From an uncultured Bacteroidales bacterium (GTDB lineage: Bacteria; Bacteroidota; Bacteroidia; Bacteroidales; Muribaculaceae): a stretch of DNA of 64,000 nt. This document shows, one piece after another, positions 1 through 64,000 of the stretch (position 1 is the stretch's first letter; each line of letters opens with the position of its first letter). The position numbers and the translations under genes were made by a program. The notes under the pieces are model-generated. The model was not told the origin of the DNA and ran no database searches. It saw nothing but the letters and a program-made list of their open reading frames with translations. Where the stretch lies: the NCBI GenBank assembly GCA_947573135.1, contig CANPDU010000012.1, forward strand, positions 1 through 64,000, in the 5' to 3' direction.

Positions 1-359
1 TCGCCGCGTTGTCGTTCGGCCGCAACGCCTCGCCGGCCTACATCATGAAGCGTCTTGTTGCTCTTCAGGTCAAATGCAAGCTGTCGGTTCTCGCAGTGGC
101 CCACGACTCGACCAAAAGCGTCAACAACGCCCTCGTCGCTCTCGCTGCCTCAGAGATCACCGAAAACTCTGAGTCCTCTGAGATCTCTGAGATCTCTGAG
201 ATCTCTGAGCACTCCAAGCCTGCTGAGCCCTCAGAAAAATCAGAGCCCGCTGATCTCATCAACAATATCCCGATCCCGGTGATGACACGCCAGCAGCGGC
301 GCGCCCTCGAACGCCGCGCCGCCAAAGCCCAGCGCCGCGCCGGCAATCTGATTCACTGA
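1..359 (+). CDS. 3' end of a truncated ORF, possibly RecA-like NTPase tail
   Basis: The reading frame is open to the left edge, so the true start lies outside the window; a TTG at position 9 is probably not the start. The first 50 visible residues (IMKRLVALQ...LSVLAVAHD) resemble the strand that follows Walker B in RepA/AAA_25-type RecA-fold helicases, but without the ATPase core this is a weak inference. Residues 55-75 are a Ser-Glu-Ile low-complexity run encoded by a 9-bp tandem repeat. The C-terminus is strongly basic (QQRRALERRAAKAQRRA), a tail often seen on mobile-element and DNA-binding proteins. Function is not assigned. Confidence 0.5.
   Translation, partial: AALSFGRNASPAYIMKRLVALQVKCKLSVLAVAHDSTKSVNNALVALAASEITENSESSEISEISEISEHSKPAEPSEKSEPADLINNIPIPVMTRQQRRALERRAAKAQRRAGNLIH
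177..209 (+). repeat. 9-bp in-frame tandem repeat (TCTGAGATC)
   Basis: Three perfect copies of TCTGAGATC (177-185, 186-194, 195-203) are followed by a partial copy TCTGAG. Each unit adds Ser-Glu-Ile to the protein. Slippage would change protein length in steps of three residues without a frameshift. Confidence 0.9.
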
Positions 360-482
360 AAAATCCGTGCAAAAAAATCATGCAATATTGATGATTTTGG
401 GAAAAAGTTGCATTTGAATCGCGCAGAAGTAGTTGGAATATTTACAAAATATGTCTTATTTGAATAAAATATGGAAAATTGA

Positions 483-512
483 TTTGGAATTCGACATTAT
501 TTTGTAACTTTG
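483..512 (+). promoter_or_regulatory. Bacteroidota promoter of the Crp/Fnr gene
   Basis: The -7 box TAACTTTG lies at 505-512 and a -33 TTTG at 483-486, 18 nt apart. Transcription would start near 519, about 20 nt before the ATG at 541. Confidence 0.7.
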
Positions 513-540
513 CACTGAATTTGTTTACTCTGTTTATTCC

Positions 541-1242
541 ATGATTAAAGCAGCTCTTGAAAAAGTAATCAATGAAGATATGTCCGCCATCTGGTCTGTC
601 CTCGACAGTGATCAGAAACGCTTGGTGGCTGATCATCTTGAGATACACAATTTTAAGAAGAATCAGTATATTTATCTCGAAGGTGAGGATCCTGAGTGTC
701 TTTGGTGTCTTTTCAAGGGAAAAGTCAAGAAGATCAAAGAGGGTGTCGGCGGACGTGTTCAGATATTGAGACTTATGCGACCGGTGCAATATTTCGGTTA
801 TCGCGCCCATTTTGCAGAGGAACGCTATGTGTCGAGTGCTATGGCAATTGAACCGTCAGTCATAGGCTCTCTGCCGCTGACCGTCGTCGACGAGCTGATA
901 AGAACAAACAATAATGTTGCTCTTTTCTTTATACAGGAACTTTCGCGTAATCTAGGAGGTTCAGATACAAGAATCGTCACACTGACTCAGAAGCATATAC
1001 GCGGACGTCTCGCCGAGGCTCTGATCGTGCTGCTTGATCACTATGGATATGAGGACGATAATTCTACGCTCAAAATTTATATGGCCCGCGAAGATCTCGC
1101 GAGTCTGTCGAATATGACTACCTCAAATGCGATACGCACGTTGTCGACATTTGTCAATGATAAGATAATCGTGGTCGACGGTCGCAGGATCAAGATAATA
1201 AACGAGCCTATGCTGCGTAAGATAAGCAAATTAGGCTTCTAA
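541..1242 (+). CDS. Crp/Fnr family transcriptional regulator
   Basis: A 233-residue cytoplasmic regulator of the usual Crp/Fnr size. The N-terminal half (about residues 15-145) has the cyclic-nucleotide-binding jelly-roll pattern (KNQYIYLEGEDPECLWCLFKGKVKK). Residues 165-215 form the winged helix-turn-helix (MAREDLASLSNMTTSNAIR). No Fnr-type N-terminal cysteine cluster is visible, so it is unlikely to hold a 4Fe-4S oxygen sensor; the effector is unknown. It has its own promoter and meets menE tail to tail, the two ORFs overlapping by 4 nt. Family membership is confident; targets are not known. Confidence 0.9.
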   Translation: MIKAALEKVINEDMSAIWSVLDSDQKRLVADHLEIHNFKKNQYIYLEGEDPECLWCLFKGKVKKIKEGVGGRVQILRLMRPVQYFGYRAHFAEERYVSSAMAIEPSVIGSLPLTVVDELIRTNNNVALFFIQELSRNLGGSDTRIVTLTQKHIRGRLAEALIVLLDHYGYEDDNSTLKIYMAREDLASLSNMTTSNAIRTLSTFVNDKIIVVDGRRIKIINEPMLRKISKLGF

Positions 1243-2198
1243 TCAATCTTTTTGCGGAATATTTTGCCGTTGGCTGTGCGTGGCAGAGCTCTCACTGCCC
1301 TGGCTTTCTTAGGACATGTCTTATGGTCGATTTTTGAAGCAAGAAGATCAAGGATATCTTGTACTTCGCTTGCCGTACCTTCAAATACAATGGCCGGAAC
1401 CTCTCCCCAGCGGTCATCTTTGGCAGAAGTGATATAGAACGGACGGTCGACATATCGGGCTATCTCCTTCTCAAGGCGTTCAGGTGAGATTTTTATGCCG
1501 CCTGAGTTTATTACATTGTCAAAACGCCCGATCCACCTGAATTCAGTCGGGCTTGCAATCTCGACAATATCGTTGGTTGTAAGGTTGCCGAAACTGTAGG
1601 CCGGAGCCTGAATGACAAGGCATCCGCGCCGGTCCTGACTGAAACTTATTCCGGGCATCGCCTCGAAGTATGTTTCATGGCCGCATATCTTTTTCAAGGC
1701 TACATGACTGCATGTCTCTGTCATGCCGTAGGTTGCGAATGCGTTGAGACCTTTGTTGACAATGGCCGCCAACTGCTGATCGTTCATCGGAGCTCCTCCG
1801 ACGATAATATTTTTCACGAGCTGCGGTGCATCGGGCTGAGCGAGCAGACTGTCGAGCTGCGACGGCACAATGGCCAGCAGATCGATCCGGCGGTCGATTA
1901 TGACCTTATTCGATACCGGCATCTCCAACAGCTCGCATCCGGCTTCGATCGCCCTGACACACATCATTTTGCCGGCGATATAGTCAACCGACAGAGGTGC
2001 GGCGATGACTGACCGGCGAGTGATGCCGAACCGGCTGTTGGTCGCCTTTGCCGACACACGCATGTCAGATTTCGGCAGTCTGATCTCTTTCGGTGTGCCG
2101 GTCGAACCTGACGTATGGGCGACAATATAGTCGCAGTCCGACTCCCATTCTCTGATAAAATCGTTTATCTCTGCCACGGTAATTGAGGAATTTGCCAC
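1239..2198 (-). CDS. menE: o-succinylbenzoate-CoA ligase (MenE)
   Basis: AMP-forming acyl-CoA synthetase of 319 residues that would activate o-succinylbenzoate to its CoA ester in menaquinone synthesis. The phosphate-binding loop TSGSTGTPK is at residues 29-37, YGMTE at 157-161, the hinge region GRFDNVINSGG at 224-234, and the catalytic lysine in RTANGKIFRK near residue 312. It is shorter than most MenE proteins because the N-terminal subdomain is reduced, as is common in Bacteroidota. Last gene of the menDBCE operon; its start overlaps the menC end by 34 nt, suggesting translational coupling. Context and motifs together make the call firm. Confidence 0.9.
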   Translation of the reverse strand: MANSSITVAEINDFIREWESDCDYIVAHTSGSTGTPKEIRLPKSDMRVSAKATNSRFGITRRSVIAAPLSVDYIAGKMMCVRAIEAGCELLEMPVSNKVIIDRRIDLLAIVPSQLDSLLAQPDAPQLVKNIIVGGAPMNDQQLAAIVNKGLNAFATYGMTETCSHVALKKICGHETYFEAMPGISFSQDRRGCLVIQAPAYSFGNLTTNDIVEIASPTEFRWIGRFDNVINSGGIKISPERLEKEIARYVDRPFYITSAKDDRWGEVPAIVFEGTASEVQDILDLLASKIDHKTCPKKARAVRALPRTANGKIFRKKID

Positions 2199-3205
2199 TG
2201 ACGGTCATGCCTGTAGACCAGATTGCCGCCATCCATTGCGAGCGGCGACTGAATGTTGTTTTCGTAGAGTTCGCCTGTGCCGAGACCCTGCACCAGCGGA
2301 TTGTCTTTTGCAGAGACCCATTGTGCTATTGCGTTAAGTCCGATATTCGACTCAAGGGCGGACGTGGCCCACCAGCCGATATTGTTCTTCTCAGCAGTTT
2401 CAATCCATTTGTCGGCGCGTTCGAAGCCACCGCACAGAGCAGGTTTCAGAATAATGAACTGGGGCCGTATAAATGTCAGCAGTTCTTCTGTCTCGGCATC
2501 GTTTCTGAAACCGATCAGTTCCTCGTCAAGAGCTATAGCGACAGGCGATGACTGACATAATTTCCTCATGAGTTCATGCTGTCCGGCTCTGACCGGCTGT
2601 TCGATAGAGTGAATTCCGTAGCGGCTTAATCGTTGGAGCCGGTCATACACGTTGTCGGCGCTGAAACTTCCGTTGGCGTCGAGTCTTATTTCCAGCTCAC
2701 CGGGGCCAAAGGTGTCGCGTATGGACTTTATGATCGACAGCTCGTCGTCGAAACCTATGCCGCCGATTTTCAGTTTCAGGATCTTGAACCCACGTTCGAT
2801 CTTCTCTTTGACGCGCTTAGTCATCGTCGGTTTATCGCCCATCCAGATCAGACCGTTGATGGCAATAGCTTTTCCCTGCGAGAGCCAGGGATTGTCGCAT
2901 ATTTTTCTTGTCGCTCCGTTGGCGAGATCGGCAAACGCTGTCTCAAATCCGAAACGTATCGAGCTCATCGGCGGCAGGCCTTTGGACGGATTTTTACAGA
3001 CGTCGCTCAGTATCTGTTCATAATCAGCAATATCATCGGCGCTGAGACCTCTGAACAGAGCGCATTCGCCGAGACCGGAAACGCCCGGGCGCTCCGTATC
3101 TGTCAGCTTTACAAAATACGTCGTTTTCTCCGTCATTTCCTCTCTCGAGGTTTTGGCAAGGAAGCGAAACCTGAGATCATAGCGGCACCATTCGGCTTTC
3201 AGCAT
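2165..3205 (-). CDS. menC: o-succinylbenzoate synthase (MenC)
   Basis: Enolase-superfamily enzyme of 346 residues that dehydrates SHCHC to o-succinylbenzoate. The visible active-site set is complete: KxK bases K144/K146 (ILKLKIGG), metal ligands D176 (RLDAN), E202 (IEQP) and D227 (LDEE), and the opposite lysine K254 (ILKP). It lies between menB (3 nt upstream) and menE (overlapping downstream). A paralogous fold is encoded at 43154-44287, but that protein carries a Tat signal and sits in a cell-wall recycling context, so the two are readily told apart. Confidence 0.92.
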   Translation of the reverse strand: MLKAEWCRYDLRFRFLAKTSREEMTEKTTYFVKLTDTERPGVSGLGECALFRGLSADDIADYEQILSDVCKNPSKGLPPMSSIRFGFETAFADLANGATRKICDNPWLSQGKAIAINGLIWMGDKPTMTKRVKEKIERGFKILKLKIGGIGFDDELSIIKSIRDTFGPGELEIRLDANGSFSADNVYDRLQRLSRYGIHSIEQPVRAGQHELMRKLCQSSPVAIALDEELIGFRNDAETEELLTFIRPQFIILKPALCGGFERADKWIETAEKNNIGWWATSALESNIGLNAIAQWVSAKDNPLVQGLGTGELYENNIQSPLAMDGGNLVYRHDRQWQIPQLPWQR

Positions 3206-3208
3206 GGC

Positions 3209-4033
3209 TTAGCCCGGGAATTGCGGGAACTGGTCGAAATCGGGATCTCTTTTTTCGAGGAACGCGTTTTTGCCTTCCTGAGCCTCGTCCATAAGATAGT
3301 ACATAAGAGTGGCGTCGCCGGCAAATTCCATCAGGCCGCTCTGACCGTCGAGTTCGGCATTGAGCGCGCGTTTGATCATGCGGATAGCAAACGGACTGCG
3401 TTTGATTATCGTCTCACACCATTCGACAACCTCATCCTCAAGACGGTCAAACGGAACAACCTTGTTGATCATGCCCATCTCGAGCGCTTCGGCGGCGGTG
3501 TACTGGCGGCAAAGATACCAGATCTCACGCGCTTTTTTCTGTCCGACGCAGCGGGCGAGATACGACGATCCGAAACCGGCGTCGAAACTGCCGACCTTCG
3601 GCCCTGTCTGCCCGAAACGGGCGTTTTCGGATGCAATCGACAGGTCGCACACGACATTAAGCACATTGCCTCCGCCGATAGAATAGCCGTTGACCATGGC
3701 GATGACGGGTTTGGGGATGCTGCGTATGGCCTTGTGGAGATCGAGGACGTTAAGACGCGGGGTGCCGTCTTCGTCGCGGTAGCCGCCGCGGCTTTTATAG
3801 TTCTGGTCTCCGCCTGAGCAGAAGGCCTTGTCGCCGGCTCCTGTCAGGACAACGACTCTCACTTCGGGAGTCGCTCTGCAGTAGGCCATCGCGTCGAGCA
3901 TCTGGGCGTTGGTCTGCGGACGGAAGGCATTGTAGACTTCAGGTCGGTTGATAGTAATTTTGGCTATGCCGTTATAAAATTCAAAAAGAATATCACTGTA
4001 CTCTTTGATGGTCTGCCATTGGCGTTTGCTCAT
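3209..4033 (-). CDS. menB: 1,4-dihydroxy-2-naphthoyl-CoA synthase (MenB)
   Basis: Crotonase-fold enzyme of 274 residues that cyclises o-succinylbenzoyl-CoA to DHNA-CoA. The oxyanion-hole segments KAFCSGGDQ (about 69-77) and GYSIGGGN (about 116-123) are present, and the catalytic aspartate is D151 in GSFDAG. Length is typical. It follows menD by 7 nt and precedes menC by 3 nt, so all four genes are likely one transcript. A long open frame on the opposite strand (2633-3817) is an antisense artefact. Confidence 0.93.
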
Positions 4034-4040
4034 ATCTTGA

Positions 4041-5744
4041 TTATTTGATGTTTGATGGCTGAAAAAATTGTTTTAGAATTTGCGCGCTTGTCTGCGGAGG
4101 AGTTAGGATGTTGAGGATTGCCGGCCGGCTTTTCTCGCCGGCAAACCGGCTGAATTCGCTTATCAGCGTTTCCTCGTTGTCGGCTTCGAAGTAGGCGAAG
4201 CCGTAGGCGTCCGCCAGTTGCTTCAGCGGCAGATTGACTTTGGCCGCGAAGCACTCTTCAAGTTCATCGAGAGCAGATGTCGATTTGATAAAACGGAATA
4301 TTCCGCCCCCGCCGTTGTTGAGAACGGCCATTTTGAAGCGTGGCGTGATTTCGTTCAGAGCCAGTGCGCCGACATCGTACTGTGCGCTCATGTCACCGGT
4401 CATAAGTAATGTCACTCCGTCAAAATGAACATGCGATCCGATCGCTGTCGAGGTCGATCCGTCGATGCCGCTGACTCCGCGGTTGCATTCGATACTGTCA
4501 AATTTGGAATAATCGAACAGCTGGGCATATCGTATTGATGTGCCGTTGCTCAGCTGCAGATGCCATTCGCGGGGTATAAGTCGCATGATTGTAGCTGCTG
4601 CGAGAAAATCGCTCCACGGACAATCGTCGAGAAATGATGTCAGCCGGGCGTCAGCTTTTGCAGCGATTGCCAGCCAGTCGTCCGAATAATTCATGTGGCT
4701 GACGTGTTTGGCCGCACGTGCGGCCAAAGAAGTGAAAAATTCGGCTTCGTCGCACTCGATGCGGCGCGTGAGTGCCATAAGGCAGTCGATAGAGTTGGCG
4801 CTCGGGCCGAGATGCCAGTGCTCGAGATCCTCGCACCGGCGCAGATAGCGCTTTATCATACGCGACACAACCGAACCGCCGAACGTTATGACGAGATCGG
4901 GTTTCAGTCTCGCAAGATCTTCTTCGGTGCAGACTGAGAGGCAGGCATCGATATGACTGACAGCAGCCGGCAGATGTAGATTGGATTGAGCTTCATAAAA
5001 GACCGCCGCTCCGGTGCTGTCAGCAAAACTGTCGATGGCCCGGTCGAGATCGCTGCTGCCGTGGCCGAAACCGCCTATGACCATTACTTTTTTGCCGGTC
5101 AGTTGCGAGGCGAGGATATCAAACTGTGAGTCGCTCAGACTCAGACGCTCGTCTGTCCATAATTCTATTTTTGATGAACGCTCGGCCGGGAACTCGGCAA
5201 GAGAACCCAGCGGCTCGTCGAGTCTTACGTTTATATGAACCGGACCTTGCGGCGCACGTGTCGCAAGGTTGATGGCATCGTTGACGGTGCGTGATATGAA
5301 TCTGCCGAGAGTCTTGCGATCACTGTTTTCACCGTCTATGTCGAATGATCCCTTTACGATATTGTCAAGCACGCCGGCCTGTCTGATTGTCTGGCTGTCA
5401 TCCTGATCTATCCATTCAGCCGGACGGTCTGCCGATATGACGATCAGCGGAATATGTCGGTAATAAGCCTCGGCGACAGCGGGACCGTAATTGAGAACGG
5501 CCGAGCCTGATGTGCATATCAGCGCTGTCGGACGGCGAGTCTCCAGAGCGATGCCGAGTCCGAAGAACGCGGCGCTCCGTTCGTCGATCACGACGTGTGT
5601 GCGCAGACTTCCGCCGTCATGGCGACGCACGGCAACTGTCAGCGGCGTATTGCGGCTGCCCGGTGAGATCACGATATCTTCGACTCCGTGAGCCTGCAGT
5701 AATTCGGCTATGGTAACGCAGGATGTTTTGTCAGTCGTCATCAT
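4041..5744 (-). CDS. menD: SEPHCHC synthase, thiamine-diphosphate enzyme (MenD)
   Basis: Full-length 567-residue MenD, which joins 2-oxoglutarate to isochorismate using thiamine diphosphate. Seen: SPGSRNTPL near residues 28-35, the cofactor-activating glutamate E55 in VIDERSAAF, and the cofactor-binding GDMSAQYD followed by NNGGGGIF in the C-terminal third. First gene of the operon, with a -7 box 26 nt upstream of the ATG. The isochorismate synthase menF, often just upstream in Bacteroides, is not here: the next gene upstream is an exported hydrolase. Confidence 0.94.
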
Positions 5745-5769
5745 CTTAGTCTTTCGGATTGGACGGCGA

Positions 5770-5777
5770 CAAAGTTA
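5770..5777 (-). promoter_or_regulatory. -7 box of the menDBCE operon
   Basis: TAACTTTG on the minus strand, giving a predicted start near 5763 and a leader of about 20 nt before menD. No convincing -33 TTTG was found at the right distance. Confidence 0.55.
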
Positions 5778-5810
5778 CCCATTTTTTCTCACACGGCCGA
5801 CAGCGGCGGC

Positions 5811-6815
5811 TCAGAAAATGTGTTTTTGCCGCAGCCATGCGAACATGTCTTCATAGACCCGTTCTCTGACCGGCGAGGCCGACAGCACCAGATCATGAAG
5901 GCCGCCGTCGATGGTGTCCTCGGTGACATCCGGCCCCAGACGACGTCCGACCGCTGAAATATCCTTTACGTTGAGCACTGCATCGGCATGCTGGAATTCA
6001 GGCGTCCATTTGTCGCCGTGGACGCTTGCCGAAGAGTGCATCAGCAGTATCGGAACCTTTATGTCGGCGTTTTTTCTGAGGTTTTTCTGGGCTTTGCTGA
6101 TGGCTCCGGTCCACGAACTTTTGACCTTGCGCGGCTTGAAGACTTTCCACGATTGATTATAGTCCCACTCACCGTGGTATTTTTTCAATAAGGACTCCTG
6201 ATAGGCCGAACCGCCCCCCTGGCTTATCGACAGATTTGGAAATAAGCGGCCCAGCGAACCGAAGGCCGGAATGGCGATTTTTTTCATGAAACCGTTGAAA
6301 TTCCAGTCGAGGAACGGTGAGTTGAGTATCAGACCGCGCACCGGACTTTCGGGGTGCTCGCTCATATAATATGAGCAGATCAGTCCGCCGGTCGAATGCC
6401 CCATCAGTGCCACCGTGTCGATGCCTTCACGCGCCATGTCGGCGAGCGCTGAGTCGATGTCGGCGAAATATTCTCTCAGATCACGGGCCTCGAACATTGT
6501 CGTGCTGTCGGTGATCGAACGGCCGTATTTGCGCAGATCCACCGCATAGAAGTTTATGCACGAATCGACAAAGCGGTCGGCCATCTCTTTCTGAAAGAAG
6601 TAGTCGTTATAGCCGTGTACATAGAGTATGCCTTTGTGACTGCCGGGACAGTCAGCCTCTTTCTTTATAACGGTAGATCTGACAGGCCCGCTGTAGTCGG
6701 TACCCTGGTCGATGTGCCTCATCACGTAGCCGTCGCCGAGGATATCGGGCTGCCAGTCGCTCGCCGCAGCCACGGCAGCAATCGCCAGTATGACGGTCAG
6801 TAATAGTTTTTTCAT
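5811..6815 (-). CDS. Exported alpha/beta hydrolase (serine aminopeptidase/lysophospholipase-like)
   Basis: A 334-residue protein with a signal peptide (MKKLLLTVILAIAAVAAA), so it acts in the periplasm. The fold markers are the oxyanion motif HGYND at 67-71, the nucleophile elbow GHSTG with Ser141, and a C-terminal histidine H307 (GGLHDLV). This pattern fits the Hydrolase_4 group (monoglyceride lipase or lysophospholipase type). It ends 66 nt before menD, but menD has its own -7 box in between, so operon membership is doubtful. MenH is also an alpha/beta hydrolase but is cytoplasmic; the signal peptide argues against that role. Substrate unknown. Confidence 0.82.
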   Translation of the reverse strand: MKKLLLTVILAIAAVAAASDWQPDILGDGYVMRHIDQGTDYSGPVRSTVIKKEADCPGSHKGILYVHGYNDYFFQKEMADRFVDSCINFYAVDLRKYGRSITDSTTMFEARDLREYFADIDSALADMAREGIDTVALMGHSTGGLICSYYMSEHPESPVRGLILNSPFLDWNFNGFMKKIAIPAFGSLGRLFPNLSISQGGGSAYQESLLKKYHGEWDYNQSWKVFKPRKVKSSWTGAISKAQKNLRKNADIKVPILLMHSSASVHGDKWTPEFQHADAVLNVKDISAVGRRLGPDVTEDTIDGGLHDLVLSASPVRERVYEDMFAWLRQKHIF

Positions 6816-6835
6816 CTGTACGACTTTAGATAAAA

Positions 6836-6870
6836 ACAGTGCGTTGTTAAATTAGACAACAACGCACTGT
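6836..6870 (-). terminator. Intrinsic terminator after the DUF5606 gene
   Basis: A perfect 12-bp inverted repeat (ACAGTGCGTTGT, 6836-6847 and 6859-6870) with an 11-nt loop. On the minus strand it is followed directly by TTTTT. It lies 30 nt past the stop of the DUF5606 gene and just upstream of the hydrolase gene. Confidence 0.85.
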
Positions 6871-6900
6871 GATATTTGGTTCTTTTAAAATGCCTTAGCC

Positions 6901-7350
6901 TCAGGCTTCTGCTTGATCAGCTTTTTCGGCAGCCTCAGCAGCCTGATCCTGGGCGATCTCGTCGTCTTTGAACTGCGTTACGCCGGCTGCGATAAGCTGA
7001 TTGTACCAGCTGAAGAGTTTTTTTATATCGTTGGTGTAAACGCGGTCGCGGTCGTATTCGGGCATAATTTCGGCGAGATATGCACGGAGAGCGTCATCCG
7101 ACTCAAAAGATTTCAGATCAACCGGTTTGCCGCCTGTGAAAGCATTGATTTTTTCGAGGACCTCGCCGAGGGGCATGTCTTCGCCGTCGGTGTAGATAGC
7201 TACGTCGGCGAGTGATATGACTTTGTCACGGGCATATGCAGGTGTGCGCTTGCCTGTAGTGAGTGACTCTACAATAAGCATGTTCTTGCCCTGGCTGACA
7301 AGTTTGTAGAGACCGGGTTTCCCGGCAATAGAGACGATTCGTTTTATCAT
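6901..7350 (-). CDS. DUF5606 domain-containing protein
   Basis: A 149-residue cytoplasmic protein beginning MIKRIVSIAGKPGLYKLV, the conserved N-terminus of the DUF5606 family, which is widespread in Bacteroidota and of unknown function. The open frame runs further upstream, but the start at 7350 matches the family and lies about 50 nt after the -7 box at 7407-7414. The C-terminal 20 residues are Ala/Glu/Gln-rich and probably disordered. Monocistronic, with a strong terminator. No catalytic motif was recognised. Confidence 0.85.
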   Translation of the reverse strand: MIKRIVSIAGKPGLYKLVSQGKNMLIVESLTTGKRTPAYARDKVISLADVAIYTDGEDMPLGEVLEKINAFTGGKPVDLKSFESDDALRAYLAEIMPEYDRDRVYTNDIKKLFSWYNQLIAAGVTQFKDDEIAQDQAAEAAEKADQAEA

Positions 7351-7406
7351 ACTGTTTATATGTTTTTGTTTTGGTCTTATAATTGGCCAGATGGCTTTAG
7401 CGGCTA

Positions 7407-7414
7407 CAAAAGTA
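7407..7414 (-). promoter_or_regulatory. -7 box of the DUF5606 gene
   Basis: TACTTTTG on the minus strand, about 57 nt upstream of the ATG at 7350. It is divergent from the plus-strand promoter at 7425-7454. Confidence 0.5.
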
Positions 7415-7424
7415 GTCATTTGGA

Positions 7425-7454
7425 TTGAATTATGGCCGATATTTATTAATTTTG
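7425..7454 (+). promoter_or_regulatory. Promoter of the membrane protein-smpB-mltG operon
   Basis: The -7 box TAATTTTG is at 7447-7454, with a minimal -33 TTG at 7425-7427 (19-nt spacing). The predicted transcript starts near 7461. This favours the ATG at 7475 over the longer open frame that begins at 7391, upstream of the promoter. Confidence 0.55.
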
Positions 7455-7474
7455 TAGCGGTGAATGAAAATTTT

Positions 7475-8056
7475 ATGTTTAATACAACCGATAGTTCAAA
7501 CAATCGCACGGGACTTTATCTCCGGAATCTTGCTCAGCTTGTGCTCTCGTCAGGCAAAGGCTGGGAAGACATATCCGCGTCGGGGGGCTTCAGCGGCTCC
7601 GGGCCGGCCACTCCCTATTGCCGGCTTGTGGCTGTTGCGGCGCTGACTGAGCTTGTGCGTCCGCTCTATAACGGGGGGGCCGGAGTGGTCATGGCAGTAG
7701 AGAAGGCAATAGCTTTCTTCGGCACATATTATATTGCTTTTTTTATTGCCCGAGCATTGCTCGGACGATATGCGGCAACTTTTGCCGGAACGGATGTGGG
7801 CACTGTGCGTTTATCGACGTTTACGGTTTATGGCCTCGGCCTGATGGCCGTGATCGGAATGATAGAAAATCTCTTGCCGGCCGATCTTACGTTACTGAGG
7901 TTTCTGCCTCTTTTTGTAGCGCTTGTGCTGTATCGCGGCACGGCTTACATGTCGGTGACCGAAGGCAATGAGTTCCGTTTTCTTTGCTTGGCGGTGATAG
8001 CGGTGATAGTTGTGCCATTGGTGCTGTTTTCGGTTCTTAGTCTTATTATACAATGA
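7475..8056 (+). CDS. Polytopic membrane protein (Yip1-like)
   Basis: A 193-residue inner-membrane protein with about five hydrophobic segments after a soluble stretch of roughly 60 residues. The pattern is close to the Yip1/DUF1282 family, which is an inference from topology and length. The start at 7475 was chosen because the promoter -7 box ends at 7454. Its stop overlaps the smpB start by 4 nt (ATGA), so it is translationally coupled to smpB and mltG. Function unknown. Confidence 0.7.
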
Positions 8057-8508
8057 AAGTCAAGGATATAAATATTAAAAACCGGCGCGCGACATTTGAT
8101 TATGAAATTTCCGAAACCTTTACGGCGGGCATTGTGCTGACCGGCACCGAAATCAAATCTCTGCGACTGGGTAAGGCCGGTCTTACAGATACGTTCTGCT
8201 ATATAAATGACGGTGAGGTATGGGTCAAGAATATGTATATCGCCGAATATTTCTATGGCACCTACAACAATCATTTTCCGCGACGCGACCGCAAGCTGCT
8301 TCTTAACCGCAAAGAGATCGCCAAACTCGAGAAGGCCGGAAAAGAGACAGGTTTCACTATCGTGCCGTTAAGACTGTTTATCAACGACAGAGGCTTGGCC
8401 AAGCTTGTGATCGGTATCGTCCGGGGCAAGAAAGCCTTTGACAAGCGTCAGTCGATCAAAGAGCGCGAAGACAAGCGCAACATCGCCCGAATGTTTCAGA
8501 AACGATGA
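8053..8508 (+). CDS. smpB: SsrA-binding protein SmpB
   Basis: A 151-residue protein that binds tmRNA and delivers it to stalled ribosomes for trans-translation. The N-terminal beta-barrel signature ([10 protein letters not shown]...[13 protein letters not shown]) and the basic C-terminal tail ([22 protein letters not shown]), which enters the decoding site, are both intact. Length is standard. It overlaps both neighbours by 4 nt. The tmRNA gene itself is not in this window. Confidence 0.96.
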
Positions 8509-9518
8509 GACTTAAACGGATCATTCTGATTGTTGCCGCTGTTGTGGCGGTTGCGGCTCTCGGTGTCGCATGGTTTGTCTACAGCCGTCTCGGAGCCGTC
8601 TACGACGGTGAGAAAGTGAGGATCTATGTTCCTGCGGGGGTAACCGAACGGTCTTTGCAGGATACTCTTGTCAGCCGTCTCGGTGACTTCGGCGAAGATG
8701 TCTATTTCGCATGGCGTATGCAGCGCCCTGTCGTCGGGCGCGCTCACGGCAGCTATGTCATTGATCCGGGTGATAAGGCCTTGTCGGTCAGCCGACGTCT
8801 GAAAATCGGCAATCAGTCGCCGGTAAAACTCACATTCAACAACATACGCACACTCGATCAGCTGGCCGACCGTCTGGCATCGCGGATGGAGTGGGGCGCC
8901 GGAGATTTCAAGGCGGCCTGTGACTCCGTTTTGCCTCCGAAGGGATTCAAGACTCAGGAATATCCGGCGGCATTTATTCCCGACACATATGAATTTTTCT
9001 GGACTGCGTCAGCTGTCGATGTAGTGAAAAAACTTTCCGACATACGCGATGACTTTTGGTCTGACGAGCGTCGCGCCGCCGCTGCCGCACTCGGACTGAC
9101 ACCGGTCAAAACCGCTACACTCGCCTCGATCGTCGAGGAAGAGACTGCCAAAGCCGATGAACGGCCGCTGGTCGCACGGCTTTATCTCAACCGGCTTGAC
9201 CGCGGGATGCTGCTGCAGGCTGATCCTACGGTGAAATTTGCTGTCGGCGATTTCTCGTTGCGCCGTATATTGGGCAAACATCTTGCCGTTGAATCACCGT
9301 ATAACACGTACAAAAACGCCGGACTGCCTCCGGGGCCGATCCGTATCGTCGAGCGTTCGACATTAGACGCAGTCCTTAACGCTCCGCGCCACTCTTACAT
9401 CTACATGTGTGCCAAAGACGATTTTTCGGGCTACCATAATTTTGCATCAGATCTCTCCACCCACAATGCCAATGCGGCCCGCTATCACCGAGCCCTTTCC
9501 CACCGCAATATCCGCTGA
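8505..9518 (+). CDS. mltG: Endolytic murein transglycosylase MltG
   Basis: A 337-residue YceG-family protein with one N-terminal membrane anchor (about residues 5-25). It would cleave nascent glycan strands on the periplasmic side and so set peptidoglycan chain length. A LysM-like region is followed by the conserved catalytic block [15 protein letters not shown] (about residues 207-221) and [21 protein letters not shown]; the essential glutamate lies in the EEE run. Last gene of the operon. Its stop codon directly abuts a decayed IS1595 fragment (9519-9660). Confidence 0.94.
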
Positions 9519-9660
9519 AGTTTCCATTTGAACTCCGATACTGTTTTCTGGTTTAGCCTGTATTCTTTTGCCGGCTATATTGGTGACATGCCCTTTTTCT
9601 TGGTAGCTATTGTTTATTTTTTTGGTTTGGGCGCATCAAACGCCTATCCCTAAAAGTTAT
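9519..9660 (-). pseudogene. IS1595-type transposase remnant, copy 1
   Basis: The minus strand encodes I-A-T-K-K-K-G-M-S-P-I, a stop, then P-A-K-E-Y-R-L-N-Q-K-T-V-S-E-F-K. This matches the segment after the zinc ribbon of IS1595-family transposases (KKG-S--EL---L-LRQKT-W-FK). It is only about 140 bp, carries at least one in-frame stop and ends at mltG, so it is a relic. A closely similar copy lies at 13955-14095 in the same orientation. Confidence 0.7.
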
Positions 9661-9882
9661 TTATTTGAAGAGATCGACGCGACCGAAAAGGTTTCCGCGT
9701 TTTACCTGTTTGCGGTAGCAGATGTAGAACTTAGTGCAAAATGTGGTTATAACAATCGTCGCAACCAGATTCCACCACTCGATAGATCCATCGATAACAC
9801 GAATGACCCTGTCTATAATGCAACCGACTGACAGTATAGTGAGTGTCAGCCAGATATTTCGTTTTACTTTATTACTCAACAT
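9661..9882 (-). CDS. Small two-TM membrane protein, unknown
   Basis: A 73-residue hydrophobic protein with two probable membrane segments (about residues 8-27 and 38-55) joined by a short loop, and a basic C-terminus. It is the last gene of the minus-strand island, and its start overlaps the end of the PH-like pseudogene by 7 nt. No family recognised. The length and membrane pattern make it plausible as a real gene, but it could also be debris in a decaying region. Confidence 0.45.
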   Translation of the reverse strand: MLSNKVKRNIWLTLTILSVGCIIDRVIRVIDGSIEWWNLVATIVITTFCTKFYICYRKQVKRGNLFGRVDLFK

Positions 9883-10092
9883 TTGAGTTCTTTAATGTTT
9901 GGGCTGATTTCAATAAGTTGTGCGATGAATTTATCGCGATTATTGGGCGAGATTTCCAATGGAGCATAACTTTTCCATACGGTGCGGTCAATGAAACTTA
10001 TCCACAGCGGAAAGCCATATGACGCCAAGGAATCCAACTGTAATAACCCAGACCCACCAGTCAATTTTTGAACGATAAACAGTCTTTCCCAT
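9876..10092 (-). pseudogene. Decayed PH-like membrane protein (paralog of 54577-55155)
   Basis: Two overlapping frames each match part of the intact 192-residue protein at 54577. The ATG at 10092 opens a 34-residue frame (VYRSKIDWWVWVITVGFLGV) that corresponds to that protein's first membrane segment and stops at 9988. Another frame ending at 9876 gives DRTVWKSYAPLEISP and following residues, nearly identical to the paralog's C-terminus. The central part is missing and the two halves are out of frame. An internal deletion plus frameshift is the simplest reading. Confidence 0.75.
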
Positions 10093-10094
10093 AT

Positions 10095-11153
10095 TTATCT
10101 GATTTGAAATTCAACATACACCGTGTCGCTTTTCTGGATTGGATATGGCGGATAGTGGAATGTTTTCACAAGTCGATATGTCGCAGATTTATCGCTAAAA
10201 TCATAAATCCACGGCTTTACAGTCATCTTGAACATGCCATCGGATCGAACGACATATCCAATATCATTAAAACAGACTTCGGTTCCTTTTGCTTTTAGTT
10301 CAAGATACTTTCCTGAGTACGGAGCTTGAATCCAGTTCCCTTTTGTCGATTGTATATCGATTCTATACCATTCGCCGGTTGTCAAATCAATATTTCGGCT
10401 GTTTGTAAATTCCACAATAAGCGAATCTATAGGGTTCTTTATCGGTTCAGGACTGACAATTCTCATACTCATTCCATCTACGGTAGAATAGCATTTTTGG
10501 AAGTCAGACCCGACGTCATGCTTTCTGTCAAATGTATATGTCGTTCCGTCAGGAAGATATTCCCACGTTGAATCCGTGAATACAAGTTTAGCAGTATCTC
10601 CGCTTACAGTAATATATCCTGATATTGGATTTCCGGAGGCATCGGTTCCTGTGAAGACAAGTTTACCACCCTTCAATTTTCCAAATCCATCATTAATCTC
10701 CGTAAGGCGAAATAATTTTATTGAGACATTATATCCATTTTCGGTTCTGCTGATAACAAGGGTCGAGCCGTCGTCTCTATTTTCAAATATACCGAAATAC
10801 TTATTGTTATAGACATACTCGTCATTGCCGGGTATGTCAGGTTCAAGTTCAACGGTTATGAGTGTGTCATTCTTCAATATCGGTAATGTCTTATCGATAG
10901 TGCCAACGTATGAGAACCGTAGTGAATCTCCAGTTTGCGTCTCAATATGAAAATTTCCTAAAGTGTCGGTCAGAAACGTCTTGCCATCTGAGACTCGTTT
11001 TATAACAGTTTGTCTTAGAGGGGATCCGTCCGGTCCATATATCACTTTACCATTAATAACGACAGCCTCCGGCGCGTCAATCCCTTGAGATTTGCATCCA
11101 ACGACAATAAGGGTAAACAAGAGGATTGTAACGGAGAGAAAAGCCCTCATCAT
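10095..11153 (-). CDS. Lipoprotein with carboxypeptidase-regulatory-like domain
   Basis: A 352-residue predicted lipoprotein: the lipobox in LIVVGCKSQ puts the modified cysteine near residue 20. Residues 35-105 (INGKVIYGPDGSPLRQTVIK...TDTLGNFHIET) match the CarboxypepD_reg-like beta-sandwich. The middle is beta-rich without a recognised family. The C-terminal part (KNPIDSLIVEFTN...TVYVEFQIR) resembles an Ig-like domain. Its start overlaps the stop of the META gene (ATGA), so the two lipoproteins are co-translated. Likely anchored in the outer membrane; role unknown. Confidence 0.75.
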   Translation of the reverse strand: MMRAFLSVTILLFTLIVVGCKSQGIDAPEAVVINGKVIYGPDGSPLRQTVIKRVSDGKTFLTDTLGNFHIETQTGDSLRFSYVGTIDKTLPILKNDTLITVELEPDIPGNDEYVYNNKYFGIFENRDDGSTLVISRTENGYNVSIKLFRLTEINDGFGKLKGGKLVFTGTDASGNPISGYITVSGDTAKLVFTDSTWEYLPDGTTYTFDRKHDVGSDFQKCYSTVDGMSMRIVSPEPIKNPIDSLIVEFTNSRNIDLTTGEWYRIDIQSTKGNWIQAPYSGKYLELKAKGTEVCFNDIGYVVRSDGMFKMTVKPWIYDFSDKSATYRLVKTFHYPPYPIQKSDTVYVEFQIR

Positions 11154-11641
11154 TTTATTTCATTTTTTGCTTTGAGCAGCAGGATACATTCGGCGGGAGC
11201 AGTGCCATTCAATCTTACGACGGAATCATTCTGAACGTCTATTGTCGATATGTGGGGAAGAATACGTCGCAGGGCATTCTCCGTCCTCATGTCATCGCAC
11301 GCCATTTCGGTCATAGCTCCGTCACCGAGTTTGATGGAATCTCCATTTACGGCGTATGACCCGCTGATGGAATTGCAGTTTGTCATGATGAAATATGTGC
11401 TGTCTTCAAAGACGATATACTGTTTCATGCTCGATGACGACTCATCAGGACGCACATAATCGGAATCGCTGAAAACTATGTTCTCGATATACCACTGTCC
11501 GCGAATGTCGACGTTTGCGATTTCGGTCCGGACCTCGTTATCGGTTTTGTCAGATTTTGTCTCTTTATTACCGGAGCATCCGGCCGCTGTTGCCATCAAT
11601 AGAGAGGCAGCAACAATGAAAGATATATTGTTTGTCTTCAT
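11150..11641 (-). CDS. META (HslJ-like) domain lipoprotein
   Basis: A 163-residue predicted lipoprotein (lipobox ATAAGCSGN). The mature part has the META-domain pattern: GQWYIENI near the start, FEDSTYFIMTNCNSISGSY in the middle and a DGAMTEMACDDM block with the conserved cysteine. META domains in HslJ-type proteins are linked to envelope stress and drug resistance, with no known enzymatic activity. Overlaps the following lipoprotein by 4 nt. No clear TAnnTTTG box upstream. Confidence 0.75.
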   Translation of the reverse strand: MKTNNISFIVAASLLMATAAGCSGNKETKSDKTDNEVRTEIANVDIRGQWYIENIVFSDSDYVRPDESSSSMKQYIVFEDSTYFIMTNCNSISGSYAVNGDSIKLGDGAMTEMACDDMRTENALRRILPHISTIDVQNDSVVRLNGTAPAECILLLKAKNEIK

Positions 11642-11715
11642 AAAATTCAGTTTTAATGTTTCTTGTGTGATTGCTCTTGGTTCATATACTCAGAACATCT
11701 CTATCCTTTGCCGGT

Positions 11716-11865
11716 TCAGTCCCAGTCATTGAGGTTGGCGATGAACTTGTCAATCGATTTTTCATCAACCAATTCCGGCACATCTACCGTGTTTATACGG
11801 TAGTCGAAATCTACCATCATATCATCAACGGAGTTTTCTCCATATTCATTATCTGCGTAGTCCAT
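11716..11865 (-). CDS. 49-residue peptide matching the N-terminus of the PH-like protein
   Basis: The ATG at 11865 opens a 49-residue frame beginning MDYADNEYGENSVDDMM, then DFDYRINT. It closely matches the first 25 residues of the protein at 54577 (MDDFENYGENPVDDMM, then DYDYHVNT). The rest (ELVDEKSIDKFIANLNDWD) does not continue into the membrane domain. The start overlaps the previous stop (TGATG), which suggests real translation. It is either a remnant or an independently used acidic module. Confidence 0.55.
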   Translation of the reverse strand: MDYADNEYGENSVDDMMVDFDYRINTVDVPELVDEKSIDKFIANLNDWD

Positions 11866-12095
11866 CAATCGTTTAGTTTTTGGATTGTATCAATGCGTTT
11901 GGAGAACCATTTGTAAATGAAGTAGAATCCGGCAAACATAAATACCCCGAGAACAAACTTGGATGATTTGGTGAGCATATCATGTTCACGCAGATATTGA
12001 TTGCATAGTGCAATGATTGCTCCATACAATCCGGCCGTCAACAATAATATTAGCAAAGCTGAAACGGCTTTCTTTACAGTCGGAGTGAGTTTCAT
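11865..12095 (-). CDS. Small two-TM membrane protein, unknown
   Basis: A 76-residue protein with two membrane segments (about residues 11-32 and 45-62) and positively charged ends (MKLTPTVKK, KWFSKR). It starts immediately after the stop of the HU-like gene and is coupled to the 49-residue ORF downstream, so the three may form one transcript. No family recognised. Confidence 0.6.
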   Translation of the reverse strand: MKLTPTVKKAVSALLILLLTAGLYGAIIALCNQYLREHDMLTKSSKFVLGVFMFAGFYFIYKWFSKRIDTIQKLND

Positions 12096-12296
12096 TTACT
12101 TTGCAATCTCGTCTTTAAAGGAGTTGGCGGGTTTGAATGCCGGGATGTTGTGAGCCGGTATGATTAGCGTGGTGTTCTCGCCATGAGCGAGGCTGTCCTT
12201 CACGACGGTCATGAACTCTTCCACTACCGAGATGACAGCGGTCTTATCGATGCGGGTCGTTCTTGCTATCTCGTTAACTATATCTGCTTTAGTCAT
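12096..12296 (-). CDS. HU-family protein lacking the DNA-binding arm
   Basis: A 66-residue protein beginning MTKADIVNEIARTTRIDK and ending IIPAHNIPAFKPANSF, both typical of Bacteroidota HU proteins of about 91 residues. The expected central block (strands with GFGSF and the basic arm KRRA-KTARN) is absent: GEN runs straight into TTLIIPAHN. The loss is about 25 residues and in frame. The dimerisation helices remain, so it might still form HU-like dimers without normal DNA binding. It may be a pseudogene or a dominant-negative variant. A -7 box lies about 32 nt upstream. Confidence 0.7.
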   Translation of the reverse strand: MTKADIVNEIARTTRIDKTAVISVVEEFMTVVKDSLAHGENTTLIIPAHNIPAFKPANSFKDEIAK

Positions 12297-12327
12297 ATTG
12301 TCTTGAATTTGATGAGTTTTATGAACA

Positions 12328-12335
12328 CAAAATTA
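12328..12335 (-). promoter_or_regulatory. -7 box of the HU-like gene
   Basis: TAATTTTG on the minus strand; the transcript would begin near 12321, 25 nt before the ATG. Confidence 0.55.
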
Positions 12336-12364
12336 CTAAAAACCGGGCATATAGACATAAAGAA

Positions 12365-12387
12365 GCCCGCCCAAAATGAGCAGGCTG
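12365..12387 (-). terminator. Intrinsic terminator after the radical SAM gene
   Basis: A 7-bp stem (AGCCTGC with GCGGGCT, one G-U pair) and a 9-nt loop, followed on the minus strand by TCTTT. It is about 20 nt past the stop at 12406. Short but well placed. Confidence 0.5.
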
Positions 12388-12405
12388 AACGCAGGATCGA
12401 AATCT

Positions 12406-13299
12406 TCACAGATGCCATATCCTGTGACGATAGGCTTTCAGTTCCTCTTCCGGGAATTGGGCTATCGCTTTGTCAAACTCACGGAGTATCGCGGCTTTGT
12501 CATCCGGCAATGCTCCTGTGATCGGTACCGTATTGGAGATATGATGTCCGAGCAGATTGACCGAGATATTCAGTCGGTCAACGAGTGTGCGCATCTCGAC
12601 CAGACGCTCAATCTCAGGCTCCTCGATGTATGTGCCGTCCAATACTTCCTGATATAATCGAGATTCAGGGAAAATCGTCAGAGAGACGATATTGATGATG
12701 CAGGGATGCAATTTGTTGAGGACGTCGGCTGTGGCTATCGCGCTTGCCTCGCCGTTGCCCTTGCCGCCGAGTCCGTTGAGATAAAACACATTGTAGCGGA
12801 TACCGGCCTCGTCAAGTTTTGAAAGCTGTGCGAGAATGTCGGAGGCATGGTAGCCTTTGTTCATCCGCTCCAGTGTCGGGTCGTGAGCGGTCTCTATACC
12901 AATGTTTATGCCATCGAGCTTCAGATGATGGAGATTCTTTAGCTCCTCTACTGATTTTGGGGTGATGTCGGTGACACGGGCGAACATTCCGAATGAAACC
13001 ATGTGAGGAAGATACTTTCTCAACAGCAGTGCCACATCCATAAGTTTGTTGTAACTCAATGCAAACGGGTTTGCCCCGGTGAGATAAACACGCCTGGCTC
13101 GCGGTTGCCACTGCTTGATTACCTTCAGGTCTTCCTCTACCTCCGATAGCGGCGACATATGGAACGGAGTGCCATGATAAAGGCTGCAAAACCTGCACTT
13201 GTGCCATGTACAACCCGAGGTGAGTTGCAGCAACTGCGAGTTGGCTTCGTATGGCGGTCGCCACACCTGCCCGGTGAAATGTAGCTCAGGATATATCAT
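12406..13299 (-). CDS. Radical SAM protein
   Basis: A 297-residue protein with the iron-sulfur site at C30, C35 and C38 (SGCTWHKCRFC). The spacing is CX4CX2C rather than the usual CX3CX2C, a form common in one uncharacterised radical SAM branch. Later parts fit the SAM-binding barrel (GANPFALS, DGINIGIETAHD, NGLGGKGN). No extra cluster or B12 domain is visible. The start at 13299 was chosen because the -7 box at 13330-13337 overlaps the upstream TTG. Divergent from an HxlR regulator, which may control it. Substrate unknown. Confidence 0.85.
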   Translation of the reverse strand: MIYPELHFTGQVWRPPYEANSQLLQLTSGCTWHKCRFCSLYHGTPFHMSPLSEVEEDLKVIKQWQPRARRVYLTGANPFALSYNKLMDVALLLRKYLPHMVSFGMFARVTDITPKSVEELKNLHHLKLDGINIGIETAHDPTLERMNKGYHASDILAQLSKLDEAGIRYNVFYLNGLGGKGNGEASAIATADVLNKLHPCIINIVSLTIFPESRLYQEVLDGTYIEEPEIERLVEMRTLVDRLNISVNLLGHHISNTVPITGALPDDKAAILREFDKAIAQFPEEELKAYRHRIWHL

Positions 13300-13329
13300 A
13301 TCTCGATATTTTTTGTTAATTTTGTGATG

Positions 13330-13337
13330 CAAAATTA
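13330..13337 (-). promoter_or_regulatory. -7 box of the radical SAM gene
   Basis: TAATTTTG on the minus strand, with a start point near 13323 and a leader of about 24 nt. It lies in the divergent region shared with the HxlR gene. Confidence 0.6.
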
Positions 13338-13434
13338 AGGGATAATCAGAGTCAAAGCAATAACTTACCGAAAGGCTTGACCCTTACCTAAAAGTTTGTT
13401 TTGCTCGTTATCAGCCTATTTTGCCCTATCGAAA

Positions 13435-13803
13435 ATGGCAAAAAAATTAGACTACGAATATTGCAAGGCCGCTCCGATGCTTGAATGGCTCGGCAATAAG
13501 TGGGCGTTGGTTGTTCTCGTGAAGATTTCCGAGAGCGAACCGGTGCGCTTCAATGAACTGTACCGAAACATCCCGTCGGTCTCGGAGAAAGTGCTTTCGC
13601 AGGTACTTCGCCAGTTGACGACCGACGGCATAATCCACCGCGAGCTGTTCCCAGATGTCCCTCCACGGACTGAATATTCCGTGACGGACTTCGGCAGGAC
13701 ACTATTGCCCCACGTCGAAGCCCTTATCAAGTGGGGACGCGAGAACTTCGACACAATAATGTCAAACCGAAATAAACATGAATTGACCAATGAAAAGCAT
13801 TGA
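13435..13803 (+). CDS. HxlR-family transcriptional regulator
   Basis: A 122-residue winged-helix regulator from the ATG at 13435 (MAKKLDYEYCKAAPMLEWLGNKW). Family markers are the N-terminal C10, GNKWALVVL at 20-28, RFNELYRNIPSVSEKVLSQVLRQL for the recognition helix, and YSVTDFGRTL in the wing. HxlR proteins with a single N-terminal cysteine often sense electrophiles or redox change (family knowledge). The divergent radical SAM gene is the likely target. Confidence 0.88.
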   Translation: MAKKLDYEYCKAAPMLEWLGNKWALVVLVKISESEPVRFNELYRNIPSVSEKVLSQVLRQLTTDGIIHRELFPDVPPRTEYSVTDFGRTLLPHVEALIKWGRENFDTIMSNRNKHELTNEKH

Positions 13804-13954
13804 AGATTAGAGATCTCCAGAACTGCCTCGGCACGAAATACCGAATCTGTGTCCCTGGTGCGGCAATCCCTCCGATTCACCGCCGATATATAACTCATCT
13901 GCATGCACTGTGCCGACAAGAGGATGCCGACCGGAACTTTTCATGGCCAGCTGT

Positions 13955-14095
13955 AGTTTCATTTGAACTCCCATAGTGTTTTCTGGCGTAGCTCGTATTC
14001 TTCAGCCAGCTCCATTGGAGACATGCCCTTTTTCTTGGTCGCTATTGTTTATTTTTTGTTTGGGCGCATAAACTGCCTATACCTACTATGTTATT
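13955..14095 (-). pseudogene. IS1595-type transposase remnant, copy 2
   Basis: The minus strand encodes IATKKKGMSPMELAEEYE, then LRQKTLWEFK and a stop. This is the region following the zinc ribbon in IS1595-family transposases. It is the better preserved of the two copies: copy 1 (9519-9660) has a stop at the MELA position. Upstream sequence (TTTGGGCGCAT and about 25 nt more) is also shared, so the homology goes beyond the coding part. The stop directly after WEFK removes the catalytic domain. Confidence 0.75.
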
Positions 14096-14148
14096 TTGAC
14101 AAATGGCAGTTCGCGACATTTGTTGATAGCTAAATCGGAATTTTAGAG

Positions 14149-14156
14149 TAATTTTG
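14149..14156 (+). promoter_or_regulatory. -7 box of the zinc-ribbon gene
   Basis: TAATTTTG, predicted start near 14163, 28 nt before the ATG at 14191. The upstream TTTG at 14119 is too far away for a standard -33 element. Confidence 0.5.
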
Positions 14157-14190
14157 TGATCATATGAATTGGATTATTACGTATTAGATT

Positions 14191-14514
14191 ATGGAACTGA
14201 AGGCAAGGGAATGTCCTCATTGTCACCGGATGGTTTCAATAAAGACATGCTCTACATATTTTTTGCGAGGAACGGCATATCATATTCGGTGCAACCACTG
14301 CAATGCAGAACTGGCTTTAATTAAAGAGCCGGTACCGTTTAAATGGTGTCCGCTTGTTGGATATATGAGTACCGTTATACCCGCTGTCTATTTTTTGTTT
14401 GTCAGAAAATTAGGGTTCGTCGAATCAATGTTGTATGCTGCTATAATAGGATTACTCGCAGTCGTAACGATAGCGATACTCACTATAGAAAGATGCTATT
14501 TTAAAGTTGTTTAA
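14191..14514 (+). CDS. Zinc-ribbon membrane protein (TIGR04104-like)
   Basis: A 107-residue protein with two CxxC knuckles (CPHC at 8-11 and CNHC at about 34-37) and two membrane segments at the C-terminus (about 55-75 and 80-100). The layout, CPxC then CxxC then paired helices, is like the putative zinc-finger family TIGR04104. It is followed after 11 nt by a lipoprotein gene, so they may be co-transcribed. Function unknown. Confidence 0.65.
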   Translation: MELKARECPHCHRMVSIKTCSTYFLRGTAYHIRCNHCNAELALIKEPVPFKWCPLVGYMSTVIPAVYFLFVRKLGFVESMLYAAIIGLLAVVTIAILTIERCYFKVV

Positions 14515-14525
14515 ACCGCGCTTCA

Positions 14526-15413
14526 ATGAAAAATCTTATTAGAATTATTGTATTTGTTGTTATTGCTACTGCTTTTGTTGTGTCATGTAGCGGACGAGGT
14601 GAGGTCGATAATGATGCACAGCCAATAGCAGATTCTGTAATTGAAACTGCTCCTGAAATTATCAGGGGCAAGGTAATTGAAGATACAGTAATTGGGCATT
14701 GGACTATTAAAATAGCGAAGGACTCTAATGAGATTGTCGTCGGGGAAGATTACTGTCCGACGAGAGATTCGTCGGTATTCCTGACTTTATTATATGACCA
14801 CCGGGTTGTGTATTCCGATAAAGAAATACGGACAAAAGATATTGTCGGGAGCGAAGGTGAATATTTTATGTGGTATGGCGGCAATGTTTCCTGGGTCTCG
14901 GACTCCGCTATATATTTGTCATTCGGGTGTTTTATTCCGGCTTCAGATGACGGATGGAGGAAATTACTCCAAATTCTGCCCGACGGTACATGTAACCATA
15001 TTGTCATTGAGGATTTAATGGGGTTCAACGGATTTTATGACATTGACAAATTTATGGCTCTGTATTTTAACGAAAAGGCAGTGGGGGCGTCTTACAAAGA
15101 CTTAAAACGTCTGTTTGATTATTACTGTACGAAAGAGGTTGCCGAGGCACTATCATCAGGAACTATTCAAATTGGTGCTGAAGTTGCCGATTTTCGACAT
15201 GCTTACCTTACGACCAAAATAGATGTCACCGGTGAACCCTATGAATGGCACTCATTTGAGGTTGTGTTCAAGCCTGATCCTAATGATGATAATGTGGCAG
15301 ATACAATTTACATGGTTTTCGACGAAGAATTAGATAAGATCTCCAGAATAGACACATGTGCTATTATAGACACATGCGCTGTTAATGTGGTTGACGCATC
15401 AGATATAGAATGA
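14526..15413 (+). CDS. Lipoprotein, unknown (possible DUF4738 type)
   Basis: A 295-residue predicted lipoprotein: the lipobox FVVSCSGRG gives the modified cysteine near residue 21. The mature region is acidic and beta-rich, with aromatic-rich WYGGNVSWVSDSAIYLSFG near residue 120. The length and lipoprotein pattern suggest DUF4738-type Bacteroidota lipoproteins, a weak inference. The C-terminus contains a small tandem duplication (RIDTCA-IIDTCA) encoded by two near-identical 15-nt units at about 15348-15378. Confidence 0.6.
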   Translation: MKNLIRIIVFVVIATAFVVSCSGRGEVDNDAQPIADSVIETAPEIIRGKVIEDTVIGHWTIKIAKDSNEIVVGEDYCPTRDSSVFLTLLYDHRVVYSDKEIRTKDIVGSEGEYFMWYGGNVSWVSDSAIYLSFGCFIPASDDGWRKLLQILPDGTCNHIVIEDLMGFNGFYDIDKFMALYFNEKAVGASYKDLKRLFDYYCTKEVAEALSSGTIQIGAEVADFRHAYLTTKIDVTGEPYEWHSFEVVFKPDPNDDNVADTIYMVFDEELDKISRIDTCAIIDTCAVNVVDASDIE

Positions 15414-15526
15414 TAGGACTACATATTAAGTCTTGGTTAGTTTTGGAGATTCCCATATGTCAGATCGTATTTCGTAAATAAATTTCTAAACCATAGGATG
15501 TGCTGAAAGTAGTTTTAGTACAGTAT

Positions 15527-15751
15527 TTATTTTTTATTAGACTCCTGATATTCTTCCCAAATAATTGAAGCAAGATATTTGTCACTGCGGCATTGCAAGT
15601 CTGCGATGCCTTCTTCTATTAGCTCTGAAGTGTCGGATTGGTAAAAAATATCAGTAGCCTCTTGAATAGACAGATCATAAAGATCGCAGATACTTCTTAT
15701 GATATTGGCACTTTTGCCGGCTTGAAAAGCCAATCTACTTTCTTCGGTCAT
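15527..15751 (-). CDS. DUF3791 protein (cassette gene 3)
   Basis: A 74-residue protein starting MTEESRLAFQAGKSANIIRS. It belongs to the DUF3791 type by the pattern of a short helical protein with a YDLSIQEATDIFYQS block. The ATG at 15751 was chosen because it overlaps the DUF3990 stop by 4 nt (ATGA). It is distinct in sequence from the DUF3791 gene at the head of the cassette, so the toxin-like gene is bracketed by two different small partners. No terminator hairpin seen after it. Confidence 0.7.
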   Translation of the reverse strand: MTEESRLAFQAGKSANIIRSICDLYDLSIQEATDIFYQSDTSELIEEGIADLQCRSDKYLASIIWEEYQESNKK

Positions 15752-16218
15752 AGTTGTTTGCTTTCGATATGTTTTAAACATTCGTCAAGCATCCTTTGTG
15801 AACGGATGCAGTATTGAATATTGGGTTTCTCGTATATGAGCAGACCCAAAGTGTCATGTTCTGACAGTTCACCGGCAAAATATCGGTCAAGAGTTTGTAT
15901 AACTTTGTCATTAGCAATTCCTCCGATTATAATGTCATAATCTGAAATGTCTTTACCTGCACGGCAGTTGGCAACGAAACTGAGCCAATCTTTGTCGTAG
16001 TTGTTGAACTTTAGATTTTTCCATTCCGCCGGATTAAAGTCAAATTCATAGGTGTTGAGCCAAGCCGTTCTTTGACGTCTCAGAAATCGTTGTGCATATC
16101 TGACAGCCTGTTCGTGGATCGGTGTTAAATAAAAACCTTTGCCGAAATCAAGATAGTCACGGGAGTGAATTATGTCGGGCATAGGCACAGACACATCGGA
16201 TGAATGATAAAGTTTCAT
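15748..16218 (-). CDS. DUF3990 protein, putative ADP-ribosyltransferase-fold toxin
   Basis: A 156-residue protein opening MKLYHSSDVSVPMPDI with the family core DFGKGFYLTPIHEQAVRYA at about residues 24-42, and YDIIIGGIANDKV at about 94-106. DUF3990 has been related to the ADP-ribosyltransferase (RES/ART-like) fold: the H in LYHSS, the GxGFYLT strand and a later acidic residue would line an NAD pocket. This is family-level knowledge; activity is inferred. It lies between two DUF3791 genes with 2-nt and -4-nt spacing, a compact arrangement typical of toxin-antitoxin units. Confidence 0.78.
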   Translation of the reverse strand: MKLYHSSDVSVPMPDIIHSRDYLDFGKGFYLTPIHEQAVRYAQRFLRRQRTAWLNTYEFDFNPAEWKNLKFNNYDKDWLSFVANCRAGKDISDYDIIIGGIANDKVIQTLDRYFAGELSEHDTLGLLIYEKPNIQYCIRSQRMLDECLKHIESKQL

Positions 16219-16220
16219 TA

Positions 16221-16433
16221 CTACAATACTCCTTTCTCTCTCATATAGTCGGTGAGGTCTTCAACAAGATAACGTGAACTGAATGTGTGCAGCACATCGT
16301 ATGACGGCACTATGTAGTCGTACAAAATGCCTGACTCCTTCAGTCTTCTGTATACTTCACGCTGACTCATCTTCAGCACTTGCGCGAGTTTGCTGATGCA
16401 ATATGTTACAAATTCAAGAGTCTTAAAGTCCAT
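16221..16433 (-). CDS. DUF3791 protein (cassette gene 1)
   Basis: A 70-residue protein (MDFKTLEFVTYCISKLAQVL) with the DUF3791 pattern: a helical N-terminus, then LKMSQREVYRRLKESGILYDYIVPSYDVLH. The middle looks like a small helix-turn-helix (SQREVYRRL), so it could be a DNA-binding antitoxin. First gene of the three-gene cassette, with a -7 box 23 nt upstream and DUF3990 starting 2 nt after its stop. Confidence 0.72.
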   Translation of the reverse strand: MDFKTLEFVTYCISKLAQVLKMSQREVYRRLKESGILYDYIVPSYDVLHTFSSRYLVEDLTDYMREKGVL

Positions 16434-16455
16434 TGTTGTTAATACCTTTGTAGCC

Positions 16456-16463
16456 CAAAGTTA
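16456..16463 (-). promoter_or_regulatory. -7 box of the DUF3791-DUF3990 cassette
   Basis: TAACTTTG on the minus strand, predicted start near 16449. No clear -33 TTTG. It lies directly beyond the 3' end of the TPR gene. Confidence 0.6.
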
Positions 16464-16473
16464 AGCATATTTT

Positions 16474-17322
16474 TTATTTTTTGAACAGTTGCTTGACTTT
16501 TTCGGGGGAGGCGCCGTATTTTACGGCCAGCTTTGCGTCTTCGTGAGCTTCGTCATAGCGGAAGCGGTCGCGGTTGAGCCACGCTCTGTAATAATATAGT
16601 TCGGGATCGCGCGGATTTATTTTCAGACCGTCATTTATGACACGTGAAGCATCGGTTAGTTCCTCAAGCGCGAGATAACAGCCGGCGAGCATGGCATAGT
16701 ATTCCGGCACAGGCTCTTTCTCGATGAGCTGCTCGAGATATTTCACAGCCTCGCGGTCACGGCCGGTCATCGAATATAGCGTGCCTAAAGCCGATAAGGT
16801 GCGCCGGCTTTCGGGCACAATTTTTTTTAAGACGTTAAAATCAGCCTCTGCCGTGTTACGGTCGCCGGCATAGAGGGCGATTATGCCCCTGAAATAATGT
16901 GCGTCGGTGTTGAGAGAATCAAGTTCGATCACACGGCTGAAGTCTTTATAAGCCTCGTCGGTGCGGTTGATTTTCATTTTGATGCGTCCTCGGTTTGCGA
17001 TTGCGACCGTCATGTTGGGAGCCCGTCGGCTGACTTCGTCGAGAGTTGCGATCGCGAGTGAATCTTTGTCGAGACATGAATAGACAATCCCGAGATTGGT
17101 CATGAGCAGCAGATTGCCGGGGTTATCGGGTTCGACACCCATCGCGTCGATCAGCCTGGCGGCAGCTTCCTCATATTTTTCTTCGGCTATCGCTTTTTCA
17201 GCCTCACCCATCAGAATGTAGTAGGGGTTTTCATCGATTGCCGGGTCAACCGCAAGCACCATAGGAGCGTTTATGGTTATAAGCAATAATATGATTGATA
17301 TTTTGATTTTCGTTAACGTCAT
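16474..17322 (-). CDS. Exported tetratricopeptide repeat protein
   Basis: A 282-residue protein from the ATG at 17322, with a signal peptide (KIKISIILLLITINAPMVLA) and about six TPR units over the mature part (for example EEKYEEAAARLIDAMGVEPDNP and TDEAYKDFSRVIELDSLNTDAHYFRG). It probably acts as a periplasmic scaffold. The start at 17322 is 52 nt downstream of the -7 box at 17374-17381. Divergent from the HU-CCDC81/SPOR gene. Confidence 0.82.
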   Translation of the reverse strand: MTLTKIKISIILLLITINAPMVLAVDPAIDENPYYILMGEAEKAIAEEKYEEAAARLIDAMGVEPDNPGNLLLMTNLGIVYSCLDKDSLAIATLDEVSRRAPNMTVAIANRGRIKMKINRTDEAYKDFSRVIELDSLNTDAHYFRGIIALYAGDRNTAEADFNVLKKIVPESRRTLSALGTLYSMTGRDREAVKYLEQLIEKEPVPEYYAMLAGCYLALEELTDASRVINDGLKINPRDPELYYYRAWLNRDRFRYDEAHEDAKLAVKYGASPEKVKQLFKK

Positions 17323-17373
17323 GACTGCAGATGTTGATAACTTGTTGATAAAACCGGCCGACGTTGACCGACG

Positions 17374-17381
17374 CAAAGTTA
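17374..17381 (-). promoter_or_regulatory. -7 box of the TPR gene
   Basis: TAACTTTG on the minus strand; the start near 17367 excludes the longer open frame reaching 17376. Confidence 0.6.
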
Positions 17382-17426
17382 GACCATAAATTGCGAATAA
17401 ATGCCGTTGAATAAGCCAAAAAATGT

Positions 17427-17457
17427 TTTGAATTATGAAAAAAACGAACTAAATTTG
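17427..17457 (+). promoter_or_regulatory. Promoter of the SPOR operon, giving a near-leaderless mRNA
   Basis: The -7 box TAAATTTG (17450-17457) and -33 TTTG (17427-17430) are 19 nt apart. The start point expected 6-7 nt past the -7 box falls on or next to the ATG at 17463. Confidence 0.6.
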
Positions 17458-17462
17458 TAGTC

Positions 17463-18476
17463 ATGAATGAAATTGTACGACATATAGAGTATCTGCTCGT
17501 AGCTCACGACTGCGTGGTGATACCGGGTCTCGGAGCAGTGCTGGCTCACGCTATGCCGGCACGATGCGACGAAGCGGCGACGAATATACTGCCGCCGCGC
17601 CGTACGTTCTCATTCAACCCTTCGCTGGTGCATAACGACGGTCTTATTGTTGCATCCGTGGCAAGGTCCCGGTCGGTAAGCTATGATGCCGCCCGTGCAA
17701 TAGTAGCCGCTGGAGTTGAGTCAATGCGCCGCGCGCTGGAAACTGACGGAAGCGTATCGCTCGGACTTGCCGGCCGTCTGGCCATGACTCCGGAGCATAC
17801 GCTGACTTTCGAGCCTGCGTCTGACACCTCGCGGCTTAGTCCGGCTTATATGTGGCTTCCGGCGCTTGAACTGCACACTGTGGCATCGCTCGCAAGACGA
17901 AGAGACGCCGCCCTCGCGGATGTCCGTCCGGCTCCGCATTTCCTGACAAAGATCGCCCGAGCGGCCGCGTCGCTCGTGCTACTGATCGCTCTCGGGCTCG
18001 CGCTGACAACTCCGATCAACATCGAGCAGGCTCAATATGCCTCGCTCGGCCTTGAAAGCTTTGCAGCGACAGCCCCGGCATCCGGAGCCGACGTGGCAGG
18101 TTCGTCTCTGATCAGACGCCCCGGCGAACTTACGTCGCCAGTCACGCTATGTCTCGGCATCCATGATGATGCCAGCGAAATCGCTGATACGGCCGCCCAC
18201 GCCGCCTATAAGCGAGAACGATCGGCGTCAGTCAGCGCTGTAGTTCAGCCACGTCTTGACCTGACCGACAAATACTGTCTGGTGATCGCATCGCTCGCAA
18301 CAGAAGCCGAGGCGCAGAAGTTTATCGATCAATCAAAAATCAATAATTCAGGCATACTTGCCAAGGATGGCCGTTATCGAGTGTATGTCGCCACCGGAGC
18401 TACCTCCGCAGAAGCCCGTGCCGCAGCCGCTGCCTTTGCCGACCGCTATCCCGATGCGTGGGTATGTCGTAAATGA
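17463..18476 (+). CDS. HU-CCDC81-like / SPOR domain membrane protein
   Basis: A 337-residue protein. Residues 1-125 have the tandem HU-like (CCDC81 type) pattern found at the N-terminus of many Bacteroidota SPOR proteins (EIVRHIEYLLVAHDCVVIPGLGAVLAH and FNPSLVHNDGLIVASVA). A membrane helix follows at about 163-183, and a C-terminal SPOR domain (KYCLVIASLATEAEAQKFIDQ...GRYRVYVATGATSAEARAAA) binds denuded peptidoglycan at division sites (family knowledge). First gene of a five-gene run to Maf. Confidence 0.85.
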   Translation: MNEIVRHIEYLLVAHDCVVIPGLGAVLAHAMPARCDEAATNILPPRRTFSFNPSLVHNDGLIVASVARSRSVSYDAARAIVAAGVESMRRALETDGSVSLGLAGRLAMTPEHTLTFEPASDTSRLSPAYMWLPALELHTVASLARRRDAALADVRPAPHFLTKIARAAASLVLLIALGLALTTPINIEQAQYASLGLESFAATAPASGADVAGSSLIRRPGELTSPVTLCLGIHDDASEIADTAAHAAYKRERSASVSAVVQPRLDLTDKYCLVIASLATEAEAQKFIDQSKINNSGILAKDGRYRVYVATGATSAEARAAAAAFADRYPDAWVCRK

Positions 18477-18485
18477 CAGTGATAT

Positions 18486-19013
18486 ATGGATAATCTCCAC
18501 CAGCTATTGTTGATGCGTCACAGCATCCGGCGCTACAAAGACACACCTGTCGATCCCGACGATGTCAAGAAGATACTTGAAGCCGCACTGCTCGCACCGA
18601 CTTCAAAGAGCGGCCGTCCATGGGAGTTTGTAGTCGTTGAAGACAAAGACACGCTTGCCCGTCTGGCTGACTGCAAGCAATTCGGTACAAAACCTGTTGC
18701 ATCGGCTGCTTTTGCCGTCGTCGTCACCGCCGACACAACAAAAAGCGACGTCTATATTGAGGATGCTTCTATCGCCGCGGTGCTGATGCACCTTCAGGCG
18801 GCCGATCTCGGACTTGGATCATGCTGGATCCAGGTGCGTAACCGTATGGCTGCCGACGGAGAATCGTCAGAAACAATAGTGCGTGAGATACTCGATATTC
18901 CCGACAACATGGCAGTGGAGTGTATCATCACCTTCGGCCACATCGACGAAGAGCGGCGTCCTGTCGATCCGGCCAAACTGCTGTGGGAAAAGATCCATAT
19001 CGGCCGCTGGTAA
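18486..19013 (+). CDS. Nitroreductase family protein
   Basis: A 175-residue FMN-dependent oxidoreductase of the small nitroreductase class. FMN-binding residues are in RHSIRRYKDTPV near the N-terminus, the LLAPTSKSGRPWEFVVVED segment near residue 35, and GLGSCWIQVRNR in the second half. Substrates cannot be predicted. It starts 9 nt after the SPOR gene and its stop directly abuts the next possible ATG. Confidence 0.88.
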   Translation: MDNLHQLLLMRHSIRRYKDTPVDPDDVKKILEAALLAPTSKSGRPWEFVVVEDKDTLARLADCKQFGTKPVASAAFAVVVTADTTKSDVYIEDASIAAVLMHLQAADLGLGSCWIQVRNRMAADGESSETIVREILDIPDNMAVECIITFGHIDEERRPVDPAKLLWEKIHIGRW

Positions 19014-19025
19014 ATGCGTCCCGGG

Positions 19026-19808
19026 ATGGATAAGAAAATCGTCATAATCGGTTCTGGCAACGTTGCCACCCACCTTGCGCGAGGCTTCGCCGAGGCACGG
19101 TGCACGATTGTCCAGGTATATAGCCGCACGATTGACCATGCCGCCCGGCTTGCCGCCATGGTAGGCGGAGCGGAACCCGTCGACAGCCTCGATAACCTGA
19201 ATCACGATGCCGATCTCTATCTTATCGCTGTCGCCGACGCCGCCGTTGCTCCTATCGCTGAGAGTATGCCGCCGGTCAAAGGCATAGTCGCCCATACATC
19301 GGGCAGTGTCCCACTGTCGGCTCTGACGGGTAAGCTTGATCATGTGGCGGTGCTATATCCTCTTCAGACTTTTACGCGAGAGGCAGTTGTCGATCTTGCC
19401 GGAGTCCCGTTCTTCACCGAGGCGACTGATCAGCCGACACTCGACGAGGTCGATTCGTTTGCCCGCATGATATCGCCGAAAGTTTACCATGCCGATTCCG
19501 AGCGCCGCAAAACACTTCATATCGCCGGCGTTATGTCGTGTAACTTTGTCAACTATTTATGGGACTGCACGTCGGAACTACTCGCCGCTGACGGATATGA
19601 TTTCTCGGTGGTCGAGCCGCTGATACGCGCGACCCTCGACAAGGCCGTAGTTCTCGGCCCCCGTGCATCGCAGACGGGTCCGGCGATGCGTTGCGACACT
19701 GAGGTGATGCGTGAGCATATCGGCCGTCTCGACCCGGTCAAAGCTAAAATTTACCGCGATCTGACCAATGCTATTATCGCGACACATAATCTTAACTGCA
19801 AACTATGA
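19026..19808 (+). CDS. Rossmann-fold and DUF2520 oxidoreductase
   Basis: A 260-residue protein starting MDKKIVIIGSGNVATHLARG, a classic NAD(P)-binding GxGxxA motif. The C-terminal half (VYHADSERRKTLHIAGVMSCNFVNYLWDC) matches DUF2520, giving a ProC/ketopantoate-reductase-like architecture of unknown substrate. The ATG at 19026 puts the glycine motif at the usual distance; an ATG at 19014, adjacent to the previous stop, is the alternative. It overlaps the next gene by 4 nt. Confidence 0.85.
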   Translation: MDKKIVIIGSGNVATHLARGFAEARCTIVQVYSRTIDHAARLAAMVGGAEPVDSLDNLNHDADLYLIAVADAAVAPIAESMPPVKGIVAHTSGSVPLSALTGKLDHVAVLYPLQTFTREAVVDLAGVPFFTEATDQPTLDEVDSFARMISPKVYHADSERRKTLHIAGVMSCNFVNYLWDCTSELLAADGYDFSVVEPLIRATLDKAVVLGPRASQTGPAMRCDTEVMREHIGRLDPVKAKIYRDLTNAIIATHNLNCKL

Positions 19809-20329
19809 GCAAAATCAACTATGACTTAACTCTGATCGACGGCATTGTGTTCGATATCGACGGAGTCCTTTCTCCGTCAACGGTTCCTATGGGCGATGAC
19901 GGTGCTCCGCGCCGCATGGTCAACGTCAAGGACGGATATTCGATACAGCTCGCTGTGAAGAAAGGCCTGAAAATAGCTATAATCACCGGTGCGGCCGATG
20001 AGACCCTTTGCCGTCGCTATAATGCGCTCGGAGTCACTGACGTGTATCTGAAAGCCGCAGACAAGATGCCGTGTCTGCTTGACTGGCTCGAACGGACAGG
20101 CCTCACGCCTGACCGGGTGGCATATATGGGCGACGATATTCCCGATATCAATGTCATGCAGGCCGTAGGACTTCCATGTGCGCCGCGCGATGCAGACCCT
20201 GAGGTCAAGGGAATCGCCTTGTATATCACTCAGGCCGACGGCGGATACGGCGCCGGACGCGAACTCGTCGAACAGGTGCTGAGAGCCAAGGGTCTGTGGA
20301 TGTCTCACGCCGATGCTTTCGGATGGTAA
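19805..20329 (+). CDS. HAD phosphatase, KdsC-like
   Basis: A 174-residue C0-type HAD phosphatase with DIDGVLS near residue 18, ITGAADE for motif II, and GDDIPDINVM for motif III. It most resembles 3-deoxy-D-manno-octulosonate 8-phosphate phosphatase, which acts in LPS core synthesis, and would be a tetramer without a cap domain. No kdsA or kdsB is adjacent, so substrate assignment is inferred from sequence pattern only. Confidence 0.82.
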   Translation: MSKINYDLTLIDGIVFDIDGVLSPSTVPMGDDGAPRRMVNVKDGYSIQLAVKKGLKIAIITGAADETLCRRYNALGVTDVYLKAADKMPCLLDWLERTGLTPDRVAYMGDDIPDINVMQAVGLPCAPRDADPEVKGIALYITQADGGYGAGRELVEQVLRAKGLWMSHADAFGW

Positions 20330-20339
20330 ACTGTGACCG

Positions 20340-20900
20340 ATGAAACTACTGCTCGCTTCCAATTCGCCGCGGCGCCGCGAACTTCTCGCACTGCTCGACA
20401 TCGACTATGAGATACTCGCGCCGCGTGATGTCGACGAGACATATCCTTCAGATCTTCCCGCCGAAGAGGTCGCGCCTTATCTCTCGGCTCTGAAATCGCG
20501 ATCATACGCTGATGTGCCTCATGACGATGAGATCGTCGTGACGGCCGATACAGTCGTGATCTGCGACGGTATGATACTCGGCAAACCAAAAGACAGTCAA
20601 CAGGCAATCGAGATGCTGAAACGGCTGTCGGGTAAAAGCCATAAGGTTGTCACCGGCGTGACACTGATGTCGGCCGACAAAACCGTTACATTTTCAGAAA
20701 CGACGCGTGTGACTTTCGACAAGCTGTCTGAAGAGACGATCAGTCATTATGTCGACAGATACAGACCGTTTGATAAAGCCGGGGCCTACGGCATACAAGA
20801 GTGGATCGGGTGTGTCGGCATCAGCGGGATCGAAGGCTGCTATTACAATGTGATGGGCTTGCCTCTGCATGCTCTTTCCGTCGGTCTGCGATCATTTTGA
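20340..20900 (+). CDS. maf: Maf-family nucleoside triphosphate pyrophosphatase
   Basis: A 186-residue housecleaning pyrophosphatase that hydrolyses non-canonical or excess NTPs. Seen: the N-terminal ASNSPRRREL motif, TADTVV with the catalytic aspartate near residue 70, and RPFDKAGAYGIQEW in the last third. Last gene of the operon. The QEW variant fits the dTTP/UTP-type Maf rather than the m7GTP type (inference). Confidence 0.93.
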   Translation: MKLLLASNSPRRRELLALLDIDYEILAPRDVDETYPSDLPAEEVAPYLSALKSRSYADVPHDDEIVVTADTVVICDGMILGKPKDSQQAIEMLKRLSGKSHKVVTGVTLMSADKTVTFSETTRVTFDKLSEETISHYVDRYRPFDKAGAYGIQEWIGCVGISGIEGCYYNVMGLPLHALSVGLRSF

Positions 20901-20939
20901 TCATTCTGTTTTTTCATAAAAATAATTTGTTTGTCGCTT

Positions 20940-20971
20940 TTTGTCAGCCTTTGAAAAAAATGCTACTTTTG
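20940..20971 (+). promoter_or_regulatory. Promoter of the thiamine uptake operon
   Basis: -7 box TACTTTTG (20964-20971) with -33 TTTG at 20940-20943, 20-nt spacing. The transcript starts near 20978, just before the riboswitch. Confidence 0.75.
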
Positions 20972-20991
20972 CGGTAATAAAAAGAGATTTA

Positions 20992-21068
20992 TTAGGGGTG
21001 CTTAGACCGCAAGGCGAAGCTGAGATCATACCCTTGAACCTGAACCGGATAATACCGGCGTAGAGAAA
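20992..21068 (+). ncRNA. TPP riboswitch (THI element)
   Basis: All conserved THI-box parts are in order: GGGGTGC at 20996-21002, GCTGAGATCATACCC at 21019-21033, GAACCTGAACCGGATAATA at 21036-21054 and the closing GCGTAGAGA at 21058-21066. The ATG of the TonB receptor is only about 10 nt further on and no terminator hairpin fits between, so thiamine diphosphate most likely blocks ribosome access. Confidence 0.95.
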
Positions 21069-21076
21069 ATAAACGT

Positions 21077-23308
21077 ATGAACAAACTAATTCTTGCAGCG
21101 GTGTCGCTATGTGCGGCTCCCTGCCTGTCGGCCGTCGAGACAGACAGTGCCGACTCATCCAGAGTGATTAATCTTGACAATGTCGAAGTGATTGCCAACC
21201 GAGCAGACGCAAAGACTCCCGTCGCCTACACAAATGTCACGAAGGCTAAGATAGCCAAGATCAACGACGGGCACGATATTCCTTTTTTGCTTAACATGAC
21301 GCCCTCAGTCATCACGACATCCGATGCCGGTGCAGGCATGGGCTATTCATCTATCCGCGTGCGCGGCACAGACGGATCGCGTATCAATGTCACGGCCAAC
21401 GGCATACCGATCAACAATTCGGAAAGCCACAATGTATATTGGGTCAATATGCCCGACCTCGCATCGTCGTTGCGTGACATTCAGATTCAGCGCGGCGCCG
21501 GTACATCGACTAACGGTGCAGGAGCATTCGGAGCGTCGATCAACATGCTGACAGACGCGCCGTCGGATGACGCATATGCAGAATTTGCCGGAACCTACGG
21601 CATGTACAACACCAATAAACAGACTCTCCGCGTGGGCTCCGGGATGCTGGGCGGCCACTGGACCGTCGACGCGCGTTTCAGCCATCTCGGCAGCGACGGA
21701 TATATCGACCGTGCATGGTCGAAGCTCTGGAGCTATTTCGGGCAGGTCGCATACCGCAACGCCGGCACCTCTGTGCGTCTGCTTGCATTCGGAGGCAAAG
21801 AGCAGACTTATATGGCCTGGGATTATGCCTCAAAAGAAGAAATGGCCGAATACGGACGACGTTATAATCCCTGCGGAAAGTATACGGCGAACGACGGCTC
21901 TACGGCTTTCTACGATGACCAGACTGATAATTATATACAGCATCATTTCCAACTGCTTTTTTCTCAGATGCTATCCGACCGCATGCATCTTAATGTCGCT
22001 CTCCACTACACGAAGGATGACGGATACTACAATCAGTATAAGACCGACCGCACACTCGCTGAATATGGTCTCGAACCGTTTTTTGTCGACGGTGAGAAAG
22101 TCAAAAAAAGCGATCTTATCCGTCTGAAGAAAAATGACAACGGTTTCGGAGGCGGTGTGTTTTCGCTCTCATACAACCATGGTCGTGTTTCGGCTGTCGC
22201 CGGTGGAGCATTGAATAATTTCCGCGGCCATCATTTCGGTCAGATCGCATGGGTGCGCAACTACGTCGGCCCGATCAATCCCCTGCAGGAGTATTACCGC
22301 AATCTCGGCGAAAAACTCGACGGGAACATTTATGCGCGTGCAAATGTCGCAATCGCCGGCGGACTCTCGGCTTTCGGCGATCTCCAGTACCGTCACATTG
22401 ATTATAAGATCACCGGCTGCAGCGACAACTTCGATTACAATACTGACGCGATGCAGGTGCTCGACATTCATAAGAAATATGATTTCTTCAACCCCAAAGC
22501 GGGTCTCAACTGGGAGGTGAATCCGGCCAACCGTCTTTTTGCATCGTGGAGCGTCGCCCACAAGGAGCCGGTGCGCGATAACTTCACCGACGGAGACATG
22601 CATAATGTGCCTCGGGCCGAACGAATGTTTGACTATGAACTCGGCTACAGCTACAACAGCCCGATTTTCTCGGCCGGTGTAAACCTTTACTACATGGACT
22701 ACAAGGATCAGCTTGTCGTGACCGGTCAGCTCTCCGATACCGGCAATCCGTTGAGCGTCAATGTTCCGGAAAGTTATAGAATGGGTATCGAACTTCAGGC
22801 ATCGCTCAGGCCGTGGAAGTGGTTTGACTGGAATATCAACGCGACGATCTCACGCAACCGCATAAAGAATTTTGTCGAATATATCTATGAGGACGAGTGG
22901 ACAAATCCGATATCGTTTGATCTCGGCGATACGCCGATCGCATTTTCTCCCGACTTCACGCTGGCAAATTCGTTCGGCTTCAAGTATGCCGGCTTCGATG
23001 CAAATCTCGACAGTCGATATGTCTCGAAACAATATCTCAACAATGCCCACAATGACGAACAGAGTCTCGACGCCTATTTTGTGACCGACCTGCATCTGGG
23101 ATATACGTTCCGCCGTCTGCTCTCGCTCAAGGAGGTGCGTCTGGGAGTGTCGGTCTACAATCTCTTTAACGAGAAATATGAGAACAACGGTTATGCCGGT
23201 GCCGGATATTATGTCGATGATGCAGGACAGAAAGTCAACTACCGCTATGCCGGATATGCGGCTCAGGCTACAACCAACGTCATGGCTTCAATAGCAATCA
23301 AATTCTGA
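21077..23308 (+). CDS. TonB-dependent receptor, probable thiamine uptake
   Basis: A 743-residue outer-membrane receptor with signal peptide (MNKLILAAVSLCAAPCLSA). The plug domain covers about residues 45-160 (IPFLLNMTPSVITTSDAGAGMGYSSIRVRG, GAGTSTNGAGAFGASINM) and the 22-strand barrel follows. The C-terminus ends NVMASIAIKF, a typical terminal aromatic barrel strand. The TPP riboswitch directly upstream and the PnuC-like gene directly downstream strongly support thiamine (or a precursor) as the ligand, as in the characterised Bacteroides OMR1-pnuT arrangement. Confidence 0.88.
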   Translation: MNKLILAAVSLCAAPCLSAVETDSADSSRVINLDNVEVIANRADAKTPVAYTNVTKAKIAKINDGHDIPFLLNMTPSVITTSDAGAGMGYSSIRVRGTDGSRINVTANGIPINNSESHNVYWVNMPDLASSLRDIQIQRGAGTSTNGAGAFGASINMLTDAPSDDAYAEFAGTYGMYNTNKQTLRVGSGMLGGHWTVDARFSHLGSDGYIDRAWSKLWSYFGQVAYRNAGTSVRLLAFGGKEQTYMAWDYASKEEMAEYGRRYNPCGKYTANDGSTAFYDDQTDNYIQHHFQLLFSQMLSDRMHLNVALHYTKDDGYYNQYKTDRTLAEYGLEPFFVDGEKVKKSDLIRLKKNDNGFGGGVFSLSYNHGRVSAVAGGALNNFRGHHFGQIAWVRNYVGPINPLQEYYRNLGEKLDGNIYARANVAIAGGLSAFGDLQYRHIDYKITGCSDNFDYNTDAMQVLDIHKKYDFFNPKAGLNWEVNPANRLFASWSVAHKEPVRDNFTDGDMHNVPRAERMFDYELGYSYNSPIFSAGVNLYYMDYKDQLVVTGQLSDTGNPLSVNVPESYRMGIELQASLRPWKWFDWNINATISRNRIKNFVEYIYEDEWTNPISFDLGDTPIAFSPDFTLANSFGFKYAGFDANLDSRYVSKQYLNNAHNDEQSLDAYFVTDLHLGYTFRRLLSLKEVRLGVSVYNLFNEKYENNGYAGAGYYVDDAGQKVNYRYAGYAAQATTNVMASIAIKF

Positions 23309-23907
23309 TGTCGGAACTGATCGAATTTTTTACCGCTGACAGAATAATGGAGATAGCCGGCCTCGCCGTTGGGCTGGCTTATCTCTATTTTGAGTACCAT
23401 GCCAACCGTCTGGTGTGGCTGATGAGTGTGATCATGCCCATGATCTCGCTGTTCATTTACTATCGTGCCGGCATCTATGCCGACTTCGCGATCAATATTT
23501 ATTATCTTCTGATTGCCGTCTACGGCTATATAGTGTGGACCTTCGGCCTGAAACGTAAAAAGCGCGAGCCGCTGCCTGTCACCCATATGCCGCTGAAATA
23601 TTACGCCGCGGCGATTGTCGCTCTTATTGCTATTTTTGCATTTCTGGCATGGGGACTCGTCAGTTTTACCAACAGCAATGTGCCGTACTGGGACGCTTTC
23701 ACGACAGCCCTTAGTATAGTCGCGATGTGGATGCTTGCCCGAAAATATGCCGAACAATGGATAGCGTGGTTTATAGTCGACGCCGTATGTGTCGGTCTGT
23801 ATTTTTACAAGGGCATATATTTTTATTCCGCCCTTTACTCGGTATACACAGTTATAGCTCTGTTCGGCTACCGCAAGTGGCTCCGTCTGATGCATCAAGA
23901 TAGCTAA
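23308..23907 (+). CDS. pnuT: PnuC-family transporter (PnuT type)
   Basis: A 199-residue inner-membrane protein with about seven hydrophobic helices and the PnuC pattern (YLYFEYHANRLVWLMSVIMP near the N-terminus, QWIAWFIVDAVCVGLYFYKG near residue 150). Its start overlaps the receptor stop by one base. Under TPP-riboswitch control it should carry thiamine rather than nicotinamide riboside. The 3' end overlaps the convergent FAD oxidoreductase by 56 nt. The thiamine pyrophosphokinase gene tnr3 that often completes this operon is absent. Confidence 0.87.
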   Translation: MSELIEFFTADRIMEIAGLAVGLAYLYFEYHANRLVWLMSVIMPMISLFIYYRAGIYADFAINIYYLLIAVYGYIVWTFGLKRKKREPLPVTHMPLKYYAAAIVALIAIFAFLAWGLVSFTNSNVPYWDAFTTALSIVAMWMLARKYAEQWIAWFIVDAVCVGLYFYKGIYFYSALYSVYTVIALFGYRKWLRLMHQDS

Positions 23908-25450
23908 CCAAGGCGTCGGCACATCTTATTCCGTCGATGGCGGCCGAAACTATGCCTCCGGCATATCCTGCGCCTTCGCCGCAGGGATATAGACCTTCAA
24001 AGTCGATATGACGGAGTGTCTCTCTGTCGCGCGTTATCTGCACCGGAGCCGAAGTGCGTGTCTCGTCGCCGATGACAAGCGCTTCGTCACAAAGGAAGCC
24101 CCGTGATTTGCGGCCGAATTCGGCAAATCCTTTCTGCAAACGCGTCGCGACAAACGGGGGCAACAACTGATCGACTCTCGCGCTGAATACTCCCGGAGCA
24201 TAGGAACTTCTCGGCAGACCGGCAGACAGACGTCCGCTGACAAAATCGGTCATACGCTGAGCCGGCGCATGTTGTGTCTCTCCGGCGGCCTCATAGAAGC
24301 GCCGCTCGATATCAAGCTGAAAGTGCATCATTTTCAGATGGCCGAAACGGTCGTATTCAGGTAAATCTTCGGGCAGAATTTCCACAACCATGCCGGAATT
24401 TGCCCACTGTGTGCCGCGGTTTGAAGGCGACATGCCGTTGACCACCAGCTGACCCTCGTCGCTTGCCGCGGGGATGATGAAACCACCGGGACACATACAG
24501 AATGAATACACGGCACGGTCGTCGACGCGTGTCAGCATCGAATATTCGGCGGCAGGCAGATACTTGCCGCGGCCTTCCTTTGAATGATACTGTATGCGGT
24601 CGATCACGGACTGAGGATGCTCAAGGCGGACTCCCACAGCAATACCTTTCGGAACCATGGTGATACCTGCTTCGTCAAGCATTTTATAGACATCGCGGGC
24701 AGAGTGGCCTGTTGCTAAAATCACTGGCCCATAGAATTTTTCGCCGTCGGCGCATATGGCACCTGTAACTTTATGATCATCAATAATGAGATTGGAGACT
24801 TTGGTCTCAAAATGAACCTCGCCTCCGGCCTTTATGATGGTTTCGCGCATCGCTTTTATAACACCCGGCAGACGGTCGGTGCCTATATGCGGATGTGCGT
24901 CTATAAGAATGTCGGATTGTGCGCCGTGTCTGACAAATGTCTGCAGCACTTTGTCGACCGAGCCGCGTTTCTTGCTCCGGGTGTAGAGTTTGCCGTCGGA
25001 ATATGCACCTGCGCCTCCCTCGCCGAAGCAATAGTTAGACTCCGGATTGATTTTCTGGTCTTTGCTTATGAGAGCCATGTCTTTGCGCCGGCTGTCAACA
25101 TCCTTGCCGCGCTCCAGAACAATCGGGCGGATTCCGTGCTCGATCAGTTCAAGAGCGGCAAAGAGTCCGGCAGGACCCGCTCCGACAACTATAGCCTCGG
25201 GGCAGTCTCTGACGTCGGGATAGGCTACTGCAGGGATACAACCAACCTTTTCGTCAACTTCGTCGATATGCACTCTCAGTGTCAGATTTACAGCTATCTG
25301 TCGCTGACGGGCATCGATCGAGCGCTTGATGGTGTCGATGCGTTTAATGCGCCGGCGGTCGGTCGCCAGTTCTTTTGCAATCCGTTGTGCGAGACGTTCG
25401 CTGTCGTAAGCCGTCTCAGGAGCGAGACGCAGACTTAATTCTTTAAGCAT
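23852..25450 (-). CDS. FAD-dependent oxidoreductase
   Basis: A 532-residue protein with an N-terminal domain of about 90 residues, then the FAD-binding Rossmann motif VVGAGPAGLFAALELIE at about residue 107. Other landmarks are FGEGGAGAYSDGKL, ATGHSARDVY and PCGEGAGYAGGIVSAAIDGIR near the end. This is the widespread uncharacterised FAD-dependent dehydrogenase family (COG2509-like). The last 19 residues overlap the 3' end of pnuT. It overlaps the MATE gene by 8 nt, so the two are likely co-transcribed. Confidence 0.85.
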   Translation of the reverse strand: MLKELSLRLAPETAYDSERLAQRIAKELATDRRRIKRIDTIKRSIDARQRQIAVNLTLRVHIDEVDEKVGCIPAVAYPDVRDCPEAIVVGAGPAGLFAALELIEHGIRPIVLERGKDVDSRRKDMALISKDQKINPESNYCFGEGGAGAYSDGKLYTRSKKRGSVDKVLQTFVRHGAQSDILIDAHPHIGTDRLPGVIKAMRETIIKAGGEVHFETKVSNLIIDDHKVTGAICADGEKFYGPVILATGHSARDVYKMLDEAGITMVPKGIAVGVRLEHPQSVIDRIQYHSKEGRGKYLPAAEYSMLTRVDDRAVYSFCMCPGGFIIPAASDEGQLVVNGMSPSNRGTQWANSGMVVEILPEDLPEYDRFGHLKMMHFQLDIERRFYEAAGETQHAPAQRMTDFVSGRLSAGLPRSSYAPGVFSARVDQLLPPFVATRLQKGFAEFGRKSRGFLCDEALVIGDETRTSAPVQITRDRETLRHIDFEGLYPCGEGAGYAGGIVSAAIDGIRCADALVSYLDASDGATCGSRTEL

Positions 25451-26831
25451 TTGTCGGTTGGTTGATAAACTTTTTGTTGAAATGATTGGTAGTAATGACG
25501 AGAGTTATGATAGCGAGTATGAACGCGAGCATATCGCTGCCGGCCATACTTGCCCAGACACCGTCGACGCCGAAGTATTCAGGCAAAATCCACAGCAGCG
25601 GGAGAAGGAATAACAGCTGTCGGGTGAGAGAGAGGAATATTGAAAGTTTTGGTTTGCCTATCGACTGGAAGTAGTTCTGAATGACGATCTGGGCACCTAC
25701 AACGGGATAACATATGAAATAGATGCGGAAGCCGTGGCGCGCAATGTCGATCATGTTTTCGTCGGTGGTGAACATCGATGAAATAAGGTCGGGGAATGCT
25801 TCGGTCAGCGCGCAGCCGATCGCAGTGACAATCGCTCCGATCCAGATGCCTTTGTGGAGAGTTTGCTTCACGCGATCCCACTTCGCCGCTCCGAAATTGA
25901 AGCCCAGAATAGGCTGCATGCCCTGCGTGACACCGAAGACTATCATCACGAAGAACATCGTCGTGCGGTTGATGATGCCGTAAGATCCGACAGCTATGTT
26001 GCCCATATCGCCGGCAGAATGCAAGAGCGCCTTATTGAGGAATACAACGACAAGGCACGCGCAGCAGTTCATAAGGAAGGGCGAGAGGCCGATGGCATAG
26101 ATTCTTTTTAGAATTCCGGATGACAGGTATTGGTCTCTCGGTTCGAAATGGACATAACTTTTTTTAGAAAGAAAGTGTGCGAGAACCCAGATGAATGCGA
26201 CAAACTGTCCGCAGACAGTTGCGAGCGCAGCTCCGGCGATGCCCCAGTCGAACACAAAAATGAAGATCGGAGCGAGGATAACGTTTACGCCTACCGACAG
26301 CAGAGCAGAGATCATTGCTTTAGTAGGATAGCCGGTGGCGCGCATCAGATTGTTAAGTCCGATAAAGATATAGCTGATCGGAGTGGCATATAATATGACA
26401 CGCATAAATTCACGGGCATAGGGAATAGTCTCTTCGGTCGCGCCGAAGAAATACAGGATCGGATCAAGGAAAAGCAGGGTGAGTCCGCCGAAGACAATGG
26501 CATGGATCACACAGAGTATCATCACATTGTTGACGACGTCGGTCGCACGGGCAATATTTTTCTGTCCCAGAAATATAGAACTGATAGTTGCACCTCCGAC
26601 AGCGATAAGCGTACAGAAGCCTATCACAAGATTCATCAGAGGGAAAGTTATAGCGAGACCTGAGATAGCCATAGGCCCGACGCCTCTTCCGATGAAAATA
26701 CTGTCGACGATATTGTAGAGCGACGTCGCAAGGCTCGCTACAATCGCCGGGAGCGAATATTTGAGCAGCAATTTGCCAATTGGGTCTGTCCCAAGTATGT
26801 TAGGAGTGGTTGATGTCGTATCGTTGCTCAT
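25443..26831 (-). CDS. MATE family efflux transporter
   Basis: A 462-residue inner-membrane protein with twelve predicted helices in two halves, each starting with a conserved block (LLKYSLPAIVASLATSLYNIVDSIFIGRG in the first half, FNFGAAKWDRVKQTL in the second). It fits the DinF/NorM-like MATE group that exports drugs or metabolites in exchange for H+ or Na+. The -7 box is 31 nt upstream of the ATG. Substrate not predictable. Confidence 0.92.
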   Translation of the reverse strand: MSNDTTSTTPNILGTDPIGKLLLKYSLPAIVASLATSLYNIVDSIFIGRGVGPMAISGLAITFPLMNLVIGFCTLIAVGGATISSIFLGQKNIARATDVVNNVMILCVIHAIVFGGLTLLFLDPILYFFGATEETIPYAREFMRVILYATPISYIFIGLNNLMRATGYPTKAMISALLSVGVNVILAPIFIFVFDWGIAGAALATVCGQFVAFIWVLAHFLSKKSYVHFEPRDQYLSSGILKRIYAIGLSPFLMNCCACLVVVFLNKALLHSAGDMGNIAVGSYGIINRTTMFFVMIVFGVTQGMQPILGFNFGAAKWDRVKQTLHKGIWIGAIVTAIGCALTEAFPDLISSMFTTDENMIDIARHGFRIYFICYPVVGAQIVIQNYFQSIGKPKLSIFLSLTRQLLFLLPLLWILPEYFGVDGVWASMAGSDMLAFILAIITLVITTNHFNKKFINQPTNA

Positions 26832-26861
26832 ATCTTACAGTTTCGTTCAGCATTTTAACTA

Positions 26862-26911
26862 CAAATTTAACGTATTTATAACAGCTAATTCGCCCGTCTG
26901 TATTATTTTTG
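26862..26911. promoter_or_regulatory. Divergent promoters for the MATE and HAD genes
   Basis: Minus-strand -7 box TAAATTTG (26862-26869) serves the MATE gene; plus-strand TATTTTTG (26904-26911) serves the HAD phosphatase at 26937. Confidence 0.5.
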
Positions 26912-26936
26912 CATAAATTTTATTTTAAAATGTTTT

Positions 26937-27566
26937 ATGTCACAGACAGCCGCACTTTTTGATCTTGATGGTGTTTTAGTCGACTCCGAGGGGGTATATT
27001 ACGAATTTTGGGATAATATCGACAAGATGTTTCCCACCGGTATTCCGGATTTTGCAGCTTCGATCAAAGGCAGCACGCTGAAAAAAATAATGGATTATTT
27101 CCCTGATCCTGATGTCAGGAGCCGTATAATCAAGATGCTCGACGAACAGGAACGTTCGATGAAATATGTTCTTTTCGACGGAGTATTGCCGTTTCTCGAC
27201 GATCTGCGGTCGCGTCATATACCTTGTGCGATAGTGACCAGCAGCAATGAGGATAAAATGCACAAACTTTTTGATCAGCATCCCGGTTTTGCCGATTATT
27301 TTAAAGTTGTTATAACTGACCGGCAGGTGACACGTTCCAAGCCGGATCCGCAGGGCTATCTCATGGCTGCCAGTCAGCTTGACTGCGATCCGTCCGACTG
27401 TTATGTATTTGAGGATTCTTTTTCCGGTCTTGAGGCTGCGCGACGCTCGGGAGCGAAGGTTATAGCGCTGTCGACAACCAACACTGCTGATTTGCTAAAG
27501 GATAAGGCCGATAAAGTAATATCATCTTTCAATCAGCTGTCGGTCGACAAGCTTCTTGAAAGATGA
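26937..27566 (+). CDS. HAD-superfamily phosphatase (beta-phosphoglucomutase-like)
   Basis: A 209-residue subfamily I HAD hydrolase: motif I FDLDGVLVDSEG near residue 8, a helical cap to about residue 80, motif II TSSNEDK, lysine in SKPDP and motif III FEDSFSGLEAA near residue 165. Sugar-phosphate phosphatase or phosphomutase is most likely. Monocistronic, converging on nadC. Confidence 0.88.
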   Translation: MSQTAALFDLDGVLVDSEGVYYEFWDNIDKMFPTGIPDFAASIKGSTLKKIMDYFPDPDVRSRIIKMLDEQERSMKYVLFDGVLPFLDDLRSRHIPCAIVTSSNEDKMHKLFDQHPGFADYFKVVITDRQVTRSKPDPQGYLMAASQLDCDPSDCYVFEDSFSGLEAARRSGAKVIALSTTNTADLLKDKADKVISSFNQLSVDKLLER

Positions 27567-27596
27567 TATCCATATTTTGTCGCTGATATTTTTCGC

Positions 27597-28451
27597 TTAG
27601 CAGGCCTTAAAACTCATGTCGAGGCCTTTCACAGAGTGGGTAAGCGCTCCGACAGATATGAAGTCGACTCCGCATTCGCCATAGTCGCGCAGAGTGTCGA
27701 GAGTAATGCCGCCTGAAGATTCGATCTCGACCAACGGATTGACGGCCCGGATCTGTTCGACGGCCTTACGTGTGCGTTCAGGCGTGAAATTGTCGAGCAT
27801 GATGCGGTCGACTCCGGCTTCGAGAGCCTGATTTATCTCATCTGCATTGCGTACCTCGATTTCAATTTTGAGATCTTTATTGCGCTCGGCGCAGTATTTT
27901 TTTGCAGCCTCGACAGCCTGTTTGATTCCGCCGGCAAAGTCGACATGGTTGTCTTTGATCAGAATCATGTCGAAAAGACCTATACGATGGTTGCAGCCTC
28001 CTCCGATTTTCACCGCCTCTTTCTCAAGCATGCGCATGCCGGGCGTTGTTTTGCGAGTGTCAAGCACTTTTGTCTTCAATCCTTCGAGGCGCTGCTGATA
28101 TTTTGCAGTCTGTGTGGCGATGCCGCTCATGCGCTGCATGATGTTGAGCATAATGCGCTCGGTCTGGAGCAGTGAACGTACTTTACCTTCAACGACAAAA
28201 GCTATGTCGCCCGGCTTGACATGGCTGCCGTCGCCGATCATCACGGTCATCTTCAGCGAAGGATCAAATTTGTCGAATACTTTTTTTGCGATTTCGACAC
28301 CGGCAAGAATGCCCTCTTCTTTAATGAGAAGATGCTGTCGGCCGGTTTCGTCGGCGGGGATAGTGCTGAGTGTGGTATGGTCGCCGTCGCCCACGTCTTC
28401 GGCAAAAGCCAGCGTAAGCAGATCGTCGATAAGTTGGTCTTTTGTTTTCAT
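27597..28451 (-). CDS. nadC: Nicotinate-nucleotide pyrophosphorylase (NadC)
   Basis: A 284-residue quinolinate phosphoribosyltransferase of NAD synthesis. Conserved segments: AEDVGDGDHTT near residue 16, LLQTERIMLNIMQRMSGIAT, the substrate-binding DTRKTTPGMR, GGGCNHRIGLFDMILIKDNH and EVRNADEI, then IESSGGI near the end. Full length. It shares a symmetric promoter region with rlmH on the other strand. Confidence 0.96.
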   Translation of the reverse strand: MKTKDQLIDDLLTLAFAEDVGDGDHTTLSTIPADETGRQHLLIKEEGILAGVEIAKKVFDKFDPSLKMTVMIGDGSHVKPGDIAFVVEGKVRSLLQTERIMLNIMQRMSGIATQTAKYQQRLEGLKTKVLDTRKTTPGMRMLEKEAVKIGGGCNHRIGLFDMILIKDNHVDFAGGIKQAVEAAKKYCAERNKDLKIEIEVRNADEINQALEAGVDRIMLDNFTPERTRKAVEQIRAVNPLVEIESSGGITLDTLRDYGECGVDFISVGALTHSVKGLDMSFKAC

Positions 28452-28467
28452 TTCAGTTTTATTTGAC

Positions 28468-28485
28468 TACTTTTGCACAAAATTA
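28468..28485. promoter_or_regulatory. Symmetric divergent promoter nadC/rlmH
   Basis: Plus-strand -7 box TACTTTTG (28468-28475) and minus-strand TAATTTTG (28478-28485) form a near-perfect palindrome with only 2 nt between. A TTTG for nadC lies at 28506-28509 on the minus strand (20-nt spacing). The two start points lie inside each other's promoter. Confidence 0.65.
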
Positions 28486-28513
28486 GTCAAAAACAAACAA
28501 TCGGCCAAAGATT

Positions 28514-28987
28514 TTGAAAGTACAGCTTATAGCAGTCGGCAAGATGAATGACACGCCTCTGGTTCAGGCGGTCGAAAAGTATGTGAAGCGGCTTATCCAT
28601 TATGTGCCGTTTCAGCTGATAACCGTTCCTGACGTCAAAACTACCAAATCAATGACTGAACAGAGACAGAAGGACGCCGAGGGAAATGCGATTCTCGGAT
28701 CGGTTGACGCGCGCGATTTTGTGGTTCTGCTCGACGAGCGCGGCAAAGAATTCACTTCGCGTGAATTTGCCGCATATATCGACAAGCGCACACTGTCGCT
28801 TCCCGGTAATTTTGTGTTTGTCATCGGAGGACCATACGGTTTTTCTCAGGCTGTCTATGACCGCGCCAACGACAAAATCTCGCTTTCGAGGATGACTTTG
28901 ACCCATGAGATGGTGCGACTGTTTTTCGTCGAGCAACTTTATCGCGCCATGACTATACTCCGCGGCGAGCCTTATCATCACGACTGA
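28514..28987 (+). CDS. rlmH: 23S rRNA pseudouridine1915 N3-methyltransferase (RlmH)
   Basis: A 157-residue SPOUT methyltransferase that modifies helix 69 of 23S rRNA using SAM. It begins with TTG at 28514 (MKVQLIAVGK), the only start that gives the conserved N-terminus. The trefoil-knot segments VVLLDERGKEFTSREFA and FVIGGPYGFS, and the C-terminal LRGEPYHHD, are all intact. Confidence 0.96.
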   Translation: MKVQLIAVGKMNDTPLVQAVEKYVKRLIHYVPFQLITVPDVKTTKSMTEQRQKDAEGNAILGSVDARDFVVLLDERGKEFTSREFAAYIDKRTLSLPGNFVFVIGGPYGFSQAVYDRANDKISLSRMTLTHEMVRLFFVEQLYRAMTILRGEPYHHD

Positions 28988-29001
28988 ACTTGTATTATAT
29001 T

Positions 29002-29601
29002 ATGGTGATTAGCAAAAAAATAGCTGTAGGACTGGTCTTGTCTTTGATTTTTATTTCTGCTGAAGCCCAGACTCTTAATCTTGAAGACGGAGAGTGTCAT
29101 TGGGAAGGTGGTTTTAGCGCAGGTCTGAACAACGACGGATATGAATTTGATTTCAGGGTCGCGTATTTTCCGATCCCGTATATAGGAGTGAAAGCCGGCA
29201 TCGGGCTTGCGGGAGAAATATGGGAACTTGAAGACTGGGTTGACGATTATAACGATGAGGCATATTATGAGTATGCGGCTCGTTTCAAGTTCAATCCGGC
29301 AATTGTGATACGCTCTCCGCGCCTGATCAACTGGAAAAGTCAGGATGCGGGCTTTTATCTGTTTACGGAGCCAGGTATCGTGTTGTCGCCGGGCGCACAC
29401 GGCAGCCGCAACGCCCAGCATTACCGCTGGGATGTGAAATCGGGTGTGAATCTTCAGTTTGACAGATTTATTGTCACGATCGGTTACGGAATATCAAATT
29501 TCAGTCTGTATTCCGGCGCTCCGATAACTCACTGGGGTTTACCCGAAAATATGAATTACATCACCCATACAGTATTTATAGGGGGAGCTGTTAAATTTTA
29601 G
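29002..29601 (+). CDS. Secreted or outer-membrane beta-rich protein
   Basis: A 199-residue protein from the ATG at 29002, with signal peptide (KKIAVGLVLSLIFISAEAQ). The mature chain alternates polar and hydrophobic residues with many aromatics (GFSAGLNNDGYEFDFRVAYFPIPYIGVKAGIG) and ends in VFIGGAVKF, a typical barrel terminal strand, so a small outer-membrane barrel is likely. It follows rlmH by 14 nt. A TTG start at 28990 is the alternative. Function unknown. Confidence 0.65.
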   Translation: MVISKKIAVGLVLSLIFISAEAQTLNLEDGECHWEGGFSAGLNNDGYEFDFRVAYFPIPYIGVKAGIGLAGEIWELEDWVDDYNDEAYYEYAARFKFNPAIVIRSPRLINWKSQDAGFYLFTEPGIVLSPGAHGSRNAQHYRWDVKSGVNLQFDRFIVTIGYGISNFSLYSGAPITHWGLPENMNYITHTVFIGGAVKF

Positions 29602-29831
29602 TTGCTTCTAATAGGTATGGCTGAGAGATAAACAGATTTCTGTCGGCTCCAGCCCTGAGTCATATTGCGAAGAGATATGGTCAGAAGACCGCTTGCAGAA
29701 CCGATTTCCTTTTTAATTTCTCTGATGATGTCGGCCATAGACATGATACCACTCAGGCGCAGGCTTGCAGTCACGCGTCCCTGGATCTTGGCCGTTGCAA
29801 AAATAATGTCGTTGATGCTGATCTTTTCCAT
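29598..29831 (-). CDS. Small conserved-looking protein, unknown
   Basis: A 77-residue protein (MEKISINDIIFATAKIQGRV) with a central SMADIIREIKKEIG helix. It is converging with the barrel gene, sharing 4 nt at the stops. It has a good -7 box at 29860-29867 within an inverted repeat, which supports it being a real gene. The phrase SINDIIFA and the helix suggest a small regulatory or adaptor protein, but no family was recognised. Confidence 0.6.
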   Translation of the reverse strand: MEKISINDIIFATAKIQGRVTASLRLSGIMSMADIIREIKKEIGSASGLLTISLRNMTQGWSRQKSVYLSAIPIRSN

Positions 29832-29878
29832 ATCTGCTAATATTTTGAGGACTACACCACAAAATTAGCAGCAGATAT
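29830..29878 (-). promoter_or_regulatory. Inverted repeat around a -7 box
   Basis: ATATCTGCTAATATTTTG (29830-29847) and its imperfect complement at 29860-29878 flank a 12-nt loop. The minus-strand -7 box TAATTTTG (29860-29867) forms the inner part of one arm, so the leader of the 77-residue gene can pair with its own promoter sequence. Confidence 0.6.
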
Positions 29879-29942
29879 GGGCGAGATTATTGCACAGATG
29901 TGTTAATTGATATTATAATCGCTGTCTGCTGATGTAACGGGT

Positions 29943-31211
29943 CTATTGGGCGTAGAGGGGGATGCATTTCATCATGTAATCGCGGGCGACTCCCCAGGGG
30001 AGGTAGATTGACTCGTTGTTAGGGATCAGAGTCACGGGCTTCTCGTTGAGGTCGACGCGAACGTAGTATCTTCCGCTCGTTTTCGCTTTGAAAAGGATGA
30101 ACTGGATGTTTGAGGCCATAGGCACGACATAAAAGTCGCGCCAATGTGAAGCGACTGAGTCGAAGTAGTTTGTGAGGTAATAGCAACCGGGCAGATGCAG
30201 TAAGGATGCGAGCGGCATTATGGTCTCGGCGTGACCGAAGCGGAGATTGACTGCCGGTGTAGGATTGCTGCCGTCAATGAAGTTGTCGGTCGTTTCCATG
30301 ATGTTGAGCACAAGAGCCGAAGCGATGTCGGCAGGGATAGTGGACAGAATGGTTGCAGTGCGCTGGAGATACTGACGCATGTTGAAGCAGGACCAAAGAG
30401 CGTTGTACTCGGCGCGACTGAAAAAGCGTGAGGCGTCGTATTGTATGCCCATTGCGGACAGTCCGGCGATTACATAATATTCTGTAATGGCGAGATCGCG
30501 CCACTCGTCGGCGTTTTCAAACGGATAGTCCTTGCCGAGCACACGGGTGATGGCCTCAGTCGGACAGACGGCGTCGAAAAACGATTTGTAAGCATCACGG
30601 ACTTCGTCGGTCTTGCGGAATTCGATATAGTCCTCGTCGAGATCGAAGGGCCGCATCAGCGGAGAGTTGACGCGGCCGGTAGAGGTGAGATAAGTAGGTT
30701 TGTTGGACAGTCGGTCGAGCTGATGGACGAAGCTCATCATACTCATCATCGCGCGGGGAGAATAGGAAGAAATGGCGCTGACAGTTCCGTTTTCAAACAA
30801 GTGGGGATAAGCATGGAACATACGTGAGGCAATGGCGCGTTGCTCGGCCATGCCGAGCGAGTCGAGCGCACCCCATCGGCCGTTGGCGGCAGTAATGACC
30901 TGATCATTGATCGCTGCGAGCTCGCGTCCGAGTTTGGTCAGAGTCCCTAGAGAATCAGCTTTGAGAAGAGCCCGGCGCAGTTTGAAGCAATTGGATGATG
31001 AAGCAGGAAAACGTGCGCCATGGCGGCCGACATGATTGATCATCACCGCCTCGAGCGAATCGGGATAGGGGGCAGAAACAATATCCGAGGGGTAGGGCAT
31101 CAGCGAACCTTCGCATTGAGAGAAGGTATAATTGGTACTCATCGGGTCAGCAGCCTGAATTGTTGTACAGGTTATGGCCATTGCCGCAGTGAGAGTGATG
31201 AATATTTTCAT
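29943..31211 (-). CDS. Histidine phosphatase, MINPP-type (phytase-like)
   Basis: A 422-residue exported enzyme (signal peptide ending TTIQA). The clade-2 histidine phosphatase motif GRHGARFP has the nucleophile H64 with R63 and R67, and the proton-donor motif HAE (GHAETIMPLASLL) occurs near residue 325. HAE in place of HD is the hallmark of multiple inositol-polyphosphate phosphatases, and Bacteroides MINPP degrades phytate in the gut. Likely periplasmic or packaged in outer-membrane vesicles. The phytate substrate is inferred from family knowledge. Confidence 0.85.
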   Translation of the reverse strand: MKIFITLTAAMAITCTTIQAADPMSTNYTFSQCEGSLMPYPSDIVSAPYPDSLEAVMINHVGRHGARFPASSSNCFKLRRALLKADSLGTLTKLGRELAAINDQVITAANGRWGALDSLGMAEQRAIASRMFHAYPHLFENGTVSAISSYSPRAMMSMMSFVHQLDRLSNKPTYLTSTGRVNSPLMRPFDLDEDYIEFRKTDEVRDAYKSFFDAVCPTEAITRVLGKDYPFENADEWRDLAITEYYVIAGLSAMGIQYDASRFFSRAEYNALWSCFNMRQYLQRTATILSTIPADIASALVLNIMETTDNFIDGSNPTPAVNLRFGHAETIMPLASLLHLPGCYYLTNYFDSVASHWRDFYVVPMASNIQFILFKAKTSGRYYVRVDLNEKPVTLIPNNESIYLPWGVARDYMMKCIPLYAQ

Positions 31212-31240
31212 GTCTGTTTGGATTGCTTATTGATTATTCC

Positions 31241-31262
31241 TAACTTTGAATTTCCAAAGTTA
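31241..31262. promoter_or_regulatory. Symmetric divergent promoter MINPP/TPR
   Basis: TAACTTTG on plus (31241-31248) and its exact mirror on minus (31255-31262) with a 6-nt spacer. The plus -33 TTTG is at 31217-31220 (20-nt spacing). The plus transcript would start near 31255, 16 nt before the TPR gene; the minus one near 31248. Confidence 0.7.
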
Positions 31263-31270
31263 ATAAAAAT

Positions 31271-31561
31271 ATGTGTGACAATAATAATAACGCTCAAATT
31301 TGCGCGGAAGTTGAGAAGCTGATCAGTAACGGGCAATATGATGATGCTCTGAGGAAACTCGATGCGGTCATCGATATCACTCCCGATGCCGAGTTGCTCT
31401 ATACGCGCGGCCGTCTGCTGTGGAAACTCGGACGAAAAACGGAGGCGATGAGCGACTATGCAGCCGCTGTAGATATCGATCCTTCTTCACCGGCGGCGAC
31501 AGCCTTGCAGATGACCAGAGATATAATGGATTTCTATAATCATGATCTATATAATCCATAA
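31271..31561 (+). CDS. Small TPR protein
   Basis: A 96-residue cytoplasmic protein with two TPR units (YDDALRKLDAVIDITPDAELLYTRGRLLWKLGRKTEAMSD) and the C-terminal MDFYNHDLYNP sequence that many Bacteroides homologs share. Probably an adaptor. Divergent from the MINPP gene. Confidence 0.8.
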   Translation: MCDNNNNAQICAEVEKLISNGQYDDALRKLDAVIDITPDAELLYTRGRLLWKLGRKTEAMSDYAAAVDIDPSSPAATALQMTRDIMDFYNHDLYNP

Positions 31562-31588
31562 ATATATTTCTGAATTTCTTGTAAAAGG

Positions 31589-31619
31589 TTGCAATTTTAA
31601 ATAAAGAGTATTACTTTTG
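31589..31619 (+). promoter_or_regulatory. Promoter of the barrel protein at 31662
   Basis: -7 box TACTTTTG (31612-31619) and -33 TTG at 31589-31591, 20-nt spacing. Confidence 0.6.
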
Positions 31620-31661
31620 TGAAGTGAATGATAACTGCAATAAACCTTAAAATTTCAGATC

Positions 31662-32318
31662 ATGAAAAAATTCAAACTTTTATTATTGTCGGCGTTTATT
31701 TCATTTCCGTGTGTAGCATCAGATAATGTCGGAGCGGAGACCAAAGAAGATATGAGGACGGAACGAAATACCGGCTATTTTGTATATGCTTCAGGTGGTG
31801 CATCACTGATAGTCTCGGAGCTGGAAGGTGTTTGGGACAGTGGAGATCCGGCTTTCAGCGGCAACCTGCAGTTGGGCTTTGAATGGATATCAAAAAAGAA
31901 AATCGGTGTCGGCTTCATGTATGACGGATATTTCACGAGTTTCTCGTCTGTTGTAAAGGCAGATGGGGGAAGTGTACGATTTAATGAGGACTGGAGCCTG
32001 CATTATTTCGCTCCGCAGCTCGCGGGCCGCATATTTCTCAGATCTGAAAGATGGGTGCTGAACTACAGTATCGGCCTCGGTCTATTTATGTCGAGTGAAT
32101 GTGTTAAGGAGAAAGGTAAGTTGATGGGAAAGAACTATGACTATGGTCTCGGCTCAAATCTATCGTTCGGAGTCGAATTCAAGGCTGCGCCAAAATTGGG
32201 CATAATATTGGGACTGTCAGTTATTGAAGCCTCTGTAAAGCAGAATTACGGCGGACTGCATGAAGATTCAGGCCTTGCGCGTGTCAATCTCGATATGGGT
32301 CTGAAATACCATTTTTAG
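31662..32318 (+). CDS. Outer-membrane beta-barrel protein
   Basis: A 218-residue protein with a signal peptide (KKFKLLLLSAFISFPCVAS). The mature chain has alternating beta strands rich in Gly and aromatics (GYFVYASGGASLIVSELEGVW, KKIGVGFMYDGYF) and ends NLDMGLKYHF, a standard C-terminal barrel strand. It resembles the OmpW/PorT-like outer-membrane fold at low resolution. Converges on metH with a 4-nt gap. Confidence 0.75.
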   Translation: MKKFKLLLLSAFISFPCVASDNVGAETKEDMRTERNTGYFVYASGGASLIVSELEGVWDSGDPAFSGNLQLGFEWISKKKIGVGFMYDGYFTSFSSVVKADGGSVRFNEDWSLHYFAPQLAGRIFLRSERWVLNYSIGLGLFMSSECVKEKGKLMGKNYDYGLGSNLSFGVEFKAAPKLGIILGLSVIEASVKQNYGGLHEDSGLARVNLDMGLKYHF

Positions 32319-32322
32319 TTAA

Positions 32323-35300
32323 TCAGACATTTTTGTTAAGCAGATTTTCCACGTCGCTGACAGATAGTTCGCGACGCGAGGCATAGTCTTCGAGCTGATC
32401 ACGGCCGATCTTGCCGATCATGAAATAACGTGCATCGGGATGTGAAATATATAAGCCCGAGACTGTCGATGTCGGGATCATGGCTCCGTTTTCGGTCAGA
32501 GTCACTCCGATCTTGTCAAATGGCAAAAGTTCAGCAAGGCTATGGTTGAGACGCTGGTCGGGAGTCATCGGGTAGCCCATCGCCGGTCTGATGCCCCGGT
32601 AGTCGCCTCTGAGTAAACCTGCATTCGAAACCGTTTCCTCGGGAGCATAGCCCCAATATTCACGACGCACATATTTATGAACGTATTCGGATGTCGCCTC
32701 GGCAAAGCGGTCAATAATCGACCGCACGAGTAACAGGGAATATCTGTCGGCCGCAGTCTCATAATGGTCAATGAGACTTTTTGCATTGACAGAAACGACA
32801 AATGCACCGGCAAAATCCTGCCCCAGGTTCTGAGGTTTTATATAATCGGCTGCTGAAAGACAAACTCCGTCGGCGTTTGGCTGCTGACGCCGCAGCATGG
32901 GGAAGCAGATACCATTTATATGTATATTATCTCTATCGTCGCTCCACGCCGGAAATATTCCGACGGCAGCTCTGACAGAAAGCGATCTGCCGTCAACTGC
33001 GGTTCTGATCATTGAGCAGGCGTCATCATAGAGTTTTAACGCTTCTTTGGCTTTGGGATCGGCCGAATGCTTTGCGAGCCATTGTGCGGTGCAGTGCTCA
33101 CAACGATCATAAGGGAAATCGTCGACAAAAGCACCGTTGATTTTCCAGAAATTAAAAAACATGCGCCAGTTAATCAGACTGACAACGTTCTGCGGATCAA
33201 TATTGTCGATAATTTTTATTCCGTTATGCGCGGGAATATTATCAGCATTCTTACTCCAATCAATGCGAGGTTTGCGGGTTCGCGCTTCACTCAGCGATAC
33301 AAGATCCGAGTTATCATTTTTATGGCAGTCTCTTATTTCAGCATATTCGCGCCGTATGCTGTCGATATATGATGCTTTTGTGGCATCGTCAAGCAAGCGG
33401 CTCGCGATGATCGGATTCTGAGACGCGTCAGTCGCATGGATGACCGGCGCCTTGGTGCGTGGCGCAATTTTAAGAGCCGTGTGAATTTTAGATGTTGTCG
33501 CACCGCCGACAATGAGAGGAATATCGAGACCGGCGGCGTCAAGTTTTTCGGCGACATTGGCCATTTCACCGAGAGAAGGAGTGATTAATCCCGAGAGACA
33601 GATAATGTCGGGACGATACTCGGTTGCAGCCTCAACTATGCGTTCGGCAGGAACCATCACGCCAAGATCGATTATCTCGTAGTTGTTACATTCGAGAACG
33701 ATGGAGACAATATTTTTACCGATGTCATGGACATCGCCTTTTACAGTAGCAAACAGAATTTTTCCGGCAGACGATGCACCGCAACTGTTTTTTTCGGCTT
33801 CGATCAAGGGCCTCAGGATGTCGACAGCCTGTTTCATCACACGCGCTGTCTTTACAACCTGCGGAAGAAACATTTTCCCTTCGCCAAACAAAGTGCCGAC
33901 CTGCGTTACACCATCCATAAGGGGGCCATCGATAATATCTATCGCCCGGCGATAATGTTTTGTCGCAGCCTCCAGATCTTCAGCTAAAAATTCATTATCA
34001 CCTCTGACTATGGCGTCGCACAGCCGTCGGTCGACCGGAATCTGCGATCTGTCAACGACGGTTTTCGGAGTCGTGTCTGAATCGACCGAACTCTCGGCAA
34101 ATTTACTCAGCTGCGCCGCCGCATCGTGGCTGCCGTTGAGAAACAGATCGTCCAATATGCGGCGCAACTTATCATCAACATCACGATATGTCACGGATGA
34201 CGCCGGATTCAGAATGGCCATATCCAGTCCGGCCGCTATAGCATGGTAAAGAAATACGGCATGCATGGATTCGCGCAGACGGTTATGACCGCGGAACGCA
34301 AACGAAAGATTGCTTACGCCGCCGCTTACTTTTGCGCCCGTAAGGTTTTGCTTAATCCAGCTTACGGCTCTGATGAAGTCGCGGCCGTATAAATCATGGC
34401 TGTCTATTCCGGTGGCAACCGCCATGATATTAGGATCGAAAATTATATCATGAGGTTTGAAACCGACAACCTGTGTAAGCAGACGGTATGCGCGGCCGCA
34501 TATCTCTATCTTTCTGTCGAAAGTGTCAGCCTGTCCGTTTTCATCAAAGGCCATCACTACGACCGCAGCCCCGAAACGGCGAATTGTCCCGGCTTTGCGC
34601 AAAAACTCATCCTCGCCTTCTTTTAGAGAAATAGAGTTGACGATACACTTTCCCTGAATATTCTTAAGTCCGTTTTCGAGAACAGACCATTCGGACGAGT
34701 CAAGCATCAGCGGCACACGGGCGACGTCAGGATCAGAAGCCAGCAGCCGGAGAAAATGAATCATCTCTTTCTCTGCATCGATCATCGCATCATCCATGTT
34801 GATATCGATAATCTGCGCACCATCAGCGACCTGTCGGCGCGCTATGGACAACGCTTCGTCGTAAGATCCTTCCTTGATCAGACGCAAAAATTTCCTCGAG
34901 CCGGCCACGTTGCATCGTTCGCCGATGTTGATGAAATTACGTTCGGGAGAGATTTCAAGAGTCTCCAAGCCGGCTACACGAAGCTGAGGATTGATATGCG
35001 GAGCCGTGCGTGGCCGATAATTTCCCGCGTGGCGGGCCAGCAAAGCTATGTGGTCAGGAGTTGTACCGCAGCAGCCGCCGACGATGTTGACGCATCCGGC
35101 TTCCATCAGCTGGCCGACGGCAGATACAAAATCATCGGCAGTTTCCCTATAATTCCCTTCTTCATCAGGAAGCCCGGCGTTGGGATGGCAACTCACCGCT
35201 AGGCCGGTGATGCGTGAAAGTTCCTGGACGAAAGGTTTCATCTCCCTCGCGCCCCAGGAGCAGTTCAGGCCAAGCGATATGACATTTTCATAGTCGGCGA

Positions 35301-35991
35301 TCGAAGTGTGGAGCGCATCGAGTGTCTGTCCGGACAATATTCTGCCTGAGGGGCCTGCGAGAGTTGCCGAAACCATCACAGGCAAGGACCGTCCAGTAGA
35401 TTCAGATACTTTTCGGGCAGCATCCAGACCGGCTTTCAGATTGATCGTGTCAAACACGGTCTCAAAAAGGATGAGATCAACACCGCCTTCGGCCAAAGCC
35501 TCTATCTGCGCCTGATATGCGGACACGAGAGTGTCATAGTCAATGTTCCGGAATGCAGGATCCTCTACGTCCGGACTCATTGACGCCGATCTGTTAGTTG
35601 GTCCGACAGATCCGGCGACCCAGACAGCCCTGTCGGGACGGATGAGCATAAAACCGTCGGCTTCGGTGCGTGCGATTTTCGCTCCGGCTAAGTTTATCTC
35701 TCGAATGTATCTGTCAGTGGCATAATCGGCCTGTGATACGGCATTGGCGTTGAACGTATCAGTCGAGATGATATCAGCGCCTGCGCGGAGATATTGGCGG
35801 TGTATATCAGCGATAACGTCGGGGCGGGTAAGACATAGAATGTCATTGTTTCCATAGAGGCTTACAGGATGAGAAGCAAAGTGTTTCCCCCTGAAATCAT
35901 CCTCACTTAGTTTCAGCCGCTGGATCATAGTACCCATAGCTCCGTCGAGCACGAGTATCCGTTGTTTTAGCGCGAGTCTGATGTCTGTCAT
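32323..35991 (-). CDS. metH: Cobalamin-dependent methionine synthase (MetH)
   Basis: A full-length 1222-residue enzyme with all four modules. The homocysteine-binding barrel occupies about residues 1-325 (GAMGTMIQ, zinc cysteines in VGGCCGTTP), and the methyltetrahydrofolate-binding barrel about 345-600 (FINIGERCNVAGSRKF). The cobalamin domain has the DVHDIGKNIV motif whose histidine is the lower axial ligand of B12. The C-terminal part is the reactivation domain that binds SAM. It transfers the methyl group to homocysteine. It lies 10 nt downstream of metF, so the two form an operon. Confidence 0.97.
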   Translation of the reverse strand: MTDIRLALKQRILVLDGAMGTMIQRLKLSEDDFRGKHFASHPVSLYGNNDILCLTRPDVIADIHRQYLRAGADIISTDTFNANAVSQADYATDRYIREINLAGAKIARTEADGFMLIRPDRAVWVAGSVGPTNRSASMSPDVEDPAFRNIDYDTLVSAYQAQIEALAEGGVDLILFETVFDTINLKAGLDAARKVSESTGRSLPVMVSATLAGPSGRILSGQTLDALHTSIADYENVISLGLNCSWGAREMKPFVQELSRITGLAVSCHPNAGLPDEEGNYRETADDFVSAVGQLMEAGCVNIVGGCCGTTPDHIALLARHAGNYRPRTAPHINPQLRVAGLETLEISPERNFINIGERCNVAGSRKFLRLIKEGSYDEALSIARRQVADGAQIIDINMDDAMIDAEKEMIHFLRLLASDPDVARVPLMLDSSEWSVLENGLKNIQGKCIVNSISLKEGEDEFLRKAGTIRRFGAAVVVMAFDENGQADTFDRKIEICGRAYRLLTQVVGFKPHDIIFDPNIMAVATGIDSHDLYGRDFIRAVSWIKQNLTGAKVSGGVSNLSFAFRGHNRLRESMHAVFLYHAIAAGLDMAILNPASSVTYRDVDDKLRRILDDLFLNGSHDAAAQLSKFAESSVDSDTTPKTVVDRSQIPVDRRLCDAIVRGDNEFLAEDLEAATKHYRRAIDIIDGPLMDGVTQVGTLFGEGKMFLPQVVKTARVMKQAVDILRPLIEAEKNSCGASSAGKILFATVKGDVHDIGKNIVSIVLECNNYEIIDLGVMVPAERIVEAATEYRPDIICLSGLITPSLGEMANVAEKLDAAGLDIPLIVGGATTSKIHTALKIAPRTKAPVIHATDASQNPIIASRLLDDATKASYIDSIRREYAEIRDCHKNDNSDLVSLSEARTRKPRIDWSKNADNIPAHNGIKIIDNIDPQNVVSLINWRMFFNFWKINGAFVDDFPYDRCEHCTAQWLAKHSADPKAKEALKLYDDACSMIRTAVDGRSLSVRAAVGIFPAWSDDRDNIHINGICFPMLRRQQPNADGVCLSAADYIKPQNLGQDFAGAFVVSVNAKSLIDHYETAADRYSLLLVRSIIDRFAEATSEYVHKYVRREYWGYAPEETVSNAGLLRGDYRGIRPAMGYPMTPDQRLNHSLAELLPFDKIGVTLTENGAMIPTSTVSGLYISHPDARYFMIGKIGRDQLEDYASRRELSVSDVENLLNKNV

Positions 35992-36001
35992 ATCGTGAGT
36001 G

Positions 36002-36958
36002 TCAGCGGTAGATTGAACGAGCTATCTCTCGGACACTGTCGGCGGCATGAACTGTGTAGAAATGTATGCCCGGAGCTCCGTGGTCAATAAGATCCTGACA
36101 CTGGCTGATACACCAGTCGATGCCGATGCGGCGCACTTCATTGTCGTCGGCAGCATTTCTCAACCGCGCAGCGAGCGGTTCGGGCAGATCAGCTCTGAAA
36201 ACTTTGGGGAGTATGGATAGCTGAGCCTTGCGTGTGACAGGTTTTATGCCCGGAATTATCGGCACCAAAATGCCTTCGCGTCGGCATCTGGCCACAAAGT
36301 CGTAATACTTGCTGTTGTCAAAGAACATCTGTGTTATCAGATAGTCAGCCCCGGAGTCGACTTTCTGCTTGAGATAATGAATGTCGGAATCGAAGTTCGG
36401 CGCCTCGTCATGCTTTTCGGGGTAGCAGGCCATGCCATAGCTGAATTTGGTCTCGATGCCTTCGACTCGCATGCCGTCGAGCCCGCGACCTTCGTTGAAA
36501 TCGTTGATCTGTCTCTGCAGATCGAGTGCATGGCAGTTATATCGGTCGGGATCAGACCAGTCGAGATCATCGCTTTTCGCGTCACCTCTAACGATAAAAA
36601 GGTTGTCGATGCCGAGAAAATTGAGATCGAGGAGGGCATATTCGGTTTCTTCTTTCGAAAAACCTTTGCAGATGATATGCGGAACAGGTATTATGCCGTA
36701 TTTGTATTTTATGGCGGCAGCGACGGCTACCGTTCCCGGGCGGCGGCGTATGCTGACCTTGCGCAGGAGGCCATCGGACTGGGGCTTGTAGACAGACTCG
36801 CTGTGGTGAGAAGTGATATTGATGAATTTGGGATCAAATTCAGCAAGCTTGTCTATAATGTCATATACTTTGTATATGCTGTTGCCTTTTAGCGGAGGCA
36901 AAATCTCAAAAGAAAAGATCGGCCGGTCGCTTTGCTTTATATAATCGATGACTTTCAT
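36002..36958 (-). CDS. metF: 5,10-methylenetetrahydrofolate reductase (MetF)
   Basis: A 318-residue FAD enzyme that makes the 5-methyl-THF used by MetH. Key segments: FSFEILPPLKG near residue 20 with the catalytic glutamate, FINITSHHSE, GIDNLFIVRGDAK for the folate and FAD site, and YLITQMFFDNSKY. Typical length. First gene of the metF-metH operon, with its -7 box inside a long hairpin just upstream. Confidence 0.96.
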   Translation of the reverse strand: MKVIDYIKQSDRPIFSFEILPPLKGNSIYKVYDIIDKLAEFDPKFINITSHHSESVYKPQSDGLLRKVSIRRRPGTVAVAAAIKYKYGIIPVPHIICKGFSKEETEYALLDLNFLGIDNLFIVRGDAKSDDLDWSDPDRYNCHALDLQRQINDFNEGRGLDGMRVEGIETKFSYGMACYPEKHDEAPNFDSDIHYLKQKVDSGADYLITQMFFDNSKYYDFVARCRREGILVPIIPGIKPVTRKAQLSILPKVFRADLPEPLAARLRNAADDNEVRRIGIDWCISQCQDLIDHGAPGIHFYTVHAADSVREIARSIYR

Positions 36959-36969
36959 TACCGGGAAAA

Positions 36970-37032
36970 AATTAGGATTTATTCAGTAATCTGTGGAATA
37001 GATACCACAAAATTACTGAATAAATCCTAATT
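36970..37032 (-). terminator. 21-bp perfect hairpin: terminator with the metF promoter inside it
   Basis: A perfect 21-bp inverted repeat (36970-36990 and 37012-37032, outer ends AATTAGGATTTATT) surrounds a 21-nt loop holding an inner GTGG/CCAC pair. On the minus strand the distal arm runs into a run of six T (TTTTTT, then CCC), the form of an intrinsic terminator for the secreted-protein gene ending at 37058. The -7 box TAATTTTG of metF (37008-37015) overlaps the proximal arm, so metF transcription starts in the loop. Confidence 0.8.
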
Positions 37033-37057
37033 ATAAGGAATTAGCTTGCGCTAAAAT

Positions 37058-38980
37058 TTATTTTACAGCGACCTTTTTGCCGTTTACGACATAGATGCCT
37101 GCGGGAAGGCTGTTGATATCGGCTTCAGTAGCTACGCGTACGCCCTGAAGGTTATATACAGCGTCGGAACCATCCTTGCCATAGATAACATCTTCAATGC
37201 CGGATGTGGCTTTGCTGACTTTGACAGTTGTGTCAGCCTCAGTGTCGAACGTATATACACCGTCGACAGCTTCGATGGTCTTGTCGCCGATTGTGACAGT
37301 AAGGCCTTCGGCGTCACGCGAAACGGGCGAGATGGTGAACGTTGTCTTGCCGACAGCGCTGACGGGAGCAGTAGCATCAACCTCTGCGAGAATGTCTTTC
37401 TTAACCTCAAAACCGTCGAGAGCGCCTTCGAGCATTTCGAATGTCACAGTGTGGAGAACAGCGTTTTCCTCGTGGCGGAATAATTTGATTACTTCGTTGT
37501 CTTTAGGATTCTCAAGAGAGAAGTAGCTGGGGTAGGAAACAGAAACTTCTTCTCCGTTGCGATAAGCTTTGATGGCTTCAGCTCCTGATGCATTTAATGT
37601 AAATCTGCCGTCTTTATCGCGGAAATCAACCAAATTGTAACCGGCTTTTCCGGAAATAGAAGCTCCGCCTCTTGTAATGCTAAAACCATAGTTCAGACCA
37701 TCAATATCATCGATATATACAACAGCAGTCTTGTCGCGGACAATCTTTCCTGAAGTAATTTCGATTCTTGAATTTTTTGCCAAAGTCACATTAGTCGAAG
37801 AATATGTTGTGCTGACGGTAATCTCCTTTTCATATGTGGCGTCATAGATTCGTGCTATTTCGTAACCTTCTTCACGAGCTGATATTTTGAATTTTTCGGC
37901 ATCTTCACTAATCTTGAAAGTCACTTTGTTTTCTCCGGCTACAAGATTCAATTCTTCATAGGGATAAACGTATTTAGTGATCTTAACAATATTCGGATCA
38001 TCAACGACGAAGGTTGCCTCAAGGATCTCATATTTTTCGGCTGTGATAACGTAGCTTAAATCAGATCCTACGATTTCAGAAATATAAGACAAATAGGTTG
38101 CCTGATTTTCGTCTCCGCCGTTTAATGAGTAAGAAAGGATTTTATAATCCGCTTTATTGAGATTGATCATAAGTTTCTTACCGGGGCGAACGGTAAATCC
38201 ATCAGCTGCGGCGAAGTCTTCGATGGGTTCATCGCCGTAGGTTACGGAGCTGACACAAGCTGCATCACCGTTGGTGAAAGCGATTTTGATGTTATAGTTC
38301 ATGTCTTCAGGGAATTCCTGAGTGATGACGATGTTTTCAACGTATTTGATATCGTCAGCGTCGCTGCGGTCAACGAGAGGAATAGTATAAATATTGCCTT
38401 TCTTCTGAATTTCAACACCGTCGGCTGTAATTTTATATATCAGGTTGTCGGTGTTAGCAGCACGGATGTCGAGCTGAGTCTCATATTCATCGTTGAAAGG
38501 AATTATATACTCGGTCTTGTCAGTGTTGATTACCGACCCTCCGAGAAGCGTCATGCGAATTCCGTCGGGCTTGTCGAGAGTAACTTTCACGGAGTGATTG
38601 CGGAAAGTCGCCTCGTCGTAAGTCTTGACAGTGTATGCCTGATCGGTTTCCGTCATTCCACCCCAATTATAAGGAGAAAGGTAAAGGTCAAATTTATTGT
38701 CAGTTACATCAAAATTCTGAGAACCGTCTTCATTGAGAACTTTGAGTATTTTTCCTTCAGAAACGGTAATGAGCAAGCGTTCAGAATCATTTACGCTTAT
38801 TGCGTATTCGTTAACTCCTTCCTTGACTTCGTATTCGTCAATGGCATTATAATAGTAGTCAGTATGCGTGATCTTGACGTTGTCCGGATCTTCGACTGTG
38901 ATCTTGAAAGTGTAGTCGAGTGCATTAGCGGCGAACGCCATGCAAACCGACAAAACTAAAAATAAGTAAAGCTTTTTCAT
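37058..38980 (-). CDS. Large secreted repeat protein with T9SS-like C-terminal tail
   Basis: A 640-residue protein with signal peptide (KKLYLFLVLSVCMAFAANA). The body contains several repeats of about 55 residues built on the pattern DPDNVKI, a turn, GxNxYxI, then LxIxxxxxxKIxxV. They are visible near residues 32-85, 134-185, 225-280 and 345-400. This suggests tandem beta-sandwich or bacterial Ig-like modules. The last 60 residues (YNLQGVRVATEADINSLPAGIYVVNGKKVAVK) match type A sorting tails of the type IX secretion system or its Bacteroides counterparts. It probably sits on the cell surface; function unknown. Confidence 0.75.
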   Translation of the reverse strand: MKKLYLFLVLSVCMAFAANALDYTFKITVEDPDNVKITHTDYYYNAIDEYEVKEGVNEYAISVNDSERLLITVSEGKILKVLNEDGSQNFDVTDNKFDLYLSPYNWGGMTETDQAYTVKTYDEATFRNHSVKVTLDKPDGIRMTLLGGSVINTDKTEYIIPFNDEYETQLDIRAANTDNLIYKITADGVEIQKKGNIYTIPLVDRSDADDIKYVENIVITQEFPEDMNYNIKIAFTNGDAACVSSVTYGDEPIEDFAAADGFTVRPGKKLMINLNKADYKILSYSLNGGDENQATYLSYISEIVGSDLSYVITAEKYEILEATFVVDDPNIVKITKYVYPYEELNLVAGENKVTFKISEDAEKFKISAREEGYEIARIYDATYEKEITVSTTYSSTNVTLAKNSRIEITSGKIVRDKTAVVYIDDIDGLNYGFSITRGGASISGKAGYNLVDFRDKDGRFTLNASGAEAIKAYRNGEEVSVSYPSYFSLENPKDNEVIKLFRHEENAVLHTVTFEMLEGALDGFEVKKDILAEVDATAPVSAVGKTTFTISPVSRDAEGLTVTIGDKTIEAVDGVYTFDTEADTTVKVSKATSGIEDVIYGKDGSDAVYNLQGVRVATEADINSLPAGIYVVNGKKVAVK

Positions 38981-39020
38981 AAAAATTACTTCTGGTTTAT
39001 AATTAAGTTACTTTAAATTT

Positions 39021-39045
39021 ATTATGCCACAAAATTAAGCATAAT
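39021..39045 (-). promoter_or_regulatory. -7 box flanked by inverted repeat, secreted protein gene
   Basis: ATTATGC (39021-39027) and GCATAAT (39039-39045) flank the minus-strand -7 box TAATTTTG (39030-39037) of the 640-residue protein gene. Confidence 0.6.
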
Positions 39046-39108
39046 TATGGCATGTGCAAAGTTTTTCGAATAAAAAATGTAAAAATGTCACCGGTTTGAG
39101 TTATTTGT

Positions 39109-39150
39109 GTCATTTTGCTCTGCACGGTTGGAGTTTTGATGCAAAATGAC
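39109..39150 (-). terminator. Inverted repeat after the 455-residue gene
   Basis: A perfect 10-bp repeat GTCATTTTGC (39109-39118, 39141-39150) with a 22-nt loop, 23 nt past the stop at 39173. There is no clean T-run, so it is either a weak terminator or a protein-binding site. Confidence 0.4.
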
Positions 39151-39172
39151 TAACGTTATAGGCTATAGCGTA

Positions 39173-40540
39173 TTATCGTGTAAAAACAATTTTATCAGTT
39201 TTATCGCCCTGACGTCTGATAAGTAGCTGGCCTTTAGAAGGATCAGTTATTTTTACGCCCTGAAGATTGAAATATTCGATTTCACTGCTCTCATTATCGA
39301 CGCAGACATCGGAAACTCCTGCTGACTCCGGGAAGAAAATTTTAGTTTCCATATTGACAAATCTCGTCGAACTATTTGGAGCAAGCCATTGACCTCCTCC
39401 TTTGGGATCACCTGGATATCCAAATGACGCGTCATTATAATAGCCTACAGTGAAGGCTTTTTCTGCCGGAAGTGTGATAATCCCATCTTTAAAAGTGCTT
39501 CCGGTCTTAAATGTCGGAGAATAGGAATACTCGTTTATGAATGTTTCCAGCGTTAGGTTGAATTTGTTGCACCAATAAGTGACCATATTGGAGCAGAACA
39601 TTTTAGCTATGCCCAGTGAGCTACAGGTGAAACCGGCATCAATATGTTCGTCTGAATTAATAACGTCAAAAGTAACGAAATCAGGATATGTCACATTAAA
39701 CTGTATGTAACCGGTGTTTGTGGCAGTGTTTTTGTCTTTGACCGGGCAGTTGCCTTTGTAAGGATCAACCAGACGATATATGTTTTTATTGTCATCATTT
39801 TGCTGGAGTTCGACTTCATACCAGTTCTGAGGATCGAGTTGATTGATGCCTAAGCCGGGCAAAACCCATCCGTCCTGAAGCGTAGCGTAGCCGAGTGATG
39901 TCCAACCGTCATTGGGGTCGTCAGGATTGGATGCTTTCTTCTTTGAAAGAATATTGTTTTTGGTCAGAATCCAAAAACCGGATTGCTCATTGTCGTAGTC
40001 ACCTATAGCCCATATGTCATTTTCCGGAAAAGATATCCGTCCGTCTTTATCGAATTTTCCGACAGACGCTTCCTGATCCAGGACTCCGGCAATCAACTGT
40101 CCCTTTGAGTTTACCTGTTTCAGATAGAAATAATTCTGATAACCCTGACCGTCCTTGCCGAGATCCTGCTTGTTAGGGATGGTTAGTGTACCGCGTTCAC
40201 TGTCGATATAAGCCTTAACTGTCATATCCATGTAAAAACCGGATATTACAACCTCTCCACGCTCAGGATTTGTAACAGAAATTAACAGTTCACCGGAATT
40301 ACCATTGCCTTTGATCAGAGAGTTGAAAGTCCAATCATAGTTCCCTCCTATGTCGTCAGTTGAGACTGATTGCGTTGCGTCAGATTCAGGCGAATTCTGA
40401 GTCTGACTTTTCGCACGAGATGAAACACTTCCGATTGCCGGGCAGTTTTTAATAAGATTGGGATCGGGCTGAAAGCGATCAGCACTAAGCGGCAGACATG
40501 CCCCTAAAATCAGGGCGCCGAGCAGATAACGTTTATTCAT
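39173..40540 (-). CDS. Secreted protein with T9SS-like C-terminal tail
   Basis: A 455-residue exported protein (signal peptide NKRYLLGALILGACLPLSA). The mature part has no recognised catalytic motif. It contains IGGNYDWTFNSLIKGNGNSGE and many beta strands, reminiscent of uncharacterised Bacteroidales surface proteins. The C-terminal 45 residues (YFNLQGVKITDPSKGQLLIRRQGDKTDKIVFTR) form a type A-like sorting tail similar to its neighbour at 37058, so both may use the same export route. Confidence 0.7.
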   Translation of the reverse strand: MNKRYLLGALILGACLPLSADRFQPDPNLIKNCPAIGSVSSRAKSQTQNSPESDATQSVSTDDIGGNYDWTFNSLIKGNGNSGELLISVTNPERGEVVISGFYMDMTVKAYIDSERGTLTIPNKQDLGKDGQGYQNYFYLKQVNSKGQLIAGVLDQEASVGKFDKDGRISFPENDIWAIGDYDNEQSGFWILTKNNILSKKKASNPDDPNDGWTSLGYATLQDGWVLPGLGINQLDPQNWYEVELQQNDDNKNIYRLVDPYKGNCPVKDKNTATNTGYIQFNVTYPDFVTFDVINSDEHIDAGFTCSSLGIAKMFCSNMVTYWCNKFNLTLETFINEYSYSPTFKTGSTFKDGIITLPAEKAFTVGYYNDASFGYPGDPKGGGQWLAPNSSTRFVNMETKIFFPESAGVSDVCVDNESSEIEYFNLQGVKITDPSKGQLLIRRQGDKTDKIVFTR

Positions 40541-40578
40541 AATTCAGTACTTTTGTGTAAGAATTTATTTTTTCATCG

Positions 40579-40586
40579 CAAAGGTA
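40579..40586 (-). promoter_or_regulatory. -7 box of the 455-residue gene
   Basis: TACCTTTG on the minus strand, about 32 nt upstream of the predicted start region of this gene. Confidence 0.5.
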
Positions 40587-40670
40587 CAAAATTGTTGAGA
40601 GAAATATTATAAAACGTTGTCTAATTTTTTGAAATTTTTTATAAATATCAGCGATAAAGAAGTGTCGCAT

Positions 40671-43139
40671 TTAGAATTCAACTACGGTAATGCCGGCTCC
40701 ACCGAGTCTGACATCTTCATCGTGGTAGGCTTTAACTGCTTTTACTCCTTCAAGATAGTTTCTGATAGCCTGGCGTAACGCGCCTGTGCCGGTGCCATGC
40801 AATATGCGCACTCTGACACTATTGAATTGCACGGCGTCGTCAATAAAATATGTTATTGACTGGAGTGCTTCGTCGACACGCATTCCTCTTACATCGATAT
40901 CGGGTTTGAATTTAAGCTGTCGTTCACGCATTTCTTCACGGGTGGACACACTGACGAATGAAGACGCTTTGCGAGTACCGCTGTCGGCTTTTTTATCGGT
41001 GACGGTCAGGCGATCGACTTTTGTTGTGGTTGTGAGGTTGCCGAAGATTACAGTAGCGTTTTTACCGGAGATCTCGGTGACGGTTCCGACAGTTCCGCTA
41101 CCGTCAAGCAAGACATTGTCGCCGACGGCGATCACACGTTTTGCGGGCACTGACGGGGTCTGAGCAACTTTTTTTGCTCGTTTTGTCTTGTTATGACGCT
41201 CAGCTTTAGCGAGCAGCCCGTTGCTGTCGCGGCTGTCATCAACGTTATCAAGCTGACGGCGACGGTCTGCGAGTGCTTTGCGGGCTTCGATCGTTTTCTC
41301 TTTGTCGGCCTGTGATCGCCTGATGTCGTGGATTGTTCGTTCGATGGCTGCATTGCTGGATTCGATGATACGGACGGCTTCTTTCCTGGCTTCATCAATG
41401 ATTTCTTTGCGTCGTTCGCGAAGGGTGTCAGCCTCAGCACCGTATTTTTCGAGCAGTTCGTCAAGCTTTTTTTCTTTCTGCTTGACTGACTGGCGTTTGT
41501 TTTCCCAATAACGCTTGTCGCGGTTGATGTCGAGGAGATATTTGTCGGCATTGATATAGTCGCTTCCGACAAGTTGCTCGGCATCAGCGATCACGTCGTC
41601 AGGTAAACCAGTTTTTCTTGCAATTTCAATCGCAAACGAACTTCCGGGATTGCCGACCGACAATCTGAACATCGGGCGCATAAGATGCCGGTCGTAGAGC
41701 ATCGAACCGTTGATGAGACCGGGTGTATCCTCGGCCATCAGTTTAAGGTTCTGAAAGTGAGTGGTCACGATGCCCCACATGCCTTTTTCGTTGAAGCGTT
41801 TGAGCAGAGCCTGTGCGATCGCACCGCCTATCTGAGGCTCTGTGCCGGCTCCGAATTCGTCGATAAGTATCATCGAACGACGGCCGCCGCGCTGAAGGAA
41901 TATCTTCATGTTGCGCAAATGTGACGAATAGGTGCTCAGATCGTCTTCGATCGACTGATCGTCGCCGATATCAATGAATATGGAGTCAAATATGCCGAGC
42001 GTAGAACCGGAGTCCATTGTCGGCAGCATGCCGCACTGAGCCATATATTGAACGATGCCGACAGTCTTCAGTGTCACTGATTTTCCACCGGCGTTGGGCC
42101 CGGAGATCACAACGATCCGATCATCGGCAGTGAATTTGATGTCGAGAGTGACCAGTTCTTTATTCTGCCGGGCGAGTGACTGCCGCAATATAGGATGAAA
42201 CGCTCCGCGCCATTCAGAACGGCAATCTTTGCCGATGCGGGGCATTGACGCTGAATTTGTAAGTGCGTAACGAGCTTTTGCGTGGATAAAGTCGAATGTG
42301 CCGATAACCTCGAAGCTTTCGCTCATATCATCAATGTAAGGACGCAGTCTGTCGGCAAGTTCGATTAGAATCCTGATTATCTCACGTCTTTCGTCAAGTT
42401 CAAGCTCGCGCACACGGTTATTGGCCTCGACGATTTCAGCCGGTTCGATGAAAAAAGTTTTGCCTGACGCCGATTCATCGTGTACGATGCCGGGAATCTT
42501 CCGTTTGTTCATAGGTGAAACCGGTATCACCAACCTGCCGTCGCGGACAGACGGAGTGGTGTCGGCATCTATCAGCCCGTCTTTTACAGCCCGGGCCATA
42601 ACCCGTCGCATAAGCGAGTTGATCGAACCATTCATCGATGAAAGCGATGAGCGTATCGATGACAGCTCAGATGATGCGTTGTCTCTGACGTTGCCCCACC
42701 GGTCGACAATGCGGTTGATTTCTGCTATCAGAGCCGGGAAAGTCCGTATCGTCAAGGCAATGGCGTCGAGACGCGGGTATGGCGACAGACCTTCGTCATC
42801 GCGCACACTTCTGAAGAACGCGGCAATCTCCGACATCGTCTCCATCGACGAGCGCAGTCTGAGCAGTTCCTGGGCGCTTACATATGAACCATCAATGCTC
42901 ATCGAAGCAAGAACATGCTCCATATCGTGAATGTTGCCTATTGGGAAATCAGCATTAGCTGCTAATATAGAAAGCATTTCAGCCGTTTCTTCAAGACGGC
43001 AGATAACGATGTCGCGCTCAGTTTCGAATGTCATTTGCCGGCAGATATCTCGGCCGCGTCCGGAGGTGCATAATTCTGCCAGTTGTACTCTTACGGAGTC
43101 GAATCCGATTTTATGTTCTATCGAGTCTGGATATACCAT
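40671..43139 (-). CDS. mutS2: Endonuclease MutS2
   Basis: An 822-residue MutS2 protein. The central ATPase has Walker A GPNAGGKSVTLKT near residue 350 and Walker B ILIDEFGAGTEPQIG. A long coiled coil follows (about 515-640). The C-terminal Smr nuclease domain is complete (DVRGMRVDEALQSITYFIDDA and ILHGTGTGALRQAI). MutS2 suppresses recombination and rescues collided ribosomes in other bacteria (family knowledge). It is 14 nt downstream of the epimerase gene. Confidence 0.95.
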   Translation of the reverse strand: MVYPDSIEHKIGFDSVRVQLAELCTSGRGRDICRQMTFETERDIVICRLEETAEMLSILAANADFPIGNIHDMEHVLASMSIDGSYVSAQELLRLRSSMETMSEIAAFFRSVRDDEGLSPYPRLDAIALTIRTFPALIAEINRIVDRWGNVRDNASSELSSIRSSLSSMNGSINSLMRRVMARAVKDGLIDADTTPSVRDGRLVIPVSPMNKRKIPGIVHDESASGKTFFIEPAEIVEANNRVRELELDERREIIRILIELADRLRPYIDDMSESFEVIGTFDFIHAKARYALTNSASMPRIGKDCRSEWRGAFHPILRQSLARQNKELVTLDIKFTADDRIVVISGPNAGGKSVTLKTVGIVQYMAQCGMLPTMDSGSTLGIFDSIFIDIGDDQSIEDDLSTYSSHLRNMKIFLQRGGRRSMILIDEFGAGTEPQIGGAIAQALLKRFNEKGMWGIVTTHFQNLKLMAEDTPGLINGSMLYDRHLMRPMFRLSVGNPGSSFAIEIARKTGLPDDVIADAEQLVGSDYINADKYLLDINRDKRYWENKRQSVKQKEKKLDELLEKYGAEADTLRERRKEIIDEARKEAVRIIESSNAAIERTIHDIRRSQADKEKTIEARKALADRRRQLDNVDDSRDSNGLLAKAERHNKTKRAKKVAQTPSVPAKRVIAVGDNVLLDGSGTVGTVTEISGKNATVIFGNLTTTTKVDRLTVTDKKADSGTRKASSFVSVSTREEMRERQLKFKPDIDVRGMRVDEALQSITYFIDDAVQFNSVRVRILHGTGTGALRQAIRNYLEGVKAVKAYHDEDVRLGGAGITVVEF

Positions 43140-43153
43140 CAGTTTTCAGTCGG

Positions 43154-44287
43154 TTATAATAGTTTAACGCCAATACCCGGACGATCGGGTAGCGCGATTT
43201 TGCCCTCAACGATTTTGACACCGTCAAAGCGATCGTTTGCGATCAGCAGATTGCCGTCGAGATCGGCCCAGTCGGCCAAAGGAGAAAGTTGTGCGGCGGC
43301 TGATATTCCGCATGATGTCTCTGTCATGCAGCCGAGCATCACTTTCATGCCAAGCGCATGAGCAAGTACAGCCATTTTATATGCTTCATGCATACCGGTG
43401 CATTTCATCAGTTTGATATTAATGCCGTCATAAGCCTGCGCGGCACGTCGCACATCAGGCAAGCGCTGCAGAAATTCGTCGGCGATGACAGGCAGCGGCG
43501 AGCGTTCTCTCAGCCACGCAGTCTCGTCATACATCTCTTTGGGCAGAGGCTGTTCGACAAACAGACAGCCCTGTTCGTTGAGCCAGTGGCACATTTCCAG
43601 AGCTTGTTCCTTATCAGTCCAGCCCTGATTGACGTCAACGCATATCGGTGCGTCCGATTTGCGGCGGATAGCCTCGACCAACTCTTTGTCATGGTCAAGA
43701 CCCATTTTTATCTTTATGACTTTGTAAGGCGATGCTTCGTCTATTTTGGCATCAAGCTCATCGGGATCCGCATCGTAGCTTACGGTGAACGATGTGTCAG
43801 GAGTTTTGCGCGGATCGAGTCCCCAGATCTTGTACCATGGCTGACCCATAATTTTCCCCAGCAGATCGTGAAGGGCGATGTCGACCGATGCCTTTGCCGC
43901 GCGGTTGTCGGGCGCAACCGAGTCCATATAGTCATGGATCTCCTCGATCATAAACGGATCGTTGAACTTGCCGAGATCAAGCCGTGACAGAAAAGCTACG
44001 GCCGAGGCAACAGATTCGCCAAGATAGGGCGGCATAGATGCTTCACCATAACCGGTTATCCCGTCGTATTCGATTTTGACCTGAACGTCGGGAGTGGTGG
44101 TGCGCTGGGATTTAGCCAGGTTGAAGGCATGCCGGAGTTTCAGCTCATAAGGTTCGAATGAAAGTTTGAGTTTGCCGGATTTGCCTTTACGGCGTCCGGG
44201 CTTGCCATATGCAGGAAACGACACAGTGGATGCAATGGTCATTGCGGCTCCGAGAGCCCCTGCTTTGAGAAAATTTCTTCTGTCCAT
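43154..44287 (-). CDS. L-Ala-D/L-Glu epimerase, Tat-exported
   Basis: A 377-residue enolase-superfamily dipeptide epimerase with a twin-arginine signal (MDRRNFLKAGALGAAMTIAS). The active site is complete: KIK at K192/K194, metal ligands D218, E245 and D270, and K292 opposite. Tat export implies folding with Mg2+ before export. The adjacent NlpC/P60 endopeptidase supports recycling of murein tripeptides, as in the Bacteroides BT1313/BT1314 pair. Confidence 0.88.
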   Translation of the reverse strand: MDRRNFLKAGALGAAMTIASTVSFPAYGKPGRRKGKSGKLKLSFEPYELKLRHAFNLAKSQRTTTPDVQVKIEYDGITGYGEASMPPYLGESVASAVAFLSRLDLGKFNDPFMIEEIHDYMDSVAPDNRAAKASVDIALHDLLGKIMGQPWYKIWGLDPRKTPDTSFTVSYDADPDELDAKIDEASPYKVIKIKMGLDHDKELVEAIRRKSDAPICVDVNQGWTDKEQALEMCHWLNEQGCLFVEQPLPKEMYDETAWLRERSPLPVIADEFLQRLPDVRRAAQAYDGINIKLMKCTGMHEAYKMAVLAHALGMKVMLGCMTETSCGISAAAQLSPLADWADLDGNLLIANDRFDGVKIVEGKIALPDRPGIGVKLL

Positions 44288-44302
44288 AGTGGTTTGATGG
44301 AA

Positions 44303-45466
44303 TTATAGGTTGAAATACCACGGATGATCTTTGGCACGCATGATGCCGTCACTTCCTTCGTATCCGTTGACCCTGACGCAGTGGAGAAAGGGCGTGGCGA
44401 GATATCTGTCTGATGTCGGATCGACGCTATTGCATTTTACTCTTCCCGAGGAATGAACATAGCGGCCGTTGCTGTCGTAGATGGCGACATGTGTGACTTT
44501 GCCGCTGCGTCCGTTACCGAAAAAGAGCAGATCGCCGGCGGCGCAGTCTCGCCAGTTCTTAGCCTCAATCCGGCAACCTGTTGCGGCTTGTTGCGATGCG
44601 TCCCTGCGTAAAATTATGCCGTTGGCAAGATAGCATACCTTAACCAGACCCGAACAGTCGAGGCTCTTGGTCGACGTTCCTCCCCAGAGATAAGGCTGAC
44701 CCGTCATGGAATACGCCATATCGACGATTTTTGTGCCATCGAAGTCCTGAGATGCCCATTCACTGATTTCAGTTATAGCACTACTGTCAATCCATGCCTT
44801 GCGTCCGTCGGGAAGCACGATCTGCAGACATCCGTTGCCCGATTTTCCGGTCAGTTCGATGATATCTCCGTTGACGAGATCGGACACAACGTCGCGCGGA
44901 CCAGAGGTCTTGTCAGATGTATAACAACGGGTCTGATAGACAGATGTGATGACGCCACGTGATGCCGAGCGCCAGCGCCGCATCTCGGCGGAAGTCTTTT
45001 TTACAGCTGATCCGAGAGACATCCATCCTATATATCCGTCTGGGCATCTGACTCTCAGCCAGTCGCCCTCGCTTTCAAGTATCTGCAAAGGCATTCCCAT
45101 CAGGACCTGTGAGGCGAGTTCGGCGCTATGTGACGGTTTGCTGCGGATATTTGCCACAGATATTGTCGGGAGCGCCCATTCATCGCCACCCAACAGAACT
45201 ATTCTGTCGGCGAGATCATTCAGCCCGATTTTAGCCAGTTCATATTTAAGAGATCCAAGAGCCTCTGCTTCTGACGTCTTGCCGGTAATCGAGATTTTTC
45301 CGGTGCTGTCTTTTGAAACCGATATGTCATAGACGGCTTGCCGTCGGTCAGGCGCAAAGCGCTGACCGACGGTTGCGATAATACTTTTGACTTTGTCAGC
45401 GCGGGCTTCAGCCTCGTGCGACACAAGTATTGTGATCAGAGATAGTATGATAAATATTATTCTCAT
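44303..45466 (-). CDS. NlpC/P60 endopeptidase with SH3 domains
   Basis: A 387-residue exported enzyme. After the signal peptide and an N-terminal domain come two bacterial SH3-like domains (about 105-160 and 180-230). The NlpC/P60 catalytic domain begins near residue 245, with the cysteine in SLDCSGLVKVCY and the histidine in GKVTHVAIYDSNGRYVHSSG. It would release L-Ala-D-Glu from murein peptides, which the downstream epimerase then converts. First gene of the probable endopeptidase-epimerase-mutS2 operon. Confidence 0.92.
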   Translation of the reverse strand: MRIIFIILSLITILVSHEAEARADKVKSIIATVGQRFAPDRRQAVYDISVSKDSTGKISITGKTSEAEALGSLKYELAKIGLNDLADRIVLLGGDEWALPTISVANIRSKPSHSAELASQVLMGMPLQILESEGDWLRVRCPDGYIGWMSLGSAVKKTSAEMRRWRSASRGVITSVYQTRCYTSDKTSGPRDVVSDLVNGDIIELTGKSGNGCLQIVLPDGRKAWIDSSAITEISEWASQDFDGTKIVDMAYSMTGQPYLWGGTSTKSLDCSGLVKVCYLANGIILRRDASQQAATGCRIEAKNWRDCAAGDLLFFGNGRSGKVTHVAIYDSNGRYVHSSGRVKCNSVDPTSDRYLATPFLHCVRVNGYEGSDGIMRAKDHPWYFNL

Positions 45467-45780
45467 TCAGTATAAAGATAGCAAATCAACTTCAAAAATA
45501 ATAAATAATATTTTGACAGGCAAATGCAGGCCAGATAATGTTATTTATCGGATAATGATTTATGCAATTGTTGCAAATCTAATTGGATTTAGATACCGCG
45601 CTGCGGCTGTATGTTTACCAGCACGGCTCTAAGACCCCGTTTCCCAATATTTGAGTCATGCTTGTTCTGTTGTGTATAGCCGGTATCAGTAATTTTGGTA
45701 TAATTATCTGTGATTTATATATTGCGCAGTTCATTATCTTGAATTATTTCTGCGAGCGAAATAATAGGCCAATATCACAT
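45467..45780. other. Intergenic region upstream of the redox cluster
   Basis: 314 bp between divergent genes. A -7 box TAATTTTG lies at 45690-45697 on the plus strand, about 77 nt before the ATG at 45781. The stretch 45590-45650 is relatively GC-rich and not coding by any frame I could support. No operator could be defined. Confidence 0.5.
45690..45697 (+). promoter_or_regulatory. -7 box of the redox/transport cluster
   Basis: TAATTTTG with a TTG at 45670-45672 (17-nt spacing). This makes the ATG at 45781 more likely than the upstream open frame starting at 45658. Confidence 0.5.
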
Positions 45781-47307
45781 ATGGATAAAATCAAAAAAAC
45801 AGTAAAGAAATCAAGACCTTTCAACATTTTGAAAGCGATCCGTCGTGTACTTGCGGTGTCCTCGATCCTGATGGTTACTCTGCTTTTTCTCGATTTTACG
45901 GGACTTGCCTCCCGATGGTTCGGATGGATGGTCAGGATACAGTTCCTGCCGGCAGTACTTGCTCTTAATGTGGGTGTTATAATTGCCCTTGTTGCTCTCA
46001 CCCTGATTTTCGGGCGCATCTATTGCTCGGTAATCTGTCCTCTTGGTATCATGCAGGATATCTTCGCATGGTTCGGACTCCGGCAGAAGAAAAACCGTTA
46101 TTCTTATTCTCCGGCCAAAAATATTCTGCGCTATACGTTTTTGGCTCTGATGGTTGTTGCCGTTATAGCCGGGATAAGCGTTATTGTCACACTTCTGGCG
46201 CCTTATAGTGCCTATGGCCGCATAGTCCAGAGCATTTTGTCTCCAGTATGGCAGTGGGGCAATAACCTTTTGGCGCACTGGGCTGAGACACGCGGAAGTT
46301 ATATGTTCTATTCCGTCGACATCTGGTTGCGGAGCGGTCTGACTCTCTGCGTGGCAGTCGTTACTCTTGCCGTCCTTGCTTTCCTTTCATGGCGTAACGG
46401 TCGCACATATTGCAATACCGTATGCCCTGTAGGAACAGTGCTCGGTTTCCTTGCTCGTTTCTCATTTCTAAAACCGGTCATCGACACCTCGAAGTGTAAT
46501 TCCTGTGGACTATGTGCGCGCAATTGCAAGGCTGCATGTATCGACAATAAAAATCACAAGATCGATTACTCACGTTGTGTAGCCTGTATGGACTGTATCA
46601 GCAATTGCCACCAGGGGGCCATTTCCTATGGCCGTCCCCAAAAAGTCAGCCGGCCGGAATCTGAAACTGAAAATGCTGGAGCTTCACGCCGTCAGTTCCT
46701 CTCAGTCGCTGCTGTGGCCGTTACTACTGCCGTCGCAAAGGCTCAGGAAAAGACTGTCGACGGCGGACTTGCCGTAATCGAAGACAAAGTCAGACCTCAG
46801 CGCAAGACTCGCATCGTCCCCCCGGGAGCGCAGAGCCTGAAGAATATGTCCGACCATTGCACCGCCTGTCAGTTGTGTGTGGTATCCTGCCCTAATGAAG
46901 TGCTCCGTCCTTCCGGCGACATTATGACTTTCATGCAGCCGGAATCGTCTTATGAACGCGGATATTGCCGTCCGGAGTGTACGCGTTGCTCTGATGTCTG
47001 TCCGTCGGGTGCTATCCTGCCTATAACCGTTGCCGAAAAATCTTCGATACAGATCGGCCATGCGGTGTGGATCAAAGACAATTGCATTCCGTTGACCGAC
47101 GGTGTTCCGTGCGGCAATTGCGCGCGGCATTGTCCCGTCGGTGCGATAACCATGATCCCGTCCGTGCCGGGTGATGAAAACTCGCTTAAAATCCCCATGG
47201 TCGACACCGAGCGCTGCATCGGATGTGGCGCGTGTGAGAATCTTTGTCCGGCGCGTCCGTTCTCGGCTATATATGTAGAGGGCAACCAACGTCACCGCAT
47301 TGTTTAA
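45781..47307 (+). CDS. NapH-NapG-like fusion, membrane ferredoxin quinol dehydrogenase
   Basis: A 508-residue protein in two parts. Residues 1-290 form a NapH/NosR-like domain: five or so helices, paired CxxxCP motifs (C82/C86 and C211/C215) and two 4Fe-4S clusters (C239, C242, C245, C249 and C266, C269, C272, C276). An internal Tat-like signal SRRQFLSVAAVAV (302-314) then starts a NapG/MauM-like periplasmic domain with four more cysteine clusters (around 360-370, 396-407, 435-451 and 479-489). It should pass electrons from menaquinol to periplasmic partners. First gene of the six-gene cluster. Confidence 0.85.
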   Translation: MDKIKKTVKKSRPFNILKAIRRVLAVSSILMVTLLFLDFTGLASRWFGWMVRIQFLPAVLALNVGVIIALVALTLIFGRIYCSVICPLGIMQDIFAWFGLRQKKNRYSYSPAKNILRYTFLALMVVAVIAGISVIVTLLAPYSAYGRIVQSILSPVWQWGNNLLAHWAETRGSYMFYSVDIWLRSGLTLCVAVVTLAVLAFLSWRNGRTYCNTVCPVGTVLGFLARFSFLKPVIDTSKCNSCGLCARNCKAACIDNKNHKIDYSRCVACMDCISNCHQGAISYGRPQKVSRPESETENAGASRRQFLSVAAVAVTTAVAKAQEKTVDGGLAVIEDKVRPQRKTRIVPPGAQSLKNMSDHCTACQLCVVSCPNEVLRPSGDIMTFMQPESSYERGYCRPECTRCSDVCPSGAILPITVAEKSSIQIGHAVWIKDNCIPLTDGVPCGNCARHCPVGAITMIPSVPGDENSLKIPMVDTERCIGCGACENLCPARPFSAIYVEGNQRHRIV

Positions 47308-47326
47308 TCTCCTTCAATTTACTGGA

Positions 47327-48739
47327 ATGACTAAAAAAAATATAGACAGACGCGATTTTCTTAAGCGTTTGGGGCTTGGAACCGCAGTAACCGGTATCAC
47401 TTTAGCCGGATGTAAGTCAGAAGCTGAGAAAGTTGTATCGGCACAGTCTTCGTTGCCGTCATCTGAAGTTTCGGCCGAAGATATGACATATAGAGTAAAT
47501 CCGAAAACCGGAGAAAAAGTTTCGTTGCTCGGCTACGGTTGTATGCGCTGGCCTATGATGAAGAACCCCGAGGGCGACGGTGAGATTGTCGATCAGGATG
47601 CTGTCAACGATCTTGTAGACTACGCCATTGCTCATGGCGTCAACTACTTTGATACAGCGCCGCCTTATGTTCGCGGCCTTTCCGAAGAGGCTACCGGCAT
47701 TGCCCTGAGCCGACATCCGCGCGACAGCTATTTCCTTGCCACCAAGATGTCTAATCATCACCTCGCGCGCACTGGGCTGAAAGGCCGTGAGCTCTTTGAT
47801 GCTTCGGTCGCGATGTATCGCAATTCTTTCGAGAAGCTCCGCACTGATTATTTTGATTATTACTTGCTTCATAATATTGGCGGAGAGACCGGATTGCCTT
47901 TTCTGATGCAGCGTTTCTTTGATAGCGGACTTCTTGATTTCTTACTCGAGGAGCGCGAGGCCGGACGCATTCGCAATCTCGGCTTTTCTTATCATGGTGA
48001 CGTGAAGGTATTTGATTACATGCTGTCGCTTCATGATGAGGTTCACTGGGATTTTGTACAGATTCAGCTTAATTATGTCGACTATCGCCACGCGTCGGGC
48101 ATGAATTTCAATGCGGAGTATCTCTATGACGAACTGGCCAAACGCGGCATTCCTGCTGTCATTATGGAACCTCTTCTCGGGGGACGACTCGCCTCTCTGT
48201 CTGACCACCTCAATTCCCGTCTGAAACAGCGTGAACCCGAAAACAGCATTGCTTCCTGGGCATTCCGTTTTGCGGGTTCATTCCCTGGTGTGCTCACTGT
48301 TCTTAGCGGAATGACTTATATTGAGCATCTTCAGGACAATTTGCGTACTTATGCGCCGCTGAAACCTCTGAATGATTCGGAACTTGCGTTGCTTGAGGAC
48401 ACTGCTGTCGAAATGATCAGCTATCCTTCAGTTCCTTGCACCGCATGTGAATATTGTATGCCTTGTCCATACGGTATTAATATTCCGGCCATATTCTCAC
48501 ATTATAATAAATGTGTCAACGAGGGCAATATTCCGTCTTCATCTCAGAGTGAGGGTTATCGTGAGGCGCGGCGTGCGTTTCTTGTCGGCTATGACCGCTC
48601 GGTCCCCAAGCTCCGGCAGGCAAGCCACTGCATCGGCTGCAACCAGTGCGCGCCGCATTGTCCCCAGTCCATCAGGATTCCAGACGAGCTTCACCGCATC
48701 GACGAATATGTCGAAAAACTGAAACAGGAGACCCTCTGA
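47327..48739 (+). CDS. Tat-exported aldo/keto reductase with ferredoxin motifs
   Basis: A 470-residue protein from the ATG at 47327. It has a twin-arginine signal DRRDFLKRLGLGTA ending in a lipobox-like LAGC (C29). The AKR barrel follows: LGYGCMRWP, YFDTAPPYV with the catalytic tyrosine region, YYLLHNIGG and IMEPLLGG. C-terminal cysteine groups CTACEYCMPCPYGI and CIGCNQCAPHCP bind 4Fe-4S clusters. Cytoplasmic homologs with Fe-S tails exist, but the Tat signal puts this one outside the inner membrane, where electrons could come from the NapGH-like protein rather than NADPH (inference). Confidence 0.85.
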   Translation: MTKKNIDRRDFLKRLGLGTAVTGITLAGCKSEAEKVVSAQSSLPSSEVSAEDMTYRVNPKTGEKVSLLGYGCMRWPMMKNPEGDGEIVDQDAVNDLVDYAIAHGVNYFDTAPPYVRGLSEEATGIALSRHPRDSYFLATKMSNHHLARTGLKGRELFDASVAMYRNSFEKLRTDYFDYYLLHNIGGETGLPFLMQRFFDSGLLDFLLEEREAGRIRNLGFSYHGDVKVFDYMLSLHDEVHWDFVQIQLNYVDYRHASGMNFNAEYLYDELAKRGIPAVIMEPLLGGRLASLSDHLNSRLKQREPENSIASWAFRFAGSFPGVLTVLSGMTYIEHLQDNLRTYAPLKPLNDSELALLEDTAVEMISYPSVPCTACEYCMPCPYGINIPAIFSHYNKCVNEGNIPSSSQSEGYREARRAFLVGYDRSVPKLRQASHCIGCNQCAPHCPQSIRIPDELHRIDEYVEKLKQETL

Positions 48740-48752
48740 TATACAGGTAGCT

Positions 48753-49178
48753 ATGACACTCGACGATCTGAAAGACATACTCCGGCGCGAAAAGTGCTCA
48801 TGTGTGATTTCCGACGGCCGCGGCGTGACTTTGTGTCATCAGCGCGGAGTGAAAGACCTGTTTCACATTCTGAAATCATCACCGGGACTTCTGTCCGGCG
48901 CTTTGATCGCCGATAAAATTGTAGGCAAGGGCGCGGCGGCTTTAATGATACTTGGCGGAGTTTCGGAGGTTTATGCCGAAGTTGTCAGCCGTCCGGCTCT
49001 TGATCTTTTGACAGCGGAGGGTATTGCAGTGCAATATGATGTCTGTGTGCCTGCTATAATCAACCGCGCCGGCACAGGAATTTGCCCTGTCGAGACTCTC
49101 TGCCGCGACTGTCTTACCGCCCGCGACTGCCTCCCATTGATTGAAAATTTTATTAACCAATTAAATACAGAAAAATGA
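48753..49178 (+). CDS. DUF1893 protein (TM1506-like)
   Basis: A 141-residue cytoplasmic protein of the DUF1893 family, whose structure (TM1506) has a cytidine-deaminase-like fold. The conserved core LLSGALIADKIVGKGAAALMILGGVSEVYAEVVS is present. A C-terminal extension contains four cysteines (ICPVETLCRDCLTARDC), possibly a metal site. It overlaps the DUF362 gene by 4 nt. It has no signal peptide, unlike its neighbours, and its role is unknown. Confidence 0.8.
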   Translation: MTLDDLKDILRREKCSCVISDGRGVTLCHQRGVKDLFHILKSSPGLLSGALIADKIVGKGAAALMILGGVSEVYAEVVSRPALDLLTAEGIAVQYDVCVPAIINRAGTGICPVETLCRDCLTARDCLPLIENFINQLNTEK

Positions 49179-50164
49179 ATAAAACACTTGTTGCCGTATT
49201 GGCTGCTGCTCTTGCTCTTACAGGCTGTGCCAAAGGCAAAAATGCTGAAAATGCTGCTATGGACAATAATTCGGAACAGAAAGCCGACACGTCGGTCGTC
49301 TATATGACACGGGAAATCTCGCCCGAAGCCATAATCAAACTTTATAAAGCCCTCGGACGCGAGGCTAAAGGTAACGTCGCTATCAAGATCTCTACCGGCG
49401 AACCTGGCGGACATAACTTCCTTCAGCCTGCGCTGATCACTGATTTTGTCAAACTGACAAACGGCACTATCGTAGAGTGCAACACTGCTTATCAGGGCAA
49501 ACGCTTCACCACTGAGGATCATCGCCGTGCGGCTGAAGAACACGGTTTTACCGCCATTGCTCCCGTCGATATAATGGATGCCGAGGGCGAAGTTAAACTT
49601 CCGCTCGAAGGAGGCGAACATCTTGAGTACGACATCGTCGGCTCACACTATCCCGACTATGATTTCACCGTCATCCTTTCTCATTTCAAGGGCCATGCGA
49701 TGGGCGGTTTCGGCGGGGCTGTCAAGAACATGTCTATCGGCATCGCTTCTTCCAACGGCAAAAGCTATATCCACTCCGGCGGAAAGATCGCCACTCCCGA
49801 CAGCCTCTGGACCAATCTGGCCGATCAGGATATTTTCCTCGAATCTATGGCTGAGGCTGCCAAAGCCGTTGCCGATCACTGCGGCGACAGCATTTTGTAT
49901 ATAAGCGTTGCCAATAATCTTTCTGTCGACTGTGACTGCGATGCTTCTCCTGAAGATCCTCAGATGCATGATATCGGCATTCTCGCTTCTCTCGACCCCG
50001 TAGCCCTTGACAAGGCTTGTACGGATCTCGTCCGTAATTCAGACGATCCCGGCAAGGTTCATCTTATTGAACGCATTGATTCCCGTCATGGTATGCATAC
50101 TCTTGAGCACGCCGAAAAGATCGGACTCGGTTCACAGACCTATAAACTTGTGACTCTCGACTGA
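49175..50164 (+). CDS. DUF362 lipoprotein
   Basis: A 329-residue predicted lipoprotein (lipobox LALTGC, C18). The DUF362 domain covers most of the chain (GNVAIKISTGEPGGHNFLQPALITDFV, then LSHFKGHAMGGFGGAVKNMSIG and GILASLDPVALDKACTDLV). DUF362 proteins often carry a ferredoxin tail, but here there is none: it ends in SQTYKLVTLD. It probably sits in the periplasm next to the exported reductase and shares one base with the receptor gene that follows. Confidence 0.87.
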   Translation: MNKTLVAVLAAALALTGCAKGKNAENAAMDNNSEQKADTSVVYMTREISPEAIIKLYKALGREAKGNVAIKISTGEPGGHNFLQPALITDFVKLTNGTIVECNTAYQGKRFTTEDHRRAAEEHGFTAIAPVDIMDAEGEVKLPLEGGEHLEYDIVGSHYPDYDFTVILSHFKGHAMGGFGGAVKNMSIGIASSNGKSYIHSGGKIATPDSLWTNLADQDIFLESMAEAAKAVADHCGDSILYISVANNLSVDCDCDASPEDPQMHDIGILASLDPVALDKACTDLVRNSDDPGKVHLIERIDSRHGMHTLEHAEKIGLGSQTYKLVTLD

Positions 50165-52023
50165 TGAATAAGTGCGCCTCCTGCATATTGCTTTGTTTGC
50201 CTGTGTCTGCTGCGGCTTTTGCTCAGACCTACGTGGATTCGACCGGTGTCCGTCATCTCGGTGAAGTCGTTGTGACCGGCACGAATGATGCATTGAGCCG
50301 CAACTTGATGCCGTACACCGTTTCCGACATCAGCGAGAAACAGCTTGAGGCTACCGGCAGCACTCAGTTGCTAAGTGCTGTTTCGGGCCTCGTTCCAAGT
50401 CTGTTTGTCACCGAGCGTAATATATTCGGTTTTGGCGTTTCAAACGGAGGTTCGGGAGGTGTTAAAATCCGTGGAGTAGGGGGATCGCCGACCAATGCCG
50501 TTCTTATGATGGTCGACGGGCAGCCGCAGTTCGCCGGAATTTATTCCCATAGCATAGCCGATTTCTATCAGACCGAATATGTCGACCATGTGGAGGTGCT
50601 TCGCGGACCGGCGTCGGTTCTGTATGGTTCCAATGCCATGGGCGGCGTGATTAATGTTATCACGAAAAATGCTGTTGCCGACGGTGTACGCACAACTCTT
50701 ACCTCGCGCTACGGTTCTTACAACACGTGGCTGTCTTCACTCACCAATATGACCCGCTTCGGGCGTTTCTCTTCGCTCGTCTCTATCGGCTACGACCGCA
50801 CGGACGGTGTTCAGAAAAATTTTGACTTCCGTCAGAGCAATGTCTATGCTAAGGTTGGCTATGATTTCAGCGATCGCTGGAAAGCCGCTGCCGATTATAC
50901 GCTGTTGGAGTTTGTAGGCAATGATCCGGTCTATCCTACTTTGTCAGATCCTGAGTCGACCGATATTTATCATCAGAATGTGATCCGTGGAGAAGCTGCC
51001 GTGACAGTTACCGATACATATGATAATACCAACGGAACTGTCCGCGTTTACTATAACTACGGCAATCATTTTGTCGATGATCCGCGTCATTTCCACAGTC
51101 TCGATGACCGTTTCGGCGTTCTGGCATATCAGAATTTCAGATTGTGGTCAGGCTCTAATGCTACATTAGGTTTTGATTTCGACCGCTATACCGGTAAAAT
51201 ACCCGTTTCCGGCGGCCGCGATCACGTCGAAGGTTCGCTCACGACAATGGAGCGTAAGGATATAACCGAATATTCGCCTTATCTGACTTTGTCACAGAAT
51301 TTATTGGGTGATCGGCTGATACTTAACGCCGGACTCCGTATGGCCAACAGTGACATGTTCGATTCGCAGTGGATACCTCAGGCCGGTATCGTGCTTCATC
51401 CTTTCGACGGCTGGAACTTCAAGGCTTCCCTTGCCAAGGGTTATCGCAACCCTTCGTTCCGTGAGCTCTATCTCTACCGAATGGCTAATGATGCCCTCAA
51501 GCCTGAAAATATGATGAATTATGAAGTTTCTGTCGGCCGGCACTTCTCACATTGGTTTGAAGCTGATATCACTGCATTTTTCAGCCAAGGATCAGACATG
51601 ATCCAGACTGTCGATATGAAGAATGTCAATACCGGCAGTTTCATCAACAAAGGCCTCGAGTTTTCGGCACGCAGTCATCCGCTTGACTGCCTGCAGCTTT
51701 GGGCGACCTACAGCTATCTACACTCTTCGGTCCGTAATCTTACGGCCGCACCTCGGAACATGTATTATCTCGGCATAGGCTGGGATGCGTTCAGAAATTT
51801 TCATGCCGATTTCCAGCTCAAGGGTGTCGGTGGTTTGTATGTGTCTGACGACATGCCCCGTCAGTCCTATGCCGTCGCCAATGTTAGACTGTCATATCAG
51901 CTCATTTCTATGCTTCAGCTTTTTGCTGATCTTGACAACATCACTGACACCGATTATGTCATCAACCGCGGCTATCGTATGCCCGGTTTTAATGCAATGG
52001 GTGGCTTTAAATTCAAATTTTGA
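50164..52023 (+). CDS. TonB-dependent receptor
   Basis: A 619-residue outer-membrane receptor with signal peptide. The plug domain (about 30-150) contains GEVVVTGTND, a VMMVDGQPQFAG stretch and EVLRGPASVLYGSNAMGGVINVIT. The barrel ends NAMGGFKFKF. Its size is close to BtuB and heme/siderophore-type receptors rather than SusC (about 1000 residues), and no SusD partner is present. The ligand is unknown. The neighbouring redox genes suggest a metal complex or redox-active cofactor (inference). Confidence 0.88.
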   Translation: MNKCASCILLCLPVSAAAFAQTYVDSTGVRHLGEVVVTGTNDALSRNLMPYTVSDISEKQLEATGSTQLLSAVSGLVPSLFVTERNIFGFGVSNGGSGGVKIRGVGGSPTNAVLMMVDGQPQFAGIYSHSIADFYQTEYVDHVEVLRGPASVLYGSNAMGGVINVITKNAVADGVRTTLTSRYGSYNTWLSSLTNMTRFGRFSSLVSIGYDRTDGVQKNFDFRQSNVYAKVGYDFSDRWKAAADYTLLEFVGNDPVYPTLSDPESTDIYHQNVIRGEAAVTVTDTYDNTNGTVRVYYNYGNHFVDDPRHFHSLDDRFGVLAYQNFRLWSGSNATLGFDFDRYTGKIPVSGGRDHVEGSLTTMERKDITEYSPYLTLSQNLLGDRLILNAGLRMANSDMFDSQWIPQAGIVLHPFDGWNFKASLAKGYRNPSFRELYLYRMANDALKPENMMNYEVSVGRHFSHWFEADITAFFSQGSDMIQTVDMKNVNTGSFINKGLEFSARSHPLDCLQLWATYSYLHSSVRNLTAAPRNMYYLGIGWDAFRNFHADFQLKGVGGLYVSDDMPRQSYAVANVRLSYQLISMLQLFADLDNITDTDYVINRGYRMPGFNAMGGFKFKF

Positions 52024-52040
52024 TCTTTAATTATTCGATT

Positions 52041-52559
52041 ATGCAGACTTCAGTTAGTTTACAATCTCTTCCGTTCAGTAGCGCAAAGACTTATTTTGCG
52101 GCTACGCTCTTCATAGTGGCCAATATTGCTGTTCCGCAACTTTTCCATCTTGTGCCTCAGGGCGGAGCGACCTGGCTCCCGATCTATTTTTTCACTCTGA
52201 TAGGGGCATATAAATTCGGATGGCGTGTCGGCCTGCTGACTGCTATGTTCTCGCCGTTGATCAACTCTCTGCTTTTTGCCATGCCGGCAGCCGCTGCGCT
52301 TCCTGCCATCACTTTGAAATCTGTCCTGCTCGCGGTGATATCCGCTTATGCAGCCGCACGTTTCAGAAAAGCCGACCTGATTTTGCTTGTTGCCGTTGTT
52401 CTTGCTTATCAGATCTTTGGCACACTTGGCGAATGGGCACTCAATGGCGACTTTATCCTTGCCTGTCAGGACTTCCGCTTAGGCATCCCCGGAATGCTTC
52501 TTCAGATTTTCGGTGCCTGGTTTATCCTTCGCTTGAAATTCGACCGTCCAGTTTTTTGA
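52041..52559 (+). CDS. ECF transporter S-component-like membrane protein
   Basis: A 172-residue membrane protein from the ATG at 52041, with five to six helices. The layout (FAATLFIVANIAVPQLFHLVP, then LPIYFFTLIGAYKFGWRVGLLTAMFSPLINSLLFAMP) resembles substrate-binding S components of energy-coupling-factor transporters. No EcfA/EcfT genes are nearby, which is normal for group II systems. It follows the receptor closely and would carry the same ligand across the inner membrane. Last gene of the cluster; an IS element follows. Confidence 0.75.
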   Translation: MQTSVSLQSLPFSSAKTYFAATLFIVANIAVPQLFHLVPQGGATWLPIYFFTLIGAYKFGWRVGLLTAMFSPLINSLLFAMPAAAALPAITLKSVLLAVISAYAAARFRKADLILLVAVVLAYQIFGTLGEWALNGDFILACQDFRLGIPGMLLQIFGAWFILRLKFDRPVF

Positions 52560-52566
52560 TATGAAA

Positions 52567-53991
52567 TTATTACTGTCCGCTAAACGATAGATCAGTGAGT
52601 CCAACTTTTTGAAAAGCAGAAGTTGGGCTTACTTTTGATGTATGACAAGCCCCTTTCAGTCAATTTCATGCTCCAAAGGAGGAGATTCGGAGGCCTCGGC
52701 GAGCATTATATTCAGGTCCGCATCGGGTTGGTTGAGGAACTTTTCGAGATTCAGGTAATACATCAGCACAATCCGTATTATTGTAGCCAGCCCGGAGAAG
52801 CTCCATCGCCTTTTTAGTTTGCTTTGCAAGACTGAAAGCAACAGGTTTGCGATGAGAGTGACCCATATCTGGATTTTGATGGCATTGGCGCTTTCGCCAT
52901 AGAAGTATCTCAGGGGGAAGTTCTGCTTGATCTGCTTGAAAAGAGACTCTATCTGCCACCGGCGGCGGTATATCGCCACGATGGTCTCCAACGCCATGTC
53001 AAAATCGTTGGTAAGCAATGATATGAGCTTGGGTTGCTTGCCCTTTTTGATGTCAACATACGTGATTATCCTGGCAATATGGTTTATCTCGCCCTTGCGG
53101 AACACCACAACCTGCTCCCGATATTCCATAACTCCCTGCGGATTCTGATGCATACAGTCCACAAGCACCTCATAATTGAGGTTTTTCTTCATCTTGGTGA
53201 CATAGACCACTCCACGGTCAGTCAGCTCCTCGAACTTGGCATAGTTGATGTAGGCGCGGTCCATCGCCGCTATCTCGTCGCGTTTGTAATGGCTCGGTGC
53301 GAGCATGAACGAGTCGTTGGTCGCCGCAGACGTGAACTGCACATCGCACGGAACACCCTCGTTGGCATGTATCACAGCATGGACTTTGACGCCGCCTTTC
53401 TTCCTGCCTGTCTTCGGATGACGCCCCACGCCCTTGAAAATGGCATTGGAGAACAGGCTTACGGTGGTTGAATCGATGATACGCAGCCGTTTTATCCATT
53501 CTTCCGTGCCGCCCCGTCGGCTGTCCGATGAAAGGATGTCCTTATTTGCTTCATAGAGATCGCGGTACACATCCTCGAAGAACCGCTCCGGACGTCTTGC
53601 GTTTGCATCTGACAGCGTGCTCCGCTTCGGTACCGTGTCAATGCCCACATGATGCAGCTTGCGCACTTCAGCTGTCATGGATGGCTCTATTTCTCGCAAT
53701 GAATCGAACCGCTGAATCACCGCATAAAGCATTGTCAGCAGATGTGTGTATCCGTCGAAGCTCTTGACATACTTTTCTCCGCCGTGTTTACGGCTCATTT
53801 CAACTATTTTTGTGCGGTCAAGCGATTTTATCAGCTGACCATATATCGGCTGTCCGAAGAAATTGCTACTTTTGCCCATGGTTATTCTTAGTTTGTTTGG
53901 CGACAACAAAATAACCATTTAGGGCTGACTCCTGCAAACGGAATCAGCCCTAATTTTCAGTTGACCTCAAAAGTTTAGCGGACAGTAATAA
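52567..53991 (-). mobile_element. IS4-family insertion sequence, complete
   Basis: A 1425-bp element bounded by perfect 19-bp inverted repeats (52567-52585 and 53973-53991, TTATTACTGTCCGCTAAAC and its complement), with one transposase gene. The ends are intact and the reading frame unbroken, so it may be active. No clear target-site duplication was found; the outermost bases may include AT-rich target sequence. It inserted just after the redox cluster. Confidence 0.88.
52656..53879 (-). CDS. IS4-family transposase (DUF4372 type)
   Basis: A 407-residue transposase from the ATG at 53879. The N-terminus (FFGQPIYGQLIKSLDRTKI, YVKSFDGYTHLLTMLYAVI) matches the DUF4372 domain. Catalytic parts of the DDE domain follow: RIIDSTTVSLF (first Asp), AAMDRAYINY (second Asp) and YRRRWQIESLFKQIKQNF, the YREK-type block with the glutamate. 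The longer upstream open frame to 53918 has a less family-like N-terminus. Confidence 0.9.
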   Translation of the reverse strand: MGKSSNFFGQPIYGQLIKSLDRTKIVEMSRKHGGEKYVKSFDGYTHLLTMLYAVIQRFDSLREIEPSMTAEVRKLHHVGIDTVPKRSTLSDANARRPERFFEDVYRDLYEANKDILSSDSRRGGTEEWIKRLRIIDSTTVSLFSNAIFKGVGRHPKTGRKKGGVKVHAVIHANEGVPCDVQFTSAATNDSFMLAPSHYKRDEIAAMDRAYINYAKFEELTDRGVVYVTKMKKNLNYEVLVDCMHQNPQGVMEYREQVVVFRKGEINHIARIITYVDIKKGKQPKLISLLTNDFDMALETIVAIYRRRWQIESLFKQIKQNFPLRYFYGESANAIKIQIWVTLIANLLLSVLQSKLKRRWSFSGLATIIRIVLMYYLNLEKFLNQPDADLNIMLAEASESPPLEHEID

Positions 53992-54265
53992 AAATTAATA
54001 ATAATCGTCTATTTGGCTAACATAATGGCTCGCTTTAGGTTCATGCACTTTGATAATCAGGAACTTTTTGTGATTTTGGAGCCTTAGAAGGAGATGACGG
54101 AAATTTTTGCTTGTTCTGACGACAAGTCAATTACTGCAGCTCTCCACTTTTTGGCGCATCTTTTTCATCACAACTCTTATTTTATCTATTATCGGTCTTA
54201 AAGTTTTATCGTAAATTTATTAACTTCGCGTTTGATAGTCAATGTGTCATGTTTGAAGCAGTTTT
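53992..54265. other. Intergenic region upstream of ygbA
   Basis: 274 bp between the IS element and ygbA. A near-consensus -7 box TAACTTCG lies at 54221-54228, giving a start near 54235. Otherwise nothing recognised. Confidence 0.45.
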
Positions 54266-54571
54266 ATGGATCGCATAGATCGGGAAAAATTGGTGGTCAG
54301 GCTGATGATTGCCATATATTGCCGTAGGCATCACGACCCTCGCGACGGAGAGTTGTGTGATGACTGCCGAAGTCTTCTGAACTATGCGCACCGACGTCTT
54401 GACAATTGTCCGAAGGGTAATGCCAAGACGAGTTGCCGTAAATGTGAAATCCATTGTTATTCCCACGCTAACCGCGACAAAATCCGGGATGTGATGAAGT
54501 TTGTCGGTCCTCGTATGTTATTAATTCATCCGTGGTACGCAATACAACACCTTATATCAGAAGTAAAATAA
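54266..54571 (+). CDS. ygbA: YgbA-family protein (nitrous oxide-stimulated promoter family)
   Basis: A 101-residue cysteine-rich cytoplasmic protein. Seven cysteines (C19, C31, C34, C48, C57, C60, C64) follow the family pattern, with CDDC, NCPKG and CRKCEIHCY, and the diagnostic KFVGPRMLLIHPW near the end. In enterobacteria ygbA is induced by nitric oxide and linked to recovery from nitrosative stress. It probably binds a metal or Fe-S cluster. Followed after 5 nt by the PH-like gene. Confidence 0.88.
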   Translation: MDRIDREKLVVRLMIAIYCRRHHDPRDGELCDDCRSLLNYAHRRLDNCPKGNAKTSCRKCEIHCYSHANRDKIRDVMKFVGPRMLLIHPWYAIQHLISEVK

Positions 54572-54576
54572 ATCTT

Positions 54577-55155
54577 ATGGACGATTTTGAAAACTACGGC
54601 GAAAACCCTGTTGATGATATGATGACCGATTATGATTATCACGTCAATACCGGCGAACTGCCCGGACTGTTCGGCGAAGAAAAATATGATTACTCCGGCG
54701 CCGGCTTTAAGAATGATTGTCGCGGCTATGTTTTGCCAATTGTCTATCATTCTGCAATTGCTTGGTGGGTCTGGCTTGTTATGATCGGTACTCTCGCGTT
54801 CACCTACTATCTTGCTGATATAAACACATGGATGAGTTTTACTATCATCGGGATAGGTTTAGTCATTCTGTTTGCTGTGCTGATATTCGGTTGCCGCTAT
54901 GTGATCGACGGCAATGAACTTATTGACTATCAGCTTTTCAGGCCTATGCGTTTTCAGATTTCCAATATTATGGATGTGAGGAAGACTACGGGCGGCGTCG
55001 CTACGGCAGGAATGTCTCATCGTCGTGTCTCGATAAGATTTAAAGACCGTTCGGAGTGGAAAAGCTACGCACCATTGGAAATTTCGCCACGCGACCGCGA
55101 CTGTTTCATCAGCCACTTGATCTCAATTAATCCCGACATAATGGAAATTAAATGA
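54577..55155 (+). CDS. PH-like membrane protein
   Basis: A 192-residue protein from the ATG at 54577. An acidic N-terminus (MDDFENYGENPVDDMM) is followed by two membrane helices (about 63-84 and 88-110), then a C-terminal domain of about 80 residues (RYVIDGNELIDYQLFRPMRFQISNIMDVRKT) of bacterial PH-like type. This is the intact copy of a module found twice in damaged or partial form at 9876-10092 and 11716-11865. Overlaps the next gene by 4 nt. Confidence 0.75.
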   Translation: MDDFENYGENPVDDMMTDYDYHVNTGELPGLFGEEKYDYSGAGFKNDCRGYVLPIVYHSAIAWWVWLVMIGTLAFTYYLADINTWMSFTIIGIGLVILFAVLIFGCRYVIDGNELIDYQLFRPMRFQISNIMDVRKTTGGVATAGMSHRRVSIRFKDRSEWKSYAPLEISPRDRDCFISHLISINPDIMEIK

Positions 55156-55517
55156 ATATCGAGGAATTCAGAGAATATTGTATGGCGATGGACGGTGTTG
55201 CAGAGAAAACTCCGTTCGGCAAATTTGCACGGCGCTACGAATCCATCCTCGTGTTTTATGTCCTTGATCATATGTTCTGTTTCGTTGATATGGACGACTT
55301 TACATCTGTTACCGTAAAATCGACTCCGGAAGAAGTCGAAGATATCCGCATGAGCCACACATCTGTAAGCAATTCGCTTAATCAGAGCCTTAAACACTGG
55401 ATCCAACTTAATCTCAACGGCGACATTCCCGACAGCGAAATCTATGATCTTGTCAAAAGAGCCTATGATATTGTCAGAGCTAAGTATACTAAGAAACCTC
55501 GAGTAGCAAGGCGATGA
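55152..55517 (+). CDS. MmcQ/YjbR family protein
   Basis: A 121-residue protein of the MmcQ/YjbR (CyaY-like double wing) family: EFREYCMAMDGVAEKTPFGKFARRYESILVFYV at the N-terminus, then RMSHTSVSNSLNQSLKHWIQLNL. Family members are often annotated as DNA-binding. Third gene after ygbA; converges on the alcohol dehydrogenase with no gap. Confidence 0.87.
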   Translation: MNIEEFREYCMAMDGVAEKTPFGKFARRYESILVFYVLDHMFCFVDMDDFTSVTVKSTPEEVEDIRMSHTSVSNSLNQSLKHWIQLNLNGDIPDSEIYDLVKRAYDIVRAKYTKKPRVARR

Positions 55518-56549
55518 TCAATCCTGATATATCGCAGTTTTGATAACGTTGTCCTCTCTGTTTGCAAACAGTTCATATGCTTCCTTTATGCAACTTAGCG
55601 GGAAACGATGAGTGATCAGACGGGTTGTATCTATCTTGCCTTCTGAAATCAACTGCATGATCTTGCCGCAGTCACATGCATCGACTCCTCCGGTTTTGAA
55701 TGTTAGATTTTTGCCGTACATCCATGGCAAAGGAAGTATTTGCTCTTTTTCGTATAGTGCGACAATTGTAACTATGGCATTGGGCCGCGCGCAGCGCCAT
55801 GCGAGTTCAAAGGTGTCGTTTCCTCCGGCAACTTCTATAACTCGGTCTGCACCCTGGCCGTCAGTCATTTCATTAAGAATTTTACCGCATTCCGACGGTT
55901 CGGTTATGCATACATCCGGATAATGTTGACTGACAAACTTGCGGCGATTTTCGTCTGCTTCACATACCACTGTCCGGTGAGGATTATAGAGCCGGACGCA
56001 TTCAAGAGTGCAGAGTCCGGTCGGTCCGGCTCCGATAATCAGCACGGTGTCTTCCGTCGAGATTTCAGTAATTTTGGCCGCCCAATATCCGGTTGACAGA
56101 ATATCGCCGACAAACAGTGCTTGTTCATCGCTGACGTTATCAGGTATCGGTGTCAGACCATTGTCTGCATAGGGCACTCGCACATATTCGGTCTGTCCGC
56201 CGTCAATGCGACATCCCAACATCCATCCGCCTGATGTGCAGTTGTTCACATATCCGCGTCTGCAGTAGAAACACTCTCCGCAGAATGTCTCAACATTTAT
56301 GGCAACCCTGTCGCCGGGTTTTATCTTGGTGACTTCCGGACCTGTGGACTCGACGACACCGACCATCTCATGCCCGAGGGTAATTCCGTTTTTCGCTTGT
56401 GGCACAGCTCCATGCAGGATGTGTAGATCAGACGAGCATATACTCGAAAGAGTAACTTTCACAATGGCGTCTTTCGAGTTAATGATCCTCGGTTTGGGTT
56501 TCTCAATCATTTCAAACCGCCCGTGCTCAATATATGTCAGTGCTTTCAT
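55518..56549 (-). CDS. Zinc-dependent alcohol dehydrogenase
   Basis: A 343-residue medium-chain dehydrogenase. Catalytic zinc residues are in the SSICSSDLHIL and GHEMVG segments near residues 36-65, and the structural zinc has the four-cysteine loop CGECFYCRRGYVNNC near 90-105. The NAD-binding motif is GAGPTGLCTLE near residue 172. Similar to threonine or glutathione-independent formaldehyde dehydrogenase-like enzymes; the substrate is uncertain. Minus-strand -7 box TATCTTTG at 56588-56595. Confidence 0.88.
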   Translation of the reverse strand: MKALTYIEHGRFEMIEKPKPRIINSKDAIVKVTLSSICSSDLHILHGAVPQAKNGITLGHEMVGVVESTGPEVTKIKPGDRVAINVETFCGECFYCRRGYVNNCTSGGWMLGCRIDGGQTEYVRVPYADNGLTPIPDNVSDEQALFVGDILSTGYWAAKITEISTEDTVLIIGAGPTGLCTLECVRLYNPHRTVVCEADENRRKFVSQHYPDVCITEPSECGKILNEMTDGQGADRVIEVAGGNDTFELAWRCARPNAIVTIVALYEKEQILPLPWMYGKNLTFKTGGVDACDCGKIMQLISEGKIDTTRLITHRFPLSCIKEAYELFANREDNVIKTAIYQD

Positions 56550-56587
56550 CTTAAATACAATTGAAACGATGCTTTATGTTTGTCATG

Positions 56588-56595
56588 CAAAGATA
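56588..56595 (-). promoter_or_regulatory. -7 box of the alcohol dehydrogenase gene
   Basis: TATCTTTG on the minus strand, 38 nt upstream of the ATG. Confidence 0.5.
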
Positions 56596-56650
56596 GTGAA
56601 AATGCCTGATTCCTATTATCCGTCTGTATATTGAGGCATGTTAAAATTTT

Positions 56651-56681
56651 TTTGTCGGTTGAAAAAAAGTTCTTAACTTTG
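56651..56681 (+). promoter_or_regulatory. Promoter of the corrinoid uptake operon
   Basis: -7 box TAACTTTG (56674-56681) with -33 TTTG at 56651-56654, 19-nt spacing. The transcript starts near 56688, at the riboswitch 5' side. Confidence 0.75.
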
Positions 56682-56685
56682 CAGC

Positions 56686-56895
56686 GAAATGGTTGTCCGC
56701 TTTATCCGTAGAGACGGAGTATTAATGGACATTAAAAGGGAACGAGGTGAAAATCCCCGACAGTACCCGCTGCTGTAATTTCCATCGGCGATGATGTGCG
56801 CAGTCACCGCCTTGAGTTCAATCGCATTATGTCACTGGCCGACAAGGCCGGGAAGGCGCGAGAGACCGGAATAAGTCAGAAGACCTGCCGTTTTG
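56686..56895 (+). ncRNA. Cobalamin riboswitch
   Basis: Conserved elements in order: GGGAACGAGGTGAAAATCCCC at 56738-56758, the GACAGTACCCGCTGCTGT core, GTCACTGG near 56830, GGGAAGGC near 56849 and AGTCAGAAGACCTGCC at 56874-56889. All the core elements needed for B12 binding are visible. It precedes a four-gene corrinoid uptake operon. Confidence 0.95.
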
Positions 56896-57004
56896 TCTGC
56901 ATGAAGAGTGCCCCGGGTGATGGGTTGACTTGATGACTTTAGCTACCGTAGACCATGGTTGATTTTTTAGCGAGGTGGCTGTAGGTCGCGGTTTTGAGCT
57001 GTTT

Positions 57005-57050
57005 CCCGATTACGTTCTTCATTGTCAGGCGTAACCGGGATAGTTTTTTT
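57005..57050 (+). terminator. Possible attenuator of the cobalamin riboswitch
   Basis: A 10-bp stem with one mismatch (CCCGATTACG at 57005-57014, CGTAACCGGG at 57030-57039), then a run of seven T at 57044-57050. It sits between the riboswitch and the first gene, 25 nt before the ATG. A 4-nt gap before the T-run makes termination possible but not certain. Confidence 0.55.
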
Positions 57051-57074
57051 ACCAGAACCAACAAGTAACAGACA

Positions 57075-58085
57075 ATGAAAAGAATTTTACTTTTGACACT
57101 TGCCGCACTATCTGTCAGCGGCGCATATGCTGAAGACAAAGTGACAGTGCTTGACCTTACTAAAGCTGATCCTAAACTCGAATTCGACGCCGAGACCGGA
57201 GCATGGTCCGATACTTATAACGATGATGCCGAAAGCATCGAAAGTCAGTGTTTTTCGTTTGTCCATAGTTCGATGAGCGATTACAATACATGGTGGGGCT
57301 TTACAGCTTCTAATTCGGCTGATAATTCTTTCCGTGAAAATTTTATCACATATCAATTCAGCAACATGGCTAAGGGCGGCATCGTGCTTAATGAAGACGG
57401 TTCGGTCAAACTTGACGAGTTCGGAGCGCCTGTCGTGAGTGCCGACGTTCCCTATATCATCGGCTATTATAGCCCCTTTATGGCAGCCCGTCCGGTTGAC
57501 ATGACTTTCAACGACAGTAAAGCCCATGAAGTCGTAGGGGTCTACGTCAATCTCACCAGCTATACTTATTACAGCATTCAGAACGGGGATGCATATGCAC
57601 GCGCTTTCAACAACGGTGACAGTTTCAAGCTGACAATACATGGTGTGGCTTCCGATGACAGCGAGAAAACAGTAGAAGTAGAGCTGGCCTCATATAATAA
57701 TGGAACTCTCACACTCAACCGTGGCTGGAGCTACGTTGATCTCAGCCCTCTCGGCGAAGTCAACGAACTTTATTTCACGATGAAGAGTACAGACAGCGGA
57801 ACATACGGCGATAATACGCCTGAATATTTCTGTCTCGATAAATTAATGGTTAAAACCGCCGAAACTTCCGGCATTGCCAATATAGGCACGGATGCGAATG
57901 CTGTTATCAACTATGACCGTGTGTCCAAAACTGTCACTGTCGATGGCGCTGATTTCGCTGCCGTCTATGATGTGTCCGGACGTCAGGTGATGGCTACTGA
58001 CTCTTCTAAGTTCAGTCTTTCAAGTCTTCCTGCCGGTGTCTATGTTGTCCGGGCAGGAGCATCAAGTATTAAAATTGCAAAATGA
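57075..58085 (+). CDS. DUF4465 secreted protein with T9SS-like tail
   Basis: A 336-residue exported protein (signal peptide KRILLLTLAALSVSGAYA). The body fits DUF4465: WSDTYNDDAESIESQCFSFVHSS, WWGFTASNSADNS, GYYSPFMAARPVDMTF and GVYVNLTSYTYYSIQNGDA. The C-terminus (VYDVSGRQVMATDSSKFSLSSLPAGVYVVRAG) is a type A-like sorting tail. First gene under the B12 riboswitch, so a role in corrinoid capture at the surface is likely (inference). Its stop overlaps the next start by 4 nt. Confidence 0.82.
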   Translation: MKRILLLTLAALSVSGAYAEDKVTVLDLTKADPKLEFDAETGAWSDTYNDDAESIESQCFSFVHSSMSDYNTWWGFTASNSADNSFRENFITYQFSNMAKGGIVLNEDGSVKLDEFGAPVVSADVPYIIGYYSPFMAARPVDMTFNDSKAHEVVGVYVNLTSYTYYSIQNGDAYARAFNNGDSFKLTIHGVASDDSEKTVEVELASYNNGTLTLNRGWSYVDLSPLGEVNELYFTMKSTDSGTYGDNTPEYFCLDKLMVKTAETSGIANIGTDANAVINYDRVSKTVTVDGADFAAVYDVSGRQVMATDSSKFSLSSLPAGVYVVRAGASSIKIAK

Positions 58086-59227
58086 TAAAAAGAAAATTGT
58101 TATTAGGTTTCATCCTTGTTGCGGGGCTTGTGTCCTGCAACAAGGATGATGTTATTGTAGTCGACGAACCGGTGACTCCCGATCCCGTCGAAGATTTCGA
58201 TCCGGTGTTTGCCGGATCATCCTATTTCCAGCGGTCGACAACGCGCTACACATTCGTAGGTCGACCTGTTTTTATCACCCCGATAGTCAGTGGTGACAGT
58301 TATGAATGGTGTGTTGACGGGCAGCTCTCTGAATGTACGTCGCCGACGTTCAAATTCACTCCCAACGCTCCCGGCGAATATATCGTCGATGTCAATATCG
58401 ACAATGCTGTCGACGGCCGGCTGAAGGTCGTATGCGTCCCCGAGACCGAGCGGCAGATGTATCGCCCCGGTGAATCCAAGGAAGTTAAAGTCTATGAATA
58501 TGTACCTGCTCCCGGTCAATTTATCAACGAATCGGTTGATAAAATGTCGCGTGAGGAGGCTGCCCGGTGGGCTGCCGACAGGATAAAGTCAGGCGACGTT
58601 GTGTCGCTCGGCGGTTTCGGCGGTTATGTGATCGTCGGTTTCGGTCATTCGATCGGTGATTTTATCGTTAAGGGCAATGCTTTTACCAATAAGGGCGGCG
58701 CGTCCAATGAACCCGGCATCGTCTATGTAATGCAAGATGTGAACGGGAACGGCATTCCTGATGACGAATGGTACGAGCTGCGCGGCAGCGAGACAGGCGC
58801 GGAGACGACCGTACAGAACTACGCGGTGACATATCAGCGTCCGGCTGCGCCGCAGTCGCCGGTGAAGTGGACAGATTGTTTTGGCGCTGTCGGCGAAATT
58901 GACTATATGGCGGCATTTCATAAACAGGATTACTACTATCCCTCGTGGATCGAAGAAGATGAATACACGCTCCGCGGCACTCTCGTGGCTGCCAGAACCG
59001 AGCGTGACCAGTCCGGTCAGTGGATCAACCGTCCGCTCGATTACGGATATGCCGACAATACGGGCTCAAATGACAATGTGTTCCGACTTTCGGACGCTAT
59101 GTTTGCCGATCTAAGCAGCATCTCGCTAGAGTATGTCGATTTTATAAAAGTTCAGACCGGAGTCAACGGTAAGTGCGGATCGCTTGGCGAGCTTTCAACC
59201 GAAATATTGAGTGTAAGTGAGAAATAA
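58082..59227 (+). CDS. PKD-like lipoprotein of the corrinoid locus
   Basis: A 381-residue predicted lipoprotein (lipobox LVSCNKDD). Residues about 65-120 form a PKD-like domain (SYEWCVDGQLSECTSPTFKFTPNAPGEYIVDV). The rest contains GDVVSLGGFGGYVIVGFGHSI and NGNGIPDDEWYELRGSE, a pattern found in cell-surface proteins of B12 loci in Bacteroidetes. It might correspond to the BtuH class of surface B12-binding lipoproteins, but I cannot confirm that from the sequence alone. Overlaps the btuG-like gene by 11 nt. Confidence 0.72.
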   Translation: MIKRKLLLGFILVAGLVSCNKDDVIVVDEPVTPDPVEDFDPVFAGSSYFQRSTTRYTFVGRPVFITPIVSGDSYEWCVDGQLSECTSPTFKFTPNAPGEYIVDVNIDNAVDGRLKVVCVPETERQMYRPGESKEVKVYEYVPAPGQFINESVDKMSREEAARWAADRIKSGDVVSLGGFGGYVIVGFGHSIGDFIVKGNAFTNKGGASNEPGIVYVMQDVNGNGIPDDEWYELRGSETGAETTVQNYAVTYQRPAAPQSPVKWTDCFGAVGEIDYMAAFHKQDYYYPSWIEEDEYTLRGTLVAARTERDQSGQWINRPLDYGYADNTGSNDNVFRLSDAMFADLSSISLEYVDFIKVQTGVNGKCGSLGELSTEILSVSEK

Positions 59228-60287
59228 GATATTTTTTTCTGCCGTCTTATTCTGTGTGGCCCGTTTGTTGTCGGGCTGCATGGAATGGGACTACGATCTT
59301 GACGACGAGACGTTCGACGCTCCGGCTCACGGTCTTTTCATTGTCAACGAAGGATCATTCCAATATGGTAATGCTACGTTGTCGTTCTACGATCCGCAGA
59401 ATAATAATGTCGAAAATGAGATTTTTTTACGGGCCAACGGCATGAAGCTCGGCGATGTGGCCCAGTCAATGACAGTCTATGGCGACAAGGGCTGGATCGT
59501 AGTCAACAACAGCCATGTTATTTTCGCTATTGATACTAAAACGTTCAAAGAAGTCGGCCGTATTGAAAATCTGACGTCTCCGCGTTACATTCATTTTGTA
59601 AGCGATGAAAAGGCATATGTGAGCCAGCTATGGGACAATCGCATTTTCATCATCGATCCACGCCGCTACGAGGTGACAGGTTATATTGACGTACCGGATA
59701 TGACGATGGAAACAGGCTCGACCGAGCAGATGGTTCAGGTCGGCCGATATGTCTACTGCAACTGCTGGAGCTACCAGAACCGCATAATTAAAATCGACAC
59801 CGAGACCGACCGTATCGTTGATCAGCTTACGGTCGGCATACAGCCGACATCGCTTGTCGTCGACCGCGACAACAGACTGTGGACAATCACAGACGGCGGA
59901 TATGACGGATCACCTTACGGCTATGAGGCTCCTGCACTCTACCGTATCGACCTTGAGACTTTCACTGTCGACCGTCAGTTCCGCTTTAAGATGGGCGAGA
60001 CCCCGAGCGAACTTAACATCAGCGGCGACGGCACCCGGCTGTATTGGCTCAACGAGGATGTATGGCAAATGGATGTCGATGCCGCTCGTTTGCCTGTGAA
60101 GCCGTTGATAAAAAGCCGCTCGACGAAATATTACGGTCTGACTGTCGCTCCGGTCAGCAGTGAAGTGTATGTCGGCGATGCGATAGATTATCAGCAGCAG
60201 GGCATCATCTATCGCTACACCTCGGGCGGTGATCTTATTGACAGTTTTTATGTCGGTGTGACTCCCGGAGCATATTGTTGGAAATGA
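59217..60287 (+). CDS. btuG: BtuG-like surface beta-propeller lipoprotein
   Basis: A 356-residue lipoprotein starting at GTG (59217), with lipobox LLSGC near residue 21. YncE/DUF5074-type repeats with blades of about 40 residues run through the chain (GWIVVNNSHVIFAIDTKTFKEVGRI, AYVSQLWDNRIFIIDPRRYEVTGYI, IQPTSLVVDRDNRLWTITDGG). In Bacteroides the B12-binding BtuG propeller caps BtuB on the cell surface; the adjacency to a BtuB gene and to the riboswitch supports the same role here. Confidence 0.85.
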   Translation: MRNKIFFSAVLFCVARLLSGCMEWDYDLDDETFDAPAHGLFIVNEGSFQYGNATLSFYDPQNNNVENEIFLRANGMKLGDVAQSMTVYGDKGWIVVNNSHVIFAIDTKTFKEVGRIENLTSPRYIHFVSDEKAYVSQLWDNRIFIIDPRRYEVTGYIDVPDMTMETGSTEQMVQVGRYVYCNCWSYQNRIIKIDTETDRIVDQLTVGIQPTSLVVDRDNRLWTITDGGYDGSPYGYEAPALYRIDLETFTVDRQFRFKMGETPSELNISGDGTRLYWLNEDVWQMDVDAARLPVKPLIKSRSTKYYGLTVAPVSSEVYVGDAIDYQQQGIIYRYTSGGDLIDSFYVGVTPGAYCWK

Positions 60288-62329
60288 TCATGAATGTTAA
60301 CTTGAAACCGATATTGTCAATTACCTGTGCGCTTGCGGTCGCTTTGTCGTCATTCGCTGCGGAGCGGGATCTCAAAGAGGTGGTGGTCTGGGGGCGCAGG
60401 CCGATGAAAGAGATCGGTGTGCAGAAGACGACTTTTGATTCACTTGCACTGAAAGAAAACATAGCGTTGTCGATGGCCGACATTCTGACATTCAATTCGT
60501 CGGTGTTTGTCAAGAGTTACGGTCGCGCCACACTGTCGACAGTCGCGTTCCGCGGTACGTCGCCGAGCCATACGCAGGTCACATGGAACGGTATGCGCAT
60601 CAATAATCCAATGCTCGGTATGACCGACTTTTCTACCATACCGTCGTTTTTCATAGATCGTGCTTCGCTGCTTCACGGCACGTCGTCGGTCAACGAGACG
60701 GGCGGCGGTCTGGGCGGCCTGGTGAAACTGTCGACAGCGCCCGACGTAGTGCGCGGTTTCCAGGCCCAGTATGTCCAGGGGATAGGATCGTTCAGCACAT
60801 TTGACGAATTTCTCCGCCTCGGCTACGGCAATGATCACTGGCAGTTCTCGACGAGAGCCGTCTACTCGTCGTCGCCCAATGACTATAAGTATGTCAACCA
60901 CGATAAAAAAGTAAATATCTACGATGATGACAAAAATATAATCGGTCAGTATCATCCTACCGAGCGCAACCGGTCAGGCGCGTTCAAGGATTTTCATGTG
61001 ATGCAGGAAGTGTATTACAATACCAACTGCGGCGATCGCTTCGGTCTGAGCGCGTGGTATATAGATTCAAACCGCGAACTGCCGATGCTTACGACTGATT
61101 ACGGCGATGAACGTGATTTCGAAAACCGGCAACGTGAACATACATTCCGCGGCGTAATGTCGTGGGATCACAGCCGGGAGTCGTGGAAAACGACTGTCCG
61201 CGGCGGTTACATCCATACGCATATGGCCTACGATTATCGCAGGGAAGTCGCAGAGGATTTGTGGGCAGACATGACTCGGTCGCGCAGCCGCGTCAACACC
61301 TTTTTCGGCCAGGCCGAAGGCGAATATGCACCGACGCGCAAATGGTATTTCAACGCCGGTGTGTCGGCTCACCAGCATTTTGTGAGAAGCGAGGACAAGA
61401 ATGTGATACAGCAGAACGGCGACAAAGCTATTGTCGGTTATGACAAGGGACGCATAGAGCTTTCGGGTTCCGTTTCGGCCAAATGGCAGCCAGTCGACCA
61501 TATCGGTCTGTCGGCAGTACTCAGAGAGGAGATGTTCGGCGACCGTTGGGCACCGCTTATTCCTGCGTTTTTCGTCGACGGACTGCTCTCACGCCGTGGA
61601 AATGTAATGGTCAAGGCGTCAGTGTCGAAAAATCATAAATTTCCGACACTCAACGATATGTATTTTCAGCCCGGAGGCAATCCCGATCTAAAAAGTGAGC
61701 AGGGCTGGACCTATGACGCCGGTCTGAGTTTCGACACTGCCGGGAAAAATCCGCTGCCGTTTACTCTCAGCGGCGAGGTGACGTGGTTTGACTCGCGCAT
61801 CGACGACTGGATCATCTGGCTGCCGACGCCAAAAGGATTTTTCTCTCCGCGCAATGTCAAGACCGTCCACGCCTACGGCATAGAAGCGCGTCTCAACCTG
61901 GCCGTCAAGCCCGCAGAAGACTGGCTTGTCGATATAAACGGATCGTATTCGTGGACACCTTCGATCAACGACGGCGAGAAGATGTCGCCGGCCGACCAGT
62001 CGGTCGGGAAGCAGTTGCCGTATGTGCCCAAGCGCTCGGCATCGCTGACCGGACGTCTGACATGGAAGAGCTGGAGTTTTCTATATAAATGGGTCTACTA
62101 TTCGGAGCGCTACACGATGTCGAGCAATGACTACACGTTGAGCGGACACTTGCCCGAATACTATATGAGCAACATATCGCTCGAAAAATTATTGTCGCTG
62201 AAGCCTCTCGATCTCCAGCTGAAACTTGCGGTCAACAACCTCTTCAACGAAGACTATCTGTCAGTGCTATCACGCCCTATGCCCGGCATCAACTTCGAAT
62301 TCTTCATCGGCCTCACCCCGAAGTTCTAA
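60284..62329 (+). CDS. btuB: BtuB-type TonB-dependent corrinoid receptor
   Basis: A 681-residue outer-membrane receptor. The ATG at 60284 overlaps the btuG stop (ATGA). After the signal peptide the plug contains DLKEVVVWGRRPMKEIG, FRGTSPSHTQVTWNGMRINNPMLG and LHGTSSVNETGGGLGG. The barrel ends NFEFFIGLTPKF. Position as the last gene of a B12-riboswitch operon, next to the BtuG-like gene, makes corrinoid transport the expected function. It feeds the cobalamin-dependent MetH encoded in the same window. Confidence 0.88.
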   Translation: MIMNVNLKPILSITCALAVALSSFAAERDLKEVVVWGRRPMKEIGVQKTTFDSLALKENIALSMADILTFNSSVFVKSYGRATLSTVAFRGTSPSHTQVTWNGMRINNPMLGMTDFSTIPSFFIDRASLLHGTSSVNETGGGLGGLVKLSTAPDVVRGFQAQYVQGIGSFSTFDEFLRLGYGNDHWQFSTRAVYSSSPNDYKYVNHDKKVNIYDDDKNIIGQYHPTERNRSGAFKDFHVMQEVYYNTNCGDRFGLSAWYIDSNRELPMLTTDYGDERDFENRQREHTFRGVMSWDHSRESWKTTVRGGYIHTHMAYDYRREVAEDLWADMTRSRSRVNTFFGQAEGEYAPTRKWYFNAGVSAHQHFVRSEDKNVIQQNGDKAIVGYDKGRIELSGSVSAKWQPVDHIGLSAVLREEMFGDRWAPLIPAFFVDGLLSRRGNVMVKASVSKNHKFPTLNDMYFQPGGNPDLKSEQGWTYDAGLSFDTAGKNPLPFTLSGEVTWFDSRIDDWIIWLPTPKGFFSPRNVKTVHAYGIEARLNLAVKPAEDWLVDINGSYSWTPSINDGEKMSPADQSVGKQLPYVPKRSASLTGRLTWKSWSFLYKWVYYSERYTMSSNDYTLSGHLPEYYMSNISLEKLLSLKPLDLQLKLAVNNLFNEDYLSVLSRPMPGINFEFFIGLTPKF

Positions 62330-62635
62330 CTCTTTCCACACTGTGTATTATATCCTTATATCTTAAACTGAAATTTCATAATATCAAGACGTTAAATCGA
62401 AGTTAAAGCAAAGACTCTCCAGCTGCCATCGGATTCACTTCTTTGAATATAGCCTTTCATCAAGAGCTATCGGAGTTGCTTGTTGACGGGTGCTATTTTT
62501 ACGTTTAAAGTTATATGACATATATCTTTAAACGTTCTTTTTGGAGCTAAAGTATATGGGTAGTTATCTTTTTCCTCGTCTCGCCATCCTGCGTTTGAAA
62601 TAATATAATCTGTCCGTTGTCCATATCAAAGCTTG
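62330..62635. other. Intergenic region with terminator
   Basis: 306 bp without a supportable gene between btuB and the acidic protein. It contains a terminator hairpin (62501-62535) and otherwise nothing recognised. Confidence 0.6.
62501..62535 (+). terminator. Intrinsic terminator of the corrinoid operon
   Basis: A perfect 10-bp inverted repeat ACGTTTAAAG (62501-62510, 62526-62535) with a 15-nt loop, followed on the plus strand by TCTTTTT. About 170 nt beyond the btuB stop. The stem is AT-rich, so termination may be partial. Confidence 0.65.
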
Positions 62636-63064
62636 CTAAAAATCATCATCCATCATGTCGTAGTCGTCCTGCTCGTCAAGGAAATCGTCGTACGATTGAG
62701 AATAGCTCCCGGAATCCCAATCATTATAGGAGCTATAACGACTCCGGCTATGATAATCACTACTGTCATAGTTTTCGTCAGACTGATGTGATCTATAATT
62801 ACTATTGTTGTTGCGCATGAATATATCCAGATCATCAAGGTCCTCAGAATTGTCCGAATCATCAATTAAATTATCTCCGACTGGTGTAACTGCATCATCC
62901 GGGGCTTCTCCACCATCAAGATTGCCAGTAAGAGATTTGCTCTCGCTGTCAATTGAAGTTCCTAAGCTCTCTGTATGCGAGCCATGCTCACTTGTGCACT
63001 TCCTGAAAATACCAAAAAGCCAACGAAACAAGAAAAACTCGCCTATGTAATTCAATAGTTTCAT
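62636..63064 (-). CDS. Acidic low-complexity protein, unknown
   Basis: A 142-residue protein with a hydrophobic N-terminus (MKLLNYIGEFFLFRWLFGIF) that may anchor it in the membrane. A disordered region rich in Ser, Asp and Tyr follows (DDSDNSEDLDDLDIFMRNNN and SYSQSYDDFLDEQDDYDMMDDDF). It lies 2 nt downstream of the GIY-YIG gene and likely shares its transcript. No family recognised; the composition suggests an interaction or charge-mimic role (speculative). Confidence 0.5.
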   Translation of the reverse strand: MKLLNYIGEFFLFRWLFGIFRKCTSEHGSHTESLGTSIDSESKSLTGNLDGGEAPDDAVTPVGDNLIDDSDNSEDLDDLDIFMRNNNSNYRSHQSDENYDSSDYHSRSRYSSYNDWDSGSYSQSYDDFLDEQDDYDMMDDDF

Positions 63065-63066
63065 GC

Positions 63067-64000
63067 CTAAAGATATATTATTTGTTGAAACTGTGGATTG
63101 TATTCAATCGGCTTGCCTGATATAATCGCGTTAACAGCCTCATTAATCACTTTTAGCGGAACGATAAACCATTCTTTGGGACGATGGCCATTAACAGTTA
63201 CCTGTAACTGAACTGGTGCAAAGAGTTTATGGATAAGAGCCTCAAAAGTCGAAGATTTCACATTGTAGACTTTCCATGTCGCAACAACTTCGACATCTGC
63301 ACAAAGATAGGTGGGCTCGTTCTTGGCGTTGGCTATACGGCTTTCGACCGATGTAACAGTGAAGCCGATTTTGTAGAGGTCTTTGATTGCAGCTATCTCC
63401 GGGCGAGTGGATTTTGAGCGGAGCACATATATTGTGCCACTCTCTACATCTTTATCGGTGAGGGTAAAGCACTGCTCAAATTCTTCTGGCAACATTTCCG
63501 AACAATCCATAATGCTGTAACCATCGACAGACAGATTTTTAGTAATAGTTCGGAATTTAATATCAGCCTCTGAACCGTTTTCATATATAACGCGAGTACG
63601 TCCATCAATACGTCCAAGTTTATTCTTTGTTTCTTGCTCAAAGGCTGCGAGATAACCAATGATACCCTGTTCCACAAAGTATCGACCGACTTTCAGGTTT
63701 GGCTCACTGAATTTGATGAGCTTATATTTCCCCGATTTCAATCCTTGCTGAATCTCCTTAAAGCCGTCGGCGTACTTGTCAAAGTCTTCGCAAGGTCGGC
63801 GCTTTCCGATATACTCGGCTTCTTTCCGCGCTTCAAGGCGTTGGCGCATATATTCGGGTATGTCAAACAGGTCAAGGTCATTACCTGCCTCAATATCAGC
63901 GAGCAATGGATCGTTAAAAATTGCTTCAAGTTGTTCTTCTTCCGTCAGTTCTCGATGATATTCAGTCTGTGGCTCTTCCACAGTTTGAACCGGCTTAGGA
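63067..64000 (-). CDS. GIY-YIG nuclease family protein (5' end outside window)
   Basis: The frame is open to the right edge, so the N-terminus is missing; the visible part is about 311 residues. The C-terminal half has the T5orf172/Mug113-type GIY-YIG pattern (GTIYVLRSKSTRPEIAAIKDLYKIGFTVTSVESRIANAKNEP, then WKVYNVKSSTFEALIHKLF), with the conserved Tyr and Arg of the catalytic core. The N-terminal part (ELTEEEQLEAIFNDPLLADI) is helical. Such proteins occur beside mobile elements and defence genes; function unproven. Confidence 0.75.
   Translation of the reverse strand, partial: PKPVQTVEEPQTEYHRELTEEEQLEAIFNDPLLADIEAGNDLDLFDIPEYMRQRLEARKEAEYIGKRRPCEDFDKYADGFKEIQQGLKSGKYKLIKFSEPNLKVGRYFVEQGIIGYLAAFEQETKNKLGRIDGRTRVIYENGSEADIKFRTITKNLSVDGYSIMDCSEMLPEEFEQCFTLTDKDVESGTIYVLRSKSTRPEIAAIKDLYKIGFTVTSVESRIANAKNEPTYLCADVEVVATWKVYNVKSSTFEALIHKLFAPVQLQVTVNGHRPKEWFIVPLKVINEAVNAIISGKPIEYNPQFQQIIYL

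Follow-up and report, generated by a model that had tools for sequence, protein, structure and literature searches.

Several described systems resemble parts of the locus analysed here. The closest to its redox genes is the NapG/NapH branch of the periplasmic nitrate reductase, together with MauM/MauN; NapGH draws on menaquinol. Aldo/keto reductases (AKRs) normally need NAD(P)H, and once exported a protein is cut off from the NADPH pool. Solitary ECF S components are known, namely BioY and BtuM. The LarA superfamily is that of lactate racemase and of the nickel-pincer nucleotide (NPN), and LarA shares the Pfam clan CL0471 with DUF362 (PMC11770544). According to one study (PMC11796402), about 15% of the genomes analysed there have larB, larE and larC without larA, which means that some NPN-using protein remains to be named. 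In a review citing Iyer et al. 2011, the TM1506 superfamily is described as bacterial ADP-ribosylating enzymes, and ADP-ribosylation is reported for a Thermotoga protein of this family (PMC8946771).

The window, i.e. the whole stretch of 64,000 nucleotides that was analysed, contains a real gene run at 45781-52559: six open reading frames, all on the + strand and nearly gapless. These genes and their 3' neighbour are as follows.

45781..47307, + strand: NapH-NapG-like fusion, a membrane NapH half followed by a polyferredoxin half
47327..48739, + strand: Tat-exported AKR with two C-terminal four-Cys motifs (PF00248, TAT_signal)
48753..49178, + strand: DUF1893/TM1506-family protein (Pfam match, PDB relatives)
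49175..50164, + strand: DUF362 lipoprotein without a ferredoxin tail, with a LarA-like fold and H174, K184 and H200 (domain, fold, alignment)
50164..52023, + strand: TonB-dependent receptor resembling BtuB and siderophore/heme receptors (plug and barrel domains)
52041..52559, + strand: ECF S-component-like membrane protein (starts with ATG; a TTG at 52020 is open too)
52656..53918, - strand: transposase (DDE_Tnp_1 with DUF4372, domain search), directly 3' of the S component

The intergenic gaps are, in gene order, 19, 13, -4, -1 and 17 bases, where a negative value is an overlap. The coordinates and gaps confirmed the original prediction of six tightly packed genes on one strand, some of them overlapping. 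Its gene labels were borne out by domain searches as well; the NapH/NapG and ECF_trnsprt matches were below the curated cut-offs, and an S-component fold was predicted. In some relatives (e.g. L123, L129 and L144), the place taken by the transposase is held by tatA-tatC, which follow the S component.

We consider it most plausible, with a probability of roughly 0.36, that the cluster couples a quinol-fed redox system of the envelope to the import of a nucleobase-like compound, with a pyridine-type cofactor or its base as the likeliest ligand. Menaquinol would be oxidised by the NapH half of the fusion, and the NapG half would pass the electrons via 4Fe-4S clusters on the periplasmic side. The electrons would go to the Tat-exported AKR, with two four-Cys motifs of its own, and probably also to the DUF362 lipoprotein; these envelope enzymes would carry out hydride-type redox chemistry. 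DUF362, with a predicted LarA fold, counterparts of the NPN-binding Lys and the Ni-ligand His, and no Tat signal, would need to receive its cofactor in the envelope. The TonB receptor would bring the ligand into the periplasm, and the S component, which usually has no ECF motor to work with, would move it on into the cytosol. DUF1893, replaced in sister loci by a phosphoribosyltransferase, might then trap the ligand by adding a ribose-phosphate or ADP-ribose unit. The model draws on the observed gene order, recurrence of gene pairs, predicted folds, conserved residues, the lack in the host of a LarC match and of LarE above the cut-off, and the rarity of EcfT; from these we infer the direction of the electrons, the identity of the ligand and every one of the reactions.

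The fusion was matched by Fer4_5 and several Fer4 models, and the NapH and NapG models hit different halves. The scores were below the curated cut-offs: 78.6 versus 213 bits for the NapH/MauN subfamily, 72.1 versus 234 bits for another NapH model, and 65.6 versus 269 bits for NapG. By eye, the NapH half bears CxxxCP motifs, and an internal RRQFL stretch of the fusion presumably resembles the Tat signal of NapG. The AKR scored 113.4 bits with PF00248 (cut-off 24) and 19.2 bits with TAT_signal (cut-off 16.7), and was also matched by Fer4_9; a lipobox-like LAGC is seen by eye after the twin arginine. D109, Y114, K140 and H182, which we take to be the Asp-Tyr-Lys-His catalytic tetrad, and the eight Cys of the two four-Cys motifs are invariant in 21 sequences. 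It should be mentioned that the NapGH-AKR pair also occurs in contigs whose titles name Desulfovibrio, Opitutales, Planctomycetaceae and Kapaibacterium. In the Odoribacter locus L124, it lies amid an exported flavodoxin, a Tat-type flavodoxin-ferredoxin and an Fe-alcohol dehydrogenase.

Some NapGH-AKR gene runs contain tatA-tatC, and both genes of L065 were confirmed by Pfam and NCBIfam. TatC was matched in the host genome and in all 38 genomes with a close AKR (E of 3e-166 or better; weaker AKR matches were left out), versus 168 of 209 others, as read by eye. Since a Tat-exported partner lies beside NapGH and tatA-tatC are nearby, the context supports a putative export of the AKR via Tat, with pre-assembled clusters, and electron delivery by NapGH. 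The original prediction had electrons crossing to periplasmic enzymes. The crossing gained support from this context and from Tat-DUF362 beside NapGH in a sister module; the direction of the flow would follow from homology to NapGH. The position of the genes suggests that one NapGH might be common to the AKR and DUF362. Two difficulties for the quinol-fed model are the normal need of AKRs for NAD(P)H and the switch from one to two electrons after the Fe-S clusters.

Beside the cluster as a whole, the stronger result is that DUF362 appears, from structure prediction, to be a family with a LarA fold linked to NapGH. The N-terminal part has this fold in the predicted structure, with Foldseek TM-scores to LarA of only 0.33-0.48 (by query length). 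In alignments, window-type DUF362 seems to keep the counterparts of LarA His174, of the NPN-tethering Lys184 and of the Ni ligand His200; His108 and the phosphate Arg75 are not alignable with confidence. The His-Lys and Lys-His spacings are 10/16 in 25 of 28 sequences and 10/17 in three. Of 42 window-type DUF362 sequences, 39 show the register H-x9-K-x15-H, as do five of six LarA proteins, compared with four of 1384 other ORFs. In Tat-DUF362, the Lys-His spacing is 13, versus 16 or 17 in the window type and 16 in five of six LarA, so that its His200 counterpart rests on the alignment and is weaker. The His174, Lys184 and His200 columns are identical in Tat-DUF362 with and without LarC. Sequence profiles failed to separate the DUF362-LarA pairing from a wrong one, as Tat-DUF362 versus AKR scored higher, and the score with the curated LarA model was 18.2 bits, far below the cut-off of 460.

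PF04015 (DUF362) was found in 130 of the 247 genomes of the order. The Tat type, defined by an E of 4.4e-60 or better, is present in 77 of the 247, out of 81 with any match in the Tat-type search, and 32 of 34 Tat-DUF362 proteins have a twin Arg near the start. A NapGH homologue lies directly 3' of Tat-DUF362 in all 20 loci fetched from LarC-less genomes; these represent 19 of the 50 Tat-DUF362 genomes that lack LarC as well as the S component, plus G255, which has the S component. LarC was found in 30 of the 247 genomes, and loci were fetched for 20 of these. Tat-DUF362 is present in 20 of the 30 LarC genomes, versus 57 of 217 others (odds ratio 5.6, p = 3e-5, no correction for kinship). In nine genomes from seven families (G154, G162, G259, G265, G278, G295, G299, G300 and G358), larC is within 400 bp of Tat-DUF362, and in six of the nine, homologues of both LarE and LarB of L220 follow larC; in G189, larC and Tat-DUF362 are 5.3 kb apart. 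Of the 14 control genomes, five have DUF362 (four of these with LarC) and nine do not (two of these with LarC). The Synechococcus elongatus control has DUF362 and LarC and no match to the LarA model, which is weak because this model is insensitive. We take these findings as fair support for the use of NPN by at least some members of DUF362.

It is possible, though on the doubtful side, that DUF362 has the LarA fold with another ligand at the conserved Lys/His site, and that the larC-larE-larB adjacency of some genomes serves a LarA encoded elsewhere or reflects shared regulation. The different Lys-His spacing of the Tat type is consistent with this, and so is the lack of LarC in 57 of the 77 Tat-DUF362 genomes; as 50 of the 77 lack both LarC and the S component, the NPN supply is unexplained there. 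These genomes, the spacing of 13 and the low TM-scores also count against NPN in our proposal. In addition, LarA was matched in at least two of the nine adjacency genomes (G162 and G278, among the matches listed), where larBCE could therefore serve LarA. Nine tight adjacencies in seven families and a register so rare in other ORFs argue against another ligand, as does G154, in which larC is beside Tat-DUF362 and the insensitive LarA model found no match. The LarA search covered 149 genomes and gave an answer for three of the nine adjacency genomes. This model missed the Corynebacterium glutamicum control, which has a listed LarA homologue (PMC11770544); results on the absence of LarA are therefore weak.

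With regard to the proposed link between uptake and the envelope enzymes, supply of the cofactor in the host has to be considered. LarC had no match in 149 same-family genomes, including that of the host, or in the 26 S-component genomes and the 38 close-AKR genomes. LarE was above the cut-off in none of 41 genomes including the host's, and only in the LarC-bearing control G162 (one of 42). The N-terminal ALTGC of the window DUF362 is, by eye, a signal of the lipoprotein type and not of the Tat type. This means that any cofactor would need to reach DUF362 in the envelope, and the TonB receptor beside it would be the obvious route. As DUF362 is LarA-like in predicted fold and neither LarC nor LarE above the cut-off was found in the host, the neighbouring uptake genes may fetch the cofactor or a related compound. 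The tie between uptake and redox genes in the original prediction held in that these genes recur together. DUF362 had been given no particular part there; its predicted LarA-like fold and its counterparts of the pincer residues suggest, in place of reduction of the ligand, that an exported redox enzyme is supplied with its cofactor.

The cluster is composed of three separately recurring modules, NapGH-AKR(-TatAC), DUF1893-S component and DUF362-TonB receptor, as the pairs recur apart across loci. Scattered homologues that seldom occur together had been set beforehand as a refuting outcome. The result is intermediate, as the pairs recur but the whole order does not: the full set is rare and was seen only at the window locus, L060, L066 and L068. 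In 77 of 80 named AKR loci, NapGH lies on the strand of the AKR and no more than 4.5 kb away; the exceptions are L130, L145 and L187. The other neighbours in these 80 loci are TatC (21), TatA (18), DUF1893 (18), the S component (12) and a similar TonB receptor (six). DUF362 relatives are present in 76 of the 149 same-family genomes, and 18 of 40 same-family DUF362 loci have a receptor similar to that of the window on the same strand, no more than 250 bp from DUF362. DUF362 and the receptor often stand apart from the remaining genes, and the whole set is found in one of the 40 loci (L060). The lack of the S component in 38 and of NapGH in 39 of these 40, and the absence of DUF362 from all 80 AKR loci in the neighbourhood check, count against a linked system. 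The neighbourhood maps rely on a simple choice of the longest ORF, which at times was an antisense one (e.g. L222, L026 and L060), and counts were therefore based on BLAST matches where possible.

A somewhat unlikely alternative is that NapGH-AKR acts on its own as a periplasmic carbonyl (or quinone) reductase for respiration or detoxification, to which the transporter, DUF1893 and DUF362 are loosely attached as passengers. Among 60 loci anchored on the AKR or S component, the arrangement seen most often (17) is NapGH with the AKR and none of the other four genes, in line with such a reductase; the full set was found in two (L066 and L068), and there are many intermediates. The contigs from other groups and the redox neighbours in Odoribacter mentioned above favour it as well. 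It does not fit easily with the co-occurrence of the S component (26 of the 247 genomes) and the close AKR (38), which are found together in 18: the close AKR is present in 18 of 26 S-component genomes versus 20 of 221 others (Fisher p = 3e-11, no correction for kinship). Nor does it fit with the 16 of 27 S-component loci that have a NapGH-family gene on the same strand and no further than 6.5 kb away.

The uptake side of the proposed system is formed by the S component and its partners. The S component scored 23.2 bits with ECF_trnsprt (PF12822), below the cut-off of 30.7; the predicted structure of the 52041..52559 product has the S-component fold, and domain and model searches gave no ligand-specific family match. 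EcfT (CbiQ) was found in only four of 28 S-component genomes, one of them that of the host, which has one EcfT-like gene. This means that the S component is mostly without the usual motor. Of the 27 S-component loci, 12 have DUF1893 nearby, six have a PF00156 phosphoribosyltransferase, none has both, and nine have neither; these nine count against our proposal. The AKR is near 12, any DUF362 near eight and TatC near six. DUF1893 has a full-length match to PF08973 (163.4 bits, cut-off 27), PDB relatives 1vk9 and 9e9a, and belongs to a family reported with a deaminase-like fold. As DUF1893 and the phosphoribosyltransferase both handle a base-ribose bond, they suggest a nucleobase-like ligand that might be trapped by ribosylation. 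Four sister loci (L077, L080, L082 and L083), in which the S component, phosphoribosyltransferase, Tat-DUF362 and NapGH occur together in LarC-less genomes, fit this idea.

In the receptor, the plug (PF07715) and barrel (PF00593) are both above the cut-off. It resembles BtuB, PhuR and catecholate receptors; the score is far below the cut-off for SusC and also below that of the curated B12-receptor BtuB model (113.6 versus 599.7 bits). Riboswitches pointing to a ligand were absent from the scanned clusters; the single cobalamin riboswitch match, in L046, lies roughly 7.5 kb away from DUF362. Reduction of an imported metal complex or cofactor (e.g. a corrinoid or ferric chelate) in the periplasm by NapGH-AKR or DUF362, before or during transport, seems improbable: the likeness of the receptor favours it, as does a similar receptor on the same strand, no further than 6.5 kb away, at 12 of the 27 S-component loci, against which stand the riboswitch scan, a similar receptor near only six of the 80 named NapGH-AKR loci, and the predicted LarA-like fold of DUF362, which suggests hydride chemistry and not metal reduction.

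Though distant from LarA in sequence, DUF362, with its predicted LarA-like fold, its counterparts of the cofactor residues and larC beside it in nine Bacteroidales genomes, is a candidate for the NPN user of genomes that have larBCE and lack larA. A wider proposal, which we regard as unlikely, is that DUF362 is the missing NPN family of these genomes; in Bacteroidales it would be a quinol-linked envelope oxidoreductase fed by the NapGH fusion, and hosts without larC and larE would scavenge the cofactor or its base via the TonB receptor and the motor-less S component, and rebuild the nucleotide with the phosphoribosyltransferase or DUF1893. If true, nickel-pincer chemistry would reach beyond racemases to an envelope enzyme that is tied to electron transport and widespread among Bacteroidales, and cofactors would be scavenged between gut bacteria. 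As had been predicted, a described pathway with this gene set was not found in open-licence papers searched with narrow terms.

Compared with the known systems, the fusion is like NapG/NapH and MauM/MauN in having a NapH-type membrane half and a NapG-type polyferredoxin half, but the two halves are fused, score below the curated cut-offs, and have the AKR or DUF362 as the conserved partner; in the neighbourhood maps, no NapA was noticed. DUF362 resembles LarA in its predicted N-terminal fold, the likely His174/Lys184/His200 counterparts and the clan CL0471. It differs in being an exported lipoprotein or Tat substrate with NapGH, in its score with the LarA model (18 versus 460), and in a host without a LarC match or LarE above the cut-off. 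The S component shares its predicted fold with BioY and BtuM, and 24 of 28 genomes are without EcfT; unlike those proteins, it has no ligand-specific match, has one EcfT-like gene in its own genome, and has DUF1893 or a phosphoribosyltransferase as partner in 18 of 27 loci. DUF1893 is like the TM1506 family in its full-length Pfam match and its PDB relatives 1vk9 and 9e9a; ADP-ribosylation is reported for the Thermotoga protein and would be a putative activity of the window protein.

The pair formed by the NapH-NapG-like fusion and the Tat-exported aldo/keto reductase was also present in loci L195, L184, L185, and L170, from contigs titled Desulfovibrio sp. An276, Opitutales, Planctomycetaceae, and Candidatus Kapaibacterium. 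This occurrence suggests transfer or misbinning of the contigs. In Odoribacter lunatus (L124:5646-18180), the same pair is part of a longer run, alongside an exported flavodoxin, a flavodoxin-ferredoxin bearing a Tat signal, and an iron alcohol dehydrogenase. In some loci, the Tat-exported reductase is followed by a second, shorter aldo/keto reductase (L123:10411-11559, L092:3389-4537, and L094:6320-7480); the one in L123 has a 4Fe-4S domain as well.

Close to the cluster, the window encodes a protein that is possibly a second Tat substrate:

43154-44287, minus strand, protein of the enolase superfamily (MR_MLE) whose N-terminus is twin-arginine-like, adjoining an NlpC/P60 protein

The DUF362 domain was observed in other surroundings. 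In several genomes from the window's own family (loci L029-L032), a conserved pair of proteins, F10 (aminotransferase-like) and F14, is followed by DUF362. DUF362 domains are also found in contigs listed as phage in IMG/VR: L212:3609-7352, L213, L214:5001-5861, and L215:1-948. The L212 ORF (1247 aa) carries a GNAT acetyltransferase domain, followed by DUF362 in the same ORF. The L215 protein is lipoprotein-like and is located at the contig end; this contig may be host DNA.
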